64,000 bases of DNA from Pseudobutyrivibrio sp. MD2005 (lineage in GTDB: Bacteria > Bacillota > Clostridia > Lachnospirales > Lachnospiraceae): contig NZ_JHXE01000009.1 of NCBI RefSeq assembly GCF_000621865.1, positions 124,001-188,000 on the forward strand, written 5' to 3'. Shown here one piece after another: positions 1 through 64,000 of this stretch. Position numbers and translations under genes: made by a program. Each line of letters begins with the position of its first letter. Position 1 is the stretch's first letter. The notes below the pieces were generated by a model that was given only the letters and a program-made list of their open reading frames with translations, searched no databases and was not told the DNA's origin.

Positions 1-77
1 ATGTAATCTTGCGCGACATGACCGAGAAACGCATTGACCAGATTGTAGCTAAAAATTATCCAGACCCATTAGCGTAG
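1..77 (+). CDS. C-terminal end of an unidentified protein (partial)
   Basis: From base 3 one frame stays open for 24 codons and stops at TAG 75-77. The rest of the gene lies before the window. The tail contains TEKRIDQIVAKNYPDPLA, which I cannot assign to a family. It ends 46 bases before a YezG-like immunity gene on the same strand. In that position the last domain of a polymorphic toxin would be expected, but this is inference from context only. The fragment is too short to exclude chance, although the codons look natural. Confidence 0.45.
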   Translation, partial: VILRDMTEKRIDQIVAKNYPDPLA

Positions 78-123
78 TTTTTATAGATATTTAAGCGATT
101 AGATAATAGAAAGAGGAGAATTT

Positions 124-549
124 ATGGAAAGAATATTTGAAGATGAATTTACAGATTTACAAGCAGACTATATTTCGTTGTGTTTGGAATTTACAGAGAA
201 AAAAGTAGATGAAATATACGTCTATATCTACAGAAATGAAGGTATGCGTATGTTTAATGCATTCTTTACAAAAAATGGGAAATATGTTTCAACTGCGGAT
301 ATAGCTGACAAGGAATTTGTTTATGAATTTTTGCATGTTGGAATGGGCGATATACATAAATTTAAAGATTTATGTGACGAGTTTGGAAAGCCATGTCCTA
401 ATGAGTTTAAATTGATATACAATGTTAATTCTGGAAGCTTTGATGCTGATTATGGATATGAAGATTATTCGATTAAAGGTGAAACATCCGGAATGGAAGA
501 ATATGAAGTGTGGAAAGACGAAATAAAGGCACAGTTAGGAAAGTTATAA
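124..549 (+). CDS. YezG-like (DUF600) immunity protein
   Basis: A 141-residue acidic, soluble protein with no signal peptide. The segment near residues 92-112, PNEFKLIYNVNSGSFDADYG, matches the conserved core of the YezG/DUF600 immunity family, whose members neutralise the C-terminal toxin domains of LXG and related polymorphic toxins in Firmicutes. The start is the ATG preceded by AAGAGGAG. The length is normal for the family. It follows the tail of another gene by 46 bases, which suggests a toxin-immunity pair whose toxin lies mostly outside the window. The family call is by motif recognition. The partner toxin is not visible. Confidence 0.65.
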   Translation: MERIFEDEFTDLQADYISLCLEFTEKKVDEIYVYIYRNEGMRMFNAFFTKNGKYVSTADIADKEFVYEFLHVGMGDIHKFKDLCDEFGKPCPNEFKLIYNVNSGSFDADYGYEDYSIKGETSGMEEYEVWKDEIKAQLGKL

Positions 550-563
550 TATATATTCTCACC

Positions 564-1904
564 TTACATCTCATTCGTTAAATTTTGCACCCACTTATAT
601 TTCCTAAATCGAAGCATTACCCATGGAATCTTGCCTACCTCATCAAGGCAGGTGCAAGCGTAGACAAGTAGCACAGGCCAGTGGAACACAAAAGCGCCAA
701 GGAGGGCTAGAGGGATGGCGATGCCCCACATGCAGACAGCAAGGCTGTACATATCGAAAATGGTATCACCGCCACCATCCAAAACGCCATTGATGGTTAC
801 AGTGTTTACACAACGACCAATCATATAAATTGCCATGATAACCATCATACCTGTCAGGTATTTCTGGGCCACATCTGTTAGAACTACAAAATGAACAATG
901 ATAGGTGTGATGGCAAGGATTATAGCTGTTGAGGCTAATCCTATCACATATGAAATATTCTTTAATCTGATGCCATATTCTTTTCCCTTTTCAAGATTTC
1001 CGGCACCTAGTTCGTTTCCAACCATAATTCCTGCAGCACCGCCTACGCCATTACAAACACAGCACATTAAATCGCGCACAACAGCAGCTACAGAATTTGC
1101 AGCAGCGGCATCGACGCCCATGTGTCCCATGATAGCAGTGTAAGATGTAAAGCCTACGCCCCAGAAAAGCGAGCCTCCTAAAAGAGGTAATAGCTGTCGC
1201 ATGAAATCCTTTACTAGCTGCTTATGTACAGAAAAGAATCTATTAATTGCTGGACGTATAAAACTGTCTTGACTAGATATGCCAATACATAATCCCAGCT
1301 CCACAACTCTTGCAATGGAAGTGGCTAAAGCGGCTCCATTTGCTTCCATCCTTGGGGCGCCCATAAATCCAAATATAAATATAGCGTTTAGAATTACGTT
1401 TAGGATAACAGCGCTGCTACTAATCCATGCACAAGGCAATACATGATCTGTTACTTTCATTATGGCAAGATAGCACTGTGATATACCGGTAATTAGATAG
1501 GACCATCCGGCAATTCGTAAATACGAACTGCCAATAGATATAAGCTCTGAATCGCTGGCAAAAATGTGCATTAAAACACCTGGTGTGATTTCACATGCTA
1601 AGAAAAATATGAGAGATATTATTCCAGCGGAAAACAGCATCAGATTAAATAAGCTTTTTAAAGTCTCTTTATCGCCTTTACCCCAATACTGAGCACCTAA
1701 AATCGATCCTGCAGCAGTAAGGGATGCTAGAAACATGTTTTGTACAAATTGAATCTGTGTTGCCAAAGAAACTGCTGTCATCTGCGCTTGTGCTACTTGT
1801 CCAAGCATTAAAGCATCACAAGCTGCTACAAGTGCAAGCATGAGACTTTGAAATGCGATTGGCAAAGATAGTGTTTTTAATTTCCAATAAAAATTGTCAT
1901 TCAT
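564..1904 (-). CDS. MATE family efflux transporter
   Basis: A 446-residue integral membrane protein with about twelve hydrophobic segments, the usual MATE length. The N-terminus has the family signature pattern, LPIAFQSLMLALVAACDALM followed by QMTAVSLATQ, and the second half repeats it (LPLLGGSLFWGVGF), as expected for the two MatE halves. MATE proteins export drugs, metabolites or toxins against an Na+ or H+ gradient; the substrate cannot be told from sequence. The gene is transcribed toward the immunity gene, and the two ends are 14 bases apart. No link with neighbouring pathways is apparent. Confidence 0.85.
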   Translation of the reverse strand: MNDNFYWKLKTLSLPIAFQSLMLALVAACDALMLGQVAQAQMTAVSLATQIQFVQNMFLASLTAAGSILGAQYWGKGDKETLKSLFNLMLFSAGIISLIFFLACEITPGVLMHIFASDSELISIGSSYLRIAGWSYLITGISQCYLAIMKVTDHVLPCAWISSSAVILNVILNAIFIFGFMGAPRMEANGAALATSIARVVELGLCIGISSQDSFIRPAINRFFSVHKQLVKDFMRQLLPLLGGSLFWGVGFTSYTAIMGHMGVDAAAANSVAAVVRDLMCCVCNGVGGAAGIMVGNELGAGNLEKGKEYGIRLKNISYVIGLASTAIILAITPIIVHFVVLTDVAQKYLTGMMVIMAIYMIGRCVNTVTINGVLDGGGDTIFDMYSLAVCMWGIAIPLALLGAFVFHWPVLLVYACTCLDEVGKIPWVMLRFRKYKWVQNLTNEM

Positions 1905-2074
1905 TAATATCTGACCTCTGTGCCTTATTTCTATAAATAACTATTGTCTGTAAATAATCATCAATTTATTAGTAGTTTATTAAATGACAATACTGCTGGT
2001 CAAGTTGATTGAAAAAAGTAATGTTTAGAATTGTGAAAAACACATCGAAAACCTTAGAAAATGGCTCATTAGGG

Positions 2075-2103
2075 TTGACGGTGGCATACAAGTAAAATAT
2101 CAT
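2075..2103 (+). promoter_or_regulatory. Probable sigma-A promoter of the 2151 gene
   Basis: TTGACG at 2075-2080 and TATCAT at 2098-2103 are 17 bases apart. An alternative -10, TATAAT at 2103-2108, would need a 22-base spacer. The 246-base gap between the divergent MATE gene and this gene holds nothing else that I recognise. Confidence 0.45.
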
Positions 2104-2150
2104 ATAATAGTTAAAATATTGGAGGAATTCCATAATTCAAGGAGGGAATA

Positions 2151-2651
2151 ATGAACACAATTACTTACATGACAGGTTTACTTACATTCTATTTGAAAGG
2201 AGAAATCTCTACAGATACTAACTTCTTAAAGCTTAGAATTCCTAACACAATCTTAGCTTTAATTCCACTTGGAGCACAGAAGGACATCATCCCAGTACAG
2301 CAGGTTGCTACAGTATCTACAAGCTTTAGACTTGAGTTCAAGAAGTTGCTTTACGGTCTATTAGGCGTTATCGTAGGTCTTGCTAGCTTAGGAAGTAGCG
2401 TTGTATTTGGTCTTCTCTTGGTATTATGGGGTGTTTCAGCTGTTATCACTGCTTTCATCACAAACTTAATCATAACAACAACTTCAGGAGTTGTCTACGG
2501 TGTACCTTTCTTAGTATTTGAGAAGGACAAGGCTAATCAGGCTGAGGCTATGATCAATCAGAGGATCGCTGCTAGATTACAGGATACAAACGTACGCCAG
2601 GTAACAGAAGCTCAGACAAACGCAATCGTTGACGCAATTGCAAACAAATAA
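2151..2651 (+). CDS. Hypothetical membrane protein
   Basis: 166 residues, family not recognised. Residues 1-60 are a soluble segment (ILALIPLGAQKDIIPVQQVATVS), residues about 64-112 form a hydrophobic pair of membrane segments, and the C-terminal 45 residues are a polar helix rich in Q, A and N. This layout, a PH-like strand region followed by a membrane hairpin, is seen in several small membrane proteins of Firmicutes, but I assign no function. The start ATG has a strong AAGGAGG upstream. It forms a single-gene unit between its own promoter and a perfect terminator. The codons are highly biased toward those of well-expressed genes, suggesting an abundant protein. Confidence 0.7.
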   Translation: MNTITYMTGLLTFYLKGEISTDTNFLKLRIPNTILALIPLGAQKDIIPVQQVATVSTSFRLEFKKLLYGLLGVIVGLASLGSSVVFGLLLVLWGVSAVITAFITNLIITTTSGVVYGVPFLVFEKDKANQAEAMINQRIAARLQDTNVRQVTEAQTNAIVDAIANK

Positions 2652-2666
2652 ATAGTTGATATTGCA

Positions 2667-2709
2667 CCCTCATAACTGGAACTATATAATCCAGTTATGA
2701 GGGTTTTTT
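2667..2709 (+). terminator. Rho-independent terminator
   Basis: A perfect 14-bp stem, CCCTCATAACTGGA at 2667-2680 with TCCAGTTATGAGGG at 2690-2703, a 9-base loop and a T run at 2704-2709. It ends the 2151 gene. Confidence 0.92.
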
Positions 2710-2737
2710 AATATACAAATCGCGAAAGAGGCACAAT

Positions 2738-4228
2738 ATGAAAAAAATATTATCTGCTGCCAAAATGCAGGCCTGTGACAACAAAACAATAGAAGACCAT
2801 GGAATCCCATCACTGGTGCTAATGGAGCGTGCGGCACTATCTGTTGTTCAAACTATTGAAAAGGAATATCCAGAAGCGAATAGCTTTGCGGTAATATGTG
2901 GTCCAGGAAATAATGGTGGAGATGGAGTAGCTATTGCAAGGCTTCTAAAGTTGAATAGCAAAATAGTTAATTGTGTTGTAATAGGAAATCCAGAAAAGTT
3001 TTCTAATCAGCTAAAGCAGGAGATTTCTATAGCAGAAAGCTACGGCCTAAGCATTGAAAATAAACTCAACGAGCAAGCTATAGAACAAGCGGATATAACA
3101 ATTGATGCAATGTTTGGAATAGGCCTTACCAGAGGCCTATCAGGTGATTATGAATATGCAGCAGTTATCATCAATCAGAACGCAAACAAGGTGTTTGCTG
3201 TGGATATTCCATCTGGATTTAATGCAGATTGTGGAAAGCTTTTAGGGGACACTGGCGTAGAGGCTGATGCAACGGTAACCTTTGCATATATGAAAAAGGG
3301 ATTAGTGCTTGGAGATTGCAAGGCGGCTGCAGGAAAAGTGCATGTGGCCGATGTTGGAATCTATCTTGATGCAGAAGAAAAATGTGATTATATAGTTGAA
3401 AAAGATATTTTAAAGCTTATCAAGCCAAGGCCAGTAAATGCCAATAAAGGAAGCTGTGGGAAGCTGCTTATTATTGCCGGTAGTGAAAGCATTTATGGGG
3501 CCTGCTATTTATCTGCCAAAGCATCGCTTGTGACAGGAACAGGCTTGGTGAAAATCTACACTCACAAGAACAATATAATGAGTATTCAGCAAAATTTGCC
3601 AGAGGCCATGTACTTAGGTTTTGATTCTTATAATAAAAACGAATTGTCGAATCAGATAAATTGGGCTGACGCTTTATTGATTGGCCCGGGACTTGGAACT
3701 AGTGATGTATCAAAGAATATTCTAAAACAGGTCCTTGATGAGGCATCAGTGCCTCTTGTTATAGACGCTGATGGTCTGAATCTGCTTGCAGATGACGAAA
3801 TGAAGAGCGCCTTTAAGAAAGCTGCAGCAAAGGTGCCGGTAGTAATTACACCTCACTTAAAGGAGATGGAGCGCCTGACTAATATTCCTGTAACTGATAT
3901 AAATTATGAGATGGAAAAAGTGGCAACAAACTTTGCCAAAGAATATGGATGTATCGTAGTCCTAAAAAATCACACTACAACAATAGCATCTAGGGATAAT
4001 ATATGTTTTGTTACAAGCGGCAATGAAGCCCTGGCAACCCCAGGTTCTGGAGATGTTTTAGCAGGAGCTATAGCGTCTCTCATTGTACAGAAAGCTTGCC
4101 TAAACATCGAAGTGGATGTAGAGGCAGCCACCTATCTTCATGGTGCAGCAGGCACCATGGCATCAGAAAAATATGGTACCCGTGGCGTGCTCGCAACTCA
4201 TATAATTGACCACTTAAATCAAATATGA
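2738..4228 (+). CDS. nnr: Bifunctional NAD(P)HX epimerase / ADP-dependent NAD(P)HX dehydratase
   Basis: A 496-residue two-domain metabolite-repair enzyme that restores hydrated NADH and NADPH. The N-terminal YjeF_N domain (about 1-215) is the epimerase and has the loop GPGNNGGDG at 55-63. The C-terminal ribokinase-like domain (about 225-496) is the dehydratase, with GPGLGTS, TPHLKEMERL and the nucleotide-binding TPGSGDVLAG near residue 445. The full length agrees with fused bacterial Nnr. It starts at an ATG with an AAAGAGG site and stands alone after a terminator. The enzyme is cytoplasmic and housekeeping. Confidence 0.93.
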   Translation: MKKILSAAKMQACDNKTIEDHGIPSLVLMERAALSVVQTIEKEYPEANSFAVICGPGNNGGDGVAIARLLKLNSKIVNCVVIGNPEKFSNQLKQEISIAESYGLSIENKLNEQAIEQADITIDAMFGIGLTRGLSGDYEYAAVIINQNANKVFAVDIPSGFNADCGKLLGDTGVEADATVTFAYMKKGLVLGDCKAAAGKVHVADVGIYLDAEEKCDYIVEKDILKLIKPRPVNANKGSCGKLLIIAGSESIYGACYLSAKASLVTGTGLVKIYTHKNNIMSIQQNLPEAMYLGFDSYNKNELSNQINWADALLIGPGLGTSDVSKNILKQVLDEASVPLVIDADGLNLLADDEMKSAFKKAAAKVPVVITPHLKEMERLTNIPVTDINYEMEKVATNFAKEYGCIVVLKNHTTTIASRDNICFVTSGNEALATPGSGDVLAGAIASLIVQKACLNIEVDVEAATYLHGAAGTMASEKYGTRGVLATHIIDHLNQI

Positions 4229-4293
4229 CTTCTTTCACAGTCTTTTCACACACTTGGCAAATATTTGTAAGAATAATTTGTTAGAGTTAGTGT

Positions 4294-5787
4294 ATGTTAA
4301 AATCGTTTTTTAGATTTACAGAAAAGAGCAAAGTTGAAAATCAGCAAATTAGAACCTATTTCAATGAGTGCATGGACCCAATAAATAGGTCTAATTTGTT
4401 TATGCTAAGAAAAGTTTGTATGTATACTTCTCTTAGCTTAGTTTTCTTGCCTATTTTAGCTTCATTTATCATGGAAGATTATAGGATAACCTTTGCCCAT
4501 TTGATGATTGTAGCTTTGCTTTGCGTCTATTTTTTTATAAATCTATATATCAGAAAGCATGAGTGGGATATCAGTACACATGTTACTGGTGTGACTTGCG
4601 GTATTTTTTATTTCACCCTATGTTTTAGCTTTATTCTGATGGATACAGTGGCATTTCCTAACTCTCAATGCATATGGACGCCGATGATAATAGTGGTATT
4701 TCCAATGGTGTATATTGATCGAATGTACAAATACGGAATTGAGGAACTGATTGTCATTATTGCCTTTATAATTCTATCTTATACCCAAAAGTCAGAAATC
4801 CATTTCTCAAGAGATATGTATACGATTTTGGCAGCATATGTATTATCTATGCTGTCTGCGCAAATTGTTCTTGAAATGCGTAGCCGTGAGGGGCTGGCCA
4901 TGATTGAACTGAAAAAAATCAGTTCCCTTGATAAGCTGACACATGTGTTAAACAAAGGTGCATTGCTCCAGAAAATAGATGATTTTTATTTCAAAAAAGA
5001 TGCCGATGTTGTATGCGCAATGTGCGTAATAGATTTGGATGATTTTAAACAGGTGAATGATAATTTGGGCCATAGTACCGGCGATTTATTGCTAGAGAGA
5101 GTAGGGCAGCTCCTTATAGATGGCTTCCGCTCTTATGATATTATTGGACGCTATGGAGGTGACGAGTTTGTTGTATTTATGCCTAATATGACAGATATAA
5201 CAATTCTTCAGATGCGATGCAGAACACTGCAAATGTTTCTTACAGATTTTAGCGTAGGAAATGGAAAGCCATTTTCAGTAAGTATAGGCGCTATTATTGA
5301 CGAAGGAAATCACTCAAGTGAAGATGTATTTAGAATGGCTGACGATGCCCTATATAAATCTAAGATTCGCGGTAAAAACTGCTGTACAACCTGGGTGATA
5401 GAAAAAAATAAATATTCAAATAAGCCACTATTACTATTAATTTCAAATGGAAAAACAGATGGTGCTGCGGAACTATACAGAAATGAAAATGATAGATTTG
5501 AAATTTTATCAGCTTTTACAGCAGATGATGGATTGCGTTATATTAGCCAGTACCATAGTCTGATAAGGCTTATTGTGCTTGAAACCTACTTGGAAAATCG
5601 TGAAAGTGAGATAGTTATCAATTATGTTAAAACCAGAGAAGGCTTTAACAGATTGCCAATACTGGCAGTAGCAGATACAGAAGAAAATAGTTACATGGCA
5701 AAGGATTTAGGTGCAGATGAAGTTCTTATGACTGATACACCTAAAGAAGTTTATAGAGATATAATTGGTAATTTAATAGGGATGTAA
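4294..5787 (+). CDS. Membrane diguanylate cyclase with C-terminal pseudo-receiver
   Basis: 497 residues. Residues 40-195 contain about five or six membrane segments of a MASE-like sensor. A GGDEF domain follows (about 212-375) with the active-site GGDEF at 288-292. An RxxD product-inhibition site (RSYD, 279-282) sits five residues before it, so this is probably an active, feedback-inhibited c-di-GMP synthase. Residues 378-497 resemble a response-regulator receiver (LLLISNGKTDGAAEL, IRLIVLE, LPILAVADTEENSYMAKDLGADEV). The expected phosphoacceptor Asp is Glu, so it is likely a non-phosphorylated receiver. The ribosome site is weak. The last 15 bases overlap the convergent channel gene. Confidence 0.88.
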   Translation: MLKSFFRFTEKSKVENQQIRTYFNECMDPINRSNLFMLRKVCMYTSLSLVFLPILASFIMEDYRITFAHLMIVALLCVYFFINLYIRKHEWDISTHVTGVTCGIFYFTLCFSFILMDTVAFPNSQCIWTPMIIVVFPMVYIDRMYKYGIEELIVIIAFIILSYTQKSEIHFSRDMYTILAAYVLSMLSAQIVLEMRSREGLAMIELKKISSLDKLTHVLNKGALLQKIDDFYFKKDADVVCAMCVIDLDDFKQVNDNLGHSTGDLLLERVGQLLIDGFRSYDIIGRYGGDEFVVFMPNMTDITILQMRCRTLQMFLTDFSVGNGKPFSVSIGAIIDEGNHSSEDVFRMADDALYKSKIRGKNCCTTWVIEKNKYSNKPLLLLISNGKTDGAAELYRNENDRFEILSAFTADDGLRYISQYHSLIRLIVLETYLENRESEIVINYVKTREGFNRLPILAVADTEENSYMAKDLGADEVLMTDTPKEVYRDIIGNLIGM

Positions 5788-6735
5788 AAAATATGAATCG
5801 GCGGCAAGCACAACAGTGTCGCCGGTTTTTATTTTTAAATCAGAAAGTGGTACAAGAGCTTCCCCATCTCGCATAATCATAGCAGGCATAAATCCATCAG
5901 GCGCACCTATTTCTGCAACAGCAAGACCATTCCAGCAATGTGCGTCATTTACATGCACAGTTATCAAATCGATGTGTTCATCTCTGGCAAATTTATCAAG
6001 TAGCTTAACTCTTGAATAATGTTCAACGAATCCGGCACTGATAATACCAGTTGGGATGGCAACAACACCGACACCTAAGAAAGCGGTAATGATAGCCATA
6101 ATTCGTCCGGCAACAGTGATAGGGTAGATATCTCCATATCCTACAGTGAGAAGAGTGGATACAGACCACCATATTCCAGAAAATGCATTTTGAAATACCT
6201 CTGGCTGGGCATCGTGCTCAGCATAATAAACTCCAATTGAGCTTGCAAGCATTAATATCAGCACAATAATCATAGATGACAATATCTGATTTTTCTTTTC
6301 ATGGAGTACTGAAAAAATAACTGCGAAGGAATCATATTGTCCGTTGATTCTAAACAGGTGAAAAATTCTAATGATTCTAAGGATTCTAAAAGCAATAAAG
6401 CCAGAAAAAAAGAAAAATGGAAGTATTGTAAGTAAATCAACAACTCCATCATAGGAAATCAAAAACTTGGAAATAGCCTTAGATTTGGACAGGGTTGGAT
6501 ATAATAAATCCGCTGTCCAAATTCTAAGTGCGTATTCAATGCAGAAAATAATAATTGTAACAAGAGCGATGCTATCAAGGATAGGAAAATAAGCCGATAG
6601 ATTGCTGTATGTTTCTGCAACCATAACAATGATATTTACAGATATTACAACAGTGATGAATATATCGAATATTCGACTTGCAATATCATCCTTATTTCCA
6701 ATTTGAATAATGTTAAAAATACGCTGCTTGTCCAA
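5773..6735 (-). CDS. Voltage-gated-like potassium channel
   Basis: 320 residues from the TTG start chosen here. Six membrane segments are visible: S1-S3, an S4 helix with regularly spaced arginines (FRILRIIRIFHLFRI, about 117-131), and the pore with the selectivity filter TVGYGD at about 197-202. The C-terminal cytoplasmic 70 residues (ITVHVNDAHCWNGLAVAEIG to TGDTVVLAAD) resemble a TrkA-C regulatory domain. The start is uncertain. A TTG at 6750 has no ribosome site, whereas the TTG at 6735 has GGGGAG seven bases upstream. The function is K+ conduction across the plasma membrane. The 3' end overlaps the convergent cyclase gene by 15 bases. Confidence 0.88.
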   Translation of the reverse strand: MDKQRIFNIIQIGNKDDIASRIFDIFITVVISVNIIVMVAETYSNLSAYFPILDSIALVTIIIFCIEYALRIWTADLLYPTLSKSKAISKFLISYDGVVDLLTILPFFFFSGFIAFRILRIIRIFHLFRINGQYDSFAVIFSVLHEKKNQILSSMIIVLILMLASSIGVYYAEHDAQPEVFQNAFSGIWWSVSTLLTVGYGDIYPITVAGRIMAIITAFLGVGVVAIPTGIISAGFVEHYSRVKLLDKFARDEHIDLITVHVNDAHCWNGLAVAEIGAPDGFMPAMIMRDGEALVPLSDLKIKTGDTVVLAADSYFLHPY

Positions 6736-6761
6736 TGTAATTCTCCCCAATAAATTATCTA

Positions 6762-7550
6762 TTACTTAAGTTTAAGTCCGTAGTAGTTTGCGATACCAGT
6801 TGCATCAGCAATACCAAGCTGCTGATACTGTTCAGGTGTGCTTAGGTGATTAACTCTGTCAGATGTATTTGTACAGAATGCGTGCTCAACAATGACTGCT
6901 GTGAATCCTGCTGTTTTAGCCTGATTAATAAGTGCGTAGTAATCCTTTGCACTTCCATCTGGATATGTGGCAGACTCAGAATCGCGAGTAACGATACCTG
7001 TACCATTTGGGCAATATTTCCAGTTGTTTACTGTTAAACCTGTTGTTGTAAGCTGACCTAAAATAGACTGTCCAAGAGCTGTACCCTTAGCAGCGATTGC
7101 TGGCTTGTAGTTAGCATTTGGAACGATTACCTTTGAGCCATTCTGAGATGCATCCAAATCTGGATCGTAGTCGTTGTGAAGGCTGACAAGCACATCTGCA
7201 TTTACGGATTTTGCATAATTTACACGAGATGTAAGGCAAGATGCTTTAGAGTCAGGATTTGCACCATAAGGGCAATCGAAACCGTAGCGAGTCATGTAAA
7301 CTGTTACGCCGTTGTATTTTTCTAACTCCTGCTTGCAGTAGTAAGCGATGTAAAGATTAGCAAGACCTTCTTCAAAGCCTTCGTAGTGACATCCCAGATG
7401 AGTGTTGTCGTGACCAGGATCAAGGACAACAACGATGTTTTTTGCTTTTGAAGTTTTAGCTTCTGAATAGATGGTGTTACTAGAAAATAGTAAGAGTGCA
7501 CAAGCCATGCATGTGAGAATGCTTATGCATTTTTTTAGTATAGATTTCAT
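6762..7550 (-). CDS. Secreted N-acetylmuramoyl-L-alanine amidase (Amidase_3)
   Basis: 262 residues beginning MKSILKKCISIL, a Sec signal peptide ending around residue 30. The catalytic domain shows the zinc-ligand pattern of the AmiC/CwlV family: LDPGHD, a following Glu in EGFEEGLAN, SLHND, and the catalytic VEHAF near the C-terminus. It should cleave the amide between MurNAc and L-Ala in peptidoglycan outside the membrane. The frame is open further upstream to 7811, but that stretch overlaps the divergent lysine riboswitch. The ATG at 7550 has GGGAGG seven bases before it and directly precedes the signal peptide. No separate cell-wall-binding repeats are present. Confidence 0.87.
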   Translation of the reverse strand: MKSILKKCISILTCMACALLLFSSNTIYSEAKTSKAKNIVVVLDPGHDNTHLGCHYEGFEEGLANLYIAYYCKQELEKYNGVTVYMTRYGFDCPYGANPDSKASCLTSRVNYAKSVNADVLVSLHNDYDPDLDASQNGSKVIVPNANYKPAIAAKGTALGQSILGQLTTTGLTVNNWKYCPNGTGIVTRDSESATYPDGSAKDYYALINQAKTAGFTAVIVEHAFCTNTSDRVNHLSTPEQYQQLGIADATGIANYYGLKLK

Positions 7551-7613
7551 TTTTGTTCCTCCCATAAATTTACTTAATTTTACCATAAGGCTAAACATGT
7601 TATCAAATTTATG

Positions 7614-7642
7614 TTGACATGGCGAAATCGAAGTTGTAATAT
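7614..7642 (+). promoter_or_regulatory. Sigma-A promoter of the lysine riboswitch-dapA operon
   Basis: TTGACA at 7614-7619 and TAATAT at 7637-7642, spacing 17 bases. The predicted start near 7649 lies just before the riboswitch aptamer. Confidence 0.8.
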
Positions 7643-7656
7643 AAACGCAACTTAAT

Positions 7657-7834
7657 AAAAGATAGAGGTTGCGAGAAACAACAGTAATCTTGTTGATGGG
7701 ACAGGCCCAGTAGATATGAGATGAAAGGGGATTTCGCCGAAGGAGAGCATTACCTGAAATTGCTTGTCCTGGGCATACGAAGAATATTCGTATGACTGTC
7801 ATCTGACACAACAGTGTAGATGGGGAGCTATCAT
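7657..7834 (+). promoter_or_regulatory. Lysine riboswitch (L box)
   Basis: The conserved L-box blocks appear in order: GATAGAGGTTGCG at 7661, CAGTAA at 7682, GAAAGGGG followed by CGCCGAAG at 7723-7742, CTGGG near 7770, GACTGTCA at 7794 and GAGCTATC at 7825-7832. The closing P1 helix pairs GATAG (7661-7665) with CTATC (7828-7832). The segments line up with the Bacillus subtilis lysC leader as known from the family. With the terminator just downstream, it should stop transcription when lysine is abundant. It controls dapA and the NhaC-family gene. Confidence 0.93.
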
Positions 7835-7852
7835 GGTGTTTGATTAGACTAG

Positions 7853-7881
7853 GCTGCTCATTTGCATGAGTAGCTTTTTTT
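7853..7881 (+). terminator. Riboswitch-controlled terminator
   Basis: Stem GCTGCTCAT (7853-7861) with ATGAGTAGC (7866-7874), containing one G-U pair, then a run of seven T. It lies between the L box and the dapA ribosome site and is the likely expression platform of the riboswitch. Confidence 0.88.
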
Positions 7882-7903
7882 AGTATATAGAGGAGGATTT
7901 GAA

Positions 7904-8788
7904 ATGAGTATTTTTACAGGCGCAGCAGTAGCAATCGTTACTCCTATGAATAGTGATGGCTCTGTTAATTATGAAAAGTTAGATAATTTGATTGAGTTTC
8001 AGATTAAGAACAACACAGATGCAATTGTAATTTGTGGTACAACTGGAGAAGCATCAACACTTTCTCATGAGGAACACATTGATGTTATTAAGCACTGTGT
8101 AGACACAGTCAACAAAAGAGTTCCAGTCATTGCTGGTACAGGTTCAAACAGTACCGAGACTGCAATCTATCTATCACAGGAGGCTGAGAAGGCTGGGGCT
8201 GATGCAGTACTTCTTGTTACTCCTTACTACAACAAGGCTACTCAAAAAGGATTATATGTACATTTTAAGGATACTGCAGATGCAATTAATCTTCCTTGTA
8301 TTCTTTACAATGTACCAAGCCGTACAGGCTGCAACATTCTTCCAGAGACAGCAGTAAAGCTTGCAACTGAGGTTAAGAATATCGTTGCAATAAAGGAAGC
8401 TTCAGGTAACATTAGCCAGATTGCTAAGTTGGCACAGCTTGCGAATGGCTGCATTGATATCTATTCAGGAAATGATGATCAGATTGTTCCAATCATGTCA
8501 CTTGGTGGCTTAGGCGTTATTTCCGTACTATCAAATGTTGCACCACAGCAGACACATGATTTATGTCAGGCATGTCTCGATGGAGATTATAAGAAGGCTG
8601 CCAAGATGCAGATTGAAGCATTACCATTAATCGATAGTCTTTTCTCAGAGGTAAATCCAATCCCTGTTAAGAAGGCGTTAAACCTTATGGGATTTGAGGC
8701 AGGTCCTCTTAGAAAGCCGCTTACAGAAATGGAAGATGCAAATGCTAATATTTTAAAGGAGAACATGAAGGAATATGGAATTTACTAA
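7904..8788 (+). CDS. dapA: 4-hydroxy-tetrahydrodipicolinate synthase
   Basis: 294 residues, the normal length. It condenses pyruvate with aspartate semialdehyde, the first committed step toward diaminopimelate and lysine. The TIM-barrel family motifs are all present: GTTGEASTL at 45-53, YNVPSRTG with catalytic Tyr135, and the Schiff-base Lys164 in AIKEASG. The ATG has AGGAGGATTTGAA upstream. It is the first gene after the lysine riboswitch, so lysine represses it. Its last 14 bases overlap the next gene, giving translational coupling. dapB, a later step in the same pathway, is encoded separately at 35.7 kb. Confidence 0.96.
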   Translation: MSIFTGAAVAIVTPMNSDGSVNYEKLDNLIEFQIKNNTDAIVICGTTGEASTLSHEEHIDVIKHCVDTVNKRVPVIAGTGSNSTETAIYLSQEAEKAGADAVLLVTPYYNKATQKGLYVHFKDTADAINLPCILYNVPSRTGCNILPETAVKLATEVKNIVAIKEASGNISQIAKLAQLANGCIDIYSGNDDQIVPIMSLGGLGVISVLSNVAPQQTHDLCQACLDGDYKKAAKMQIEALPLIDSLFSEVNPIPVKKALNLMGFEAGPLRKPLTEMEDANANILKENMKEYGIY

Positions 8789-10307
8789 TACAGCATGGTC
8801 GCTGCTACCACCTCTAGTGGCCATTGTCTTAGCACTTATTACAAAAGAGGTTTATTCATCATTATTTATCGGTATTTTAGCAGGTGGTTTGCTATATGCT
8901 CATTTTAATATCACTGTTGCCATGCAGCACATCTTTGTTGATGGCATGATTGGCCAGCTATCAGATAGTTGGAACGTAGGTATTTTAGTATTCCTGGTAG
9001 TCTTAGGAAGCATGGTAATGCTTATGAACAGAGCAGGTGGTTCAGCCGCATTTGGTAAGTGGGCTGTCACTCATGTTAAGACAAAAGTAGGCGCTCAGAT
9101 TGCTACTATCGTTTTAGGAATGCTTATTTTCATCGATGATTATTTCAACTGTTTAACAGTTGGTTCTGTAATGAGACCAGTTACAGATAAGCATGGTATT
9201 TCTCGTGAGAAGCTTGCATATCTCATTGATGCTACAGCAGCTCCAGTATGTATCATTGCTCCTATTTCATCATGGGCAGCAGCAGTTACAGGTTTCGTAG
9301 ATGGAACAAATGGTTTATCGCTTTTTATCAGAGCAATTCCTTATAATTTCTACGCATTGCTTACACTTGTAATGATGTTTACTATTACATATTTGAACTT
9401 TGACTATGGCTCAATGAATCTTGCAGAGCTCAACCACAAAGCAAAGCTCAAGGAACGTAAGAAAAAGGATGCTGCCAGCTTGACAGGTGCTGAGGATCAG
9501 CCTCATCCTCCTGTTTCAGAGCGAGGAAAGGTAATACACCTTGTTCTTCCTATAGCAGCATTAATCATCTGCTGTATCATTGGAATGATTTACACAGGCG
9601 GCTTCTTCGAGGGAGCAAATTTCATCGATGCATTCTCAAATTCAGATGCATCTGTTGGTTTGGTTTATGGTTCTGTAGTTGCTCTTATTATTACAATTAT
9701 CTTTTATTTAGCAACTAAAGTATTAGGCTTTAATGAATGTATGAATGCCATCCCTGAAGGCTTTAAGAGTATGGTACCTGCTATTTTAGTTTTGACATTT
9801 GCATGGACATTAAAGTCTATGACAGATTCGCTTGAAGCAGATCAATTTGTTGCTGGAATCGTTGCAAATATTGCAGATAACAGAGCATTAATGAGCTTAC
9901 TTCCAGCCCTTGTATTCCTTGTTGGTATCTTCCTTGCATTTGCTACAGGTACATCATGGGGAACATTCGGTATTCTTATTCCAATCGTTGTTAACGTATT
10001 TGGTGGAGACGTAAATAATGAATTAATGATTATTGCTATCTCAGCATGTATGGCTGGTGCAGTTTGTGGTGACCATTGTTCACCTATTTCCGATACCACA
10101 ATCATGGCTTCAGCTGGAGCAGATTGTAAGCATATCAATCACGTAAGTACACAGCTTCCTTATGCATTTACAGTTGCAGGTGTTTCTCTTGTGTCATACA
10201 TTATTTCTGGATTTATCAGAAACTGGGCAGTATGTCTTTTGATTGGTATTGTTCTTATGATAGGTACATTGCTCTTTATTAAGAAAAATGCAAAGAATCC
10301 ACTATAA
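8775..10307 (+). CDS. NhaC-family transporter, probable lysine transporter
   Basis: 510 residues with eleven or more hydrophobic segments; it belongs to the NhaC Na+/H+ antiporter superfamily (LGMLIFIDDYFNCLTVGSVM, CGDHCSPISDTTIMASAGA). The start overlaps dapA by 14 bases, so it is co-translated with dapA and under the same lysine riboswitch. NhaC-type proteins in lysine-riboswitch regulons have been predicted by comparative genomics to carry lysine (named LysW there). The context here supports that reading rather than general Na+/H+ exchange. The direction of transport is not shown. A palindromic terminator follows. Confidence 0.82.
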   Translation: MEFTNTAWSLLPPLVAIVLALITKEVYSSLFIGILAGGLLYAHFNITVAMQHIFVDGMIGQLSDSWNVGILVFLVVLGSMVMLMNRAGGSAAFGKWAVTHVKTKVGAQIATIVLGMLIFIDDYFNCLTVGSVMRPVTDKHGISREKLAYLIDATAAPVCIIAPISSWAAAVTGFVDGTNGLSLFIRAIPYNFYALLTLVMMFTITYLNFDYGSMNLAELNHKAKLKERKKKDAASLTGAEDQPHPPVSERGKVIHLVLPIAALIICCIIGMIYTGGFFEGANFIDAFSNSDASVGLVYGSVVALIITIIFYLATKVLGFNECMNAIPEGFKSMVPAILVLTFAWTLKSMTDSLEADQFVAGIVANIADNRALMSLLPALVFLVGIFLAFATGTSWGTFGILIPIVVNVFGGDVNNELMIIAISACMAGAVCGDHCSPISDTTIMASAGADCKHINHVSTQLPYAFTVAGVSLVSYIISGFIRNWAVCLLIGIVLMIGTLLFIKKNAKNPL

Positions 10308-10325
10308 TAGTTTTATGTGTAGTAT

Positions 10326-10357
10326 AATCTCCTTAGATATATCTAAGGAGATTTTTT
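10326..10357 (+). terminator. Terminator-like palindrome whose 3' arm holds the next gene's ribosome site
   Basis: A 28-bp perfect palindrome (10326-10353) built on ATCTCCTTAG and CTAAGGAGAT, followed by T to 10357. The right arm carries AAGGAG, six to eight bases before the ATG at 10359. The same element can therefore end the dapA operon and sequester the Shine-Dalgarno sequence of the TraX-like gene. Confidence 0.8.
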
Positions 10358-10358
10358 A

Positions 10359-11120
10359 ATGAAAGCTAGTTTTGACATAACTGGTACAGGGCTGAAGCTA
10401 ATTGCCATGGTGACTATGCTGATTGATCATATCGGCGCAGGCCTGGTAGAGATTTGGTTAAAGATGAATTTGGAGACAGCCGATTACGAGCTGTATTATC
10501 AAATGTATCAGCTTGATATAATATTAAGGAGGATAGGAAGGGCTGCATTTCCCATTTTCTGTTTCCTTTTAGTAGAAGGCTTTTTACATACAAAAAATGT
10601 TAGAAACTATGCCATTCGCCTGTTGATAGTTGCCATTATTTCTGAAGTTCCATTTGATTACCTGTTTTTTGACAGTTTGTTCTACTGGAATCATAATGAT
10701 GTTCTTTGGGAATTATTTCTGGGGCTTATTATGCTGTATATGTTTTCATATATTGATAAGCAACCACTTAATATTAATCTGATTTACGCAATGAGGGCTG
10801 TGATATTATTTGCAGCAATGGGAATAGCTCATTTCACTCGTTTAGATTATGGCGAAGCAGGTGTGTGTTGTATTAGCTCAATGTATTATCTGTATGGAAC
10901 AGATAGATTTAAAAGATTGTTCTCCATGGCAATTGGAATATTGATTCTTACATTGATGGATGGAAAAATAGAGATATGGGCAGCGGTTATCCTCATCCCT
11001 ATGTTTTTCTATCAGGGCCGTCGAGGCTTTGATAATAAGGCTTTAAGAACTGTATTTTACTTATTTTACCCGGCACATATTATTGCTCTTAGTGCTATAG
11101 CTTATTTTTTCTTAAGATAA
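10359..11120 (+). CDS. TraX-like membrane acyltransferase family protein
   Basis: 253 residues, seven or eight membrane segments. The N-terminal pattern (GTGLKLIAMVTMLIDHIGA, then RRIGRAAFPIFCFLLVEGF and RNYAIRLLIVAIISEVPFD) is characteristic of the TraX family, named for the F-pilin N-acetyltransferase but widespread in Firmicutes chromosomes without conjugation genes. The true substrate in such hosts is unknown. The ATG is fixed by AAGGAG in the preceding hairpin. An 11-bp inverted repeat (11095-11105 with 11117-11127) overlaps its stop codon; it lacks a T run. Confidence 0.82.
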   Translation: MKASFDITGTGLKLIAMVTMLIDHIGAGLVEIWLKMNLETADYELYYQMYQLDIILRRIGRAAFPIFCFLLVEGFLHTKNVRNYAIRLLIVAIISEVPFDYLFFDSLFYWNHNDVLWELFLGLIMLYMFSYIDKQPLNINLIYAMRAVILFAAMGIAHFTRLDYGEAGVCCISSMYYLYGTDRFKRLFSMAIGILILTLMDGKIEIWAAVILIPMFFYQGRRGFDNKALRTVFYLFYPAHIIALSAIAYFFLR

Positions 11121-11187
11121 GCTATAGACGAAGCAATTAATTTGTGATAGAATGCTGAAAGTTTGAGTAAATTTAAGGAGGATATGT

Positions 11188-12573
11188 ATGAATTCACAAG
11201 CACCGATTAAAGATGCCTCGGCGTTAGGCACACCGAAAATGATGGTTTTAGGGCTTCAACATCTATTTGCTATGTTTGGGGCGACTATTTTAGTTCCCAT
11301 TTTAGTAAACAGTTATTTTGAAGGCGAAGGTCTTTCCATTCAGGTCACTTTATTTTTCGCAGGTATTGGTACCTTATTTTTCCATCTTTGTTCTAAGTTC
11401 AAAGTTCCCGCTTTTCTTGGTTCATCATTTGCTTTTCTCGGCGGATTTCACACAATAGCTAATCTTAATACTGGTATTTTTAAAAACATGACAATGGGCG
11501 AAAAGCTTCCTTATGCATGCGGTGGTATCGTTGTTGCTGGATTGCTTTATTTAGTACTCGCACTTGTTATTCGTATGGTAGGAATCAAAAAGGTAATGAA
11601 GTTTTTACCTCCTGTTGTAACAGGTCCTATTATTATTTGCATCGGCCTTTCACTTGCGCCATCAGCAATATCTAATGCTTCGCAGAACTGGCCACTTGCA
11701 CTTATTGCTCTTTCAGTTGTTGTTATCTTCAATATCTGGGGCAAAGGAATCTTTAAAATTATCCCAATTCTTATGGGCGTTGTAATTTCATATGCATGTG
11801 CCATTGCCTTTACAAAGCTTGGCATCACAAATGCAGATGGTTCAGCAATTCTTAACTTTGCATCTGTAAATAAGGCAGCGTTTATTGGCTTACCTGATTT
11901 CTTCGTATGCAAATTTGATTTATCAGCAATCTTAGTAATGGCACCTATCGCCATTGCAACAATGATGGAGCATATTGGAGATATGTCTGCTATATCAGCC
12001 ACTGTTGGCGAGGATTTCGTAGTTAATCCAGGACTTCACCGCACACTTATTGGTGACGGTTTGGCAACATCTCTTTCAGCATGCTTCGGCGGACCTGCAA
12101 ACACTACATACGGTGAAAACACTGGTGTATTGGAATTGTCAAAGGTTCATGATCCAAAGGTTATTAGAGTAGCAGCTTGCTATGCTTTAGTTCTTTCATT
12201 TATTCCAAAGATGGCAGAGATAATTGGCACAATGCCAAGTGCAATCGTGGGTGGAATTAGCTTCATGCTTTATGGTATGATAAGTGCAATAGGAATAAGA
12301 AATGTGGTTGAGAATCAGGTTGATTTTACAAAGTCACGAAATCTTATTATCGCAGCTGTAATTCTTGTATGTGGACTTGGTTTTGCAGACGGTATTACAT
12401 TTACAGTTTTAGGTACAGATATCACCTTAACAAGCCTTGCGATTGCAGCAATTGCAGGAATTATGCTTAATGCAATTATCCCTGGAAGAGATTACGAATA
12501 TGGTTCAATGGATACAATTGTTCCAGCTAGTGAGAAATTTAAAGCAGCAGACAAAGTATCTGGCTCTAATTAA
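11188..12573 (+). CDS. uraA: Uracil permease (NCS2 family)
   Basis: 461 residues and about fourteen hydrophobic segments. Motifs of the nucleobase-ascorbate transporter NCS2 group are present: GLQHLFAMFGATILVPIL, the conserved GDGLATSLSACFGGPANTTYGENTGV, and a C-terminal repeat of small residues. It imports uracil with protons. The start ATG is preceded by AAGGAGG. upp follows 30 bases downstream, which supports uracil as substrate and a two-gene pyrimidine salvage unit. No PyrR-binding loop or attenuator is obvious in the 67-base leader. Confidence 0.9.
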   Translation: MNSQAPIKDASALGTPKMMVLGLQHLFAMFGATILVPILVNSYFEGEGLSIQVTLFFAGIGTLFFHLCSKFKVPAFLGSSFAFLGGFHTIANLNTGIFKNMTMGEKLPYACGGIVVAGLLYLVLALVIRMVGIKKVMKFLPPVVTGPIIICIGLSLAPSAISNASQNWPLALIALSVVVIFNIWGKGIFKIIPILMGVVISYACAIAFTKLGITNADGSAILNFASVNKAAFIGLPDFFVCKFDLSAILVMAPIAIATMMEHIGDMSAISATVGEDFVVNPGLHRTLIGDGLATSLSACFGGPANTTYGENTGVLELSKVHDPKVIRVAACYALVLSFIPKMAEIIGTMPSAIVGGISFMLYGMISAIGIRNVVENQVDFTKSRNLIIAAVILVCGLGFADGITFTVLGTDITLTSLAIAAIAGIMLNAIIPGRDYEYGSMDTIVPASEKFKAADKVSGSN

Positions 12574-12603
12574 TATTAAGTTATACAAATAGGAGGAAAT
12601 CTA

Positions 12604-13242
12604 ATGGAAAAGTTAGATAATGTAGTAGAGTTAACACATCCTCTACTTCAGCACAAAATCACAATGTTAAGAGATAAGAACACAGGTACAGCAGAGTTTA
12701 GATCTCTTGTAGAGGAAATCGCTATGCTCGAGGCTTTCGAGGCTCTCAACGATTTACAGACAGTTGATATTGAGTGTGAAACTCCAATTGAGAAATGTAT
12801 GGCACCTGTTATTGCTGGTAGAAAGATGGCAATCGTTCCTATTCTTAGAGCAGGTCTTGGTATGGTCAATGGTGTACAGAGACTTGTTCCTACAGCAAAA
12901 ATCGGTCATATTGGAATGTATAGAGATGAAGAAACTCATATTCCTCATGAATATTATTGCAAGCTTCCTAGCCCAATCGAGGAGCGTCTTATCGTAGTTA
13001 CAGATCCTATGCTTGCAACTGGTGGTTCAGCAATCGATGCAATCACACTTATCAAGCAGCATGGTGGAAAGCGCATTAAGTTCATGGCTATTATCGCTGC
13101 CCCAGAGGGCGTTAGAGCTCTTCATGAGGCACATCCAGACGTTCAGATTTACATTGGACACATCGATCGTGAGTTAAACCAGGATGCATATATTTGCCCA
13201 GGTTTAGGTGACGCAGGAGACAGAATCTTCGGTACAAAGTAA
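12604..13242 (+). CDS. upp: Uracil phosphoribosyltransferase
   Basis: 212 residues, normal length. It converts uracil and PRPP to UMP. Diagnostic segments are RAGLGM near residue 81, the PRPP-binding [12 protein letters not shown] at about 131-142, and the uracil-binding C-terminus [17 protein letters not shown]. It lies directly behind the uracil permease and 11 bases ahead of a large cyclic-nucleotide-domain protein, so the three are probably one transcript. The enzyme is cytoplasmic. The start ATG has AGGAGG eight bases upstream. Confidence 0.95.
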
Positions 13243-13253
13243 AGGAGAATGAC

Positions 13254-15530
13254 TTGGAACCAATTACAATAGAAGTTGGTAAGAAGTTAATAAACGAAGG
13301 TGATCCAGTTGATAGCATGTATGTTGTTATCAAGGGCACCATTGAGCAACAATGGAAAGGGTACAAGCTTAGCCTTGGCCCTGGAACTGTTGTTGGTCTT
13401 TCTGATGCACTGAATCACCACTATGAAGCAGATTATACCGTTGTGGAGGAAGCAACGGTTATAAAATGCTCATACAAATCTATGGCTGATTTTGAAGGCA
13501 TTTTTGAGGAGCAGCCTGTTTATATTTTTGGCTTTGCCAAAGGTGCCTTTAGACAGTGTAGAGATGTTTTTAAAATATACGATGACTTAAAAAAGAAGCT
13601 TGATGACTTCTATAATTTCTGCCGCGGTATAAATTCTGAGTACCGCAAACAATGTCGTGCTGTGGGAATGACTCCTGAGGAGCTTCCTTTGCTAGAAGAG
13701 ATGGAACCACTTGAATTAAAGGGAGAAATCCTTAAATGGGAGCACGATTATATTGATAATCTCAATTCTATTCCCAACAGAGAAATCGAGGGCATATATG
13801 GAACCCGCACCGAAATCGTAAGCGGTGTAATCGGTATCAGCTGTGGCTATATGGCAAGAGCCATAGAATGTTCCGAAATTATGGGCATTTATCTGGATGA
13901 ATTTTCCCCAACATTACTTGATGAAGATAAGAATGATATGTTTGAGCTTATCTTTAAACTTAGAATATATGCTGCTGAGCGAAATGCATCCCAGGACGAT
14001 ATCATTAAGCTCATGAAGATGCTTTATAAGTATTTATCTACTTCTGGCATATGCAATAAAAAGCTTCTCAAGAAGAGATGGGCAGAATACGATAGCCACG
14101 ATTTCGTGGCAACAGCTGCGGCCTTTGACGAGGCAAAGATGCAAAAGCAGGCAGAATTCAATCAGTCATTTGAGCACATTTGCGAATTTGCAGAGATTGA
14201 TGAAACTAAGACCAAAGAATACAAAGAGCAGCTTCAGGAATACCTTGCTCTAAGCGACAGAGAAGGCAAGGATGACAATGAGCGTCGCGTCCGCAAAAAG
14301 GCTGTGGATTTATTCTACGACATTTATCAGAAGGCTTTCTTCAGAGCTATCGAGCTGGAAAACTATGGAGGAGAGTTAGATACAATCCTTCTCATGTTCT
14401 TGAACTTTGGCTACATTGATTATGATGCCATGGGCGACGATTTAACTAACGAGCTTGCTGATTTAGCTGAGCGTCTTAGTAATCTATGCGAGAGTGAGCA
14501 TTTATTTACAATCTATAAATGGTTAAAGGCTGTTTACTCAGGGGAGCGAGAGCCAAGCAGAAATGAGCTTGATCTTGACTACAGAGGCTACGTCCTGGAG
14601 GAACGAAAAGCAGGCAACATCTCCGAAGCTGATATGCCAAAATGGATGAGTGACCAGGAGCAGAAGGTTAAGTTTGAGATAAACAATTTCTTTATTTCAG
14701 CCAACAGAACCACATCAGGCAAGATGACATCATTCTGTCCGGTCCTTACGAAAGAAGACTTCGGCATGGATGTAATGCGAATGCTTCTTACAGAGTCAAA
14801 GCTCACCGAAGCCATGGATAAAATCGAGACAGTAGATTATCAAATTTTCCTACGTGAAGGCTTTTTCACAGATATGGATGCAAACGTAAAAAGCGAGCCA
14901 TATCTCAAACGTGTTCAGCCTGATATCATCCTTCTGCCTAACTGTGGCATGCGTGCCATGATGTGGCAGGAATGTGGTGGAATCAAAGTGGATTCACCAG
15001 GTAGATTCGTATTCCCAATGTTTACATTTGATGACTTAGACAAGATGATGATATACTGCTGCGGCGCTTTCCGCTGGGAAATCTGCAGAAAAGAACAGGG
15101 CTCTAGATGGAATGATATCGGCAGCGATTGCCTCACATCTGATTTCTACGACTATTTCACTTTCTACAGGAAGAACAAAGAGCTTTCTGCAGACAACAAA
15201 GAAAAGGTTAAGGCTCTGCTTAAATCATCCCGCAACAACATGCGTGAGGCATTTACAAAGCAGTACACGATCTGGATCAATTTTGAGGCTCAGGGAAGTA
15301 TTCGTCTCAACAAGCCAGAGCGAAACATCCTCAACAAGCATTGCACCTTTGCAAAGGCCTACCGTTCAAAGGTATCCAACCACCCAATGTACGAGCAGAT
15401 GATTTCCCGTCACGAAATCAAATGCAGTCAGGCCTACAGCCACTTAAAGACAATGATCGACAGAGTCGAAAAGAATGATGGCACCGTACCTGACGAGGTA
15501 AAAAAAGGCTTGGAATATTTGCAGATGTAG
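13254..15530 (+). CDS. Large protein with N-terminal cyclic-nucleotide-binding-like domain
   Basis: 758 residues, soluble and acidic, starting with TTG six bases after AAAGGAG. Residues 1-95 look like a cNMP/CRP-type beta-roll (INEGDPVDSMYVVIKGTIEQ, LGPGTVVGLSDAL). The remaining 660 residues are mainly alpha-helical with no motif that I recognise, and there is no DNA-binding HTH. Members of this type appear as hypothetical proteins in Lachnospiraceae. The cyclase genes in this window make c-di-GMP, but no ligand can be read from the sequence. It follows upp by 11 bases, so it is probably co-transcribed. The 610-bp foldback begins nine bases after its stop. Confidence 0.72.
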   Translation: MEPITIEVGKKLINEGDPVDSMYVVIKGTIEQQWKGYKLSLGPGTVVGLSDALNHHYEADYTVVEEATVIKCSYKSMADFEGIFEEQPVYIFGFAKGAFRQCRDVFKIYDDLKKKLDDFYNFCRGINSEYRKQCRAVGMTPEELPLLEEMEPLELKGEILKWEHDYIDNLNSIPNREIEGIYGTRTEIVSGVIGISCGYMARAIECSEIMGIYLDEFSPTLLDEDKNDMFELIFKLRIYAAERNASQDDIIKLMKMLYKYLSTSGICNKKLLKKRWAEYDSHDFVATAAAFDEAKMQKQAEFNQSFEHICEFAEIDETKTKEYKEQLQEYLALSDREGKDDNERRVRKKAVDLFYDIYQKAFFRAIELENYGGELDTILLMFLNFGYIDYDAMGDDLTNELADLAERLSNLCESEHLFTIYKWLKAVYSGEREPSRNELDLDYRGYVLEERKAGNISEADMPKWMSDQEQKVKFEINNFFISANRTTSGKMTSFCPVLTKEDFGMDVMRMLLTESKLTEAMDKIETVDYQIFLREGFFTDMDANVKSEPYLKRVQPDIILLPNCGMRAMMWQECGGIKVDSPGRFVFPMFTFDDLDKMMIYCCGAFRWEICRKEQGSRWNDIGSDCLTSDFYDYFTFYRKNKELSADNKEKVKALLKSSRNNMREAFTKQYTIWINFEAQGSIRLNKPERNILNKHCTFAKAYRSKVSNHPMYEQMISRHEIKCSQAYSHLKTMIDRVEKNDGTVPDEVKKGLEYLQM

Positions 15531-15538
15531 GGTTCTAT

Positions 15539-16148
15539 ATGATTACCACTCACAAGAGTTGGATAGTAGTCCCGTCCACGCCCATACTGCAGCCCACTCT
15601 GCATACACGCGTGATTTTGCGAATATTGTTAGTTTTTCTTATGGGCCAAATTTATGCATTGCACATGTGTCTTGTTGCGGAATGAACCATTTTGAAAAAT
15701 GTTTTTTATGTGGCGGACACTGAAGTTTTTATGTACTTCTCAGGCTGAGGGGACTTGGTTTCATATTACGCTTGCTAAGTAACATGACAAAGCAGGTTTT
15801 GCATATCTAGGTACCGTGGCACATTCAACATCGTGTTTTAAGTGACCACTTGCGCTGCCGTCCATGGCAGCGCATACCTATATATTGCAAAACCTGCTTT
15901 TATGTTACTAAGCGCGCTCCAAAATCAACCAAGTCCCCTTCAGTCTAAGAAGTACAAATTATAATATGCTGTGTGTCCGCCACAAAAAACTTTTTTCAAA
16001 ATTGTACAGGCCTGCAAAAGACACATGTAAATAAAAATGCATAAATGGCCCATTAGAAAAACACAATATTCTTGCAATGCGCGTGTGTGCAGAGTGGGCT
16101 GTAGCATGGGCGTGGACGGGACAAGAAATAACCATGAGTGGTAATCAT
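15539..16148. repeat. 610-bp imperfect foldback (giant inverted repeat)
   Basis: Nearly the whole gap between two genes folds back on itself. Perfect blocks pair in order: 15539-15552 with 16135-16148 (14 bp), 15569-15585 with 16106-16122 (17 bp), 15590-15603 with 16088-16101 (14 bp), 15621-15659 with 16037-16071 in three blocks, 15663-15673 with 16018-16028, 15710-15720 with 15973-15983, 15745-15760 with 15928-15943, and 15789-15803 with 15886-15900 (15 bp). The tip branches: GCGCTGCC (15852-15859) pairs with GGCAGCGC (15866-15873), and a weaker hairpin occupies 15815-15850. Arms differ by indels, mismatches and some G-U-compatible changes, so this is not a recent copy or chimeric read. No ORF and no T run are seen. 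It could be a structured RNA or a foldback/MITE-type element. Confidence 0.85.
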
Positions 16149-16165
16149 AAATGTGCGATAAAGTA

Positions 16166-16194
16166 TTTACATACTACTTATTGTGTGGTATAAC
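16166..16194 (+). promoter_or_regulatory. Sigma-A promoter of the flotillin gene
   Basis: TTTACA (16166-16171) and TATAAC (16189-16194), spacing 17. It lies 18 bases past the foldback and gives a leader of about 65 bases before the ATG at 16265. Confidence 0.75.
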
Positions 16195-16264
16195 ATAACT
16201 GTTCAAAGCATTGCAGAATGCGGAGAATAGTTATGTTATTTTTTTTATAAAGGGAGGAAATTTT

Positions 16265-17782
16265 ATGACTTCATTAATTCCTATTATTGCCCTCATTCTT
16301 GTAGTAATTATGATAATTATTGCAGGTTATGTGAAGGCACCACCTGATAGAGCATATATCATTTCAGGTCTTAGAAAGAACCCACGTATTTTAGTTGGTA
16401 GAGCTGGTGTTAAGATTCCGTTCTTTGAGCGTGTTGATAAGTTGTATTTAGGACAGATGACTGTAGATATCAAGACAGAGCAGTCAGTTCCTACAAATGA
16501 TTTCATCAACGTAAATGTAGATGCTGTTGCAAAGGTTAGAATCGGTACTGACCCAGCAGCTATCCAGCTTGCAGCAAAGAACTTCCTTAACAAGAATCCA
16601 GAGCAGATTACACAGGATTTGCAGGATTCTTTACAGGGTAACATGCGTGAAATTATCGGTACTCTTTCTCTTAAGGTGATTAACACTGATAGAGATAGCT
16701 TCTCTGATCAGGTTATGGAAAAGGCTTCTCGCGATATGAGCAAGCTCGGTATCGAGATTCTTTCTTGCAATATTCAGAATGTAACTGATGAGAATGGACT
16801 TATCAATGATCTTGGTATGGATAACACTGCTAAGATTAAAAAGGATGCAGCTATTGCAAAGGCTCAGGCTGATAGAGACGTAGCTATTGCCCAGGCAGAA
16901 GCTGATAAGGCTGCAAATGATGCAAGAGTTACAGCACAGACAGAAATCGCTGAAAAGAACAATGCACTTGCTATCAAGCAGGCAGAGTTAAAGCAGCAGG
17001 CTGATACAGCAAACGCTGTTGCCGATGCAGCCTATTCAATCCAGCAGCAGGAACAGCAGAAGACAATCGAGGCTGCTACTGTAAATGCGCAGATCGCTAA
17101 GGCAGAGCGTGAGGCAGAACTGAAGCAGAAGGAAGTAGTTGTTAAGCAGCAGGAACTTGCAGCTCAGATTGAGAAGCAGGCAGATGCTGAAAAATATCAG
17201 GCTGAAAAGAAGGCTGAGGCAGAACTCATTCAGAGACAGAAGAAGGCTGAGGCTGCTAAGTACGAGCAGGAGCGTGAGGCTGATGCTAGAAAGGCTCAGG
17301 CTGAGGCTCAGAAGTATGCAGCAGAGCAGGAAGCAGCTGGTATCAAGGCTAAGTATGATGCAGAGGCAGCTGGTATCGCAGCAAGAGGTAAGGCTGAGGC
17401 CGAGGCAATCAAGGCAAAGGGTCTTGCTGAAGCTGAGGCAATGGAAAAGAAAGCCGAAGCTTACCGTAAGTACAACGGCGCTGCTATGGCAGAAATGATG
17501 ATTAAGGTAATGCCTGAAATCGCAGCTGAAATTGCTAAGCCACTTGCAGCCATCGACAAGATTAACATCTACGAGACAGGTGACTCTGGCGAAGGCGGAG
17601 CAGCTAAAATCTCTGGCAACATGCCAGTAGTACTTAAGCAGGTTTTTGACACAATGAGCGAAGCAACAGGTGTTGACCTTGCTGAAATCATGAAGGCTAA
17701 TACATACGACGCTAAGGTTAACAAGAATGTTAATATCACAGGCGCAGATGTAGCAGTTACAACAACTGACGCTGAAAACTAA
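16265..17782 (+). CDS. floT: Flotillin-like band 7 protein
   Basis: 505 residues. Residues 4-21 are one membrane segment. A band 7/SPFH domain follows (about 28-185), then a long Ala/Glu/Lys/Gln-rich coiled coil (about 195-400) with AEA-type repeats, and a flotillin C-terminal region. Flotillins organise membrane microdomains and fluidity. The frame extends to a TTG at 16211, but the ATG at 16265 has AAGGGAGG upstream and begins at the membrane anchor, so I use it. Its own promoter and terminator make a single-gene unit. No NfeD-type partner lies beside it, unlike many bacterial flotillin loci. Confidence 0.9.
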   Translation: MTSLIPIIALILVVIMIIIAGYVKAPPDRAYIISGLRKNPRILVGRAGVKIPFFERVDKLYLGQMTVDIKTEQSVPTNDFINVNVDAVAKVRIGTDPAAIQLAAKNFLNKNPEQITQDLQDSLQGNMREIIGTLSLKVINTDRDSFSDQVMEKASRDMSKLGIEILSCNIQNVTDENGLINDLGMDNTAKIKKDAAIAKAQADRDVAIAQAEADKAANDARVTAQTEIAEKNNALAIKQAELKQQADTANAVADAAYSIQQQEQQKTIEAATVNAQIAKAEREAELKQKEVVVKQQELAAQIEKQADAEKYQAEKKAEAELIQRQKKAEAAKYEQEREADARKAQAEAQKYAAEQEAAGIKAKYDAEAAGIAARGKAEAEAIKAKGLAEAEAMEKKAEAYRKYNGAAMAEMMIKVMPEIAAEIAKPLAAIDKINIYETGDSGEGGAAKISGNMPVVLKQVFDTMSEATGVDLAEIMKANTYDAKVNKNVNITGADVAVTTTDAEN

Positions 17783-17794
17783 ACAATAAATAAA

Positions 17795-17828
17795 TTGCCC
17801 CTAGGAAATTTCCTAGGGGCATATTTTA
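17795..17828. terminator. Bidirectional terminator
   Basis: A 26-bp perfect palindrome (17795-17820, arms TGCCCCTAGGAAA and TTTCCTAGGGGCA) followed by TATTTTAT, between the convergent flotillin and DUF5722 genes. Confidence 0.85.
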
Positions 17829-17836
17829 TGTGGAAA

Positions 17837-19354
17837 TTAGCGAGGTGTAATAAGTGACTGTAAGTCTACGCCTGCAGCTGCGCTAGCCTGCGCAATGTAG
17901 CCTGGGTCTGCGGCATTTTTGTAGAAGTCGTAGCCCATTTTGTGAGAGGCATCAGTGTTGCAAAGGCCAGAAACCATGCCTTGAGCAATGTCTCCGACGT
18001 GATCCATCTCACGAGAAATAACAAGGCCATCGATGTAACGATTATTTTCAGCCACGAGGTATGCGTATACTAAAGATGCAGCTTGGAGGTTTTCTCCGTT
18101 TGCACTTGTGTAGCCAACTTCTGAACACTTAACTGTTCGTACAGCACCAGTTGGTGAAAGCATATCTGCTGAACACATAAAGTCTGTCAGCACGTCAATG
18201 TTTGCCATAGTAACATAAGCTGAACTCTGATTGTGTGATACGCCACCACCTGTAGCCCATGCATTTGGAGCATACAAAGGTGCATTGTAAGGATGCACAG
18301 CAAGTCTCCAGTCTACATTACCCTGACTTTTCATAATGTTGTTAAACTTAGTTACAAATTCTTTTCCTGAGATATAGTATGATGCTTCAGCACGTGCCCA
18401 CTGATGATCAATACAGCAGTACACATTAGCAGTTGCATTTTCTGATTTAATTCCGTTGTACATGATTCTAAAAGCGTTAGCGTATTCATTCATGAATACA
18501 TCATTAGAACCACAATTCATATAGTTCCAAAGCCACCATGCATTAACTTCATTACCGATGATAAAGTTATCAACCTGTCCATTTGCTCCACCAGCATAGT
18601 GTCTGCCAAGGAATGAAGCAGCTTCAGCAAGAGCGTTTACACCTTCAGTTGTGTGGGCATTTAATCCATAATAATTATGCGCACCCAGGCCGTCAGCGGC
18701 ATAAGGATTGATATATCCGCCAGAATTAACATCTGCAAGTACGATAACGTTTACTTGCATACCCATTGAATTGTATTTTCTTACAGAATAATCGTATCCT
18801 GCAAGCTTGCCAGGATTGCTTATTACAGATAAAGGAATGTTAAGATTAACCTGTTTTACACCTAAATCTGCAGGCTGATTTAAGTCTGCAATATTCTTCT
18901 CAAGTGCAGGAAGAATTCCCTTCTTACCAAAATCCATACGAGCTGGTGCAGCAGATGCACAACCTTCTGGATTTGTAATGTACATAGAATTAGAAACAGG
19001 AGTTAAAGCTCCACCACTTATAACACATACAGTAAATTTTTTGAAAAGCATTGAATTAGCAGTGCCCTTAGCAAGAGGAACTGAAAATGTAGCAGTGCCT
19101 GCAGCCTGAGCTACATCCACTCCGCTTGGAGCTGTTTGATTTGCATCTGACGCTATTAGATGATACTGCCCATCCTCTGATGCAGCAGAACCACTAGCTG
19201 TAACAATTACATCTGACCCCTGTATAACTACACTACCAATTGTCACAGATGTAGAAGACTTTGCTTCTGCAACTGAGGATGACGTTGCACTAGCCGTCGC
19301 AATTATAATCAATGCGAAGACAATGCTAAATATTCTCTTAGTTAACTTTTTCAT
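17837..19354 (-). CDS. Secreted DUF5722-like glycoside hydrolase
   Basis: 505 residues with a clear signal peptide (MKKLTKRIFSIVFALIIIAT, cleavage after AEA near residue 32). Residues 35-125 form a small beta domain, and the rest looks like a TIM barrel. IIGNEVNAWWLW carries an NE pair typical of the acid/base position of clan GH-A, and VKCSEVGYTSANGE fits the nucleophile strand. DUF5722 is the family I recognise; its substrate is unknown to me. The start at 19354 has AAAGGAG eight bases upstream, better than the frame's earlier starts. It is transcribed convergently to flotillin and is probably a cell-surface or secreted enzyme. Confidence 0.78.
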   Translation of the reverse strand: MKKLTKRIFSIVFALIIIATASATSSSVAEAKSSTSVTIGSVVIQGSDVIVTASGSAASEDGQYHLIASDANQTAPSGVDVAQAAGTATFSVPLAKGTANSMLFKKFTVCVISGGALTPVSNSMYITNPEGCASAAPARMDFGKKGILPALEKNIADLNQPADLGVKQVNLNIPLSVISNPGKLAGYDYSVRKYNSMGMQVNVIVLADVNSGGYINPYAADGLGAHNYYGLNAHTTEGVNALAEAASFLGRHYAGGANGQVDNFIIGNEVNAWWLWNYMNCGSNDVFMNEYANAFRIMYNGIKSENATANVYCCIDHQWARAEASYYISGKEFVTKFNNIMKSQGNVDWRLAVHPYNAPLYAPNAWATGGGVSHNQSSAYVTMANIDVLTDFMCSADMLSPTGAVRTVKCSEVGYTSANGENLQAASLVYAYLVAENNRYIDGLVISREMDHVGDIAQGMVSGLCNTDASHKMGYDFYKNAADPGYIAQASAAAGVDLQSLITPR

Positions 19355-19504
19355 GTTCATTGCTCCTTTCGAGTAAAAAACGGTACAAACCTTAATATAT
19401 ACCCAAAGCATTAAAATTATGTGAAATATCGTGGGATAATTTGTTACCATTCGCAGTCATCATAGACTAAGGACATCCTTATAGCTAAAGAATGCTTTTT
19501 TCTG

Positions 19505-19775
19505 TGAAGGTATAATCTTGGGCTGATATGGGAGGTGGTTATACCTTTTATAATTTATGAGGGATTAATATGAAGTCAAAAAGGTATAACCAGAGTGGGA
19601 ATTTATGGCGGGTTATACCTTTTTGTGGGCAATGAGACACTATATTGAAGTCAAAAAGGTATAACTAGCGAGTGATATTATGGAAAGTTATACCATTTAG
19701 TGAGCTATGGAACATTATATTGAATCTAAAAAGGTATAACTAAGAGCAATAATTATAGATGGTTATACCTATTTA
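19505..19775. repeat. Four-unit 75-bp tandem array, each unit an inverted repeat
   Basis: The motif GGTATAAC and its complement GTTATACC form dyads at 19509/19537, 19583/19612, 19658/19687 and 19733/19762. Left arms are 74, 75 and 75 bases apart. The sequence between dyads (TATATTGAAGTCAAAAAGG and similar) is also related, so these are diverged tandem copies in which the arms have stayed most constant. The array fills most of the 556-base gap between the divergent secreted-glycosidase and SdpI-like genes. The remainder contains a possible -10 TATAAT at 19853-19858 for the latter. Function unknown. Confidence 0.85.
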
Positions 19776-19910
19776 TTCAGCAAGTACAGCCTGTGAAATT
19801 TTTTTTGTTACCAATTTTTGAATTGTGTGTTCATTGATGGAAGAGGGTTCTGTATAATTGAAGACAGTTAAATTAACAAATCGGGCTTTTGGGGGCAAAG
19901 GAGAATAAAT

Positions 19911-20288
19911 ATGTGGTTTTATATTATGATGTTTATCTGTAACTTATTAATTCCGATTGTCATGTTGATATGTGGATTCTTTATGTCCAAATATCCGCCC
20001 AAAGAGATTAATGGAATTATTGGATACAGAACAACTATGTCCAGAAAAAATATGGATACATGGAAGTTTGCACATGATTATTGCGGTAAGTTGTGGCTTA
20101 AACTCGGATTGCTGTTATTAATTCCGACAATTATTATTCAGATACCTTTTTCACATTCGAGTGAAAATGCAATTGGATATATGACACTTATTGTTGAAGG
20201 AATACAGTTTGTGGCTATATTGGGTTCAATTGTGTTTGTGGAAAGAGCTCTTAAGAAAACCTTTGATGAAAATGGTATCAGAAGATAA
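19911..20288 (+). CDS. SdpI family membrane protein
   Basis: 125 residues with three membrane segments. The cytoplasmic loop IIGYRTTMSRKNMDTWKFAHDYCGK is the hallmark of the SdpI/YhfL family (GYRT, S, N, TW, A, G pattern). SdpI of Bacillus subtilis gives immunity to the SdpC toxin. Many relatives, like this one, have no nearby toxin, so a role in antimicrobial-peptide tolerance is inference. The ATG has AAAGGAG upstream. Its last 11 bases overlap the convergent YhcG remnant. Confidence 0.82.
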   Translation: MWFYIMMFICNLLIPIVMLICGFFMSKYPPKEINGIIGYRTTMSRKNMDTWKFAHDYCGKLWLKLGLLLLIPTIIIQIPFSHSSENAIGYMTLIVEGIQFVAILGSIVFVERALKKTFDENGIRR

Positions 20289-20583
20289 ATTCAAATGTAA
20301 ATGGATCTTTTATTGATAAGGCTGTTTCAATATCATTTTCTGCAAGTTTTTCGAGGAGTAACTCTGGCTTCTTACTTATACCAGCTCTAACATACAGGTT
20401 AGTAGGTATCTGCCTTCGCAATTCTCTAACAGTCCATGTTCCCTTTATGCATTCTAATTCATAAAAGAATCTTTCAAAAGAATCTTCTATTTGTATAATT
20501 TCCCTTATATGTGAAAAAGAAAGTCTGCTTATCAAGATTTCAGGTGGAATTTCAAATTTGTGAGACACTGTCTCACAAATCAA
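20278..20583 (-). pseudogene. Remnant of a YhcG-type (DUF1016) nuclease gene
   Basis: A 101-residue reading frame matching only the middle of the DUF1016 N-terminal domain: LSFSHIREIIQIEDSFERFFY, WTVRELRRQIPTNLYVRAGISKKP, and IKDPFTFEFIF. YhcG proteins are about 350 residues with a C-terminal PD-(D/E)XK nuclease domain. Here the start of the N-domain and all of the nuclease are gone. A 25-bp palindrome sits over its first codons. It is probably a decayed defence or phage-exchange gene. A short functional protein cannot be excluded, but no strong ribosome site is seen. Confidence 0.7.
20556..20580. repeat. 25-bp perfect palindrome
   Basis: TTTGTGAGACA (20557-20567), a central C, then TGTCTCACAAA (20569-20579), extended by one A/T pair. 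It overlaps the 5' end of the YhcG remnant. It could be an operator of the original gene or the scar of a rearrangement. Confidence 0.7.
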
Positions 20584-20701
20584 ATAAATAATAGTGGTTC
20601 CTAGTAGGGTTCCCTTTCGGGGGACTGTGAGTGACCAAAGAAAATATGCACGAAATTTTTGTGAAAATTTTGTGGCAAAAAGAGAAAAGGGGGAAGGGAT
20701 G

Positions 20702-20762
20702 TTGACGAAAATGGGGGGGATAAGCTATGATTCTACTTAGTTACTGGAAACGTTCCCAGTAA
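20702..20762 (+). promoter_or_regulatory. Promoter and LacI/cre-type operator of the maltodextrin regulator
   Basis: TTGACG (20702-20707) and TATGAT (20726-20731), spacing 18, predict a start near 20738. A dyad at 20741-20762, arms TTACTGGAAA and CGTTCCCAGTAA, covers the first transcribed bases. Its core fits the cre consensus TGNAANCGNTNNCA, so it could bind CcpA, the LacI-type regulator encoded just downstream, or both. This suggests autoregulation. I see no second copy before the binding-protein gene at 21869. Confidence 0.75.
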
Positions 20763-20783
20763 CGGTTCCAAAAAGGGGATATT

Positions 20784-21788
20784 ATGACAATAAAAGATAT
20801 AGCTCGTCTTGCAGGGGTGAGCGTTAGTACAGTTTCTAGAGTATTAAATGATCACCCGGATGTAAGTGAAACAGCAAAAGAAAAGGTAATGCAGGTTGTG
20901 GCGGAATATAATTACATTCCAAACACAAATGCAAGAGAATTAGGAAAGACATCAACAGATAATATTGGAGTGGTTGTGAGAGGTATGTCCAATCCATTCT
21001 ATACAGATATTATCACTGCCATTGGTAGATGTATTGAAGATGCAGGATATACAATGGTGCTTCAGCAGATTGGAGCAGGTGATGATGAAATAATGACGGC
21101 TGCCAGAATGGAGCGTGATAAGCGTCTGCTAGGCCTCGTCTTCCTTGGTGGTAAGTTAGATTACACAAAAGAACAGATGAAAAATATCAATGTGCCTTAT
21201 GTTTGCTGCACATTTAGTAATGAATATGGAAACCTTGATGATAAAGATTATTCAAGTGTTTGTATAGATGATAAACAGACGGCTTATGAGGCTGTGGAAA
21301 AACTGTTTAAGTTGGGACACAGAAAGATAGCAGTTTTGTTGTCTACAATAGACGATGGCTCTATCAGTCAGCTGAGATTTTCTGGTTATGAAAGGGCTCT
21401 TAAGGATTTTGGCTTAGAGGTAGATGAGGATTTGATCATCGAAGTTAATAGCTATAATATCGCAAATGCGTATCAGGAAATGAAGAAATGGCTGAAGAAG
21501 GAGCATGAGTGCACAGCCCTGTTTGCAATATCCGACAACATGGCTATGGGAGCAATGAAGGCGCTGAAGGAGGCTAATAAAAAGGTTCCTGATGATATGG
21601 CAGTTATCGCTATTGATGGAATCGAAGCATCAGAGTATATGAATCCGGAGCTTTCTACATTGTGCCAGCCAATGGAAAAAATAGGAAAAGAAGCTGGAAA
21701 GCTTTTGATAGATATTATTCAAGAGAATAAGACAAATAAACATATCATTCTAAAGACTAGTCTTAGAAAAGGGGAGACACTTAAATAA
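20784..21788 (+). CDS. LacI-family transcriptional regulator of sugar use
   Basis: 334 residues. The N-terminal HTH (TIKDIARLAGVSVSTVSRVL, residues 2-21) and hinge are typical. Residues 60-330 form the periplasmic-binding-protein-like sugar domain. The ATG has AAAAGGGG upstream. It stands directly before an ABC sugar importer and malQ, so maltodextrin or a related alpha-glucan sugar is the probable effector. A cre-like dyad over its own transcription start implies autoregulation. Whether it represses or activates cannot be read from the sequence. Confidence 0.9.
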   Translation: MTIKDIARLAGVSVSTVSRVLNDHPDVSETAKEKVMQVVAEYNYIPNTNARELGKTSTDNIGVVVRGMSNPFYTDIITAIGRCIEDAGYTMVLQQIGAGDDEIMTAARMERDKRLLGLVFLGGKLDYTKEQMKNINVPYVCCTFSNEYGNLDDKDYSSVCIDDKQTAYEAVEKLFKLGHRKIAVLLSTIDDGSISQLRFSGYERALKDFGLEVDEDLIIEVNSYNIANAYQEMKKWLKKEHECTALFAISDNMAMGAMKALKEANKKVPDDMAVIAIDGIEASEYMNPELSTLCQPMEKIGKEAGKLLIDIIQENKTNKHIILKTSLRKGETLK

Positions 21789-21868
21789 TTACCTGGTTTT
21801 TACATAAGGATGTAAGAATCCTTGTGTTGAAGCAAATATAATGTTATGCACAAAGGAGAGTGTAAGAA

Positions 21869-23155
21869 ATGAAGATGAAGAGAGTATTGGCATTGGGGTT
21901 AATAGCTTTAATGTCGACAGCTGCATTTGCAGCATGTGGTTCGTCAAATTCTGGGGACGCAAATGAGGGAGGCCAGGTTTATTATCTCAATTTTAAACCA
22001 GAGGCTGATGAGGCTTGGCAGGAGATAGCTGCTAAGTACACAGAGGAGACAGGTGTACCAGTTACAGTAATTACAGCGGCGTCCGGTACATACGAAGAGA
22101 CATTATCCTCTGAGATTATTAAGGATGAAGCTCCTACATTATTCCAGGTAAATGGACCTGTAGGTCTTGAAAACTGGAAAGACTATTGTTACGACTTGAA
22201 AGATTCATCTCTTTATAATGAACTTACAAGCGATTCATATGCATTGTATGACGGGGATGCAGTTGCAGGAATTGGCTATGTAATCGAATCTTATGGACTT
22301 ATCGTAAACACTGAGTTATTAGAAAAAGCCGGTTACACTTTAGATGATATTGCAAGTTTTGATGATTTAAAGAAGGTTGCTGAGGATATTACAGCACGTT
22401 CTGATGAACTTGGATTTTCAGCATTTACATCAGCAGGAATGGACGGTTCATCTGACTGGAGATTTAAGACACACCTTGCAAACCTTCCAATCTATTTTGA
22501 GTATCAGGACAAAGGCATCAACTCAACAGATGCAATTGAAGGAAAGTACTTAGATAACTACAAGGCAATTTGGGATTTATACATCAACAATGCAACATGT
22601 GCACCAGGGGATTTAGCTGGTAAGACAGGTGACGATGCTGAGAATGAATTTGCAAATGGTCAGGCTGTGTTCTTCCAGAATGGTTCGTGGGAATATAAGC
22701 CATTGACAGAGAAGGGCATGACAGATGATCAGCTTGCAATGATTCCAATTTACATTGGCGCAGGCGATGAGGCTAAGCAGGGACTTTGCACAGGTACAGA
22801 GAATTACTGGTGTGTAAACTCTGATGCTTCAGAGGAAGATATTCAAGCTACAATCGACTTCTTAACATGGATGGTAACATCTGATGAAGGAACAGCAATG
22901 CTTTCAGATCAGATTGGTGTTATCCCATTTAAGAATGCAGCTGAAACAACAAATTTATTTGTTCTTAATGACAAAGCATATACAGATGCTGGTAAGGTAC
23001 CAGTTTCTTGGAACTTTACAACAATGCCTTCAGAGGAATGGAAAAATGGTGTTGGCTCAGCACTTACATCATACGCTGCAGGCACAGGATCATGGGATGA
23101 TGTTGTGAAAGCATTTGTTGATGGTTGGTCATCAGAATATGCAGCAGCACATTAG
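21869..23155 (+). CDS. ABC transporter sugar-binding lipoprotein
   Basis: 428 residues. A signal peptide ends in the lipobox AAFAAC with Cys23, so the protein is anchored outside the membrane. The body resembles maltose/maltodextrin-type extracellular solute-binding proteins (family 1): VYYLNFKPEADEAWQEIAA, FFQNGSWEYKPL, and a C-terminal lobe with WNFTTMPSEEW. The ATG follows AAAGGAG. Two permease genes and malQ follow, making alpha-1,4-glucan oligosaccharides the likely substrate. No dedicated ATPase gene is in the operon; a shared MsmX-type ATPase elsewhere is expected. A stem-loop follows the gene. Confidence 0.9.
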   Translation: MKMKRVLALGLIALMSTAAFAACGSSNSGDANEGGQVYYLNFKPEADEAWQEIAAKYTEETGVPVTVITAASGTYEETLSSEIIKDEAPTLFQVNGPVGLENWKDYCYDLKDSSLYNELTSDSYALYDGDAVAGIGYVIESYGLIVNTELLEKAGYTLDDIASFDDLKKVAEDITARSDELGFSAFTSAGMDGSSDWRFKTHLANLPIYFEYQDKGINSTDAIEGKYLDNYKAIWDLYINNATCAPGDLAGKTGDDAENEFANGQAVFFQNGSWEYKPLTEKGMTDDQLAMIPIYIGAGDEAKQGLCTGTENYWCVNSDASEEDIQATIDFLTWMVTSDEGTAMLSDQIGVIPFKNAAETTNLFVLNDKAYTDAGKVPVSWNFTTMPSEEWKNGVGSALTSYAAGTGSWDDVVKAFVDGWSSEYAAAH

Positions 23156-23191
23156 TGATAATAGTTTTTCTTCTTTTTTATTCTTCTAAAT

Positions 23192-23216
23192 AAGGAGGGC
23201 AAATAAAGCCCTCCTT
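23192..23216 (+). promoter_or_regulatory. Intercistronic stem-loop between binding protein and permease
   Basis: AAGGAGGGC (23192-23200) pairs with GCCCTCCTT (23208-23216) around a 7-base loop, followed only by GAATTTT. It probably works as a partial terminator or 3' stabiliser that keeps the binding protein more abundant than the permeases. Confidence 0.7.
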
Positions 23217-23235
23217 GAATTTTGAAAGGGACATT

Positions 23236-24087
23236 ATGGAAAAAGCAATTAGAAAGTATTGGCCTGTATTTGTGCTGCCTACTCTTGCAGCATTCTGTGT
23301 TGGATTTATATATCCATTTGTTCAGGGGCTTTATTTATCATTTTGTAGATTTACAACAATTAAAAAAGCAACATTTAATGGAATTGATAATTATGCGTAT
23401 GCGCTAGGAGATGGCGAATTTTGGCATTCTTTCTGGTTCACAGCGCTTTTCACTGTGGTTTCAACAGTGCTTATAAATGTTATCGCATTTACGATAGCGT
23501 TAGCTCTTACAAATAAAATTAAGGGCTCAAATATCTTCAGAACAGTATTCTTTATGCCAAACCTTGTAGGTGGTATTGTTTTGGGATATATTTGGCAAAT
23601 CTTATTAAATTGCGTATTGGCATCATTAGAAAAACCGCTACTAGCACTTAATCCAACCTATGGTTTTATAGGTTTGACCATTCTTATGTGCTGGCAGCAG
23701 ATTGGTTACATGATGATTATATATATAGCTGGTCTTCAGTCTATTCCAGATGATTATATTGAGGCAGCTAAGATAGATGGCGCTACAACAGGACAGATAT
23801 TGTTCAAGATTAAAATCCCAAATGTTATGCCATCAATAACAATCTGTAGTTTCCTAACTATCACAAACGGATTTAAGTTGTTTGATCAGAACCTTGCATT
23901 GACAGGCGGTGAGCCAGCTCATGCATCAGAAATGTTAGCACTTAATATTTATAATACCTTCTACAGTCGTTCAGGACCTCAGTGGAAAGGATATGGACAG
24001 GCTAAAGCGGTTATATTCTGTATTATGGTAATTATTATCTCCATGATTCAGTTGAAATTTACTAAATCAAAGGAGGTACAGCAATAA
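23236..24087 (+). CDS. ABC sugar permease, MalF type
   Basis: 283 residues from the ATG with GAAAGGG five bases upstream; the frame opens earlier, but no ribosome site supports that. Six membrane segments. The EAA loop that contacts the ATPase is visible as YIEAAKIDGATTGQILFKIKIPN. It has the length and layout of carbohydrate-uptake-1 permeases of the MalF/UgpA kind without the long N-terminal extension of enteric MalF. Its TAA overlaps the ATG of the partner permease by one base, so the two are co-translated in equal amounts. Confidence 0.9.
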   Translation: MEKAIRKYWPVFVLPTLAAFCVGFIYPFVQGLYLSFCRFTTIKKATFNGIDNYAYALGDGEFWHSFWFTALFTVVSTVLINVIAFTIALALTNKIKGSNIFRTVFFMPNLVGGIVLGYIWQILLNCVLASLEKPLLALNPTYGFIGLTILMCWQQIGYMMIIYIAGLQSIPDDYIEAAKIDGATTGQILFKIKIPNVMPSITICSFLTITNGFKLFDQNLALTGGEPAHASEMLALNIYNTFYSRSGPQWKGYGQAKAVIFCIMVIIISMIQLKFTKSKEVQQ

Positions 24088-24929
24088 TGAAAACAAAAGA
24101 AAATGTGGCAAGAATAATTGTCTTTATCATACTTTGTGTACTTGCGGTGGTTTGGGTTTATCCTGTATTTATGATTTTAATCAACTCCCTCAAGGGCGAA
24201 GCATTTATAAGTACAACATCGGTATTTCAGATTCCGGATGCAAAAAGCTTTGTGGGCTTAGCAAACTATACTAATGCATTATCATCTAAGGGATTTGCAG
24301 CAGCATTTGGCTACAGTTTAGTAATAACACTTTCTTCTGTTGTGTTAATCCTGATTTGTACATCCATGTGTGCCTGGTATATTACACGTGTTCGCGGAAT
24401 TTTCCCAAAAGTGTGTTATGCTTTATTTGTATTTTCAATGGTAGTACCTTTTCAGATGCTTATGTTTACACTGTCATCAACAGCTGACAGAATGGATTTA
24501 GATACTCCATTTAATATCTGCATTATTTACTTGGGATTTGGCGCAGGCTTGGCTGTATTTATGTTCACAGGATTTATGAAGTCTATTCCTCTGGAAATTG
24601 AAGAGGCAGCAATGATAGATGGCTGTAATCCTATACAGACATTCTTCCAGATCGTACTACCAATACTTAAGCCAACACTTATTTCAGTGGCAATTCTCGA
24701 AACTATGTGGCTATGGAACGATTATTTACTTCCATACTTAGTATTAGACAGAAAGAAATATATGACAGTCCCAATTCTTATCCAGTACTTCAGAGGAAGC
24801 TACGGACATGTTGAAATGGGACCAATGATGGCATGTATTATGATGACAGTTTTACCAATTATAATAATGTACATTTGCCTACAGAAATATATTATTAAGG
24901 GCGTTATTGCAGGAGCAGTAAAGGGATAG
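24087..24929 (+). CDS. ABC sugar permease, MalG type
   Basis: 280 residues with six membrane segments. The EAA loop reads EIEEAAMIDGCNPIQTFFQIVLPI, the conserved coupling helix. MalG/UgpE-like permeases pair with the MalF-type protein encoded immediately upstream (one-base overlap). The AAAGGAGG for this gene lies in the 3' end of the upstream gene. malQ starts ten bases after the stop, so imported oligosaccharides are handed to a cytoplasmic glucanotransferase. Confidence 0.92.
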   Translation: MKTKENVARIIVFIILCVLAVVWVYPVFMILINSLKGEAFISTTSVFQIPDAKSFVGLANYTNALSSKGFAAAFGYSLVITLSSVVLILICTSMCAWYITRVRGIFPKVCYALFVFSMVVPFQMLMFTLSSTADRMDLDTPFNICIIYLGFGAGLAVFMFTGFMKSIPLEIEEAAMIDGCNPIQTFFQIVLPILKPTLISVAILETMWLWNDYLLPYLVLDRKKYMTVPILIQYFRGSYGHVEMGPMMACIMMTVLPIIIMYICLQKYIIKGVIAGAVKG

Positions 24930-24939
24930 GAGAAAACAT

Positions 24940-26439
24940 ATGAAAAGAAGCAGTGGGATTTTACTTCCTGTATCATCATTACCATCACCTTATGGAATAG
25001 GAACATTTGGTAAGGCAGCATATGAATTTGCAGATTTCCTAAAGGAATCGGGACAGAAATATTGGCAAGTATTACCACTAGGGCCAACGAGCTATGGTGA
25101 TAGCCCATATCAAAGCTTTTCAACTAATGCAGGAAATCCTTACTTCATTGACCTTGATATGCTAAAGGAAGATGGACTTTTGACAAAAGCTGAGATAGAA
25201 GCGGAGAATTGGGGAACAAATCCTCGCTATGTTGATTATGGCCAGATTTACATTAGTCGCTTTAAAGTTCTTCGCAAGGCCAAAGAGCGTGGCTACAAGG
25301 ATATGATAGATGAGGTGAATAGCTTTAAAAATGATAATCCCTGGGTAGAAAATTATGCCCTCTTTATGTCACTTAAAAAGCATTTCGACCAGCGCAGCTG
25401 GCAAGAGTGGCCAGAAGAAGATATTAGAATGCATGAGAAATCTGCAGTAGAAAGATACACAAAAGAGCTTTCGGATGATATTGAGTTCTTTATCTTTATT
25501 CAATATCTGTTCTTTAAACAGTGGGATAAACTGAAAAAATATATAAATGGCATTGGTGTTGAAATCATAGGTGATTTGCCGATTTATGTGGCATTGGATT
25601 CCTGTGATGTATGGGCAGAGCCAGAGTTTTTCAGCTTGGATGAAGAAAACTATCCAGTAGAGGTTGCAGGTGTTCCGCCTGATTATTTCAGCGCAGATGG
25701 ACAGCTTTGGGGAAATCCATGCTACAATTGGAAAGCTATGAAAGCAGATAACTACAATTGGTGGATCCGAAGAATTGCAGGGGCAGTAAAGCTTTATGAT
25801 GTTTTAAGAATAGATCATTTTAGAGGCTTTGATGAATACTGGGCAGTTCCAGCAGGAGATGACACTGCAAAGAATGGAAAGTGGAAAAAAGGCCCAGGCA
25901 TGGATTTGGTAGGACTTTTGTCTAAAGAATTTTCTGATACCCAGTTTATTGCTGAAGATTTGGGGGAGCCATCGCCTACCGTTGTGCAGCTTCTTAAAGA
26001 TAGTAAATGGCCTGGCATGAAGGTACTTGGATTTGCCTTTGACTCAGGCGAACCAAATAATTACCAGCCTCATTCCTATGATAAAAATTGCGTATGCTAT
26101 ACGGGCACTCATGACAATGCACCTATTATGGAATGGTACAAAGATGCTAAAAAGCAAGATAGCAATTACGCTAAAAAATACATGGGAATCTCATTGTTTG
26201 AAAGATTCAACTGGGGGATGATTAGAGGCGGAATGAGCTCTGTTGCAGATCTTTTCGTGGCTCAAATGCAAGACTATTTGGGACTTGGAAAGAACAATCG
26301 CATAAATGTGCCTGGAACAAAGAGTGGCAATTGGCAGTGGAGATTGTTGGAAGGTGAAAATACTTCCAAACTGGCAAAAAAGATATATAATCTAAGTGTT
26401 ATGTACGAACGTTGTGCTTTTTCCAAAGAATTAAAGTAA
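24940..26439 (+). CDS. malQ: 4-alpha-glucanotransferase (amylomaltase)
   Basis: 499 residues, GH77. It transfers alpha-1,4-glucan segments and releases glucose from maltodextrins in the cytoplasm. Family landmarks: RSSGILLPVSSLPSPYGIGT at the N-terminus, IGDLPIYVALDSCDVWAEPE, the nucleophile region LRIDHFRGFDEYWAVP, the acid/base region FIAEDLGEPSP, and CYTGTHDNAPIMEW. It is the last gene of the ABC importer operon and is closed by a terminator. Full length; ATG with AGGAGAAA upstream. Confidence 0.95.
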   Translation: MKRSSGILLPVSSLPSPYGIGTFGKAAYEFADFLKESGQKYWQVLPLGPTSYGDSPYQSFSTNAGNPYFIDLDMLKEDGLLTKAEIEAENWGTNPRYVDYGQIYISRFKVLRKAKERGYKDMIDEVNSFKNDNPWVENYALFMSLKKHFDQRSWQEWPEEDIRMHEKSAVERYTKELSDDIEFFIFIQYLFFKQWDKLKKYINGIGVEIIGDLPIYVALDSCDVWAEPEFFSLDEENYPVEVAGVPPDYFSADGQLWGNPCYNWKAMKADNYNWWIRRIAGAVKLYDVLRIDHFRGFDEYWAVPAGDDTAKNGKWKKGPGMDLVGLLSKEFSDTQFIAEDLGEPSPTVVQLLKDSKWPGMKVLGFAFDSGEPNNYQPHSYDKNCVCYTGTHDNAPIMEWYKDAKKQDSNYAKKYMGISLFERFNWGMIRGGMSSVADLFVAQMQDYLGLGKNNRINVPGTKSGNWQWRLLEGENTSKLAKKIYNLSVMYERCAFSKELK

Positions 26440-26442
26440 TAT

Positions 26443-26486
26443 AAAATCCATGTGTTAGACGTTAATGTTTATCACATGGATTTTTT
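26443..26486 (+). terminator. Rho-independent terminator after malQ
   Basis: AAAATCCATGTG (26443-26454) pairs with CACATGGATTTT (26473-26484) and continues as T. Confidence 0.88.
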
Positions 26487-26547
26487 GATTTCTACTACTT
26501 TGTGTGGTAAACTTGACCGAGATTCGATTTGACATGGAGGATAAGGC

Positions 26548-27714
26548 ATGAAAAATAAATTAATAGCAATGACACTTATGGCCACTATGGCTATCTCTCT
26601 TATAGCATGTGGAAAAGATAATAAAGATTCAGATGAAAAGAAGAAATCTGAAAAGGAAGCAACAACAACTCAAACAGAGATTGAATACAATGTAGATGAT
26701 TACGTAACATTAGGAGATTACAAAGGAATAGAAGTAACTCTTGATGGAAATTATGAATATACTGATGAGGGCTTTGATGAATATGTTCAAAGCACAATCA
26801 ATAGTGAGGCATTATTTGTAGAAGATAGCACTCAGACAGAAATCAAAGAGGATTCTATTGTCAATGTTGATTACGTAGGTTCACAGGATGGTGTGGCCTT
26901 TAACGGAGGCTCTGCAGAGGACCAAATGATAGATGTTGCAAACAATTGTAGCGCTGGTTCTATGTCAGGCTATATTGAAGGATTTACAGCTGGTCTTGTA
27001 GGCCACAGTGTTGGCGAGGAAGTGGCTTACGAGGTAACATTCCCAGAGGAGTATCAGAACGAGGATTTAGCCGGCCAGACAGTTACATTTACATTCCAGG
27101 TAAACTACATTGCAAAGGCCATTACATCAAAGTCTGATTTGACAGACGAAATCGTTTCTGAAAACTTTGGCTATGATACAGTAAAGGAATACCTTGCTTA
27201 TCTAAAGGAGCAGTACACAAAGACTCTTGAGGATAACCTTGCTAACGATAAAGAGACTGCAGTACTTAATTCAATAATCAACAATTCTACAGTTTCAGAA
27301 ATCCCAGAAGAATTACTTCAGGCTCGTGTTGATTTGATTTTATACACACAGGATCTTCAGTATCAGTCTTATGGTACAACAATGAAGGACTACGCTGAGT
27401 CTATGGGATATGATTACGATGAAATCGTTTCACAGTTGACAGAGAGTGTTAAGGAATCAACAGAAACAGAAATGATTCTTGAGGCCATTGCAAAGGCAGA
27501 GGGATTAGAAGTTGATGAAGACGGATATAATGAATTTATTACTCCTATCTATACACAGATGGGATATTCAGATTTAGATTCATTCTATACAGCATTTTCA
27601 GTTGATGGATATGGCGGAGAAAGATACTTTAAGCTGGCATATCTTACTGAAAAGGCAACAGACTTCTGTGTAGAAAATGCAGTAGTTAATTTTACAGACT
27701 CAGATGCTGAATAG
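26548..27714 (+). CDS. Lipoprotein FKBP/trigger-factor-like peptidyl-prolyl isomerase
   Basis: 388 residues. The lipobox ISLIAC puts the lipidated Cys at 21, followed by a charged linker rich in K, E and T. Residues about 100-190 form an FKBP-type PPIase domain (SIVNVDYVGSQDGVAFNGG, GFTAGLVGHSVGEEV, YEVTFPEEYQNEDLAGQTV). Residues 195-380 resemble the alpha-helical C-terminal chaperone domain of trigger factor. It likely helps fold exported proteins on the outer face of the membrane. SecDF is encoded 1.8 kb downstream, which fits, although the SCIFF genes intervene. Confidence 0.87.
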   Translation: MKNKLIAMTLMATMAISLIACGKDNKDSDEKKKSEKEATTTQTEIEYNVDDYVTLGDYKGIEVTLDGNYEYTDEGFDEYVQSTINSEALFVEDSTQTEIKEDSIVNVDYVGSQDGVAFNGGSAEDQMIDVANNCSAGSMSGYIEGFTAGLVGHSVGEEVAYEVTFPEEYQNEDLAGQTVTFTFQVNYIAKAITSKSDLTDEIVSENFGYDTVKEYLAYLKEQYTKTLEDNLANDKETAVLNSIINNSTVSEIPEELLQARVDLILYTQDLQYQSYGTTMKDYAESMGYDYDEIVSQLTESVKESTETEMILEAIAKAEGLEVDEDGYNEFITPIYTQMGYSDLDSFYTAFSVDGYGGERYFKLAYLTEKATDFCVENAVVNFTDSDAE

Positions 27715-27722
27715 GAAAAAGC

Positions 27723-27751
27723 TTTATATTTTTTGGTAGCTGTAGTATAAT
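27723..27751 (+). promoter_or_regulatory. Sigma-A promoter of the SCIFF peptide gene
   Basis: TTTATA (27723-27728) and TATAAT (27746-27751), spacing 17, giving a leader of about 65 bases before the ATG at 27822. Confidence 0.72.
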
Positions 27752-27821
27752 TTACACTAGTTTTTTGGGTCTAAATGGTAAAGTTGCCATTAGGACTTAA
27801 TATAATAAAAGGAGAAAACAA

Positions 27822-27965
27822 ATGGAACACATCAAGACACTTAACACAAAGAGATTACAGAACACAGTTAAAGAAGGCGGATGTGGTGAGTGCCAGACAT
27901 CATGCCAGTCAGCTTGTAAGACATCTTGCACAGTTGGAAACCAGAGTTGTGAGCACAAGAACTAA
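27822..27965 (+). CDS. scfA: SCIFF ranthipeptide precursor (six Cys in forty-five)
   Basis: A 47-residue precursor starting at the ATG with AAAGGAG upstream. An N-terminal leader MEHIKTLNTKRLQNTVKEGG precedes a core with six cysteines in the pattern CxxCxxxCxxxCxxxCxxxxxxxC. This matches the SCIFF family, found across Clostridia and always next to its radical SAM enzyme, which is present 100 bases downstream. The maturase links Cys sulfur to carbons of neighbouring residues (thioether ranthipeptide). Related peptides have been connected with quorum-type signalling; the role here is not shown. A longer in-frame start at 27775 lacks a ribosome site. Confidence 0.95.
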   Translation: MEHIKTLNTKRLQNTVKEGGCGECQTSCQSACKTSCTVGNQSCEHKN

Positions 27966-27997
27966 TTTTACATCATTTATTTAATATTTAACCACCA

Positions 27998-28033
27998 GGC
28001 CGGTCCTCTCTATTCAATAAAAGAGGAACGGTC
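27998..28033 (+). promoter_or_regulatory. Stem-loop between scfA and scfB
   Basis: 27998-28009 pairs with 28022-28033 (12 bp, one mismatch; core TCCTCT with AGAGGA). There is no long T run, so it is more likely a partial terminator or stabiliser that keeps precursor mRNA in excess over the enzyme. Confidence 0.6.
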
Positions 28034-28064
28034 TATTGTGCGTTTATGAAAGGACTATTTTTAA

Positions 28065-29438
28065 TTGATACATCAGTTTAAAAACAACGGTTACAATGTT
28101 GTCATAGATATAAACAGTGGTGCAATCCATGTAGTGGATGAAATCACATACGATTTTCTTGCTTTCTGGCAGGAGCAGGGAGAAGAGGCAGCTGTTGCCT
28201 CAATGAAGGAGAAACATCCAGAGGTTTCTGAAAAAGAAATCGAAGAAATCAGATTAGAAATCAAAAAGCTAATTGAAGAAGGTTCATTATTTACAGAAGA
28301 TAACTACGAGCCACATATAGTTGATTTTACAGCTCGCCCTACAGTGGTAAAGGCTCTTTGTTTACATATAACACACGATTGTAATTTGGCATGTAAATAT
28401 TGCTTCGCAGAAGAAGGTGAGTATCACACAGGTAAGCGTGAGCTTATGAGCTACGAAGTTGGTAAGCAAGCACTTGATTTCCTTGTAGCTAACTCAGGAA
28501 GCAGAAGAAATCTCGAGGTAGATTTCTTTGGTGGCGAGCCACTTATGAACTGGCAGGTGGTAAAGGATTTGGTTGCTTACGGTCGTTCCCTTGAAAAGGA
28601 ACACAACAAAAACTTCCGATTCACACTTACTACAAACGGAGTTCTTTTGAACGACGAGATACAGGAATTTGCAAATAAAGAAATGGGCAATGTAGTATTA
28701 AGCTGCGATGGTCGTCCAGAGATTCATAACATGATGCGCCCATTCAGAAAAGGTGCACCAAGCTATGAAATTGTTATGCCAAAGTTCAAAAAGCTTGCAG
28801 ATTCAAGAAATCAGGATAAGTACTATATCAGAGGTACATTTACAAGAAACAACTTAGACTTCTCTAAGGATGTTTTACATTTAGCTAATGAGGGCTTTAA
28901 GCAGATATCAGTTGAGCCTGTTGTTGCACAGGAGACAGATGATTATGCTATCCGAGAGGAAGATTTACCAAAGCTCTTTGAAGAATATGATAATCTTGCA
29001 GCAGAAATGATGCGTAGACAGGGAACAGATGAAGATTTCAATTTCTTCCACTTCATGATTGATTTGGAAGGTGGTCCTTGTGTATACAAGAGATTGTCTG
29101 GCTGTGGTTCAGGTACTGAATATATGGCGGTTACTCCTACTGGAGAATTATATCCATGCCATCAGTTTGTTGGAAACACAGATTTTTGCTTAGGCGACGT
29201 TTGGTCTGGGGTTAAGAAAAAGGACGTTGTCAATGAGTTCAAACACTGCAATGTTTATGCAAAAGAAGAATGTAAGAATTGTTTCGCTAGATTCTACTGC
29301 AGTGGTGGTTGTGCAGCTAATGCCTACAATTTTACAGGCAGCATCTTAGGTAACTATCATGTTGGATGCGAGTTGCAGAAGAAGCGTATTGAATGCGCTA
29401 TCGCTCTTAAAGTACATGAGAGTGCTATAGCAAATTAA
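28065..29438 (+). CDS. scfB: SCIFF peptide radical SAM maturase
   Basis: 457 residues from a TTG start with GAAAGGA upstream. Residues 1-80 are the peptide-recognition (RRE-like) region. The radical SAM cluster ligands are Cys106, Cys110 and Cys113 (HDCNLACKYCFAEEG). The C-terminal SPASM region carries the auxiliary-cluster cysteines (GGPC, SGCGSG, YPCHQF, CNVYAKEECKNCFARFYCSGGC). It forms thioether bonds in the SCIFF core encoded just upstream. secDF follows 18 bases later, so maturation and protein-export functions share a transcript. Confidence 0.95.
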   Translation: MIHQFKNNGYNVVIDINSGAIHVVDEITYDFLAFWQEQGEEAAVASMKEKHPEVSEKEIEEIRLEIKKLIEEGSLFTEDNYEPHIVDFTARPTVVKALCLHITHDCNLACKYCFAEEGEYHTGKRELMSYEVGKQALDFLVANSGSRRNLEVDFFGGEPLMNWQVVKDLVAYGRSLEKEHNKNFRFTLTTNGVLLNDEIQEFANKEMGNVVLSCDGRPEIHNMMRPFRKGAPSYEIVMPKFKKLADSRNQDKYYIRGTFTRNNLDFSKDVLHLANEGFKQISVEPVVAQETDDYAIREEDLPKLFEEYDNLAAEMMRRQGTDEDFNFFHFMIDLEGGPCVYKRLSGCGSGTEYMAVTPTGELYPCHQFVGNTDFCLGDVWSGVKKKDVVNEFKHCNVYAKEECKNCFARFYCSGGCAANAYNFTGSILGNYHVGCELQKKRIECAIALKVHESAIAN

Positions 29439-29456
29439 ATAATAAGGAGAATAAAC

Positions 29457-31745
29457 ATGAAACGTTTAAAAAAGGGACAGGGGATTGCCTGGCTGATTGC
29501 GTTTGTAGTGATTCTAGGAATACTTGGTTACTACTCAGCAAATGTACTAACAGGCACAATTAAAAAGAATGATGACAGCCTTAAGCTAGGTCTTGACTTA
29601 GATGGTGGTGTCAGCATCACATACGAGGCAGTTGGAGATACACCAACAGATGAGCAGATGGAAGATACAATCCTAAAGCTCCAGCAGCGTATTGAAAATG
29701 ATTTGGGTGAGGAAAGCTCAACAACAGAAGCTAATGTTTATCGTGTAGGCGATAAGCGTATCACAGTTGAAATTCCAGGTGTTTCAGATGCAAATGCTCT
29801 TTTGGAAGAGCTTGGTACACCAGGTACACTCTACTTCATATCACAGCATGATTTAGAGGGTAATACCAATTACACAATCAATGGTACTGATGCAGAGGGC
29901 AACATCGATGGTACTCTTAACTACGACATTCAGACACTTATCGACAATGGCTCAGTTATTGCTACAGGTACTAATGTAAAGAGTGCACAGGCAGGCACAC
30001 AGGATAATCAGACTACAAAAGCTACAGAGTATGTAGTTCAGCTTACATTTGATGATGATGGAGCAGAGGCATTCTCAACAGCTACAACAGCAGCCGCACT
30101 TACAGGCGATACAATTGCTATTTACTACGACGGCAAGTTCGTTTCAGTTCCACGAGTTAATGAGCCTATTACAAATGGTAGCTGCGTAATCGAAGGAATG
30201 GATTCATATGAAGAAGCTCAGAAGCTTGCTTCGTATATACGAATCGGTGGCCTTGATATAGAGCTTCAGGAATTAGAGTCTCAGGTGGTTGGTGCTCAGC
30301 TTGGTTCTGATGCACTTCGTACATCACTTATCGCAGCAGGCGTTGGTCTTGTACTCGTAATGTTATTTCTGATGGGTATGTATTTAGTTCCAGGTGTTGT
30401 TGCTTCACTTGCACTTGCTCTTTATACAGCGATGTTAATCAGCATCCTCAAGGGCTTCGACATTACACTTACACTTCCTGGTATCGCAGGTATGATTCTT
30501 TCAATCGGTATGGCGGTAGATGCTAATGTTATCTGCTTCGCTCGTATCCGTGAGGAAATCAAAGCAGGACGTCCTGTTATTTCAGCAATTGAGACTGGTT
30601 TCTCAAAAGCTCTTTCAGCTATTTTAGATGGTAATATCACAACACTTATTGCAGCAGCAGTTCTTGGAGTATTAGGTTCTGGTTCTGTAAAGGGATTTGC
30701 AATCACACTTGCACTCGGTGTTGTTTTATCAATGTTTACAGCACTTGTTATTACTCGTATCCTTATCAATTCATTCTATGCACTTGGCGTTCGTTCGCCT
30801 AAGGCTTATGGAAAGGCTAAGGAACCTACAAAGTTCAACTTTGTTTCAAAGAAGGCTATCTTCATTACAATTTCAGTTGTGATTATCGCGGCTGGCTTTG
30901 TTACAATGGGAGTTCGCAAGGTATCTAGTGGCCAGGGACTTAACTATTCACTTGAGTTCTTAGGTGGTACTTCAACAACAGTTGATTTCAACGAGACATA
31001 TTCACTTGATGATTTGGATGCAAAAGTTGTACCAGATATAGCTTCAACTCTTGGCCTTTCAGAGGGAAGCATTCAGACAACAACAGTTGATGGAAGCAAC
31101 CAGGCAATCTTCAAGACTCGTACACTTACACTTGATGAGCGTTCATCACTTAACACAATGTTTGAGAATAAGTATGCAGTAGAAGAGAAATCAATCACTT
31201 CTCAGAGTATTGGTTCTACAATCTCAGGAGAGATGCGTAGCCAGTCATTAATAGCCGTATTAGTTGCAGTACTTTGCATGCTTGTATACATTTGGTTTAG
31301 ATTTAAGGACATCAGATTTGCATCATCTGCAATCATTGCTCTTATCCACGACGTACTCGTTGTTCTTGCTCTTTATGCAATTGCACGTATCTCTGTTGGA
31401 TCAGCATTTATTGCTTGTATGCTTACAGTTATCGGTTACTCTGTTAACGATACAATCGTTGTATTTGACCGTATCAGAGAAAACCACAAGGCAATCAGAA
31501 CAGAAAATGCTGAGAACCTTGCTGAGCTTTGCAACAGTTCATTAGCTCAGACATTGTCACGTAGTATTTCAACATCAATTACTACAGCAATCATGGTACT
31601 TATGCTTCTCATCTTAGGTGTTTCATCTATCAGAGAGTTCGCATTACCACTTCTTGCTGGTGTAATTGCAGGTACATATTCATCAATCTTTATTGCTACA
31701 CAGCTTTGGTACATATTCAAAGTTAATTTGGCAAAGAAGAACTAA
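29457..31745 (+). CDS. secDF: Fused SecD-SecF protein-export subunit
   Basis: 762 residues. The first half is SecD: an N-terminal membrane segment, GLDLDGGVSITYEA (the D1 motif), an extracytoplasmic domain, and a membrane block with GMAVDANVICFARIREE. The second half is SecF, with LEFLGGTSTTVDF and VIGYSVNDTIVVFDRIREN. Twelve membrane segments in all. SecDF uses the proton or sodium gradient to pull secreted chains from the SecYEG channel. Fusion of the two is common in Firmicutes. It is co-transcribed with the SCIFF genes upstream, and serS follows 21 bases downstream. Confidence 0.94.
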   Translation: MKRLKKGQGIAWLIAFVVILGILGYYSANVLTGTIKKNDDSLKLGLDLDGGVSITYEAVGDTPTDEQMEDTILKLQQRIENDLGEESSTTEANVYRVGDKRITVEIPGVSDANALLEELGTPGTLYFISQHDLEGNTNYTINGTDAEGNIDGTLNYDIQTLIDNGSVIATGTNVKSAQAGTQDNQTTKATEYVVQLTFDDDGAEAFSTATTAAALTGDTIAIYYDGKFVSVPRVNEPITNGSCVIEGMDSYEEAQKLASYIRIGGLDIELQELESQVVGAQLGSDALRTSLIAAGVGLVLVMLFLMGMYLVPGVVASLALALYTAMLISILKGFDITLTLPGIAGMILSIGMAVDANVICFARIREEIKAGRPVISAIETGFSKALSAILDGNITTLIAAAVLGVLGSGSVKGFAITLALGVVLSMFTALVITRILINSFYALGVRSPKAYGKAKEPTKFNFVSKKAIFITISVVIIAAGFVTMGVRKVSSGQGLNYSLEFLGGTSTTVDFNETYSLDDLDAKVVPDIASTLGLSEGSIQTTTVDGSNQAIFKTRTLTLDERSSLNTMFENKYAVEEKSITSQSIGSTISGEMRSQSLIAVLVAVLCMLVYIWFRFKDIRFASSAIIALIHDVLVVLALYAIARISVGSAFIACMLTVIGYSVNDTIVVFDRIRENHKAIRTENAENLAELCNSSLAQTLSRSISTSITTAIMVLMLLILGVSSIREFALPLLAGVIAGTYSSIFIATQLWYIFKVNLAKKN

Positions 31746-31766
31746 GCTAAGATTAGGAGATAAGAA

Positions 31767-33056
31767 ATGATTGACATTAAGTTTTTACGTGAGAACCCAG
31801 ACGCAGTAAAAGAAAACATTAAAAAGAAATTCCAGGAGCATAAGTTAGGTCTTGTTGACGAAGTAATCGAGCTCGACGACAAGAGACGTGCTACTCAGCA
31901 GGAAGCTGATGATATGCGTGCTGAAATGAATAAGGCTTCAAAGCAGATTGGTGCTCTTATGGGTCAGGGAAAGAAGGAAGAAGCTGAGGCAGCTAAGAAA
32001 GAAGTTGCTGAGCTTAAGCAGAAGATTAAGGATTTAGAGCCAGTTGAGAAGGAGCTTGCTGATAAGGTTGAGGAAATCATGATGAAGATTCCTAACATCA
32101 TCGATCCTTCAGTTCCAATTGGTCCAGATGATTCATGCAACGTTGAAATTGAGAAGTTTGGTGAGCCAGTTGTTCCTGATTTTGAGATTCCATATCACAC
32201 AGATATCATGGAAAGATTCAACGGTATCGATATGGATGCTGCTGGTAAGGTTGCAGGAAATGGTTTCTACTATTTAATGGGAGATATTGCTAGACTTCAT
32301 TCAGCAGTTATCTCATACGCACGTGATTTCATGATTGATAGAGGATTTACATATTGCATCCCACCTTTCATGATTCGTTCAAACGTAGTTACTGGTGTTA
32401 TGTCATTCGAAGAAATGGATGCCATGATGTACAAAATCGAGGGTGAAGACCTTTACCTTATCGGTACATCAGAGCACTCAATGATTGGTAAGTTCATCGA
32501 TACACTTAACGATGAAGCAAACCTTCCATATACACTTACAAGCTACAGCCCATGCTTCCGTAAGGAAAAGGGTGCCCACGGTATCGAAGAGCGTGGTGTT
32601 TACCGTATCCACCAGTTCGAGAAGCAGGAAATGATTGTTGTTTGTAAGCCAGAGGATTCAAAGAAATACTACGATGTTCTTTGGAACAACACAGTTGATT
32701 TATTCCGCAGCTTAGATATTCCTGTACGTACACTTGAGTGCTGCTCAGGAGATTTAGCAGATCTTAAGGTTAAATCTTGCGACGTTGAGGCATGGTCACC
32801 ACGTCAGAAGAAGTACTTCGAAGTTGGTAGCTGCTCTAACCTTGGCGATGCTCAGGCTCGTCGTCTTAAGATTCGTGTTAAGGGTGAAGACGGCAGCAAG
32901 TACTTCGCACACACACTTAACAACACAGTTGTTGCTCCACCACGTATGCTTATCGCATTCTTGGAGAACAACTTACGCGAAGACGGTAGCGTAGCTATCC
33001 CTAAGGCTCTCCAGCCATATATGGGTGGCAAGGAAGTCCTTATTCCCGTAAAATAG
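31767..33056 (+). CDS. serS: Seryl-tRNA synthetase
   Basis: 429 residues, class II. The N-terminal coiled-coil arm that grips tRNA-Ser lies at about 30-110 (KKKFQEHKLG to EPVEKELADKVEEIM). The class II motifs 2 and 3 are seen as SPCFRKEKGAHGIEERGVYRIHQFEKQE and NTVVAPPRMLIAFLENN. It charges tRNA-Ser. It follows secDF closely with RBS AGGAGATAAGAA and is probably the last gene of that transcript, because a new promoter and a structured RNA begin right after its stop. Confidence 0.96.
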   Translation: MIDIKFLRENPDAVKENIKKKFQEHKLGLVDEVIELDDKRRATQQEADDMRAEMNKASKQIGALMGQGKKEEAEAAKKEVAELKQKIKDLEPVEKELADKVEEIMMKIPNIIDPSVPIGPDDSCNVEIEKFGEPVVPDFEIPYHTDIMERFNGIDMDAAGKVAGNGFYYLMGDIARLHSAVISYARDFMIDRGFTYCIPPFMIRSNVVTGVMSFEEMDAMMYKIEGEDLYLIGTSEHSMIGKFIDTLNDEANLPYTLTSYSPCFRKEKGAHGIEERGVYRIHQFEKQEMIVVCKPEDSKKYYDVLWNNTVDLFRSLDIPVRTLECCSGDLADLKVKSCDVEAWSPRQKKYFEVGSCSNLGDAQARRLKIRVKGEDGSKYFAHTLNNTVVAPPRMLIAFLENNLREDGSVAIPKALQPYMGGKEVLIPVK

Positions 33057-33070
33057 AATAATATCTTCTA

Positions 33071-33099
33071 TTGACAAAATAATAATTTGAATATATTAT
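33071..33099 (+). promoter_or_regulatory. Strong sigma-A promoter of the structured RNA
   Basis: TTGACA (33071-33076) and TATTAT (33094-33099), spacing exactly 17. The predicted start near 33106 is about 26 bases before the closing helix of the RNA. Confidence 0.82.
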
Positions 33100-33105
33100 G
33101 CCGGG

Positions 33106-33287
33106 ATAGAAGTAGTACAAAATGTAAATGAGCAAGTAGCATCTAAGTTATGGCAAGCGCGAGTAGGGGCTGCCGTGCCGAGCGTGGGAAGGACCTACGC
33201 CGGCGGGAGGGTTCCCACGCGAGAGTGCGGAGGGTGCCCTACGGGAGCACGGAACACTTGGTTGCTACTTGCATTTTTGGGGTTTTT
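33106..33287 (+). ncRNA. GC-rich structured RNA of unassigned class
   Basis: About 180 bases between serS and typA, strikingly GC-rich in an AT-rich region. Outer helix: GCAAGTAGC (33132-33140) with GCTACTTGC (33264-33272), followed by ATTTTTGGGGTTTTT like a terminator tail. A second helix pairs 33143-33148 with 33256-33261. A perfect inner hairpin pairs GCGTGGGAA (33182-33190) with TTCCCACGC (33212-33220). Two further matches cross each other: GTAGGG (33163-33168) with CCCTAC (33237-33242), and CCGTGC (33173-33178) with GCACGG (33247-33252), which is a pseudoknot. With its own promoter this is a credible RNA gene. I cannot name the class; the raiA-type clostridial RNA family is one candidate to test. 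It could instead act as the leader of typA. Confidence 0.8.
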
Positions 33288-33327
33288 GCAATGTAGTTTA
33301 TTGTAAGAATTAAGAAAAGAGAAGTAT

Positions 33328-35160
33328 ATGTCAGTACAGAGTAGAGAAGATATTAGAAACATTGCCATTATCGCACACGTAGATCATGGTAAAACTACAC
33401 TTGTAGATGAGCTTTTAAAGCAGTCAGGTGTATTTAGAGAGAATCAGGAAGTGGCAGAGCGTGTCATGGACTCAAATGATATTGAGCGTGAGCGTGGTAT
33501 CACAATTCTTTCTAAGAACACAGCAGTATACTATAAGAATACAAAGATTAACATTATTGATACACCAGGCCATGCCGATTTCGGTGGTGAGGTTGAGCGT
33601 GTACTTAAGATGGTAAACGGTGTTGTACTTGTAGTAGATGCCTTTGAGGGTGCAATGCCTCAGACAAAGTTCGTTCTTATGAAGGCGCTTGATCTTGATT
33701 TACCAGTTATCGTTTGTATCAACAAAATCGATAGACCAGAGGCTCGTCCAGACGAGGTTATCGATGAAGTATTAGAGTTATTCATGGATCTTGATGCATC
33801 AGATGAGCAGCTTGATTGCCCATTTATCTATGCAAGTGCCAAGGAAGGTTTTGCAATCAGAGACCTTAATGAAGAGCATAAGGATATGACAGCGCTCTTC
33901 GAGACAATCCTTGATTACATCCCTGCACCACAGGGTGATCCAGAGGCTCCAACACAGGTACTTATTTCAACAATCGATTACAACGAATACGTTGGACGTA
34001 TCGGTATCGGTAAGGTAGAAAATGGTTCTATCAAGGTTAACCAGGATGCAGTTGTTGTTAACGCACATGATCCTGAAAAGAATAATAAGGTTCGTATTTC
34101 AAAGTTATTTGAGTATGACGGACTTAATAAAGTAGATGTTGATGAAGCACAGATTGGTTCAATCGTAGCTATTTCAGGTATTGCAGATATCCACATCGGA
34201 GATACAATTTGTGCACCTGATGCACCAAATCCAATTCCTTTCCAGAAGATTTCTGAGCCTACTATTTCAATGAACTTCATTGTAAATGATAGCCCACTTG
34301 CTGGTCAGGAAGGAAAGTATGTAACATCACGTCACATCCGCGAGCGTCTTATGAAGGAGCTCAACACTGATGTTTCACTTCGTGTTGAGGATACAGATTC
34401 ACCAGATTCACTTAAGGTTTCTGGTCGTGGTGAGCTTCACCTTTCAGTTCTTATTGAGAACATGAGACGTGAGGGATTTGAGTTTGCTGTATCAAAGGCC
34501 GAGGTCCTTTATCATACAGATGAAAAGGGCAGAAAGCTCGAGCCAATGGAGAGAGCATACGTTGACGTTCCAGACGAGTTTACTGGAGCAGTTATTGAAA
34601 AGCTTTCTCAGAGAAAAGGTGAGCTTCAGAATATGACACCTATTACAGGTGGATACACTCGTATAGAGTTTAAGATTCCAGCACGTGGCCTTATTGGTTA
34701 CCGTGGAGAATTTATGACAGATACTAAGGGAAATGGTATTATCAATACTATTTTCGAGGGATATGAGCCATACAAGGGAGATATAGCTTATCGTAAGCAG
34801 GGTTCTCTTATTGCATTTGAAACTGGTGAGTCAGTTACTTATGGTTTATTCTCAGCTCAGGAGCGTGGAACACTGTTCATCGGACCAGGCGAGAAGGTTT
34901 ACTCAGGAATGGTTATCGGACAGAGCTCACGTGCAGAAGATATCGAGCTTAACGTATGTAAGAAGAAGCATCTTACAAATACTCGTTCATCATCTGCTGA
35001 TGAAGCGCTTACACTTGTTCCACCTAGAGTACTTAGCCTTGAGCAGGCATTAGATTTCATTGATGTAGATGAGCTTTTGGAAGTAACACCAGAGTCTCTT
35101 CGAATCAGAAAGAGAATTCTTGATCCTCTCATGAGAAAGAGAGCTAGTATCAGAAAGTAG
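33328..35160 (+). CDS. typA: Translational GTPase TypA/BipA
   Basis: 610 residues. The G-domain motifs are [15 protein letters not shown] (P loop, about 16-30), [13 protein letters not shown] and NKIDRP. EF-G-like domains II, III and V follow and then the BipA-specific C-terminus ([14 protein letters not shown]). It acts on the ribosome in assembly and stress adaptation. The ATG at 33328 has AGAAAAGAGAAG upstream and lies about 40 bases after the structured RNA. cobO begins seven bases past the stop, so they are co-transcribed. Confidence 0.95.
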
Positions 35161-35167
35161 GACAATC

Positions 35168-35647
35168 ATGGAAAAGGGAACAATACAAGTATACTACGGA
35201 AGTGGACAAGGTAAATCCGCAGCAGCACTTGGTAATGCCGTTCGTCTCGCATCCGAGGGAATGAAGACTACAATCATCCAGTTTCTTAAATCAGAGGCTA
35301 GTTCAGAGTATTTTGAAAAGCTTGAGCCTGAAATCAAGCTTTTCAGATTTGAACGTTCAAAGGATGGTTTTGAGAGTCTTACAGAAGAGCAAAAGCAGGA
35401 GGAGAAAATCAATATCCTTAATGGGCTTAACTATGCTAAAAAGGTATTAGGCACAGGAGAGTGCGACCTGCTTGTTCTTGATGAAATCCTCGGAGTTGTG
35501 GATGAGGGAATAGTTTCAGAAGAAGATATAAAAGAAGCAATTGAGGGACGTGCTATTAATACTAGCGTAATCCTTACTGGTCTAAACATTACACCAGGAA
35601 TATTTGAAATTGCAGATAATGTATTAAACATCAAGCCAGAGAAATAA
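35168..35647 (+). CDS. cobO: Corrinoid adenosyltransferase (CobA/CobO/BtuR type)
   Basis: 159 residues. The P-loop GSGQGKSAAALG lies at 11-22, and LLVLDEILGVVDEGIV is the Walker-B-like segment of the CobO family. It transfers the adenosyl group of ATP to cob(I)alamin or cobinamide. The protein is a little shorter than the 170-200 residues of well-known members, lacking part of the C-terminal tail. No other cobalamin genes are nearby, so it probably serves vitamin salvage. The stop codon is inside a terminator stem. Confidence 0.88.
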   Translation: MEKGTIQVYYGSGQGKSAAALGNAVRLASEGMKTTIIQFLKSEASSEYFEKLEPEIKLFRFERSKDGFESLTEEQKQEEKINILNGLNYAKKVLGTGECDLLVLDEILGVVDEGIVSEEDIKEAIEGRAINTSVILTGLNITPGIFEIADNVLNIKPEK

Positions 35648-35666
35648 TTCTCTGGCTATTGTTTTT
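35634..35666 (+). terminator. Rho-independent terminator after cobO
   Basis: AGCCAGAGAA (35634-35643) pairs with TTCTCTGGCT (35648-35657), 4-base loop, then ATTGTTTTTT. Confidence 0.9.
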
Positions 35667-35719
35667 TAATTTAAATTTCTATAAACTATGTACAAATACG
35701 AAAATAAGAGGTGAATCAA

Positions 35720-36481
35720 ATGACAAAAGCAGTTATGCACGGCTGTAACGGCCACATGGGAAGAGTTATTACTGATTTGTGTAAGGCAGATAGTGATATC
35801 GAGATAGTAGCAGGTGTCGATAAATTCAAAGATGTCGCTAATGACTATCCAGTATTTGATACAATAGAAGATGTAAATGTTGATTTTGACGTAATCATCG
35901 ATTTTTCAAATGCTGCAGCTGTTGATGGGCTTCTTGACTTTTGCGAGAAAAACAATAAGCCAGTTGTATTATGTACAACAGGTTTGTCAGACGATATGAT
36001 TGCCCACGTAGATACAGCTAGTAAGAATGTTGCAGTGCTTAGATCTGCTAACATGTCACTTGGTATCAACACATTATTTGATTTATGCAAGAAGGCTACT
36101 CAGGTTTTTGCAGATGCAGGATTTGATATTGAAATAGTAGAAAAGCATCACAATCAAAAACTTGATGCTCCTAGTGGAACAGCGCTCGCTCTTGCAGATG
36201 CATGTAATGATGCCTTAGATGAGAAATATGAATACTGCTATGGACGTGCAGACAGAAGAGAAAAGAGACCAACAAATGAAATCGGTATTTCAGCTGTTCG
36301 TGGTGGAAATATTGTTGGTGAGCACGAGGTTATTTTTGCGGGACTTGATGAAGTTATTACAATCAAGCACACAGCATATTCAAAGAGTGTTTTTGCAAAG
36401 GGCGCAGTAGAGGCAGCAAAATATTTAGCAGGAAAGCCAGCAGGCTTATATGATATGAAGCAGGTAATTGCAGATAAATAA
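35720..36481 (+). CDS. dapB: 4-hydroxy-tetrahydrodipicolinate reductase
   Basis: 253 residues. It reduces the DapA product with NAD(P)H in diaminopimelate/lysine synthesis. Motifs: the Rossmann GCNGHMGRV at 7-15, CTTGLS, the active-site EKHHNQKLDAPSGTAL, and RGGNIVGEHEV. I choose the ATG at 35720, which has AAGAGG eight bases upstream, over an in-frame GTG nine bases earlier. Unlike dapA it has no riboswitch in front. A hydrolase gene follows 33 bases downstream. Confidence 0.95.
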   Translation: MTKAVMHGCNGHMGRVITDLCKADSDIEIVAGVDKFKDVANDYPVFDTIEDVNVDFDVIIDFSNAAAVDGLLDFCEKNNKPVVLCTTGLSDDMIAHVDTASKNVAVLRSANMSLGINTLFDLCKKATQVFADAGFDIEIVEKHHNQKLDAPSGTALALADACNDALDEKYEYCYGRADRREKRPTNEIGISAVRGGNIVGEHEVIFAGLDEVITIKHTAYSKSVFAKGAVEAAKYLAGKPAGLYDMKQVIADK

Positions 36482-36514
36482 TTGCAAATCCTGTAGATAC
36501 GGAGAGGGAAACTT

Positions 36515-37171
36515 ATGTATATTCAGCTCAATTCACAAATAATATGTTATGAAAAGACCGGCGAGGGGGCGCCGGTTATTCTTATACATGGAAATAAAGG
36601 CGATCATCACACTTTTGATGAGCTGGCTGAAACAATGAGCAGAGAGCATACTGTTTATGCAATGGATTCCAGAGGCTATGGAGAAAGCGCTACACCAAAA
36701 GAGTACCACTATGCTGATATGGCAAATGATGTAATCAATTTGATAAATGCATTAGATATTGAAAAGCCATATCTGGTGGGATTTTCTGATGGAGGGATAA
36801 TTGCTCTTCTTGTGGCAATAAAGGCTAGCGACTTGTTATCTGGAATTGTGTGCTGTGGAGCAAATCTTAATCCAGCAGGTATTCATCATAGAGATTTAAG
36901 GGAAATGAAAAAAGAGTATAAAAAGACTAATGACCCAAAAACTCTTATGATGTTAGTTGAGCCGGATATAACACCAAGCGATTTACAGGCCATTTCAGTT
37001 CCAGCCCTAATAATAGCTGGTGATGATGATTGCATTAAGGAAAAAGAAACAAAAAAAATTGCAGCTAATATTAGAGAAGCCAAGCTATTGATTCTTGAAG
37101 GGGAGAATCATTTTAGCTATATAGTAGGAACAGATAAGCTATACCGCTACATTAGAGGCTTTTTGGGGTGA
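36515..37171 (+). CDS. Alpha/beta hydrolase
   Basis: 218 residues, cytoplasmic. The fold is shown by the oxyanion region HGNKGDHHTF, the DSRGYGES segment, the nucleophile elbow GFSDGG (Ser of G-x-S-x-G), a C-terminal Asp in AGDDDCI, and His in EGENHF. The triad is therefore complete. Substrate unknown; members of this group hydrolyse esters, lactones or acyl groups. It lies just behind dapB with RBS GGAGAGGG, perhaps co-transcribed. Confidence 0.85.
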   Translation: MYIQLNSQIICYEKTGEGAPVILIHGNKGDHHTFDELAETMSREHTVYAMDSRGYGESATPKEYHYADMANDVINLINALDIEKPYLVGFSDGGIIALLVAIKASDLLSGIVCCGANLNPAGIHHRDLREMKKEYKKTNDPKTLMMLVEPDITPSDLQAISVPALIIAGDDDCIKEKETKKIAANIREAKLLILEGENHFSYIVGTDKLYRYIRGFLG

Positions 37172-37282
37172 AAGAAATGCTTGTTTTTGTGTCTCTCACG
37201 TGATAGAATTGTTATAAATTTGTGAATAGATGTAAAATGCTGTTCATATGTAACGGTCGTCATTTAGCGAATAGAGGAGACT

Positions 37283-38884
37283 ATGACACAGAATCAGAGT
37301 AATAGGTTACCAGTAGTAGCCAAAGTGAATATTGTTATTATAGTTGCTGCAGTATTGTTTTTAGTATTGTGTTATTTCAGTACTAGAGAAACAGCAGCAG
37401 TTTCGCTGACAGAATCTATCGAACCATTTGGCTGTGCCAACTTAGAGGATGGTTCAAGAGAGTATTTCCTTGATTTAAGGGATTACGATTATCATTATAC
37501 GGGAATTAAGTTTTATACATCACATCAGATTGTTACTGTCTACAATGCAGGCAGAGAAATATATTCATTTAATAAAACAGGAGGAGCTTTTACTTCAACC
37601 ACTGGTTCAAATTGGAACTTCATACCGGTTAACGAAAGAATGATTCAGATTGCTGTAATTATCAAGCCTATTTATGGAATAGTTGATAATCAGGTTCCAG
37701 AATTTTTCATAGGCAGTGCATATCAAATGTACGACGAAGTTATGATTGCATCCATGCCTAGGTTTATAGTCAGCTTACTCATTGTCATCATGAGTATATT
37801 GCTTTTTGTTTATTATTATCTAATGCATGAAAAGCAAAAGCTTACAAAAGAATTATTGCATTTAGCATGTTTCTCTCTATTTTGTGGAATATGGTCTTTG
37901 AACGAGACAGATGTTACATTGTTATTATCAAGTAATAAAATTGTGGATTCAATCGTTCCTTACTTATGTTTGATGCTTGTTATTCCACCGTTTATACAGT
38001 TTTTTGACAGTTATCTTAGTATTAATTGTAGTCATGTTAAAAAATATATAATCTGGGCATCACTAGTTCAGTTTGTAGTGCTCACGACACTGCACTTTAT
38101 GAAGATTGCAGAGTTCAGAGAGACACTTATAATAATGCAGGTTATGCTTATTATTGCTTCGCTTTATATGGTGGCTGGTGTGATTGGCCAGATTGTCATG
38201 AAGAAGTACTCTAGACGTCTAGAAATATGTGCTATCGGTTTGAGCTTATTTATGATGACTATAATTGTAGATGTTGTTCAATACTACACTAAAAAGGGTG
38301 ATGCCGATAGAACTGGTCGTTATGTATTCTTGATTTTCATCTTCTTGATAGCATGGGATATGATAAAGGAAGCCAATGAAGTTATTGAGAAGGGAAAAAG
38401 AGCTAAGCAGCTTGAAATCTTTGCTCTTACAGATAGCATGACAGGTCTTCTTAATCGAAATGCCTTTGAAAGTCATGCAAAATCAGCAGATAGCTTAGAC
38501 GGAGTAATCGCTGTTGTTGCTGATGCAAATGGATTGAAATATTGCAATGATACATTTGGACATGAAGCCGGCGATGAGTATATTACATTAGTGGCCGATG
38601 TTTTCAATGATGTATATGGAAAGTACGGCAATTGCTATAGAACAGGTGGAGACGAATTCTGCTGCATTATACAGGAAAGCAATCAGGTGAATATCGAGCG
38701 CCTTAGAAAGATGTTCCTTACAAAGATTCATACGGCAGATTTGGAAGGTGGCCATGAATATAATATTGGTGTTGCCATTGGTGATGCCTGCTACGATTCA
38801 AAAGTAGATGGCGATTTCCGCTCGCTGGTAAAACGTGCAGACGCATGTATGTATGAAAATAAACGTTTAAGCAAAACATCTTAA
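37283..38884 (+). CDS. Membrane diguanylate cyclase
   Basis: 533 residues. One membrane segment near 15-32 and an extracytoplasmic domain of about 120 residues precede seven membrane segments (about 157-360), similar in layout to 7TM-DISM receptors. A GGDEF domain follows (about 378-530) with GGDEF at 455-459. No RxxD inhibitory site is present at the usual place, unlike the cyclase at 4.3 kb. It probably makes c-di-GMP in response to an external ligand. A promoter-like pair TTGTTA and TAAAAT, spaced 18, lies about 50 bases upstream. A terminator follows. Confidence 0.9.
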   Translation: MTQNQSNRLPVVAKVNIVIIVAAVLFLVLCYFSTRETAAVSLTESIEPFGCANLEDGSREYFLDLRDYDYHYTGIKFYTSHQIVTVYNAGREIYSFNKTGGAFTSTTGSNWNFIPVNERMIQIAVIIKPIYGIVDNQVPEFFIGSAYQMYDEVMIASMPRFIVSLLIVIMSILLFVYYYLMHEKQKLTKELLHLACFSLFCGIWSLNETDVTLLLSSNKIVDSIVPYLCLMLVIPPFIQFFDSYLSINCSHVKKYIIWASLVQFVVLTTLHFMKIAEFRETLIIMQVMLIIASLYMVAGVIGQIVMKKYSRRLEICAIGLSLFMMTIIVDVVQYYTKKGDADRTGRYVFLIFIFLIAWDMIKEANEVIEKGKRAKQLEIFALTDSMTGLLNRNAFESHAKSADSLDGVIAVVADANGLKYCNDTFGHEAGDEYITLVADVFNDVYGKYGNCYRTGGDEFCCIIQESNQVNIERLRKMFLTKIHTADLEGGHEYNIGVAIGDACYDSKVDGDFRSLVKRADACMYENKRLSKTS

Positions 38885-38892
38885 AAATAAAG

Positions 38893-38921
38893 ATGAGCTA
38901 GCAAGTGCTAGCTCATTTTTT
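38893..38921. terminator. Bidirectional terminator
   Basis: ATGAGCTAGCA (38893-38903) pairs with TGCTAGCTCAT (38906-38916), followed by T on the plus strand. It separates the cyclase from a convergent small gene. Confidence 0.85.
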
Positions 38922-39183
38922 AATGTACATCGGTATTATTCATCCACTCAACGATGGTATCCATTCCCTCCTCAGTGAATGGCGCAGTCATAATCAGCTT
39001 CTGATCATCAGGAGTGTTCTCAGAACTAAATGGGCCCTTCCAAAGAGAAGCTTTAAATAAAGGTTCCTCGGCGCCCTCTTCCTGATACTTTTCAATTTTA
39101 AAACACTTATTTCCGTCGCTCCCGGTGAAAGAAGGAGCTTTTTTGTAATATCCAATTGGTAATAGTCTTTTTCGTTCAATCAT
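38920..39183 (-). CDS. Small hypothetical protein
   Basis: 87 residues, acidic, no membrane segment or signal; family not recognised. The segments ERKRLLPIGYYKKAPSFTGS and LWKGPFSSENTPDD suggest a compact soluble domain. The ribosome site before the ATG at 39183 is weak. Its stop overlaps the T tract of the cyclase terminator. It is a short single gene; a shadow frame in the same place (38994-39179) looks less protein-like. Confidence 0.6.
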   Translation of the reverse strand: MIERKRLLPIGYYKKAPSFTGSDGNKCFKIEKYQEEGAEEPLFKASLWKGPFSSENTPDDQKLIMTAPFTEEGMDTIVEWMNNTDVH

Positions 39184-39211
39184 ATGTCTATTTTAAAGAA
39201 ACTGAAAGACT

Positions 39212-39239
39212 TTGTCACTAAAGAATGATAAAATAAAAT
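39212..39239 (+). promoter_or_regulatory. Possible promoter of the PI-PLC-like gene
   Basis: TTGTCA (39212-39217) and TAAAAT (39234-39239), spacing 16, about 68 bases before the ATG. Confidence 0.45.
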
Positions 39240-39306
39240 TAATATTTATAATAGTATTAGGAATATAATCATTCTTGAAACTTGCTAGAGTTATACGGGG
39301 GCACGA

Positions 39307-40323
39307 ATGGAAAAAGGAAAAATTTTTAGAATTGTTTGTGGCATTATGATTGCTATAATTGTTGTCATTTTAGTAGCATTGTTTGTTAGTGATGACAATT
39401 CTAATCCAAATGCAGACATTGATTTGAATGTTCCATATGCTGATACAGCATCGTGGATGGAGCATATTTCAGATGACGCATATCTATCGGAAATCACTAT
39501 CCCAGGCACGCACAATAGTTGCGCTAGAAACATTAGCCTTGGATATTCAAAGCGTTGCCAGGATACCAGCATTTCAGAGCAGCTCAATAATGGCTATCGC
39601 TATTTAGATCTTAAGGTAGCCATGGATGAGACAGAAAACGGTAATAGAATTAAGCTTGTTAATGGCACTTCTAATTGCTATGCTTCAGGCGAGTTTTTCT
39701 CTGATTATCTGTATTTTGATGATGTGTGTCAGGATATTTACAAGTTTTTGCAGGAGCATTCTACAGAAACAGTTATTGTGAGCATCAAGATAGAGGATGA
39801 GGACCATGAAGTAGCAGATGTTGAAAAGCTTCTTGTAGATGAGATTCAGGCTAATCATGATTACTGGTACACAGAGGAAGAAATCCCTACCTTGGGAGAT
39901 GTCAGAGGTCGCGCAGTTCTTGTTTCAAGATACGAGGATAAAGCTGCAACAGGTGTCGTGGGAATTAATATGATATGGACTGAGCATGATAATAAGGTTC
40001 CTGCAGATATTCCTTATGAGCTTTTTGTTTATGATGACTATAGAGTGTGGGTTCAGGACAGATACAAATATTCAGTTGAGGATAAATACGAAGCTGTTGT
40101 AGATGGTCTTGAAAATTGCGAAGCAGATGAAAACACTCTGTTCCTTAATTTTATCAGCACAAATGGAGATGGTCTTATTGGACACCCACTTGGATATGCT
40201 AAAAACCTTAACGAATTACTGATGGATTATGACTTAAAGGACAATACAAGCTATGGAATTATAATCGTAGATTTTGGTGATTCTAATCTGGCAAGACATA
40301 TATATTACACAAATTCGTTTTAG
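39307..40323 (+). CDS. PI-PLC X-domain-like membrane-anchored protein
   Basis: 338 residues. Residues 8-27 form an uncleaved signal/anchor helix, so the domain is extracytoplasmic. The X-domain core is clear: ITIPGTHNS with the first catalytic His (69), YRYLDLKV, FLQEHSTETVIVSIKIE and a C-terminal NFISTNGDG. The second catalytic His, expected where LVNGT stands, is Asn119, so ordinary phosphatidylinositol cleavage is doubtful. Substrate and activity are unknown. The ATG lies after GGGGGCACGA. Confidence 0.82.
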   Translation: MEKGKIFRIVCGIMIAIIVVILVALFVSDDNSNPNADIDLNVPYADTASWMEHISDDAYLSEITIPGTHNSCARNISLGYSKRCQDTSISEQLNNGYRYLDLKVAMDETENGNRIKLVNGTSNCYASGEFFSDYLYFDDVCQDIYKFLQEHSTETVIVSIKIEDEDHEVADVEKLLVDEIQANHDYWYTEEEIPTLGDVRGRAVLVSRYEDKAATGVVGINMIWTEHDNKVPADIPYELFVYDDYRVWVQDRYKYSVEDKYEAVVDGLENCEADENTLFLNFISTNGDGLIGHPLGYAKNLNELLMDYDLKDNTSYGIIIVDFGDSNLARHIYYTNSF

Positions 40324-40354
40324 AATATAAAGAAAGTTTTTAGGAGGATATTGT

Positions 40355-40603
40355 ATGGAGAATTATTTAGAGAAGGACATTAATCCGATATTGCTTGAGT
40401 TCCTTGATTTGGATTCCTTTGAAGAAAAATACAAGCTCTTAGTTGCAACACCTATAATGGATTTTGATGATTTGCTAATTGACAATATGGCATCATCTAT
40501 TGATGTCGTAATTGATGATGGCGATATTGATAGCAGAGTTCAGGAACTTAAGGTATGTGTTAGAACGCGAGCTAAATACGAAACAACTAGATTTCGTAGG
40601 TAA
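40355..40603 (+). CDS. Small hypothetical protein
   Basis: 82 residues, strongly acidic in the middle (DFDDLLIDNMASSIDVVIDD) with a basic tail (RTRAKYETTRFRR). No recognised family and no membrane segment. A good AGGAGG site precedes the ATG, and it follows the PI-PLC-like gene by 31 bases, so it is probably co-transcribed with it. Confidence 0.65.
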   Translation: MENYLEKDINPILLEFLDLDSFEEKYKLLVATPIMDFDDLLIDNMASSIDVVIDDGDIDSRVQELKVCVRTRAKYETTRFRR

Positions 40604-40670
40604 TTATCTGAATATTTAGTGTTGTAAATTTCAACAAAATATTATCTTTGAAATTTTGCAAATCTACAAA

Positions 40671-40707
40671 ATTATGGATACCCTCTTTACAGAGCGGTAT
40701 CCATAAT
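40671..40707. repeat. Long perfect hairpin, possible terminator
   Basis: ATTATGGATACC (40671-40682) pairs with GGTATCCATAAT (40696-40707), continued inside by CTCT with AGAG. There is no T run on the plus strand; on the minus strand it runs into ATTTTG. It sits between the 82-residue gene and the antiterminator leader. Confidence 0.7.
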
Positions 40708-40732
40708 GTAAAGTATGTGCATAACTTAATTC

Positions 40733-40827
40733 GGATTGTTACTGCGCTATAGCAGGCAAGACTGAATCATAACCGGAGGGCCTAATAGGAGGCCTGTATT
40801 CTTGGTATGGTTTGGTCATTTTTTTTT
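40733..40827 (+). promoter_or_regulatory. RAT antiterminator site with overlapping terminator (first)
   Basis: GGATTGTTACTGC (40733) with GCAGGC (40752-40757) fits the ribonucleic antiterminator (RAT) bound by BglG/LicT proteins. The terminator uses 40760-40774 (GACTGAATCATAACC) paired with 40804-40817 (GGTATGGTTTGGTC) through several G-U pairs, then a nine-base T run. RAT and terminator share bases near 40760 and so exclude each other. This controls the antiterminator gene itself. Confidence 0.85.
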
Positions 40828-40839
40828 GAGAATACACTT

Positions 40840-41670
40840 ATGAAGATAACTAAGATACTTAATAACAATGCTGCATTAGCAAAAGATGAAAATGAAAATG
40901 AAATAATATATACAGGCTGCGGCATATGTTTTCAGAAACGTGCTGGGGATGAGATTGACGAAAGTAAGATAGAAAAGACTTTCGTTATGGAAAAGTCTAA
41001 CGAGCAGTTCTTGCAGTTGGTATCTGAAATGCCTTATGAAGAGATTCAGGTTGCAGATGAAATCATTAAATATGCATCAGAAAAACTGGAAAAAAGATTG
41101 TGCAATAACATCTACATTACGTTAACAGATCATTTGGGATTTGCGATAGAACGAAGCAAAAGCGGAACATTCCTTAGAAATAAGCTTTTGTGGGAAATCA
41201 AAAACTATTATAAAGTTGAATATGATTTAGGGTGCCATGCACTTGAAATCATAAAAGAAAAACTTGGAGTTGAACTTCCGGAAGATGAGGCAGGATTCTT
41301 TGCTTTACACATCGTAAATGCAGAATTAGATGGAAACATTCATCACATCATGGAAGCTCCGGAAATCATAGATGACATAGTTAGTATTGTAAAATACACT
41401 TACAATAAAGATTTGGATGAGAATTCCCTTTCCTACGAAAGATTCATCACACATCTAAAATACTTTTTGCAAAGAGCAGAAAGAAATGCTTATTACGAGC
41501 CCGAAGCAGAGGGCATGTTTGAAATCATAAAAGAAAAATTTCCAGAAGCATATCGATGCGCATCCCGTATCAAAAGCTACATGGAGACCAAATTTCCAGA
41601 AAAATTAACAGATGAGGAAATGCTCTACTTAACAGTGCATATTGCTCGTATTACTGGAAGAAACAATTAA
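40840..41670 (+). CDS. licT: BglG/LicT-family transcriptional antiterminator
   Basis: 276 residues from the ATG at 40840; an in-frame ATG at 40807 lies inside the terminator and is rejected. Residues 1-55 are the RNA-binding CAT domain (MKITKILNNNAALA, FQKRAGDEID). Two PRD domains follow, with the phosphorylatable histidines in TDHLGFAIER, FFALHIVNAE, FITHLKYFLQRA and YLTVHIARIT. When beta-glucosides are absent, PTS phosphorylation keeps it inactive. Otherwise it binds RAT sites and allows readthrough. Sites before its own gene and before the PTS gene predict autoregulation and control of the operon. Confidence 0.93.
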   Translation: MKITKILNNNAALAKDENENEIIYTGCGICFQKRAGDEIDESKIEKTFVMEKSNEQFLQLVSEMPYEEIQVADEIIKYASEKLEKRLCNNIYITLTDHLGFAIERSKSGTFLRNKLLWEIKNYYKVEYDLGCHALEIIKEKLGVELPEDEAGFFALHIVNAELDGNIHHIMEAPEIIDDIVSIVKYTYNKDLDENSLSYERFITHLKYFLQRAERNAYYEPEAEGMFEIIKEKFPEAYRCASRIKSYMETKFPEKLTDEEMLYLTVHIARITGRNN

Positions 41671-41674
41671 CCAG

Positions 41675-43714
<2,040 letters not shown>

Positions 43715-43748
43715 GTACTAAATAGAAATCCAGTAATTTTGAAAGTGA

Positions 43749-45194
<1,446 letters not shown>

Positions 45195-45262
45195 TAGCAA
45201 TAATTGCAAAATGGATTATATGTAAGATTTTACATATTTTTCGGTAAAATAAATAAAAAGCG

Positions 45263-45291
45263 GGATTTGCGTTTTGCAAATCCTCTTTTTT
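45263..45291 (+). terminator. Rho-independent terminator after bglA
   Basis: GGATTTGC (45263-45270) pairs with GCAAATCC (45276-45283), then CTTTTTTTT. A TATAAT at 45296-45301, 17 bases after TTTGCA (45273-45278), may start the next transcript from within it. Confidence 0.85.
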
Positions 45292-45349
45292 TTGTATAAT
45301 AATTGCGTGTTGTTTATGTTTATCTATAGTGATTAGGAGGACATTTTTT

Positions 45350-46246
45350 ATGGCTATTGATCTTAAACAATACTTAGATCTTCCACATGGCGATATGCCA
45401 GGTGACAAGGTAGAAATAGGCGAGGAACACGTTAAAAAGGCTCTTGTAATTATGGACCCATTAATGGAGAAATTGGAGCCATTACTTGAGGGCGGCAAGG
45501 CAGTTATTGCTGTTTGCGGTGGCTCAGGTGTAGGTAAGTCAGAGACTGCATCTCTTATCAGTCACATGTTGAGAGAGCACGGCATTGGTGCTTACACTAT
45601 GTCAGGAGACAATTACCCTAGACGTATTCCTATGTACAATGATGCAGAGCGTCTTCGTATTTTCCGTACAGCAGGTGTTAGAGGCCTGGTAAAGAACGGC
45701 GAAGGTACAATGGAGCATTTCGATCTTCTTCGCAAATGGCAGGAAGAAGAGACAGATGCAGACAAGACTCATGTAGAGGAGTGCCCATGGGCAGCATCTT
45801 ATCTTGAGGCAGGACGCAAAGGCCTAGAAGGATACCTTGGAACTAAAAACGAAATTGATTTCGACGAAGTATCAAGTATTGTAAAGGCTTTCAAATCTGG
45901 CCAGAATAAAATCTACCTTAAGAGAATGGGTAGAACAGACTCCGAGCTTTGGTATGAGGAAGTTGATTTCTCAAACATTCAGGTTCTTGTAATCGAATGG
46001 ACTCATGGAAATAGCGATAATTACGAAGGAGTGGATATTCCAATTCTTCTAAACAGTACACCAGAGGAGACATTAGCTCATCGTAGAGCTAGAAACCGTG
46101 ATGGTAAGACTGATAGCGCATTTACCATGCTTGTTCTTGAACTTGAGCAAAACCTTTTGAAATCACAGGCTCATAAAGCTCAGATTATTCTTTCAAAAGC
46201 AGGCGAACTGCTTACATACGAGCAGTACGAAGCCTTAATGAACTAA
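45350..46246 (+). CDS. P-loop kinase of the uridine kinase/phosphoribulokinase type
   Basis: 298 residues from the ATG with TAGGAGG nine bases upstream. Walker A is AVCGGSGVGKSETA (about 55-68). SGDNYPRRIPMYND resembles the substrate-binding DNYY region of uridine kinases, and VLVIEWTHGNSDN is the probable second acidic strand. No tRNA- or DNA-binding parts. The C-terminal LLKSQAHKAQIILSKAGEL is helical. The following gene is a GH13_18 phosphorylase-like enzyme, so a sugar or sugar-derivative substrate is plausible, but I cannot name it. The stop codon overlaps a 16-bp palindrome (46246-46261). Confidence 0.75.
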   Translation: MAIDLKQYLDLPHGDMPGDKVEIGEEHVKKALVIMDPLMEKLEPLLEGGKAVIAVCGGSGVGKSETASLISHMLREHGIGAYTMSGDNYPRRIPMYNDAERLRIFRTAGVRGLVKNGEGTMEHFDLLRKWQEEETDADKTHVEECPWAASYLEAGRKGLEGYLGTKNEIDFDEVSSIVKAFKSGQNKIYLKRMGRTDSELWYEEVDFSNIQVLVIEWTHGNSDNYEGVDIPILLNSTPEETLAHRRARNRDGKTDSAFTMLVLELEQNLLKSQAHKAQIILSKAGELLTYEQYEALMN

Positions 46247-46330
46247 TTCGTATATACGAATAATAATTCTTGAGTTATTTAAATTATTAGAGGAGGCAGT
46301 AGGCATCAAGCTATAGTATTCGATGAGTCT

Positions 46331-46481
46331 GTAGCCGACAAGCTATTATTTTACTAAAGCGAGACGTGTTGTCGAGCTTAGTAAATATAATGCTTGTAGG
46401 CGTAACAGACGGACTACAATGCTTGTAGCCGTAACTGCCGGATTTTAGTAACAGGCGGACTTTAGTAACTGCCGGTCTACA
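46331..46481 (+). promoter_or_regulatory. Structured, repeat-containing leader of the GH13 gene
   Basis: A long stem pairs ACAAGCTATTATTTTACTAA (46338-46357) with 46378-46397. A second hairpin uses CGGACTACA (46410-46418) with TGTAGCCG (46424-46431). Overlapping these, a 17-base unit of type GTAACNGNCGGNNTNNA occurs at 46402, 46431, 46448 and 46465, the last three head to tail, and TGCTTGTAGSC occurs at 46391 and 46420. The ribosome site GTGGAGG follows at once. No riboswitch class is recognised. Confidence 0.65.
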
Positions 46482-46494
46482 GTGGAGGAATAAA

Positions 46495-48141
46495 ATGAGT
46501 AATGGACCTATGCTTAATGCGTACCCAGATTCTATGGGTGGCACATTAGATGATATTGTAAAGGTTTTGAATAAGGATGATTTAAAGGATGTATTTGAGT
46601 CATTCTATATTCTACCAAGTATTTTTAATACAGATTTAGATAGAGGCTTTTCTGTAATTGATTATGGCATCAATGAAGAGCTTGGAAGCAGAGAAGCAGT
46701 TGAGGCAATCAAGAACATGGATATTGATCTTAAGCTTGATTTCATCCTTAACCACGCATCTGTATTATCAAAGGAGTTTCAGGACATCATCAAAAACGGT
46801 GATGAATCAAAGTATAAGGATTTCTTTATCGATTGGAATAAATTCTGGGAAGGCTGTGGCCAGATGACAGAAGCTGGTTATATTCAGCCAGATGAGAAAT
46901 ATATCAAGGATATGTTTTTCAGAAAGCCAGGCTTACCAATTCTTATGGTAAGATTCCCAGATGGAAGAAATGTACCATATTGGAACACTTTCTATCAGGA
47001 GGTACGCTACAAGAAGCTTGAAGCAGAAGACTTGATGGAAAAGATGGACATCCAGTATGTAGCAGCTACTAGATTAGCAGAGTGTGTTAACGCTCAGATT
47101 GATGAGGGTAAGGCTGTTGCTGAGCTAGAGCTTGGTAAATATGAAAAGTATCATGATGCAGTTGTTGATTTATTAGAGAGCAATCGCAGATATTTAGGAC
47201 AAATGGATTTGAACATCAAATCACCACTTGTTTGGGAATTCTACGAGAACACTCTTAAGACACTTGCAGGATACGGTGCAAAGATCGTCAGATTAGATGC
47301 CTTTGCATACGCTCCAAAGGAGCCAGGCGAGAAGAACTTTTTGAATGACCCAGGTACATGGGATTTACTTCAGAAAGTACGTGAGTTGGCAGATAAGAAC
47401 GGTGTAACACTTTTACCAGAAATTCATGCCAGCTATGGAGAGAAGATTTATGAGCTTGTAGCAGGTAAAGGCTACATGACATACGATTTCTTCCTTCCAG
47501 GACTTCTCATTCACGCGATTGAAAATCATGATAGTTCACTTCTAGTAAACTGGGCAAAGGAATTAGTTGAAAAGGACATTCGTGTAGTAAACATGCTTGG
47601 ATGTCATGATGGAATTCCTCTCCTTGATTTAAAGGGACTTTTACCAGAAGATGAAATTCAAAAGATGATAGATACACTTGTTGCTCGTGGCGGATTTGTT
47701 AAGGATCTTCATGGTGCAAAGAATATGTACTATCAGGTTAATGCAACATACTATAGTGCACTTGGTGAGGACGATAAGAAGATGCTCTTTGCGAGAGCAA
47801 TTCAGATGTTTATGCCAGGTAAGCCTCAGGTATGGTACCTTGATTTGTTTGCAGGAAAGAATGACCACGAAGCTGTAGCACGTGCTGGAGCCGGTGGACA
47901 TAAAGAAATCAACAGAACAAATCTTTCGTTAGAGCAGATTGAGTCAGATCTTCAGAAGGATGTTGTTAAGAAGCAAATCGAATTACTTCGACTTCGTAAA
48001 TCTCATCCAGCATTTGGATTTGATAGCAAGCTTTCTATCGATACAAATGGTTCAGTTACATCCTTTACATGGACAAAGGGAGCTGATTCCATAACACTTA
48101 AGGCAGATTTCGCTAGCCTTGAATACGAAATTGTAAAATAA
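46495..48141 (+). CDS. GH13_18 sucrose-phosphorylase-like enzyme
   Basis: 548 residues. The N-terminus GPMLNAYPDSMGGTLDDI matches the sucrose phosphorylase start. Catalytic residues are the nucleophile Asp in VRLDAFAYA (near 267), the acid/base Glu in LLPEIHA (near 308) and the transition-state Asp in GCHDGIP (near 369). Subfamily 18 splits sucrose, sucrose 6'-phosphate, glucosylglycerol or glucosylglycerate with phosphate to give glucose 1-phosphate. Which one is not determined. No signal peptide, so cytoplasmic. The P-loop kinase upstream may act on one product. A terminator follows. Confidence 0.88.
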   Translation: MSNGPMLNAYPDSMGGTLDDIVKVLNKDDLKDVFESFYILPSIFNTDLDRGFSVIDYGINEELGSREAVEAIKNMDIDLKLDFILNHASVLSKEFQDIIKNGDESKYKDFFIDWNKFWEGCGQMTEAGYIQPDEKYIKDMFFRKPGLPILMVRFPDGRNVPYWNTFYQEVRYKKLEAEDLMEKMDIQYVAATRLAECVNAQIDEGKAVAELELGKYEKYHDAVVDLLESNRRYLGQMDLNIKSPLVWEFYENTLKTLAGYGAKIVRLDAFAYAPKEPGEKNFLNDPGTWDLLQKVRELADKNGVTLLPEIHASYGEKIYELVAGKGYMTYDFFLPGLLIHAIENHDSSLLVNWAKELVEKDIRVVNMLGCHDGIPLLDLKGLLPEDEIQKMIDTLVARGGFVKDLHGAKNMYYQVNATYYSALGEDDKKMLFARAIQMFMPGKPQVWYLDLFAGKNDHEAVARAGAGGHKEINRTNLSLEQIESDLQKDVVKKQIELLRLRKSHPAFGFDSKLSIDTNGSVTSFTWTKGADSITLKADFASLEYEIVK

Positions 48142-48147
48142 TCAAAA

Positions 48148-48178
48148 AGTCATTCCTTGCAGGGAATGGCTTTTTTTT
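48148..48178 (+). terminator. Rho-independent terminator
   Basis: AGTCATTCC (48148-48156) pairs with GGAATGGCT (48163-48171) and is followed by eight T. Confidence 0.9.
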
Positions 48179-48298
48179 ATAGTTTTTTTTGTATACAAAA
48201 AAGAACAGAAAATGGCAAGAAAAGTCAAATGCTGATGATATTTTTATGTTATAGTATTGATTGTGAAAAAATAAACGATATTTTTTATCATTAATAGT

Positions 48299-49354
48299 AT
48301 GGATTTAAAAGCAAAAGATTTATTAGAAAAACTTAAGATAGAACATTCACTTTCTACAGATGAGTACGAGTACTTGTTGGCTAATAGGGATGAGGAACTG
48401 ATGGATTTGGCAGCAGGCTATGCCAGAGAGTTTCAGAAACAGCACTATGGCAATAAGGTCTACATACGTGGCCTGATAGAGTTTACCAATTTCTGCAGAA
48501 ACGATTGTATTTATTGCGGAATCAGACGCGATAATATGAACTGCGAGAGATATCGTCTTTCAGCTCAGACTATTATAGACTGTGCCAATCAGGGGTACGA
48601 ATTAGGCTTTAGGACAATCGTGCTTCAAGGCGGAGAAGATTATACCTACAGTGATGATATGCTTTGTGACATCATTTCAGCCATCAAATCATCCCATGAG
48701 GATATGGTCATTACACTGTCTATTGGTGAGCGTAGCAAAGAAAGCTATCAAAAGTATTATGATGCTGGTGCCAGAAGATATCTGCTCAGACACGAAACAG
48801 CTAATCCGGAATTATATAGAAAGTTACATCCTGCGGAGATGTCATGGCATAATCGCATGGAATGTTTGAAGAATCTTAAAGAAATAGGTTATCAAACTGG
48901 TGCTGGATTTATGGTGGAATCCCCAGGTCAGACCAGCTACGATTTGGCCATGGATTTAAAATTCATAGAAGAGTTCAAGCCAGACATGTGCGGTATCGGT
49001 CCATTTATTAGTCATAAGGATACACCGTTTGCTAATGAAAATAGCGGCACACTTGATACCACATTATTCTGCTTATCATTAATCAGAATGATTTATCCCG
49101 AAGTTTTGCTTCCAGCCACAACAGCACTTGGGACTATCAATCCTAAGGGAAGAGAGCTTGGAATACTGGCAGGTGCCAATGTAGTGATGCCAAATCTTTC
49201 ACCTACAGATGTGAGAAGAATGTACACGCTTTATGACAACAAAATCTGCACAGGCGAAGAAGCCGCAGAATGCCTTGGATGTCTTGGCAGCCGCATGGAA
49301 AGCATTGGATATAAAATAGTTACAGACCCTGGAAACAGAGCCGGTTTCAATTAG
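48299..49354 (+). CDS. hydE: [FeFe] hydrogenase maturase HydE (radical SAM)
   Basis: 351 residues. The radical SAM ligands are Cys66, Cys70 and Cys73 (FCRNDCIYCGIR), and the barrel motifs GGEDYTY, RHETANPELY and AGFMVESPGQT are HydE-like. HydE helps build the dithiomethylamine/CO/CN di-iron unit of the H-cluster. No ribosome site is visible before the ATG at 48299; an AT-rich leader with a -10-like TATAGT (48250-48255) lies upstream. It is the first gene of hydE-hydG-hydF-hydrogenase. Confidence 0.92.
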   Translation: MDLKAKDLLEKLKIEHSLSTDEYEYLLANRDEELMDLAAGYAREFQKQHYGNKVYIRGLIEFTNFCRNDCIYCGIRRDNMNCERYRLSAQTIIDCANQGYELGFRTIVLQGGEDYTYSDDMLCDIISAIKSSHEDMVITLSIGERSKESYQKYYDAGARRYLLRHETANPELYRKLHPAEMSWHNRMECLKNLKEIGYQTGAGFMVESPGQTSYDLAMDLKFIEEFKPDMCGIGPFISHKDTPFANENSGTLDTTLFCLSLIRMIYPEVLLPATTALGTINPKGRELGILAGANVVMPNLSPTDVRRMYTLYDNKICTGEEAAECLGCLGSRMESIGYKIVTDPGNRAGFN

Positions 49355-49375
49355 TACAGATAGTGAGGAAATAAT

Positions 49376-50818
49376 ATGTACAACGTAAAATCATTAAAGG
49401 CCGAAGAGTTTATCGATGACCAGGAAATCCTCGACACAATAGAGTATGCCGAGGCAAATAAAAACAATTATGAATTAATAGAAGAATTACTTGAAAAGGC
49501 ACGCCCAGTTAAGACAGCTGAAGGCTGTGTCTGCAAAGGACTTACACACCGTGAAGCATCTGTATTGCTTGCTTGTGAAGAACCAAAGTACATTGAGAAA
49601 ATGTACGAGGTTGCACAGGAGATTAAGGATGCATTCTACGGCAATCGTATCGTTCTTTTTGCACCACTTTATCTTTCAAACTACTGTGTAAATGGATGTG
49701 TTTACTGTCCTTATCACCTTAAGAACAAGCACATCGGTCGTAAGAAGCTTACACAGGAAGAAGTAAAGGCAGAGGTTATTGCGCTTCAGGATATGGGACA
49801 CAAGCGTCTTGCTATCGAAGCAGGAGAGGACCCAGTTAACAATCCAATCGAGTACATCCTCGAGTGCATCGACACAATTTACAGCATTCATCACAAGAAT
49901 GGTGACATTCGCCGTGTCAATGTAAATATTGCCGCAACAACAGTTGAAAACTATCGCAAGCTCAAGGAAGCAGGAATTGGTACATACATTCTCTTCCAGG
50001 AGACATACAATAAAAAGAGCTATGAGGAGCTTCATCCAACAGGACCAAAGCATGATTATGCATATCATACAGAAGCTATGGACCGTGCAATGGAAGGTGG
50101 AATCGATGATGTAGGACTTGGAGTTCTTTTCGGACTTGAAAGCTACAGATACGAATTTGCTGGATTACTTATGCATGCAGAACACCTTGAGGCTGTTCAC
50201 GGCGTAGGCCCTCACACAATTTCTGTTCCACGTGTAAAGCATGCTGACGATATCGATCCAGATGTATTTGATAATTCTATCCCAGATGAGATGTTCACAA
50301 AGATTGCAGCATGTATCAGAATCGCAGTTCCTTACACAGGAATGATCATTTCTACACGTGAGTCAGAGGAAGTTCGCCGCAAGATGCTTAATGTTGGTAT
50401 TTCACAGGTTTCTGGAGCCAGCCGTACATCTGTTGGTGGATACACAGAAGAGGAAAGACCACACGATACAGAGCAGTTTGATGTTTCTGATCAGCGTACA
50501 CTTGATGAGGTTGTTAAGTGGCTTATGGAGACAGGTCATATCCCTTCATTCTGTACAGCATGCTACCGTGCAGGTCGTACAGGTGATAGATTTATGTCAC
50601 TTTGCAAGACAGGCCAGATTATCAACTGCTGTCATCCAAATGCCCTTATGACTCTTACAGAGTACCTGGTAGATTACGCTTCTGAAGAGACAAAGAAAGT
50701 TGGCTTTAAGATGATAGAGGAAGAGCTCAAGAAGATTCCTAAGGAGAATGTCAGAAAGACAGCCGAGGAAAATATTGAGGCTATCAAGAACTCAAACAGA
50801 AGAGATTTCCGCTTCTAG
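49376..50818 (+). CDS. hydG: [FeFe] hydrogenase maturase HydG (radical SAM tyrosine lyase)
   Basis: 480 residues. The N-terminal cluster ligands are Cys104, Cys108 and Cys111 (NYCVNGCVYCPYH). The C-terminal auxiliary-cluster region reads FCTACYRAGRTGDRFM then CKTGQIINCCHPNAL. HydG cleaves tyrosine to supply CO and CN- for the H-cluster. It follows hydE by 21 bases with GTGAGGA upstream. Full length. Confidence 0.96.
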   Translation: MYNVKSLKAEEFIDDQEILDTIEYAEANKNNYELIEELLEKARPVKTAEGCVCKGLTHREASVLLACEEPKYIEKMYEVAQEIKDAFYGNRIVLFAPLYLSNYCVNGCVYCPYHLKNKHIGRKKLTQEEVKAEVIALQDMGHKRLAIEAGEDPVNNPIEYILECIDTIYSIHHKNGDIRRVNVNIAATTVENYRKLKEAGIGTYILFQETYNKKSYEELHPTGPKHDYAYHTEAMDRAMEGGIDDVGLGVLFGLESYRYEFAGLLMHAEHLEAVHGVGPHTISVPRVKHADDIDPDVFDNSIPDEMFTKIAACIRIAVPYTGMIISTRESEEVRRKMLNVGISQVSGASRTSVGGYTEEERPHDTEQFDVSDQRTLDEVVKWLMETGHIPSFCTACYRAGRTGDRFMSLCKTGQIINCCHPNALMTLTEYLVDYASEETKKVGFKMIEEELKKIPKENVRKTAEENIEAIKNSNRRDFRF

Positions 50819-50894
50819 TTGTTGATTTAATAGAAAATTCAAATTTATATTTTATAATAAACATAAGTCTGAGCGTTTCAGAAGAGGTGGGAAA

Positions 50895-52082
50895 ATGTCT
50901 TTAAATAATACACCAAGCGGTCAGCGCACACACATTGGCTTCTTTGGAATTAGAAATGCAGGAAAGTCCAGCATTGTAAATAAGCTCACCAATCAGGAGC
51001 TGTCTTTAGTTTCAGCTCACAAGGGCACTACAACAGACCCTGTAAAAAAGGCAATGGAAATTTTGCCAATCGGTCCGGTAGTGATTATAGATACAGCAGG
51101 CTTTGACGACGAGGGAGACCTTGGAGAGCTTAGAAAGAAGCGCACATATCGAATCTTAGAGGAGATAGATATTGTAGTGCTTGTGCTTGACGCGCGAGAA
51201 ACAAAACTTTCAGAAGAAGAGCTTTCATTCCTTACAGAGGTTAAGGAACGAAAACTTCCATATATAATTATTGAGAATCATACAGACGAGACTGAGGCTC
51301 ACGGTTATAAGGAGCTTTCCGAGGATGAGGATATTATTTTCCTCGATGCAACAAATGACGATATGACTCAGGTGAAGGAAGCTTTGATTAAGCTTTTGCC
51401 TGATAAAAAAGAGCCGGCTCTTGTAGCTGATTTGATCCAGCCAAAAAGCACAGTAGTGCTTGTTATTCCAATTGATGAATCAGCGCCAAAGGGAAGAGTA
51501 ATCTTGCCACAGCAAATGGTACTGAGAGATTTATTGGATCACAATTGCAAGATTATCTGCTGCCAGCCATCAGAATTGGCAGAGGCACTTGATGATAATA
51601 AAGAGGTATCACTTGTTATCACCGATTCCCAAGCTTTTGGGCAGGTAGCAAAGACAGTACCAAAAGATACACTTTTAACATCATTTAGTATTCTTTTGGC
51701 GAGATACCGAGGAAGCTTAAACACCCAGTTAGAAGGTGTAGAAGCTATAAAAAAACTTCAGGATAATGATACCGTACTTATTGCAGAAGCATGTACACAT
51801 CACAGACAATGCAATGACATCGGAACAGTAAAGATTCCTGGATGGGTTAATAAATACACTGGTAAGGATATAGCCTTTGAATTTTCATCTGGCAATGATT
51901 TTCCAGAGGATTTATCAAAATATAAATTGGTGATTCACTGCGGAGGCTGCATGATAAATGCACAGGAGATGCAAAGCAGAGTGAAGCACTGCAAAGAGCA
52001 AGGGGTTCCAATTGTTAATTATGGAATGGCCATTGCAGAGTTCAATGGAATTTTAGACAGAAGTCTAGAAATAATAAATTAA
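50895..52082 (+). CDS. hydF: [FeFe] hydrogenase maturation GTPase HydF
   Basis: 395 residues. The P loop is GIRNAGKS (18-25), and switch motifs are TTTDPV and DTAGFDD. The C-terminal cluster-binding pattern CTH at 300-302 and HCGGC at 348-352 is the HydF signature. It is the scaffold on which HydE and HydG products are assembled before transfer to the hydrogenase. It starts 76 bases after hydG with AGAGGTGGG and is followed 32 bases later by the hydrogenase. Confidence 0.95.
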   Translation: MSLNNTPSGQRTHIGFFGIRNAGKSSIVNKLTNQELSLVSAHKGTTTDPVKKAMEILPIGPVVIIDTAGFDDEGDLGELRKKRTYRILEEIDIVVLVLDARETKLSEEELSFLTEVKERKLPYIIIENHTDETEAHGYKELSEDEDIIFLDATNDDMTQVKEALIKLLPDKKEPALVADLIQPKSTVVLVIPIDESAPKGRVILPQQMVLRDLLDHNCKIICCQPSELAEALDDNKEVSLVITDSQAFGQVAKTVPKDTLLTSFSILLARYRGSLNTQLEGVEAIKKLQDNDTVLIAEACTHHRQCNDIGTVKIPGWVNKYTGKDIAFEFSSGNDFPEDLSKYKLVIHCGGCMINAQEMQSRVKHCKEQGVPIVNYGMAIAEFNGILDRSLEIIN

Positions 52083-52114
52083 CTGGCAAACAATTTTAGT
52101 AAAAGGAGAAAAAT

Positions 52115-53593
52115 ATGGTTACTTCAGATCAAAGTATTGTAAGATTGAAGCACAACATTATGGAGGAGGTTTGCAAGCTTGCATGGAGAGGTGAGCTTGA
52201 CGCTACACACAAGGAGCAGGTTTGCTACGAAATTATTCCAGGACCAAGACCAACATATCGTTGTTGTGTCTACAAGGAAAGAGAAATCGTAAGACAGCGT
52301 GTAATTCTTTCATGCGCTGAGAATCTTCCTACAAACCCAGATTCAAAGAACGTTGTTCAGGTTATTCAGCCTGCATGTGATGACTGTTCAATTGCATCTT
52401 ACTCAGTTACAGATAACTGCCGTTTCTGTCTTGGAAAGGCATGTCTCAACTCATGTAAGTTTGGCGCTATCACTCCAGGTGAGAGAAGAATGCACATCGA
52501 TCCTACTAAGTGTAAGGAATGTGGTATGTGTGCTAAGGAATGTCCTTATCAGGCAATCGTTCATCTTGAGAGACCATGTAAGAAGGCTTGCCCAGTTGGC
52601 GCTATTTCTTACGATGAGTACGGTCACTGCGTAATCGACGATGAGAAGTGTATCTCATGTGGTCACTGTATCCACAGCTGCCCATTCGGTGCTATCGGTT
52701 CTAAGACATACCTTGTACACATCATCAAGGCTATCCTTGAGGGCAAGAAGGTTATCGCTATGTGCGCACCTGCTACAGAGGGACAGTTCGGTGAGGACAT
52801 CTCTATGGCAGCAGTTAAGGAAGCTTGCAAGAAGATTGGCTTCACAGATATGATCGAAGTTGGTCTCGGTGGAGATATGACAGCTGCTTACGAGTCAGCA
52901 GAGTGGTTTGAGGCTAAGGAAGAAGGACGTAAGATGACAACATCTTGCTGCCCAGCTTTCATCAATATGCTTAGAAAGCACTTCCCAGATCAGTTCAGAG
53001 ATAACATGTCTTCAACTGTATCTCCAATGTGTGCTATTTCACGTTTTGTTAAGGCTACAATGGGTGAGGATACTGTTACAGTATTCGTTGGACCATGTAT
53101 CGCTAAGAAGTCTGAGGCTAATGACGAGACAGTTCCAGGAAATGCAGATTACGTTATCACATTTGGTGAGCTTCGTGCATTAATGCGTTCTAAGGGCGTT
53201 GAGTTCGAGCCAGTAGAGGAGAACTACCAGGAGTCATCTACATTTGGTAAGCACTTCGCTTCTTCAGGCGGTGTTGCTAAGGCTGTTATCGAGTGCATGC
53301 AGGAGCGTGGACAGAACACAGATGATATCAAGCTTATGCAGTGTGCAGGTGGTGCTGAGTGTAAGAAGGCACTTATGCTTCTTAAGAGCGGCAAGCTTGA
53401 TGTAGACTTCATCGAAGGTATGATTTGTGAGGGAGGTTGCGTAGGCGGTCCTTCTAAGCACAAGGCTGAGCGTGAGATTCTTAAAGCTAGAACAGGTCTT
53501 ATCAATAAGGCTGATGATAGAAAGATTCTTGCAAACCTTGAAAATTACCCAATGGATAAGTTCTCTATGTATAGAGATGGACATATGGAATAA
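52115..53593 (+). CDS. Monomeric [FeFe] hydrogenase, group B type
   Basis: 492 residues. An N-terminal Cys-rich region (88-117) is followed by ferredoxin-like [4Fe-4S] motifs (CKECGMCAKECP, CISCGHCIHSCP, 133-190). The H-cluster motifs diverge from the textbook form: L1 TSCCPAF (276-282), L2 GPCIAKKSE (326-334, usually MPC), and L3 ICEGGCVGG with Cys438 and Cys442 (usually ACPGGC). All H-cluster cysteines are kept. These traits fit the group B enzymes of fermentative anaerobes, whose physiological direction is poorly known. It should exchange electrons with ferredoxin. The maturation genes directly precede it; a terminator follows. Confidence 0.9.
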   Translation: MVTSDQSIVRLKHNIMEEVCKLAWRGELDATHKEQVCYEIIPGPRPTYRCCVYKEREIVRQRVILSCAENLPTNPDSKNVVQVIQPACDDCSIASYSVTDNCRFCLGKACLNSCKFGAITPGERRMHIDPTKCKECGMCAKECPYQAIVHLERPCKKACPVGAISYDEYGHCVIDDEKCISCGHCIHSCPFGAIGSKTYLVHIIKAILEGKKVIAMCAPATEGQFGEDISMAAVKEACKKIGFTDMIEVGLGGDMTAAYESAEWFEAKEEGRKMTTSCCPAFINMLRKHFPDQFRDNMSSTVSPMCAISRFVKATMGEDTVTVFVGPCIAKKSEANDETVPGNADYVITFGELRALMRSKGVEFEPVEENYQESSTFGKHFASSGGVAKAVIECMQERGQNTDDIKLMQCAGGAECKKALMLLKSGKLDVDFIEGMICEGGCVGGPSKHKAEREILKARTGLINKADDRKILANLENYPMDKFSMYRDGHME

Positions 53594-53605
53594 GCAAATA
53601 AAAAT

Positions 53606-53636
53606 GGCTCACCTCATTTGAGGTGGGCTATTTTTT
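53606..53636 (+). terminator. Rho-independent terminator
   Basis: GGCTCACCTC (53606-53615) pairs with GAGGTGGGCT (53620-53629), then ATTTTTT. It separates the [FeFe] hydrogenase unit from the ech operon. Confidence 0.87.
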
Positions 53637-53778
53637 ATGGGCGCAGCTTTCCCGTATCCACAGCGCACCCCTGTAATATTTGTCGAAAATCCCTATAAAA
53701 AAGGCAAAAATGTGCTCACATTTATGCAAATTGTGGTATAGTATATAGTATCTGTTAAAATATTATCATTTGGGTTTT

Positions 53779-53838
53779 TACATTACTTAGGATTATCCTA
53801 ATCTCTTAAAGAGATTTGAAATAAAGGGTAATAATGTA
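53779..53838 (+). promoter_or_regulatory. Nested palindromes in the ech leader
   Basis: TTAGGATTATCCTAA (53787-53801) is joined directly to AATCTCTTAAAGAGATT (53800-53816), and both are framed by TACATTA (53779-53785) with TAATGTA (53832-53838). It lies 20-80 bases before echA, so it is a possible operator or leader structure. It does not match the Rex consensus. The rest of the 264-base gap shows a possible -10 TATAGT near 53737. Confidence 0.5.
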
Positions 53839-53857
53839 TTAAAGGGGGGAACTTAAT

Positions 53858-55795
53858 ATGGAAACACTAGTGACAGCATTGATTTGCTTTCCATTTCTTT
53901 GGGCGATTTTTCCTGCACTTATTCACAATTCTAAATGCAGAGCATTTTTCGTCTATCTAGGCTGTGGAATTGTTATGGTTTCATCAGTATTCATTGCAAT
54001 TCGGTGGTTTCTTGCTGGGGGCGAGACACTGAATTTTAGATTGCCACATCAAGAATTATTTGGTCATATTTTTCTTGTTGGCGACGTATTTCTTATGTGT
54101 TTTATCACTTATCTAGCGTTTAAGTACAAAAGACCTATAATTTCATTTTTGACAATAACATCAACAGTTATTCCATCGGCACTTGAGTTTGTGGGCCCAA
54201 AGCTTCCAAACACATACACAATGAGGTTTGATTGGCTTACATTTATCATGGTTCTTATTATCGGAGTAATTGGATCATTGATTGGTGTATATGCAGTTGG
54301 ATATATGCATGGATATCACATACATCATCACAAAGAACTTACAGATAGAAGAAGTTTCTTTTTAGCAATGATATTCGTATTCTTTGGAGCTATGTTTGGC
54401 CTGGTATTTTCAGCCAACCTATTAAGCCTATATTTCTTCTGGGAAATCACATCTGTTACATCTTTCCTTCTTATAGGATACACTCGCACAGATGAGGCAA
54501 TAAATAATTCCTTCAAAGCATTGTGGATGAACCTTTTAGGTGGATGCGGACTTGCAGTAGCTATTACAGTTGGATATTTGTGGTTCAACACAGCAAATCT
54601 TTTTGAATTTATCCGAATAGCAAAACTATCACCGGATGATATGAGATGCTTGCTTCCAATAGCAATGCTCGCTTTTGCTGCACTTACAAAATCGGCTCAG
54701 TTCCCATTTTCCGGCTGGCTGTTAGGTGCCATGGTAGCGCCTACACCATCATCTGCGCTTCTTCACAGCGCAACAATGGTAAAGGCTGGTGTTTATCTGC
54801 TTATCAGATTAACAACAGCTATGGCAGATAATTATGTTGGAAACATGGTAGCCCTCATTGGTGGCTTTACTTTCCTTGTAGCATCCTGCCTTGCTATATC
54901 AGTATCAGACGGCAAGAAAGTGCTTGCATATTCCACAATTTCAAACCTTGGACTTATTGTAGCCTGCACAGGCTGTGGTTATGCTGAAACAATATGGGCA
55001 GCTGTATTCCTTGTAATTTTCCACGCAGTGTCGAAATCAATGCTCTTCCAGTGCGTAGGAGCAATTGAAAACACAATTGGAAGCCGTGACGTTGAGGACA
55101 TGCAAGGCCTCATGTCAATCTTCCCTAAGCTAGCATTTATTTTGATGATTGGTATTGCTGGAATGTTCCTGGCTCCTTTTGGAATGCTTATTTCAAAGTG
55201 GGCAGCACTAAAGGCTTTCATCGATACTAAATCTGTATATGTATCATCATTGATGGTTTTATTCATATGCTTTGGTTCAGCTACTACAATGTTCTACTGG
55301 ACAAAATGGATGTCGAAAATCCTTGGCCCGGCAACACGTGAAAAATCAAGAGACCTTACAAAGAAGAACGAATACATATCCATGTTTTTCCATGCAACGC
55401 TTATGGTTGCTTTGATACTTGGCTTCCCATGGTTGTCACAGAATGTATTAAAGCCACTTTCTAGAAACATGTTTGGGGCAGTAGAGCAGGTTATTTCACA
55501 GGAAAACATCATCATAATGATTGTATTGTTGGTAGGTGTATTTGTGATACCAGCATTTAATTACATTATGACTAAGAACAGCAAATATAGGCCAGTCCTT
55601 ACATATATGGGTGGTGCAAATGCCGGGGATAACATGAGCTTTGTATCTGCGACAGGAGAGGCCAAGGAGATGCACGTAGCAAACTTTTATATGGAAGAGA
55701 TTATGGGCGAAAAGAAGCTGTTTACACCAGCGATTATAATATCAGCCTTCTTGATAATAGTTTACATGATTATTGTGATAGGAGGTGCGTTCTAA
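53858..55795 (+). CDS. echA: Ech hydrogenase subunit A (NuoL/antiporter-like)
   Basis: 645 residues with about sixteen membrane segments. The proton-pump core of the NuoL/MrpA family is seen in LLSLYFFWEITSVTSFLLIG, AALTKSAQFPFSGWLLGAM and ATMVKAGVYLLIRL, where Lys and Glu in the membrane carry ion translocation. As subunit A of a group 4 [NiFe] hydrogenase it should couple H2 formation to ion export. It starts after AAAGGGGGG and overlaps echB by one base. Confidence 0.93.
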   Translation: METLVTALICFPFLWAIFPALIHNSKCRAFFVYLGCGIVMVSSVFIAIRWFLAGGETLNFRLPHQELFGHIFLVGDVFLMCFITYLAFKYKRPIISFLTITSTVIPSALEFVGPKLPNTYTMRFDWLTFIMVLIIGVIGSLIGVYAVGYMHGYHIHHHKELTDRRSFFLAMIFVFFGAMFGLVFSANLLSLYFFWEITSVTSFLLIGYTRTDEAINNSFKALWMNLLGGCGLAVAITVGYLWFNTANLFEFIRIAKLSPDDMRCLLPIAMLAFAALTKSAQFPFSGWLLGAMVAPTPSSALLHSATMVKAGVYLLIRLTTAMADNYVGNMVALIGGFTFLVASCLAISVSDGKKVLAYSTISNLGLIVACTGCGYAETIWAAVFLVIFHAVSKSMLFQCVGAIENTIGSRDVEDMQGLMSIFPKLAFILMIGIAGMFLAPFGMLISKWAALKAFIDTKSVYVSSLMVLFICFGSATTMFYWTKWMSKILGPATREKSRDLTKKNEYISMFFHATLMVALILGFPWLSQNVLKPLSRNMFGAVEQVISQENIIIMIVLLVGVFVIPAFNYIMTKNSKYRPVLTYMGGANAGDNMSFVSATGEAKEMHVANFYMEEIMGEKKLFTPAIIISAFLIIVYMIIVIGGAF

Positions 55796-56679
55796 TGACA
55801 GTGCAAATAAGAGTGATACTAGCGGTATGTTACATCATTTTGGCTCCTATCATCATAGGTTTACTTGATGGATGTGATAGAAAAATTTCGGCTAGAATGC
55901 AGGGAAGAAAAGGTCCTTCAGTGCTTCAGCCTTTTTACGATTTGAAAAAGCTTTTCGAAAAGGAGTTTTTAAGTGCAAATAAAATGCAGTTGTTTATGAT
56001 TCGTTCATATCTGTGCTTTATTATATTGGCAGGAATCCTTTTCTTTGCAGGCTTTGATTTGCTTCTTGTGGTATTTGCATTATCAACATCTGCAATGTTT
56101 TTGATACTTGCATCTACCGCAACACATTCTCCTTTCAGTTCACAGGGAACACATAGAGAATTAGTACAGATTATGGCATGTGAGCCAATGGAGCTTTTAG
56201 TTCCAGTTGGATTTTATCTTGCCACTATTCCAAAGACATTTAATGTGTCTAACATTGTTAGAAATAGTGATTACTCAAACGTAATATTTTTGCCAGGATT
56301 TTTTGTGGGATTTGTATTCATCCTTACAATAAAGTTTAGAAAGTCGCCATTTGATATATCTACATCACACCATGCGCATCAGGAGGTTGTAAAAGGTGTT
56401 ACAGCTGAAATGGTGGGCAAGGAATATGGAATGGTAACATTAGCTGAATGGTATGAAAATGCAATCCTTTATGGAATAGTTGCATTGTTCTTCCTTAATT
56501 CCAATCCGCTTTCCATTGTGGGAGCCATCGTTGCAATTTTATGTGTCTGGTTCCTAGAGATTCTAATTGATAATACATCAGCCAGGGTAAAATGGCAGCT
56601 TATGCTAAAGCTGGCATGGGGTGTGACAATTATAGCGGCTGGAATGAATCTTTTCTTACTAGAGATTATTCGCGGTTAA
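55795..56679 (+). CDS. echB: Ech hydrogenase subunit B (NuoH-like)
   Basis: 294 residues with eight membrane segments. The conserved NuoH region is DRKISARMQGRKGPSVLQPFYDLKKLFEKE and, later, KFRKSPFDISTSHHAHQEVVKG with acidic residues at the membrane-quinone-site equivalent. It anchors the peripheral arm. Its ATG overlaps the echA stop by one base. Confidence 0.94.
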   Translation: MTVQIRVILAVCYIILAPIIIGLLDGCDRKISARMQGRKGPSVLQPFYDLKKLFEKEFLSANKMQLFMIRSYLCFIILAGILFFAGFDLLLVVFALSTSAMFLILASTATHSPFSSQGTHRELVQIMACEPMELLVPVGFYLATIPKTFNVSNIVRNSDYSNVIFLPGFFVGFVFILTIKFRKSPFDISTSHHAHQEVVKGVTAEMVGKEYGMVTLAEWYENAILYGIVALFFLNSNPLSIVGAIVAILCVWFLEILIDNTSARVKWQLMLKLAWGVTIIAAGMNLFLLEIIRG

Positions 56680-56704
56680 TAAGTGAGAAATAGGAGGAAT
56701 AAAA

Positions 56705-57136
56705 ATGAGTTCAATACATAAATCACCATGGCTGCTCCATTATGATGGAAGCAGCTGCAATGGATGTGATATAGAGGTTTTGGCCTGTACAACACCGGTA
56801 TATGATGTTGAAAGATTCGGTGTTATCAACACAGGAAATCCCATGCATGCGGATATATTCCTTATTACCGGAGGAATAAATTCCCAAAATGAATCTGTGG
56901 TAAAACAGATTTATGATCAGATGCCACAGCCAAAGGTTGTCATAGCTGTAGGCACTTGCGCATGCACAGGAGGAATATTTAAGGAATGCTACAACATCAA
57001 AGGCGGCGCAGACACAGTTATCCCGGTGGATATATATGTTCCTGGGTGTGCAGCACGTCCAGAATCTATTATAGATGGTGTTGTTAAAGGCGTAGCCTTA
57101 TTCAAGGAAAAGGCAGCCAGTTTAAAGGCAGAATAG
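56705..57136 (+). CDS. echC: Ech hydrogenase small subunit C (NuoB-like)
   Basis: 143 residues. It holds the proximal [4Fe-4S] cluster, with cysteines in SSCNGCD (18 and 21), VGTCACTGG and VPGCAARP. No Tat signal is present, as expected for a cytoplasm-facing group 4 hydrogenase. RBS AGGAGG. It pairs with EchE. Confidence 0.95.
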   Translation: MSSIHKSPWLLHYDGSSCNGCDIEVLACTTPVYDVERFGVINTGNPMHADIFLITGGINSQNESVVKQIYDQMPQPKVVIAVGTCACTGGIFKECYNIKGGADTVIPVDIYVPGCAARPESIIDGVVKGVALFKEKAASLKAE

Positions 57137-57148
57137 TGGGAGAGTATC

Positions 57149-57523
57149 ATGCAAGAAATAAAAAAGGATTTATATTTAATTGATAAGGCAGAGCTCCTTC
57201 AGGTTATCATGGAAAAAAAGAATGCACTGTGGAGATTATGTCAGATATGCTGCTGTTATCCTAAAGCAGAAAATCATTATGAGGTTACATATTCATTTGC
57301 AAATGGTTATGATTTTGCAAATTATAGACTTATCGCAGAAAGAGATGAGGAAGTTCCATCTATATCCCGTGTTTATAAATCGGCTATTTATTACGAAAAT
57401 GAGATGCACGAATTATGGGGACTTAATGTAGAAAATATCAAGGTGGATTTACATGACAAGCTATATCGTATAGACGTAGAAACACCATTTATGGAGAAGG
57501 AGGAAGCTAAAGATGGGGAATAG
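57149..57523 (+). CDS. echD: Ech hydrogenase subunit D (NuoC-like)
   Basis: 124 residues. The C-terminal segment SRVYKSAIYYENEMHELWGLNVEN carries the NuoC-type E-x-E/D-x-x-G pattern. Its structural role is to bind the large subunit. Its last 11 bases overlap echE, so translation is coupled. Confidence 0.9.
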   Translation: MQEIKKDLYLIDKAELLQVIMEKKNALWRLCQICCCYPKAENHYEVTYSFANGYDFANYRLIAERDEEVPSISRVYKSAIYYENEMHELWGLNVENIKVDLHDKLYRIDVETPFMEKEEAKDGE

Positions 57524-58592
57524 AAGTATAGTGCCATACGGCCCACAGCATCCAGTCCTTCCTGAACCAATACATCTTGATTTGGTACTAGAAGATGAAA
57601 AAGTTTTAGCGGCAATTCCATCAATCGGTTTTATTCATAGAGGCTTGGAAAGTCTTACCAGCAAAAAAGATTTCAACGAGATGGTTTATGTTGCGGAACG
57701 TATATGCGGTATATGTTCATTTATGCATGGCATGGGATACTGCATGGCCATCGAAGATATCATGGGAGTAGAAGTGCCAAGACGTGCCGATTATCTTCGT
57801 ACAATATGGGCTGAGATGAGCCGCTTGCACAGTCATTTATTATGGCTTGGATTGCTGGCAGATGGATTTGGATTTGAATCCTTATTCATGCATTCATGGA
57901 GGCTTAGAGAAACAATCCTTGATATGTTTGAGGAATCAACAGGTGGACGTGTAATCTTCTCGGTAAATACAATTGGTGGCGTTTTAAAGGATATGCCAAA
58001 TGAAATGCTCAAGGAATTCGTGAAAAAGCTTGATGCCATGGAAAAAGAGATTCGCGAGACTACCAGCATTTTCCTTAATGATTATACAGTTAAGAGCCGC
58101 CTTGTGGATGTTGGAATAATCACTGGTGAGGATGCTATCAGAAGAGGCGCTGTAGGCCCAATGATGAGGGCATCAGGTATCAATGTGGATATGAGAAAGA
58201 ATGGATATGCAGCTTACAACGACATTGATTTTGAGGTAATTACTTCAAATAAATGCGATTCATATGCCCGCTGTGAAGTTCGTATAGGCGAATTGTTCCA
58301 GTCTATTGATATCATCAGACAGTGTGTAGCAAAGATTCCTGATACGGAAATAAACACAAAAGTAACAGGAATGCCAAATGGAGAATCCTTCATTCGTGTT
58401 GAGCAGCCAAGAGGAGAAGCTTTCTATCACGTGCGTGCCAACGGCACAAAGTTCTTAGACAGATTTAGAGTCCGCACACCAACCTTTGCAAACATCCCAG
58501 CCCTTACACAGACGTTGCAGGGATGCCAGTACGGCGATGTACCACTTCTCGTATTAACAATAGATCCGTGTATAAGTTGTACTGAGAGATAG
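57513..58592 (+). CDS. echE: Ech hydrogenase large subunit E ([NiFe] active site)
   Basis: 359 residues. Ni ligands lie in ERICGICSFMHG (Cys65, Cys68) and in DPCISCTER at the very C-terminus (Cys353, Cys356). The protein ends three residues after the last ligand, so no C-terminal extension needs removal by a maturation protease, as in other Ech enzymes. It evolves H2 from reduced ferredoxin. The start GAGGAAGC-ATG overlaps echD. A 90-base hairpin separates it from echF. Confidence 0.96.
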   Translation: MGNRSIVPYGPQHPVLPEPIHLDLVLEDEKVLAAIPSIGFIHRGLESLTSKKDFNEMVYVAERICGICSFMHGMGYCMAIEDIMGVEVPRRADYLRTIWAEMSRLHSHLLWLGLLADGFGFESLFMHSWRLRETILDMFEESTGGRVIFSVNTIGGVLKDMPNEMLKEFVKKLDAMEKEIRETTSIFLNDYTVKSRLVDVGIITGEDAIRRGAVGPMMRASGINVDMRKNGYAAYNDIDFEVITSNKCDSYARCEVRIGELFQSIDIIRQCVAKIPDTEINTKVTGMPNGESFIRVEQPRGEAFYHVRANGTKFLDRFRVRTPTFANIPALTQTLQGCQYGDVPLLVLTIDPCISCTER

Positions 58593-58600
58593 TATAAATA

Positions 58601-58690
58601 GCTGATAGCTCGCAAAAATTAATGCTATTTTTTGAGAGTATAGCGAAAGCGATGAAAAAAATAGTATGAATGTTTGTGAGCGTAATCAGC
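58601..58690 (+). repeat. 90-base imperfect hairpin between echE and echF
   Basis: GCTGAT, GCTC, CAAA, ATT and CTATTTTTT on the left (58601-58633) pair in order with AAAAAAATAG, AAT, TTTG, GAGC and ATCAGC on the right (58656-58690), with several G-U or one-base mismatches. It has no terminator tail. Confidence 0.75.
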
Positions 58691-58718
58691 GAGATATAAC
58701 ATTTGGAAGGAGTTAAAG

Positions 58719-59114
58719 ATGGGGCAGTTTTTACCTTTTACAAAACAGGTGTTAAAGAATCTATTTTCTAAGCCTGCAACAACTCAATATCCTTTTGTGC
58801 CTAAGGAATATCCAGAGCGCACCAGAGGACATGTGGATATCGATAGTGATAAATGTATTCTTTGTGGAATGTGCATGCGTAGTTGCCCGCCAGGGGCAAT
58901 AACAGTTGATAGAGCAGGGAAGAAATGGTCTATCAATCGATTTGATTGTATTCAGTGTGGATACTGTGTAGAGAAATGTCCAAAGAAGTGTTTATCTATC
59001 ACACCTGGATATCAGGAGCCAGGTCCAGAAAAATTTAGATATGAGGTGGAGGTACCATATGAGCCACCAAAGCCTGCGGCGAAGCCTCAGGCACCTGCAG
59101 CAGTTGAAAAATAA
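58719..59114 (+). CDS. echF: Ech hydrogenase ferredoxin-like subunit F (NuoI-like)
   Basis: 131 residues. Two [4Fe-4S] motifs: CILCGMCMRSCPPGAI (about 46-61) and CIQCGYCVEKCPKKC (about 76-90). It accepts electrons from ferredoxin and passes them to EchC. A Pro/Ala-rich tail (EPPKPAAKPQAPAA) ends it. RBS GGAAGGAG. It is the last gene of the ech operon, 126 bases behind echE because of the intervening hairpin. Confidence 0.94.
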   Translation: MGQFLPFTKQVLKNLFSKPATTQYPFVPKEYPERTRGHVDIDSDKCILCGMCMRSCPPGAITVDRAGKKWSINRFDCIQCGYCVEKCPKKCLSITPGYQEPGPEKFRYEVEVPYEPPKPAAKPQAPAAVEK

Positions 59115-59130
59115 ATTAATACAGATAAGA

Positions 59131-59168
59131 AAAAATGGGAGTCCTTTCTATAAAGAACTCCCATTTTT
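59131..59168. terminator. Bidirectional terminator after ech
   Basis: AAAAATGGGAGT (59131-59142) pairs with ACTCCCATTTTT (59157-59168); CTTT and AAAG extend it inside. It serves echF and the convergent peptide gene. Confidence 0.88.
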
Positions 59169-59182
59169 AATTACAAAGATTG

Positions 59183-59437
59183 CTAAACCCAAAATGTTTT
59201 ATTACACCAACCACAATACCATTCCTCTTCGTCAAGAGGGATGAAAAAAAGCACCTTTCTAGTTCTTGTAGCACCTGTTTTTTGGATATTGTTATCTTTT
59301 TCGCAATACTTACAGGACTTACCTCCCTTTTTTCCACCAGGTTTTTTACCACCATTAACAAAATCCAAATCATTAACATCAAGCATTTTTTCAGTAGTCT
59401 CTTCAGATAAATTCTTATTATTTTTTACATCAGCCAT
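59183..59437 (-). CDS. Double-glycine leader peptide with zinc-ribbon-like core
   Basis: 84 residues from the ATG with GGGAGG upstream; an in-frame ATG 15 bases earlier would overlap that site. The leader (1-30) ends LDVNDLDFVNGG, a classic double-glycine cleavage site for C39-peptidase ABC exporters. The core (31-84) is Lys/Gly-rich, then has CKYC (42, 45) and CGWC (75, 78), spaced like a treble-clef or zinc ribbon. A secreted bacteriocin-like peptide is the simplest reading, but no exporter is in the window. It shares its upstream DNA with the gene at 60201. Confidence 0.75.
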   Translation of the reverse strand: MADVKNNKNLSEETTEKMLDVNDLDFVNGGKKPGGKKGGKSCKYCEKDNNIQKTGATRTRKVLFFIPLDEEEWYCGWCNKTFWV

Positions 59438-59454
59438 AATGAAACCTCCCATAG

Positions 59455-59550
59455 ATGTTGATAGTAAAAATTAGTTACGCTCTTATGTTATATATAAAAT
59501 ATATCATGCAATTTGTCACAAAACTGTCACGCTTATAATAAGTGCCTTAC
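59455..59550. repeat. Direct repeat, copy A (promoter region of the 59437 gene)
   Basis: About 96 bases nearly identical to 60232-60328, including the shared stretch TTATGTTATATATAAAATAT. Read on the minus strand it is the AT-rich promoter and leader of the peptide gene. Confidence 0.88.
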
Positions 59551-59593
59551 TACTAATAGGGCCAGACCCTCAAGTCATGTATATTAGCCATAA

Positions 59594-59830
59594 TCAGTAA
59601 TCACCCAAATGACGCATCGCGTGAAACATCATATCATACCAGTGCTCAAACTTTGCTTTACAATGTACGCAAATGTAATAATCATCTTCACCACTTCCTC
59701 CTGAAATCTGATCTAACATTTCAGGTGAAAGTGGAACCATGTTTTTACTTAAAAAGTCCAATTTTTCTTCAATGGTCTTGCAATTTGCTGCTTCGGCAAT
59801 CTGTTCTTCTGATAATTTTTTTACTTTCAT
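59594..59830 (-). CDS. Double-glycine leader peptide with C2H2 zinc-finger core
   Basis: 78 residues. The leader ends LSPEMLDQISGG (GG at 44-45). The core of 33 residues matches the classical C2H2 zinc-finger pattern exactly: Y52-x-C54-x2-C57-x3-F61-x5-M67-x2-H70-x3-H74. Such a finger is rare in bacteria and unexpected in an exported-type peptide. The ATG overlaps the stop of a short upstream frame (ATGA), so it is translated by coupling, and AGGAAG precedes it. No modification enzyme or exporter is adjacent. Confidence 0.75.
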   Translation of the reverse strand: MKVKKLSEEQIAEAANCKTIEEKLDFLSKNMVPLSPEMLDQISGGSGEDDYYICVHCKAKFEHWYDMMFHAMRHLGDY

Positions 59831-59916
59831 AGAATGTATCTTCCTTTCTCATTGGCATCAAGCATTTTTTCAGTAATCTCATCAGATAAATTCTTATTTT
59901 TTTTTACATCACCCAT
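59827..59916 (-). pseudogene. Truncated copy of the double-glycine leader
   Basis: A 29-codon frame with a good site (AGAGGAAG) whose first 21 residues, MGDVKKNKNLSDEITEKMLDA, repeat the leader of the 59437 gene. It then runs out of frame before the GG and stops at the ATGA of the next gene. It is the remnant of a duplicated peptide gene, now acting at most as an upstream coupling frame. Confidence 0.75.
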
Positions 59917-59934
59917 AATGAAACTTCCTCTTAA

Positions 59935-60201
59935 TTAATTTAATTTGCTATAAGATTCAAAAAAAGTATAGCTACACTCAAGACACTCCCATTCGTATAA
60001 AGTAAGAAAGATTAAGAATGGCTTTGTTTTTCCTGTAGTTCTAAATCTTTTTTTATTATAATTTTGGCAAGCAGGGCATGTTATATTTTTACCGGCTGGA
60101 TACCCATTGCCACCGCCATTAACTGTATCCAAATCATTCAAATCAAGTTTTTGTACAGAAGGCACTTTTAATGAAGATTTAAAATTAATAACTTTTCCCA
60201 T
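59935..60201 (-). CDS. Double-glycine leader peptide with zinc-ribbon-like core
   Basis: 88 residues, ATG with GGGAGG upstream. The leader ends LDLNDLDTVNGG (GG at 29-30), almost the same as in the 59437 gene. The core has CPAC (42, 45) and CLEC (73, 76) and a hydrophobic stretch between (FLIFLTLYEWE). Cysteine positions and spacing match the paralogue, so the two are related peptides. It is first in a minus-strand group with the leader fragment and the C2H2 peptide. Confidence 0.75.
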   Translation of the reverse strand: MGKVINFKSSLKVPSVQKLDLNDLDTVNGGGNGYPAGKNITCPACQNYNKKRFRTTGKTKPFLIFLTLYEWECLECSYTFFESYSKLN

Positions 60202-60231
60202 GTTAAACCTCCCACAAAAAGTCAGTTAAAT

Positions 60232-60328
60232 ATGTTGATAGTAAAAAATTAGTTACGATCTTATGTTATATATAAAATATATCATGCAATTTGTCACAAA
60301 ACTGTCACGCATATAATAAATGTCTTGC
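60232..60328. repeat. Direct repeat, copy B (promoter region of the 60201 gene)
   Basis: Nearly identical to 59455-59550. The near identity suggests a recent duplication of the promoter with its peptide gene. Confidence 0.88.
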
Positions 60329-60411
60329 AATTTATTTTAAAATAAACATTTTTCAAAACTGTGAATCCTTTCTAAATAAAAATGAGGAAGGGACTGTTAA
60401 AAACTTTAAAT

Positions 60412-60456
60412 AAAAAGGATTCAGTGCCCATCCGTTAGGATGGTGGCTGAATCCTT
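60412..60456 (-). terminator. Terminator of the 60498 gene
   Basis: AAGGATTCAG (60415-60424) pairs with CTGAATCCTT (60447-60456), and CATCC with GGATG inside. Read on the minus strand it runs into TTTTTA. Outer pairing of GAAGGG-ACTGT near 60387 with ACAG-CCCCTTC near 60477-60487 extends the structure. Confidence 0.83.
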
Positions 60457-60497
60457 ACCTTTTAGGGGATTTTTTTACAGCCCCTTCAATTTTTAGA

Positions 60498-61241
60498 TTA
60501 GGTTTCAATATATGTAGATGAGCTCATTGTAGAAATGTTCTCAGCGTATGTGATGTTTGTGCCAGCTGGAACGCGTATACCAGAGTCAGCGGCGTTTGTG
60601 TTTCCTGATTTATATGTGCCGTTTTTCCACTGTTCAAATTTTTCTTCTACGGCATCGTATGTTTTCTTAGAAATATCTGGTAAATCCTTGCCCCATGTTC
60701 CTGTAGCCATTTCGTAGCCTTTCTTGAAGGCCTGTAATAATTCATCTGCTTTTGATGAATCGCCGCCAGATAATGCGATAGCAAAATCTACGATGCGGTC
60801 TGAGGTCTGATTAACACCCCAATATCCATTTTCGGAAATATCTTCCTTTGCTTTTGCAACTGTATCTTCATCAGCTGTGAATTTACCTTCAGCTAAGAAT
60901 TTCCACATGTCATCCTGAGAGGCAATTGCGAAACTACTTCCCTGACCTTTAACAGTCTTCATTACGATTTCAAGAAGATTGTTTATCATTTTTTCCTGGT
61001 CAGCCTTTAATTGCTCAACAAGAGCGCTGCGGTCAGCCTTTTTATAATTATCAGTTGCGAGAGCTTTGTCATCTGAAGATTTTTCGTAAACAGCAGCCTC
61101 ATCTGAAAACTTTGAGGCATTAATTTCTGATTTAGATGCGTTGAATTCCAGGGACTCAGTAACAGAACCATCTGCATTAGTGGTCTTTGTATAGGTTCCT
61201 GCAATATTAGAAGAAACGCTAGAAAGTGTACTTAATTCCAT
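60498..61241 (-). CDS. Hypothetical protein of the probable flagellar regulon (DUF5610-like)
   Basis: 247 residues, soluble, Ser/Thr/Ala-rich, without Cys or a signal peptide. The region near 125-210 (FAIASQDDMWKFL, IVDFAIALSGGDSSKADELL, LPDISKKTYDAVEEKFEQW) resembles DUF5610-type proteins as I remember them. The N-terminus MELSTLSSVSSNIAG and a Thr/Ser tail recall flagellin-like or secreted flagellar accessory proteins. A sigma-28 type promoter precedes it and AAGGAGG its ATG. The role is unknown; a motility or surface function is inference from the promoter. Confidence 0.65.
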   Translation of the reverse strand: MELSTLSSVSSNIAGTYTKTTNADGSVTESLEFNASKSEINASKFSDEAAVYEKSSDDKALATDNYKKADRSALVEQLKADQEKMINNLLEIVMKTVKGQGSSFAIASQDDMWKFLAEGKFTADEDTVAKAKEDISENGYWGVNQTSDRIVDFAIALSGGDSSKADELLQAFKKGYEMATGTWGKDLPDISKKTYDAVEEKFEQWKNGTYKSGNTNAADSGIRVPAGTNITYAENISTMSSSTYIET

Positions 61242-61307
61242 AATATAACCTCCTTGTTATGTGGCCAAATACAACAAAACCGTACGGAAATCCTTTTCCT
61301 ATATCTT

Positions 61308-61335
61308 TTATCGGAACAATATTGAGAAATATTTA
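61308..61335 (-). promoter_or_regulatory. Sigma-28 (SigD/FliA) type promoter
   Basis: On the minus strand TAAA (61335-61332), 16 bases, then TCCGATAA (61315-61308), one base from the SigD consensus TAAA-N14-16-GCCGATAA. It lies about 67 bases before the 60498-61241 gene. Confidence 0.72.
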
Positions 61336-61470
61336 CTATTAGATTGTATTTATTTTAATACAAAATCCTTGATAAAGTGTGTGTTCTTTGTTAAAATTTA
61401 TAAAGATTGAATACAAAGAACAAAAAAGTACAATATGTGCTTAAGATAATAAACATATTGGAGAAATAGC

Positions 61471-62343
61471 ATGGATAATATTAGCTTAAAGGCATTGGCA
61501 AAGATTAATATAGGCCTAGATGTTACAGGCATCAGAGACGATGGATATCATGAAGTAAAGATGATTATGCAGACAGTTAATCTATTCGATAAGGTGTCTA
61601 TCTCAAAGACAGCAGATGGTTCTGTTACAATGGCTACTAATCTTAAGTTCTTGCCGGTAAATGATGATAATCTGTGTATCAAAGCAGCAAAGCTTTTAAT
61701 AGATGAATTTCAAATAAAAGAGGGTGTGCATATTGATTTAGAAAAGCACATTCCAGTTGCAGCAGGTATGGCCGGGGGTTCAACAGATGCTGCAGCAGTT
61801 TTATTTGGAGTTAATAAATTATTCAATTTGAAATTGAATAAAAAGGCATTAATGGAAAGAGGCGTTAAAATTGGTGCGGACGTTCCTTATTGCGTTATGA
61901 GAGGAACAGCTCTTGCAGAAGGAATAGGAGAGGTGCTTTCACCGCTTCCACCAATGGTTAAGTGTCCAGTGTTGATTGCAAAGCCGGGCATTTCTGTTTC
62001 TACTAAGCAGGTTTACAATGCTTTAGATGATTGCTTTGATACTGTTGAACATCCAGATATAGATGGGCTTATTGGGGATATCAAAGCAGGTGATTTAGCT
62101 GGAATCTGCTCTAAAATGGGAAATGTTTTGGAGGATGTTACTATTCCACTTCATCCAATTATCGCTGATATTAAGGCAAATATGATGGAAAATGGAGCTG
62201 TTGGCGCCATGATGAGTGGTAGTGGCCCTACAGTATTTGGCTTTTTTAACGACAATAAGACAGCTAAGGCAGCAAAGGATGCTTTGACTAAAACAGGCAT
62301 GGTAAAACAGCTATATCTCACAACCATGTTTAACAATCGATAA
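61471..62343 (+). CDS. ispE: 4-diphosphocytidyl-2-C-methyl-D-erythritol kinase
   Basis: 290 residues, GHMP kinase of the non-mevalonate isoprenoid pathway. Motifs: AKINIGLDVTGIRDDGYHEV at the N-terminus, the ATP loop PVAAGMAGGSTDAAA (about 92-106), and MMSGSGPTVFGFF near 250. The ATG follows GGAGAA. The GntR regulator is 22 bases downstream. Confidence 0.95.
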   Translation: MDNISLKALAKINIGLDVTGIRDDGYHEVKMIMQTVNLFDKVSISKTADGSVTMATNLKFLPVNDDNLCIKAAKLLIDEFQIKEGVHIDLEKHIPVAAGMAGGSTDAAAVLFGVNKLFNLKLNKKALMERGVKIGADVPYCVMRGTALAEGIGEVLSPLPPMVKCPVLIAKPGISVSTKQVYNALDDCFDTVEHPDIDGLIGDIKAGDLAGICSKMGNVLEDVTIPLHPIIADIKANMMENGAVGAMMSGSGPTVFGFFNDNKTAKAAKDALTKTGMVKQLYLTTMFNNR

Positions 62344-62365
62344 TAGAAAAGGAGAAGAATAATAA

Positions 62366-63040
62366 ATGACTGAAAACCTTACACTTCAAATGGATGATTA
62401 TTTACCACTTCGCGATGTGGTGTTTAACACCCTACGTGAGGCCATCTTAAAGGGGGAACTTAAGCCAGGGGAAAGGCTTATGGAAATGCATTTGGCTACA
62501 AAACTTGGGGTAAGCCGTACACCTATAAGAGAGGCTATTAGAATGCTTGAGCATGAGGGGCTTGCTGTAACAATTCCTCGCAAGGGGGCTCAGGTTGCTA
62601 AGATGACAGAAAAGGATTTACAGGATGTCCTTGAAGTCAGAGATGCTCTTGATGCACTTGCTGTTGTATGTGCTTGTGAGAGGATGACAGATGCTCAGTT
62701 TGTAGAGCTGAAAGAAGCTATGAAGGCTTTTGAGGATGCTACTAAAACAGATGATGTTCGTCATATTGTGGAGGCTGATGAAGCTTTTCATGATGTGATA
62801 TATGCAGCAGCCGCTAATCCAAAGCTTGAAAATATTATTAATTCGGCCAGAGAGCAGATGTACAGATATCGTTATGAATACGTTAAGAATCCATCAGTAT
62901 ACGCTCAGCTTATTTCTGAGCATAAGTCTATTATTGAGGGATTTGGTGCAAGAGATGTGGATTTCTTAAAGAGCATTATGCATACACATCTGGCCAATCA
63001 AATTAACGCAGTCAGAGAAGTTATTAGAGAACAGGATTAA
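62366..63040 (+). CDS. GntR/FCD-family transcriptional regulator
   Basis: 224 residues. The winged-helix domain (about 12-78) has LREAILKGELKPGERLMEMHLATKLGVSRTPIREAIRMLE. The FCD ligand-binding domain (about 85-215) has metal-ligand-like residues in EVRDALDALA, EADEAFHDVIYAAAAN and EHKSIIEG and MHTHL. Ligand unknown. It lies between ispE and a DUF1934 gene on one probable transcript. Confidence 0.9.
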   Translation: MTENLTLQMDDYLPLRDVVFNTLREAILKGELKPGERLMEMHLATKLGVSRTPIREAIRMLEHEGLAVTIPRKGAQVAKMTEKDLQDVLEVRDALDALAVVCACERMTDAQFVELKEAMKAFEDATKTDDVRHIVEADEAFHDVIYAAAANPKLENIINSAREQMYRYRYEYVKNPSVYAQLISEHKSIIEGFGARDVDFLKSIMHTHLANQINAVREVIREQD

Positions 63041-63048
63041 GTATTTAA

Positions 63049-63456
63049 ATGACAGGAATAAATTGTAAGATAAAGGTTGTCTCAAGGCAGACCATGGGTA
63101 GCGATAAAGAAGTCACTACAGAGGTATATGAGGGAACCTACCTTGATAGAGGTGAGAAGAAATATCTTTCCTACAAAAGACATACAGAGGATGGGGATAT
63201 AGATTGTCTGCTGAGCTACGGTGCAGGTCGCATGGCTCTTAGTCAGCAGGGCGGTCTTAAATCAAAGCTCGAATTTGTTCCAGGAAAGAAAACTGATAAC
63301 ATGTACCATACTCCTATGGGAAATATGATGGTACCAGTCTTTACCAGAGGTCTTTCTATTCATGATAAAAAGGATTCCATCGAAATAATGCTAGATTATG
63401 ATATTGCTACAGCAGATGCTATTCAGACATTGATGGAAATTACAGTAGAATTTTAA
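63049..63456 (+). CDS. DUF1934 (YwiB-like) beta-barrel protein
   Basis: 135 residues, nearly all beta strand. Start MTGINCKIKVVSRQTMG, a TTEVYEGTYLDRGEKKYLSYK segment and the end IQTLMEITVEF fit the DUF1934/YwiB family, a calycin-like barrel of unknown role. It follows the GntR gene by eight bases with no strong ribosome site, so translational coupling is likely. A terminator follows. Confidence 0.82.
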   Translation: MTGINCKIKVVSRQTMGSDKEVTTEVYEGTYLDRGEKKYLSYKRHTEDGDIDCLLSYGAGRMALSQQGGLKSKLEFVPGKKTDNMYHTPMGNMMVPVFTRGLSIHDKKDSIEIMLDYDIATADAIQTLMEITVEF

Positions 63457-63500
63457 AAGCCCTGTGTAGGCAATTGATATGCCTACACAAGGCTTTTTAT
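63455..63500. terminator. Bidirectional terminator
   Basis: AAAAGCC and TGTGTAGGC (63455-63471) pair with GCCTACACA and GGCTTTT (63481-63497). It separates the DUF1934 gene from convergent thiT. Confidence 0.88.
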
Positions 63501-63515
63501 TTTAGAAAATCTATT

Positions 63516-64000
63516 CTATTCAGTTGCCATATCTTTAAGAGTGTTCATAAGTATACGAACAGGTGGAAGTAGTAAAACCACAACAGTAAGAGCTAATTCT
63601 GCAAAAATATAAATTCCATTATAGATGATTGAATATGGAAGTGGGCTCATATTGTAATCAGCTGCGTATTCGCCGAAGAATAACCATCCAGATAATACAG
63701 CAAAGAAGTAACGGCCAAGAACAGCAAATATATATCCCTTTATAAGTCCATGTTTTGATTTAGAGAAGAATCCTGAAAGACCAAGAGCTCCAAAAGCAAG
63801 TATGTAATCAACTACTACCTGGATTGGAAAAAGTATATAAGGGTCAACGATTAGGTTGAGAAGGCCATAAGCAACACCAGTTACAATACCTACAATTGGT
63901 CCAAACCAAAATCCTGGTAAGCAAGCAACTAGCATTGAAAATAGTGTTATTGAACCACCCATTGGCAGTTTTATAAATTTGATGTTTGACAAAGCAAAAG
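63516..64000 (-). CDS. thiT: ECF thiamine transporter S component ThiT (partial)
   Basis: About 161 residues are visible; the N-terminus continues past the window edge. The frame runs through a TTG at 63992 without a break, and LSNIKFIKLPMGGSITLFSM is the conserved loop after the first membrane helix of ThiT, so the true start is outside. Thiamine-binding landmarks include WFGPIVGIVTGVAYGLLN and FPIQVVVDYILAFGALGLSG, and about five membrane segments are seen. It binds thiamine and works with a shared ECF module encoded elsewhere. Confidence 0.88.
   Translation of the reverse strand, partial: FALSNIKFIKLPMGGSITLFSMLVACLPGFWFGPIVGIVTGVAYGLLNLIVDPYILFPIQVVVDYILAFGALGLSGFFSKSKHGLIKGYIFAVLGRYFFAVLSGWLFFGEYAADYNMSPLPYSIIYNGIYIFAELALTVVVLLLPPVRILMNTLKDMATE

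Follow-up and report, generated by a model that had tools for sequence, protein, structure and literature searches.

Eukaryotic foldback elements such as Galileo have long imperfect inverted arms that resemble each other more closely within one copy than across copies, and REP/REPIN elements are short palindromes that move as single strands without target duplication. MITEs, according to the accessible part of a review (PMC10969869), lack an open reading frame (ORF), carry terminal repeats, generate short target duplications, are present in many intergenic copies, and give a transcript that folds. Template switching, as outlined in an excerpt of PMC8604942, homogenises the arms of inverted repeats and inverts the spacer. 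The RNA motif TwoAYGGAY (RF01731), as far as excerpts of these papers extend, appears in a table of PMC2864571, is mentioned in PMC11701678 and PMC11661157, and is predicted to bind CsrA in PMC4333381; in these excerpts, it is nowhere termed mobile.

We analysed a window of 64,000 nucleotides from Pseudobutyrivibrio sp. MD2005 (contig NZ_JHXE01000009.1, positions 124,001 to 188,000), in which an intergenic foldback is probably a MITE-like, non-autonomous transposable element found in Pseudobutyrivibrio and its relatives among the Lachnospiraceae, with TwoAYGGAY as its apical domain and arms that are matched by arm copying. A single hairpin spans positions 15539-16148, with an MFE of -344.2 kcal/mol compared to a mean of -158.1 (sd 6.1) for 20 shuffled sequences (z -30.5), and its tip consists of two hairpins. 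Seven of the eight inverted-repeat pairs reported for positions 15300-16400 lie within the element; its ends form a 15-bp perfect inverted repeat (15538-15552/16135-16149), and a 43-nt inverted repeat (93%) is located at 15569-15611/16080-16122. The foldback, paired blocks and branched tip described in the first-pass annotation are therefore all recovered, as is the lack of an ORF inside, none of at least 80 aa (the lower bound of the ORF list) being present. The element is preceded by a 758-aa ORF with its stop at 15530, which we take by eye to be part of the upp operon, and followed by an ORF starting at 16211 that, again by eye, is presumably SPFH-like. Promoter signal at the window copy is not above chance (one promoter-like match compared to 2.7 expected in shuffles), and there are two terminator-like matches, one of them inside the element, compared to 0.9 in shuffles. 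Elsewhere in the window, an ordinary lysine riboswitch aptamer (RF00168, 108.3 bits) is present at 7655-7838 (+) ahead of the ORF at 7904-8788, and a weak match to the trpB motif at 17741-17832 (+), with 30.1 bits compared to a cut-off of 59, is probably a mere terminator. The parts of the foldback are listed in Table 1.

Table 1. Coordinates of the foldback and its parts in the window.
Feature	Positions	Strand	Basis
Whole foldback element, window copy	15539..16148		Fold, inverted repeats; no clear target duplication; absent in the orthologous gap of G012
Left terminal inverted repeat, degenerate form of the GTTACCATTCACAGT end	15539..15552		Inverted-repeat search
Right terminal inverted repeat	16135..16148		Inverted-repeat search
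Outer GC-rich stem, left arm	15569..15610		Own-genome matches are itself and the partner arm only
Outer GC-rich stem, right arm	16081..16122		Inverted repeats, own-genome search
Conserved core, left arm	15611..15762		Inter-copy homology mostly ends near the outer edge
Conserved core, right arm	15925..16080		Homology between copies
Tip, TwoAYGGAY (RF01731)	15763..15924	-	79.9 bits, gathering score 43
Tip hairpin 1, loop AUGGAC	15852..15873	-	RF01731 alignment; loop conservation
Tip hairpin 2, loop ACGAUG, no GGA	15816..15849	-	RF01731 alignment

RF01731 matches the tip on the minus strand (15924-15763) with 79.9 bits, above the gathering score of 43. One of the two AYGGAY loops of the motif is lacking in the window copy, in which the second loop reads ACGAUG, and because this loop has no GGA the window tip is a relative that scores above the threshold, not a textbook member of RF01731. 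The "unnamed structured RNA" of the first-pass annotation is correct in so far as its pairs covary, as described below, but the tip does bear an Rfam name, with function unassigned there. At least one loop GGA per tip is seen in 148 of 148 rows, and in 49 of 49 for the genome of the window (G000), where 18 tips have two GGA loops and 31 have one, in a table that counts a few loci twice (L062 = L135, L061 = L169). When 144 rows that were free of N and 140-175 nt long were reduced to 47 tips below 85% identity, the loop pattern A.(G)GA.G of hairpin 1 was nearly invariant in this non-redundant set. An alignment of 41 of these tips, leaving out L061, L063, L064, L150, L153 and L154 as the most divergent, has two-sided changes in eight of the nine predicted pairs, all of which belong to hairpin 1; the consensus fold of the 41 tips predicts hairpin 1 only, and neither hairpin 2 nor the lower stem. 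Conservation of the loops is partly built in, because the rows were picked by a model that contains them. Two copies have an unusual tip region: L063 (1501-2079; contig C47 of G036) has two mutually inverted tips that are separated by about 240 nt and have a stem each, and L200 (contig C160 of G006), the counterpart of L189, retains its arms with the tip gone.

About 50 copies of the foldback are present in G000 (3.09 Mb, 26 contigs), so that the occurrence of the element at unrelated loci, a check proposed when the foldback was first noticed, is borne out. RF01731 has 49 matches in this genome, all 49 above the cut-off, and DNA searches with the element match 88 stretches, arms and split pieces being counted separately. 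Copies are mostly 600-750 bp long, and shorter in other genera. Matches at E 0.001 or better were obtained in at least 33 of 99 genomes, the own genome included, and these comprise 27 of the 29 genomes of the genus (not G010 and G026) together with six from other genera; the counts are lower bounds because no more than 25 candidates per genome were scored, under stricter filters than those of the G000 search (G000 has 25 there compared to 49). Among named genomes, a 34-base tip pattern is present in 15 stretches, 14 from Pseudobutyrivibrio and one from Butyrivibrio fibrisolvens 16/4. The same pattern has no match in viral contigs, nor does the 470-bp core in plasmid and phage collections. The hairpin and context tables for G000 cover 43 of the 49 tips, with L025, L027, L052, L053, L054 and L055, which are truncated, at gaps or at contig ends, being omitted. 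An assembly or sequencing artefact might be suspected from L052, L053, L058 and L059, which lie at contig ends or contain N runs (the latter in L058 and L059), but its probability is negligible given that genomes of few contigs hold the family (G003, three contigs, and G012, two contigs, each with at least eight matches) and that orthologous copies with matching flanks exist in two species. The family is also found in independent genomes, and an assembly chimera had been rightly dismissed at the outset.

Evidence for mobility is provided by the element ends, the target duplications and the empty sites. The terminal repeats are near GTTACYATTCAC, with element ends near GTTACCATTCACAGT, and both ends are recognisable in 22 of the 49 G000 copies, one or both being missing from the other 27, some of which are truncated. 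The 8-bp flanks agree at 7-8 of 8 positions for seven of 33 terminal-repeat matches (G000, G018 and G019), compared to four of 1056 mismatched controls. Five of these duplications are perfect (L009, L011, L012 and L019 of G000; L067 of G018), with none in the controls, and two agree at 7/8 (L005 of G000; L179 of G019). A clear duplication is absent in 26 of the 33 matches, the window copy among them, some of the 33 being poor end matches such as that of the window copy. Terminal inverted repeats with target duplication, as in MITEs, are thus a property of the family that is not seen at the window copy, and the family has many copies without coding capacity. The L179 site in G006 lacks the element and holds a single octamer, compared to the two octamers of G019, ATTTATTT and AATTATTT, which differ from each other at one base; the L178 site is empty in G019 and adjoins the apparent T run of an intrinsic terminator. 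At the locus of the window copy, the upstream gene is present in 17 of 29 genomes searched, the own included, and the four relatives with the same gene pair (G010, G016, G012 and G001) all lack the element, having gaps of 103-180 bp; in G012 the gap retains the downstream promoter-like stretch and both outer arms are absent. Behind the same upstream gene, foldbacks with different stems are present in G002 and G017, G003 has a partial match, and several other genomes have apparent ordinary terminators. Many copies, terminal repeats, 8-bp target duplications and empty sites all support the foldback/MITE-like reading offered by the first-pass annotation, which had also held that many near-identical copies with target duplications would reveal simply a mobile foldback; the copies are many and duplications are seen, but the copies are not near-identical.

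Transposition would depend on a transposase that is provided in trans and acts on the terminal repeats. No parent insertion sequence, transposase or autonomous copy was found among the G000 terminal-repeat matches, and the matches listed at up to two mismatches contain no inward pair 1-3 kb apart. Isolated terminal repeats were considered as marks of an autonomous partner and rejected, L090 being a one-arm remnant and L091 having no visible element. The L090 remnant is located around position 234295 of contig C1 in G000, behind a 137-aa ORF that we take, by eye, to resemble fliS. In addition, all but one of the ten G006 tips correspond to a copy in G019, five through both flanks and four through a single flank (some at contig edges; an extra 79-nt match between unlike loci is not counted), so that movement is rare now and copies are mostly inherited. 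Two of these nine counterparts (L190/L191 and L183/L188) are tips without well-matched arms.

Outward from the tip, the core arms are followed by a GC-rich stem, then by a loose stretch rich in A+T, and finally by the terminal ends. For most copies, inter-copy homology ends at a distance from the tip of about 155-165 and 147-161 nt (per-copy medians, with old copies having less), and pairing of the arms extends past this end, beyond 200 nt from the tip. The best partner of a left stem arm is its own right arm in 38 of 43 G000 copies and in all 32 outside an 11-copy young subfamily, compared to 18 of 43 for a core-arm segment used as control. The stem score has a median of 35 within and 6.5 between these 43 copies, and of 35.5 and 6.5, respectively, outside the young subfamily. 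The own right arm is likewise the best partner in 13 of 14 copies of G050 and in 8 of 14 copies of G032, where copies share a stem. The G+C content is 0.58 in the stem (0.60 without the young subfamily), 0.36 in the core and 0.41 in the flanks. When 27 G000 stems were searched in their own genome, they recovered their own left arms (27/27) and right arms (26/27), the non-self matches being L017 for its relative L014 and one weak match (E 0.05); 13 G050 stems searched in G050 recovered their own arms, including 12 of 13 right arms, and a weak match (E 0.28), and for the L165 stem of G050 a further location on contig C32 was recovered. Capture of the outer stems from host DNA was rejected, as no donor is seen for the 27 G000 and 13 G050 stems in their own genomes. 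The outer stem is therefore private to most copies and yet self-complementary, and a private, coupled stem with an invertible core is the unusual part of this element. By eye, the outer-arm pairing of L043, L049, L050 and L051 continues into flanking terminator-like hairpins. In L069 (contig C245 of G006), which lies between convergent genes, arm pairing seemingly extends into the 3' end of each gene by about 60 nt, perhaps by chance.

The position at which inter-copy homology ends, together with pairing that reaches at least 200 nt, might also be explained if the mobile part were the core alone, which would insert into the apex of pre-existing palindromes. We regard this as very improbable and rejected it, since the element-free sites that were read carry no palindrome, the duplications adjoin the outer terminal repeats, and the stems are absent elsewhere in their own genomes.

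Two-sided changes are seen in 22 of 32 pairs in the stem helix of the young subfamily, and its whole structure has 31 two-sided pairs compared to 13.0 (sd 2.4) in shuffles, none of 500 of which reach this number (with the partner slid, 7-16). The search for covarying pairs suggested by the first-pass annotation hence gives an excess over shuffles in this subfamily, and two-sided changes are also found in tip hairpin 1. In the stem, 48 of 91 changed cells are two-sided (29 transversion, 19 transition), 12 are one-sided wobble and 31 are unpaired; the corresponding figures for 89 changed core cells are 11 (one transversion), 33 and 45, all cells counting copies rather than events. Leaving out L002 and L007, the two most divergent copies, lowers the stem figures to 21 two-sided cells (16 transversion), 11 wobble and 26 unpaired, and those of the core to 4, 27 and 33. 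On these changed-cell counts, the stem exceeds the core by far in two-arm change, and one-arm change is not rare. Selection on structure, suggested by the first-pass annotation, may contribute: the many two-sided and transversion changes in the outer stem look like concerted change, but unpaired cells are also common there.

Covariation in excess of shuffles is also expected if the whole 610-nt stem were selected as an RNA structure, for example for 3'-end protection or RNase III processing, with the differences representing ordinary compensatory mutations. The location of copies directly after stop codons (raw counts, with no chance expectation) and the existence of one-arm changes, namely the 12 wobble and 31 unpaired stem cells, fit this explanation. 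Nevertheless, we consider it unlikely, because 29 of the 48 two-sided stem cells are transversions, which are impossible via G-U, and because stems turn over completely between copies with alike cores.

Comparisons between copies point instead to copying of one arm from the other. L012 bears on one arm a block that L011 bears on both, as an intermediate would, and between the orthologs L117 and L120 another block differs through replacement on both arms. L069 and its ortholog L068 have cores that are 97-99% alike, but the core of L069 is inverted relative to the flanks; in L180/L187 the arms are swapped about 30-180 nt from the tip, with tip and flanks not swapped. A swapped flank is seen on one side only in L192/L196, and both flanks are swapped in L028/L133, the stems of which are unrelated. 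Stem identity is 92-98% in four of seven orthologous pairs and 59-85% in three, and stem change is thus episodic, with no simple clock fitting pairs of which three differ strongly and four hardly. Slower evolution of the stems than of the flanks was rejected on account of the same three pairs and of the conservation that near flanks show as well. Among five G000 copies whose duplications are intact or almost so, identity is 66-92% for the stems and 90-95% for the core arms. From such endpoints we infer arm-to-arm copying, either by template switching or by conversion between arms, although change may also have been stepwise. Within the palindrome, one outer arm would be copied onto the other so that the arms stay matched, the same process would invert the core, and conversion between copies would keep the core alike. 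For part of the diversity, old stems could alternatively lie on cores that were homogenised later.

Gene context, based on mechanical ORF calls and with element edges limited to 240 nt from the tip, gives no constant strand or position relative to a regulated gene, as would be expected of a cis-regulatory RNA. The 43 G000 copies lie between tandem (30; 15 sense, 15 antisense), convergent (10) or divergent (3) genes, and 33 copies in other genomes, some of which are mutually orthologous, comprise 5 sense and 13 antisense tandem, 10 convergent and 5 divergent cases, six further rows being uncounted because two lie at contig edges and four lack a neighbouring ORF. As raw counts with no chance expectation, the edge is at most 15 nt from the upstream stop in 16 of 30 tandem G000 cases and from at least one stop in 7 of 10 convergent cases; element copies would persist mainly directly 3' of stop codons. 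Readthrough of the upp operon, which the first-pass annotation had proposed as the origin of an RNA, was rejected, since at that operon the motif is on the antisense strand, and tandem contexts show the strand counts given above.

The tip probably offers a protein-binding site in its GGA hairpins, for which CsrA would be the best candidate when the strand is transcribed, and we hypothesize that CsrA may bind the tip. It is possible, though doubtful, that the element is kept as a regulatory RNA, the GGA hairpins of transcribed copies binding and titrating CsrA as CsrB-type RNAs do. All 148 rows have a GGA in a hairpin loop, as in CsrA-binding RNAs, but these rows were chosen by a model containing the loops; loop 1 keeps A.(G)GA.G while eight of nine stem pairs show two-sided changes. 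Of the 99 genomes, 74 have CsrA; those with tips account for 32 of 33, compared to 42 of 66 others, the exception being 81% complete, and the tail of 1.2e-4 is too small because kinship is ignored. For the family outside the genus, CsrA is present in 5 of 5 genomes with tips compared to 16 of 32 overall above the cut-off (0.022; 0.031 with one weak match). The binding prediction in the excerpt of PMC4333381 agrees with this explanation, as does L047 (1641-1801; C1:230040 of G000), a sense copy 3' of csrA, but a terminator-like hairpin, by eye, separates the two. Moreover, there is no sense bias (15/15 in G000, 5 sense and 13 antisense elsewhere), 31 of 49 G000 tips have a single GGA loop, and promoter signal is not above chance (window copy only). 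The lack of sense bias and the many copies with a single GGA speak against a simple sponge, and regulation via CsrA accounts for neither the target duplications nor the private stems.

A more elaborate, quite unlikely version of the mobile foldback is a self-templating palindrome, in which arm would rewrite arm at or around transposition to give a private lock-and-key stem, and recombination would flip the core, switching the GGA strand on or off for CsrA (phase variation, a dispersed CsrA sponge). On the preferred reading of a MITE-like element, TwoAYGGAY, an orphan Rfam motif, would gain a home as the apex of a transposable foldback rather than as a plain cis-regulator, the annotation of its matches would change accordingly, and the old prediction of CsrA binding in Clostridia becomes directly testable. 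Dozens of copies with matched private arms also represent a natural experiment on long-palindrome evolution in bacteria, in which swapped arms and inverted cores would let arm copying be measured.

The foldback resembles MITEs in having no ORF, terminal repeats, short duplications, many intergenic copies and a transcript that would fold. Unlike MITEs, it is a foldback over almost its whole length, its subterminal stem is private to most copies, and no parent insertion sequence was found in G000. It differs from Galileo in being bacterial and much shorter and in having a conserved structured tip, and from REP/REPIN elements in that copies are mostly 600-750 bp long, with 8-bp duplications in some. 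Quasipalindrome template switching predicts both arm homogenisation and spacer inversion, as far as the excerpt of PMC8604942 goes, but is a mutational process rather than an element, and here it seemingly acts on a whole family. GGA in hairpin loops is shared with CsrA-titrating RNAs of the CsrB type, whereas the foldback has one or two sites per copy and no sense-strand preference. The window tip scores as TwoAYGGAY RNA and has the same two-hairpin fold; as known, this RNA is 168 nt long and of Rfam type Cis-reg, whereas in the present family it forms the apical part of mobile foldbacks and occurs on either strand. The element is thus a mobile foldback with an already known, functionally orphan tip.
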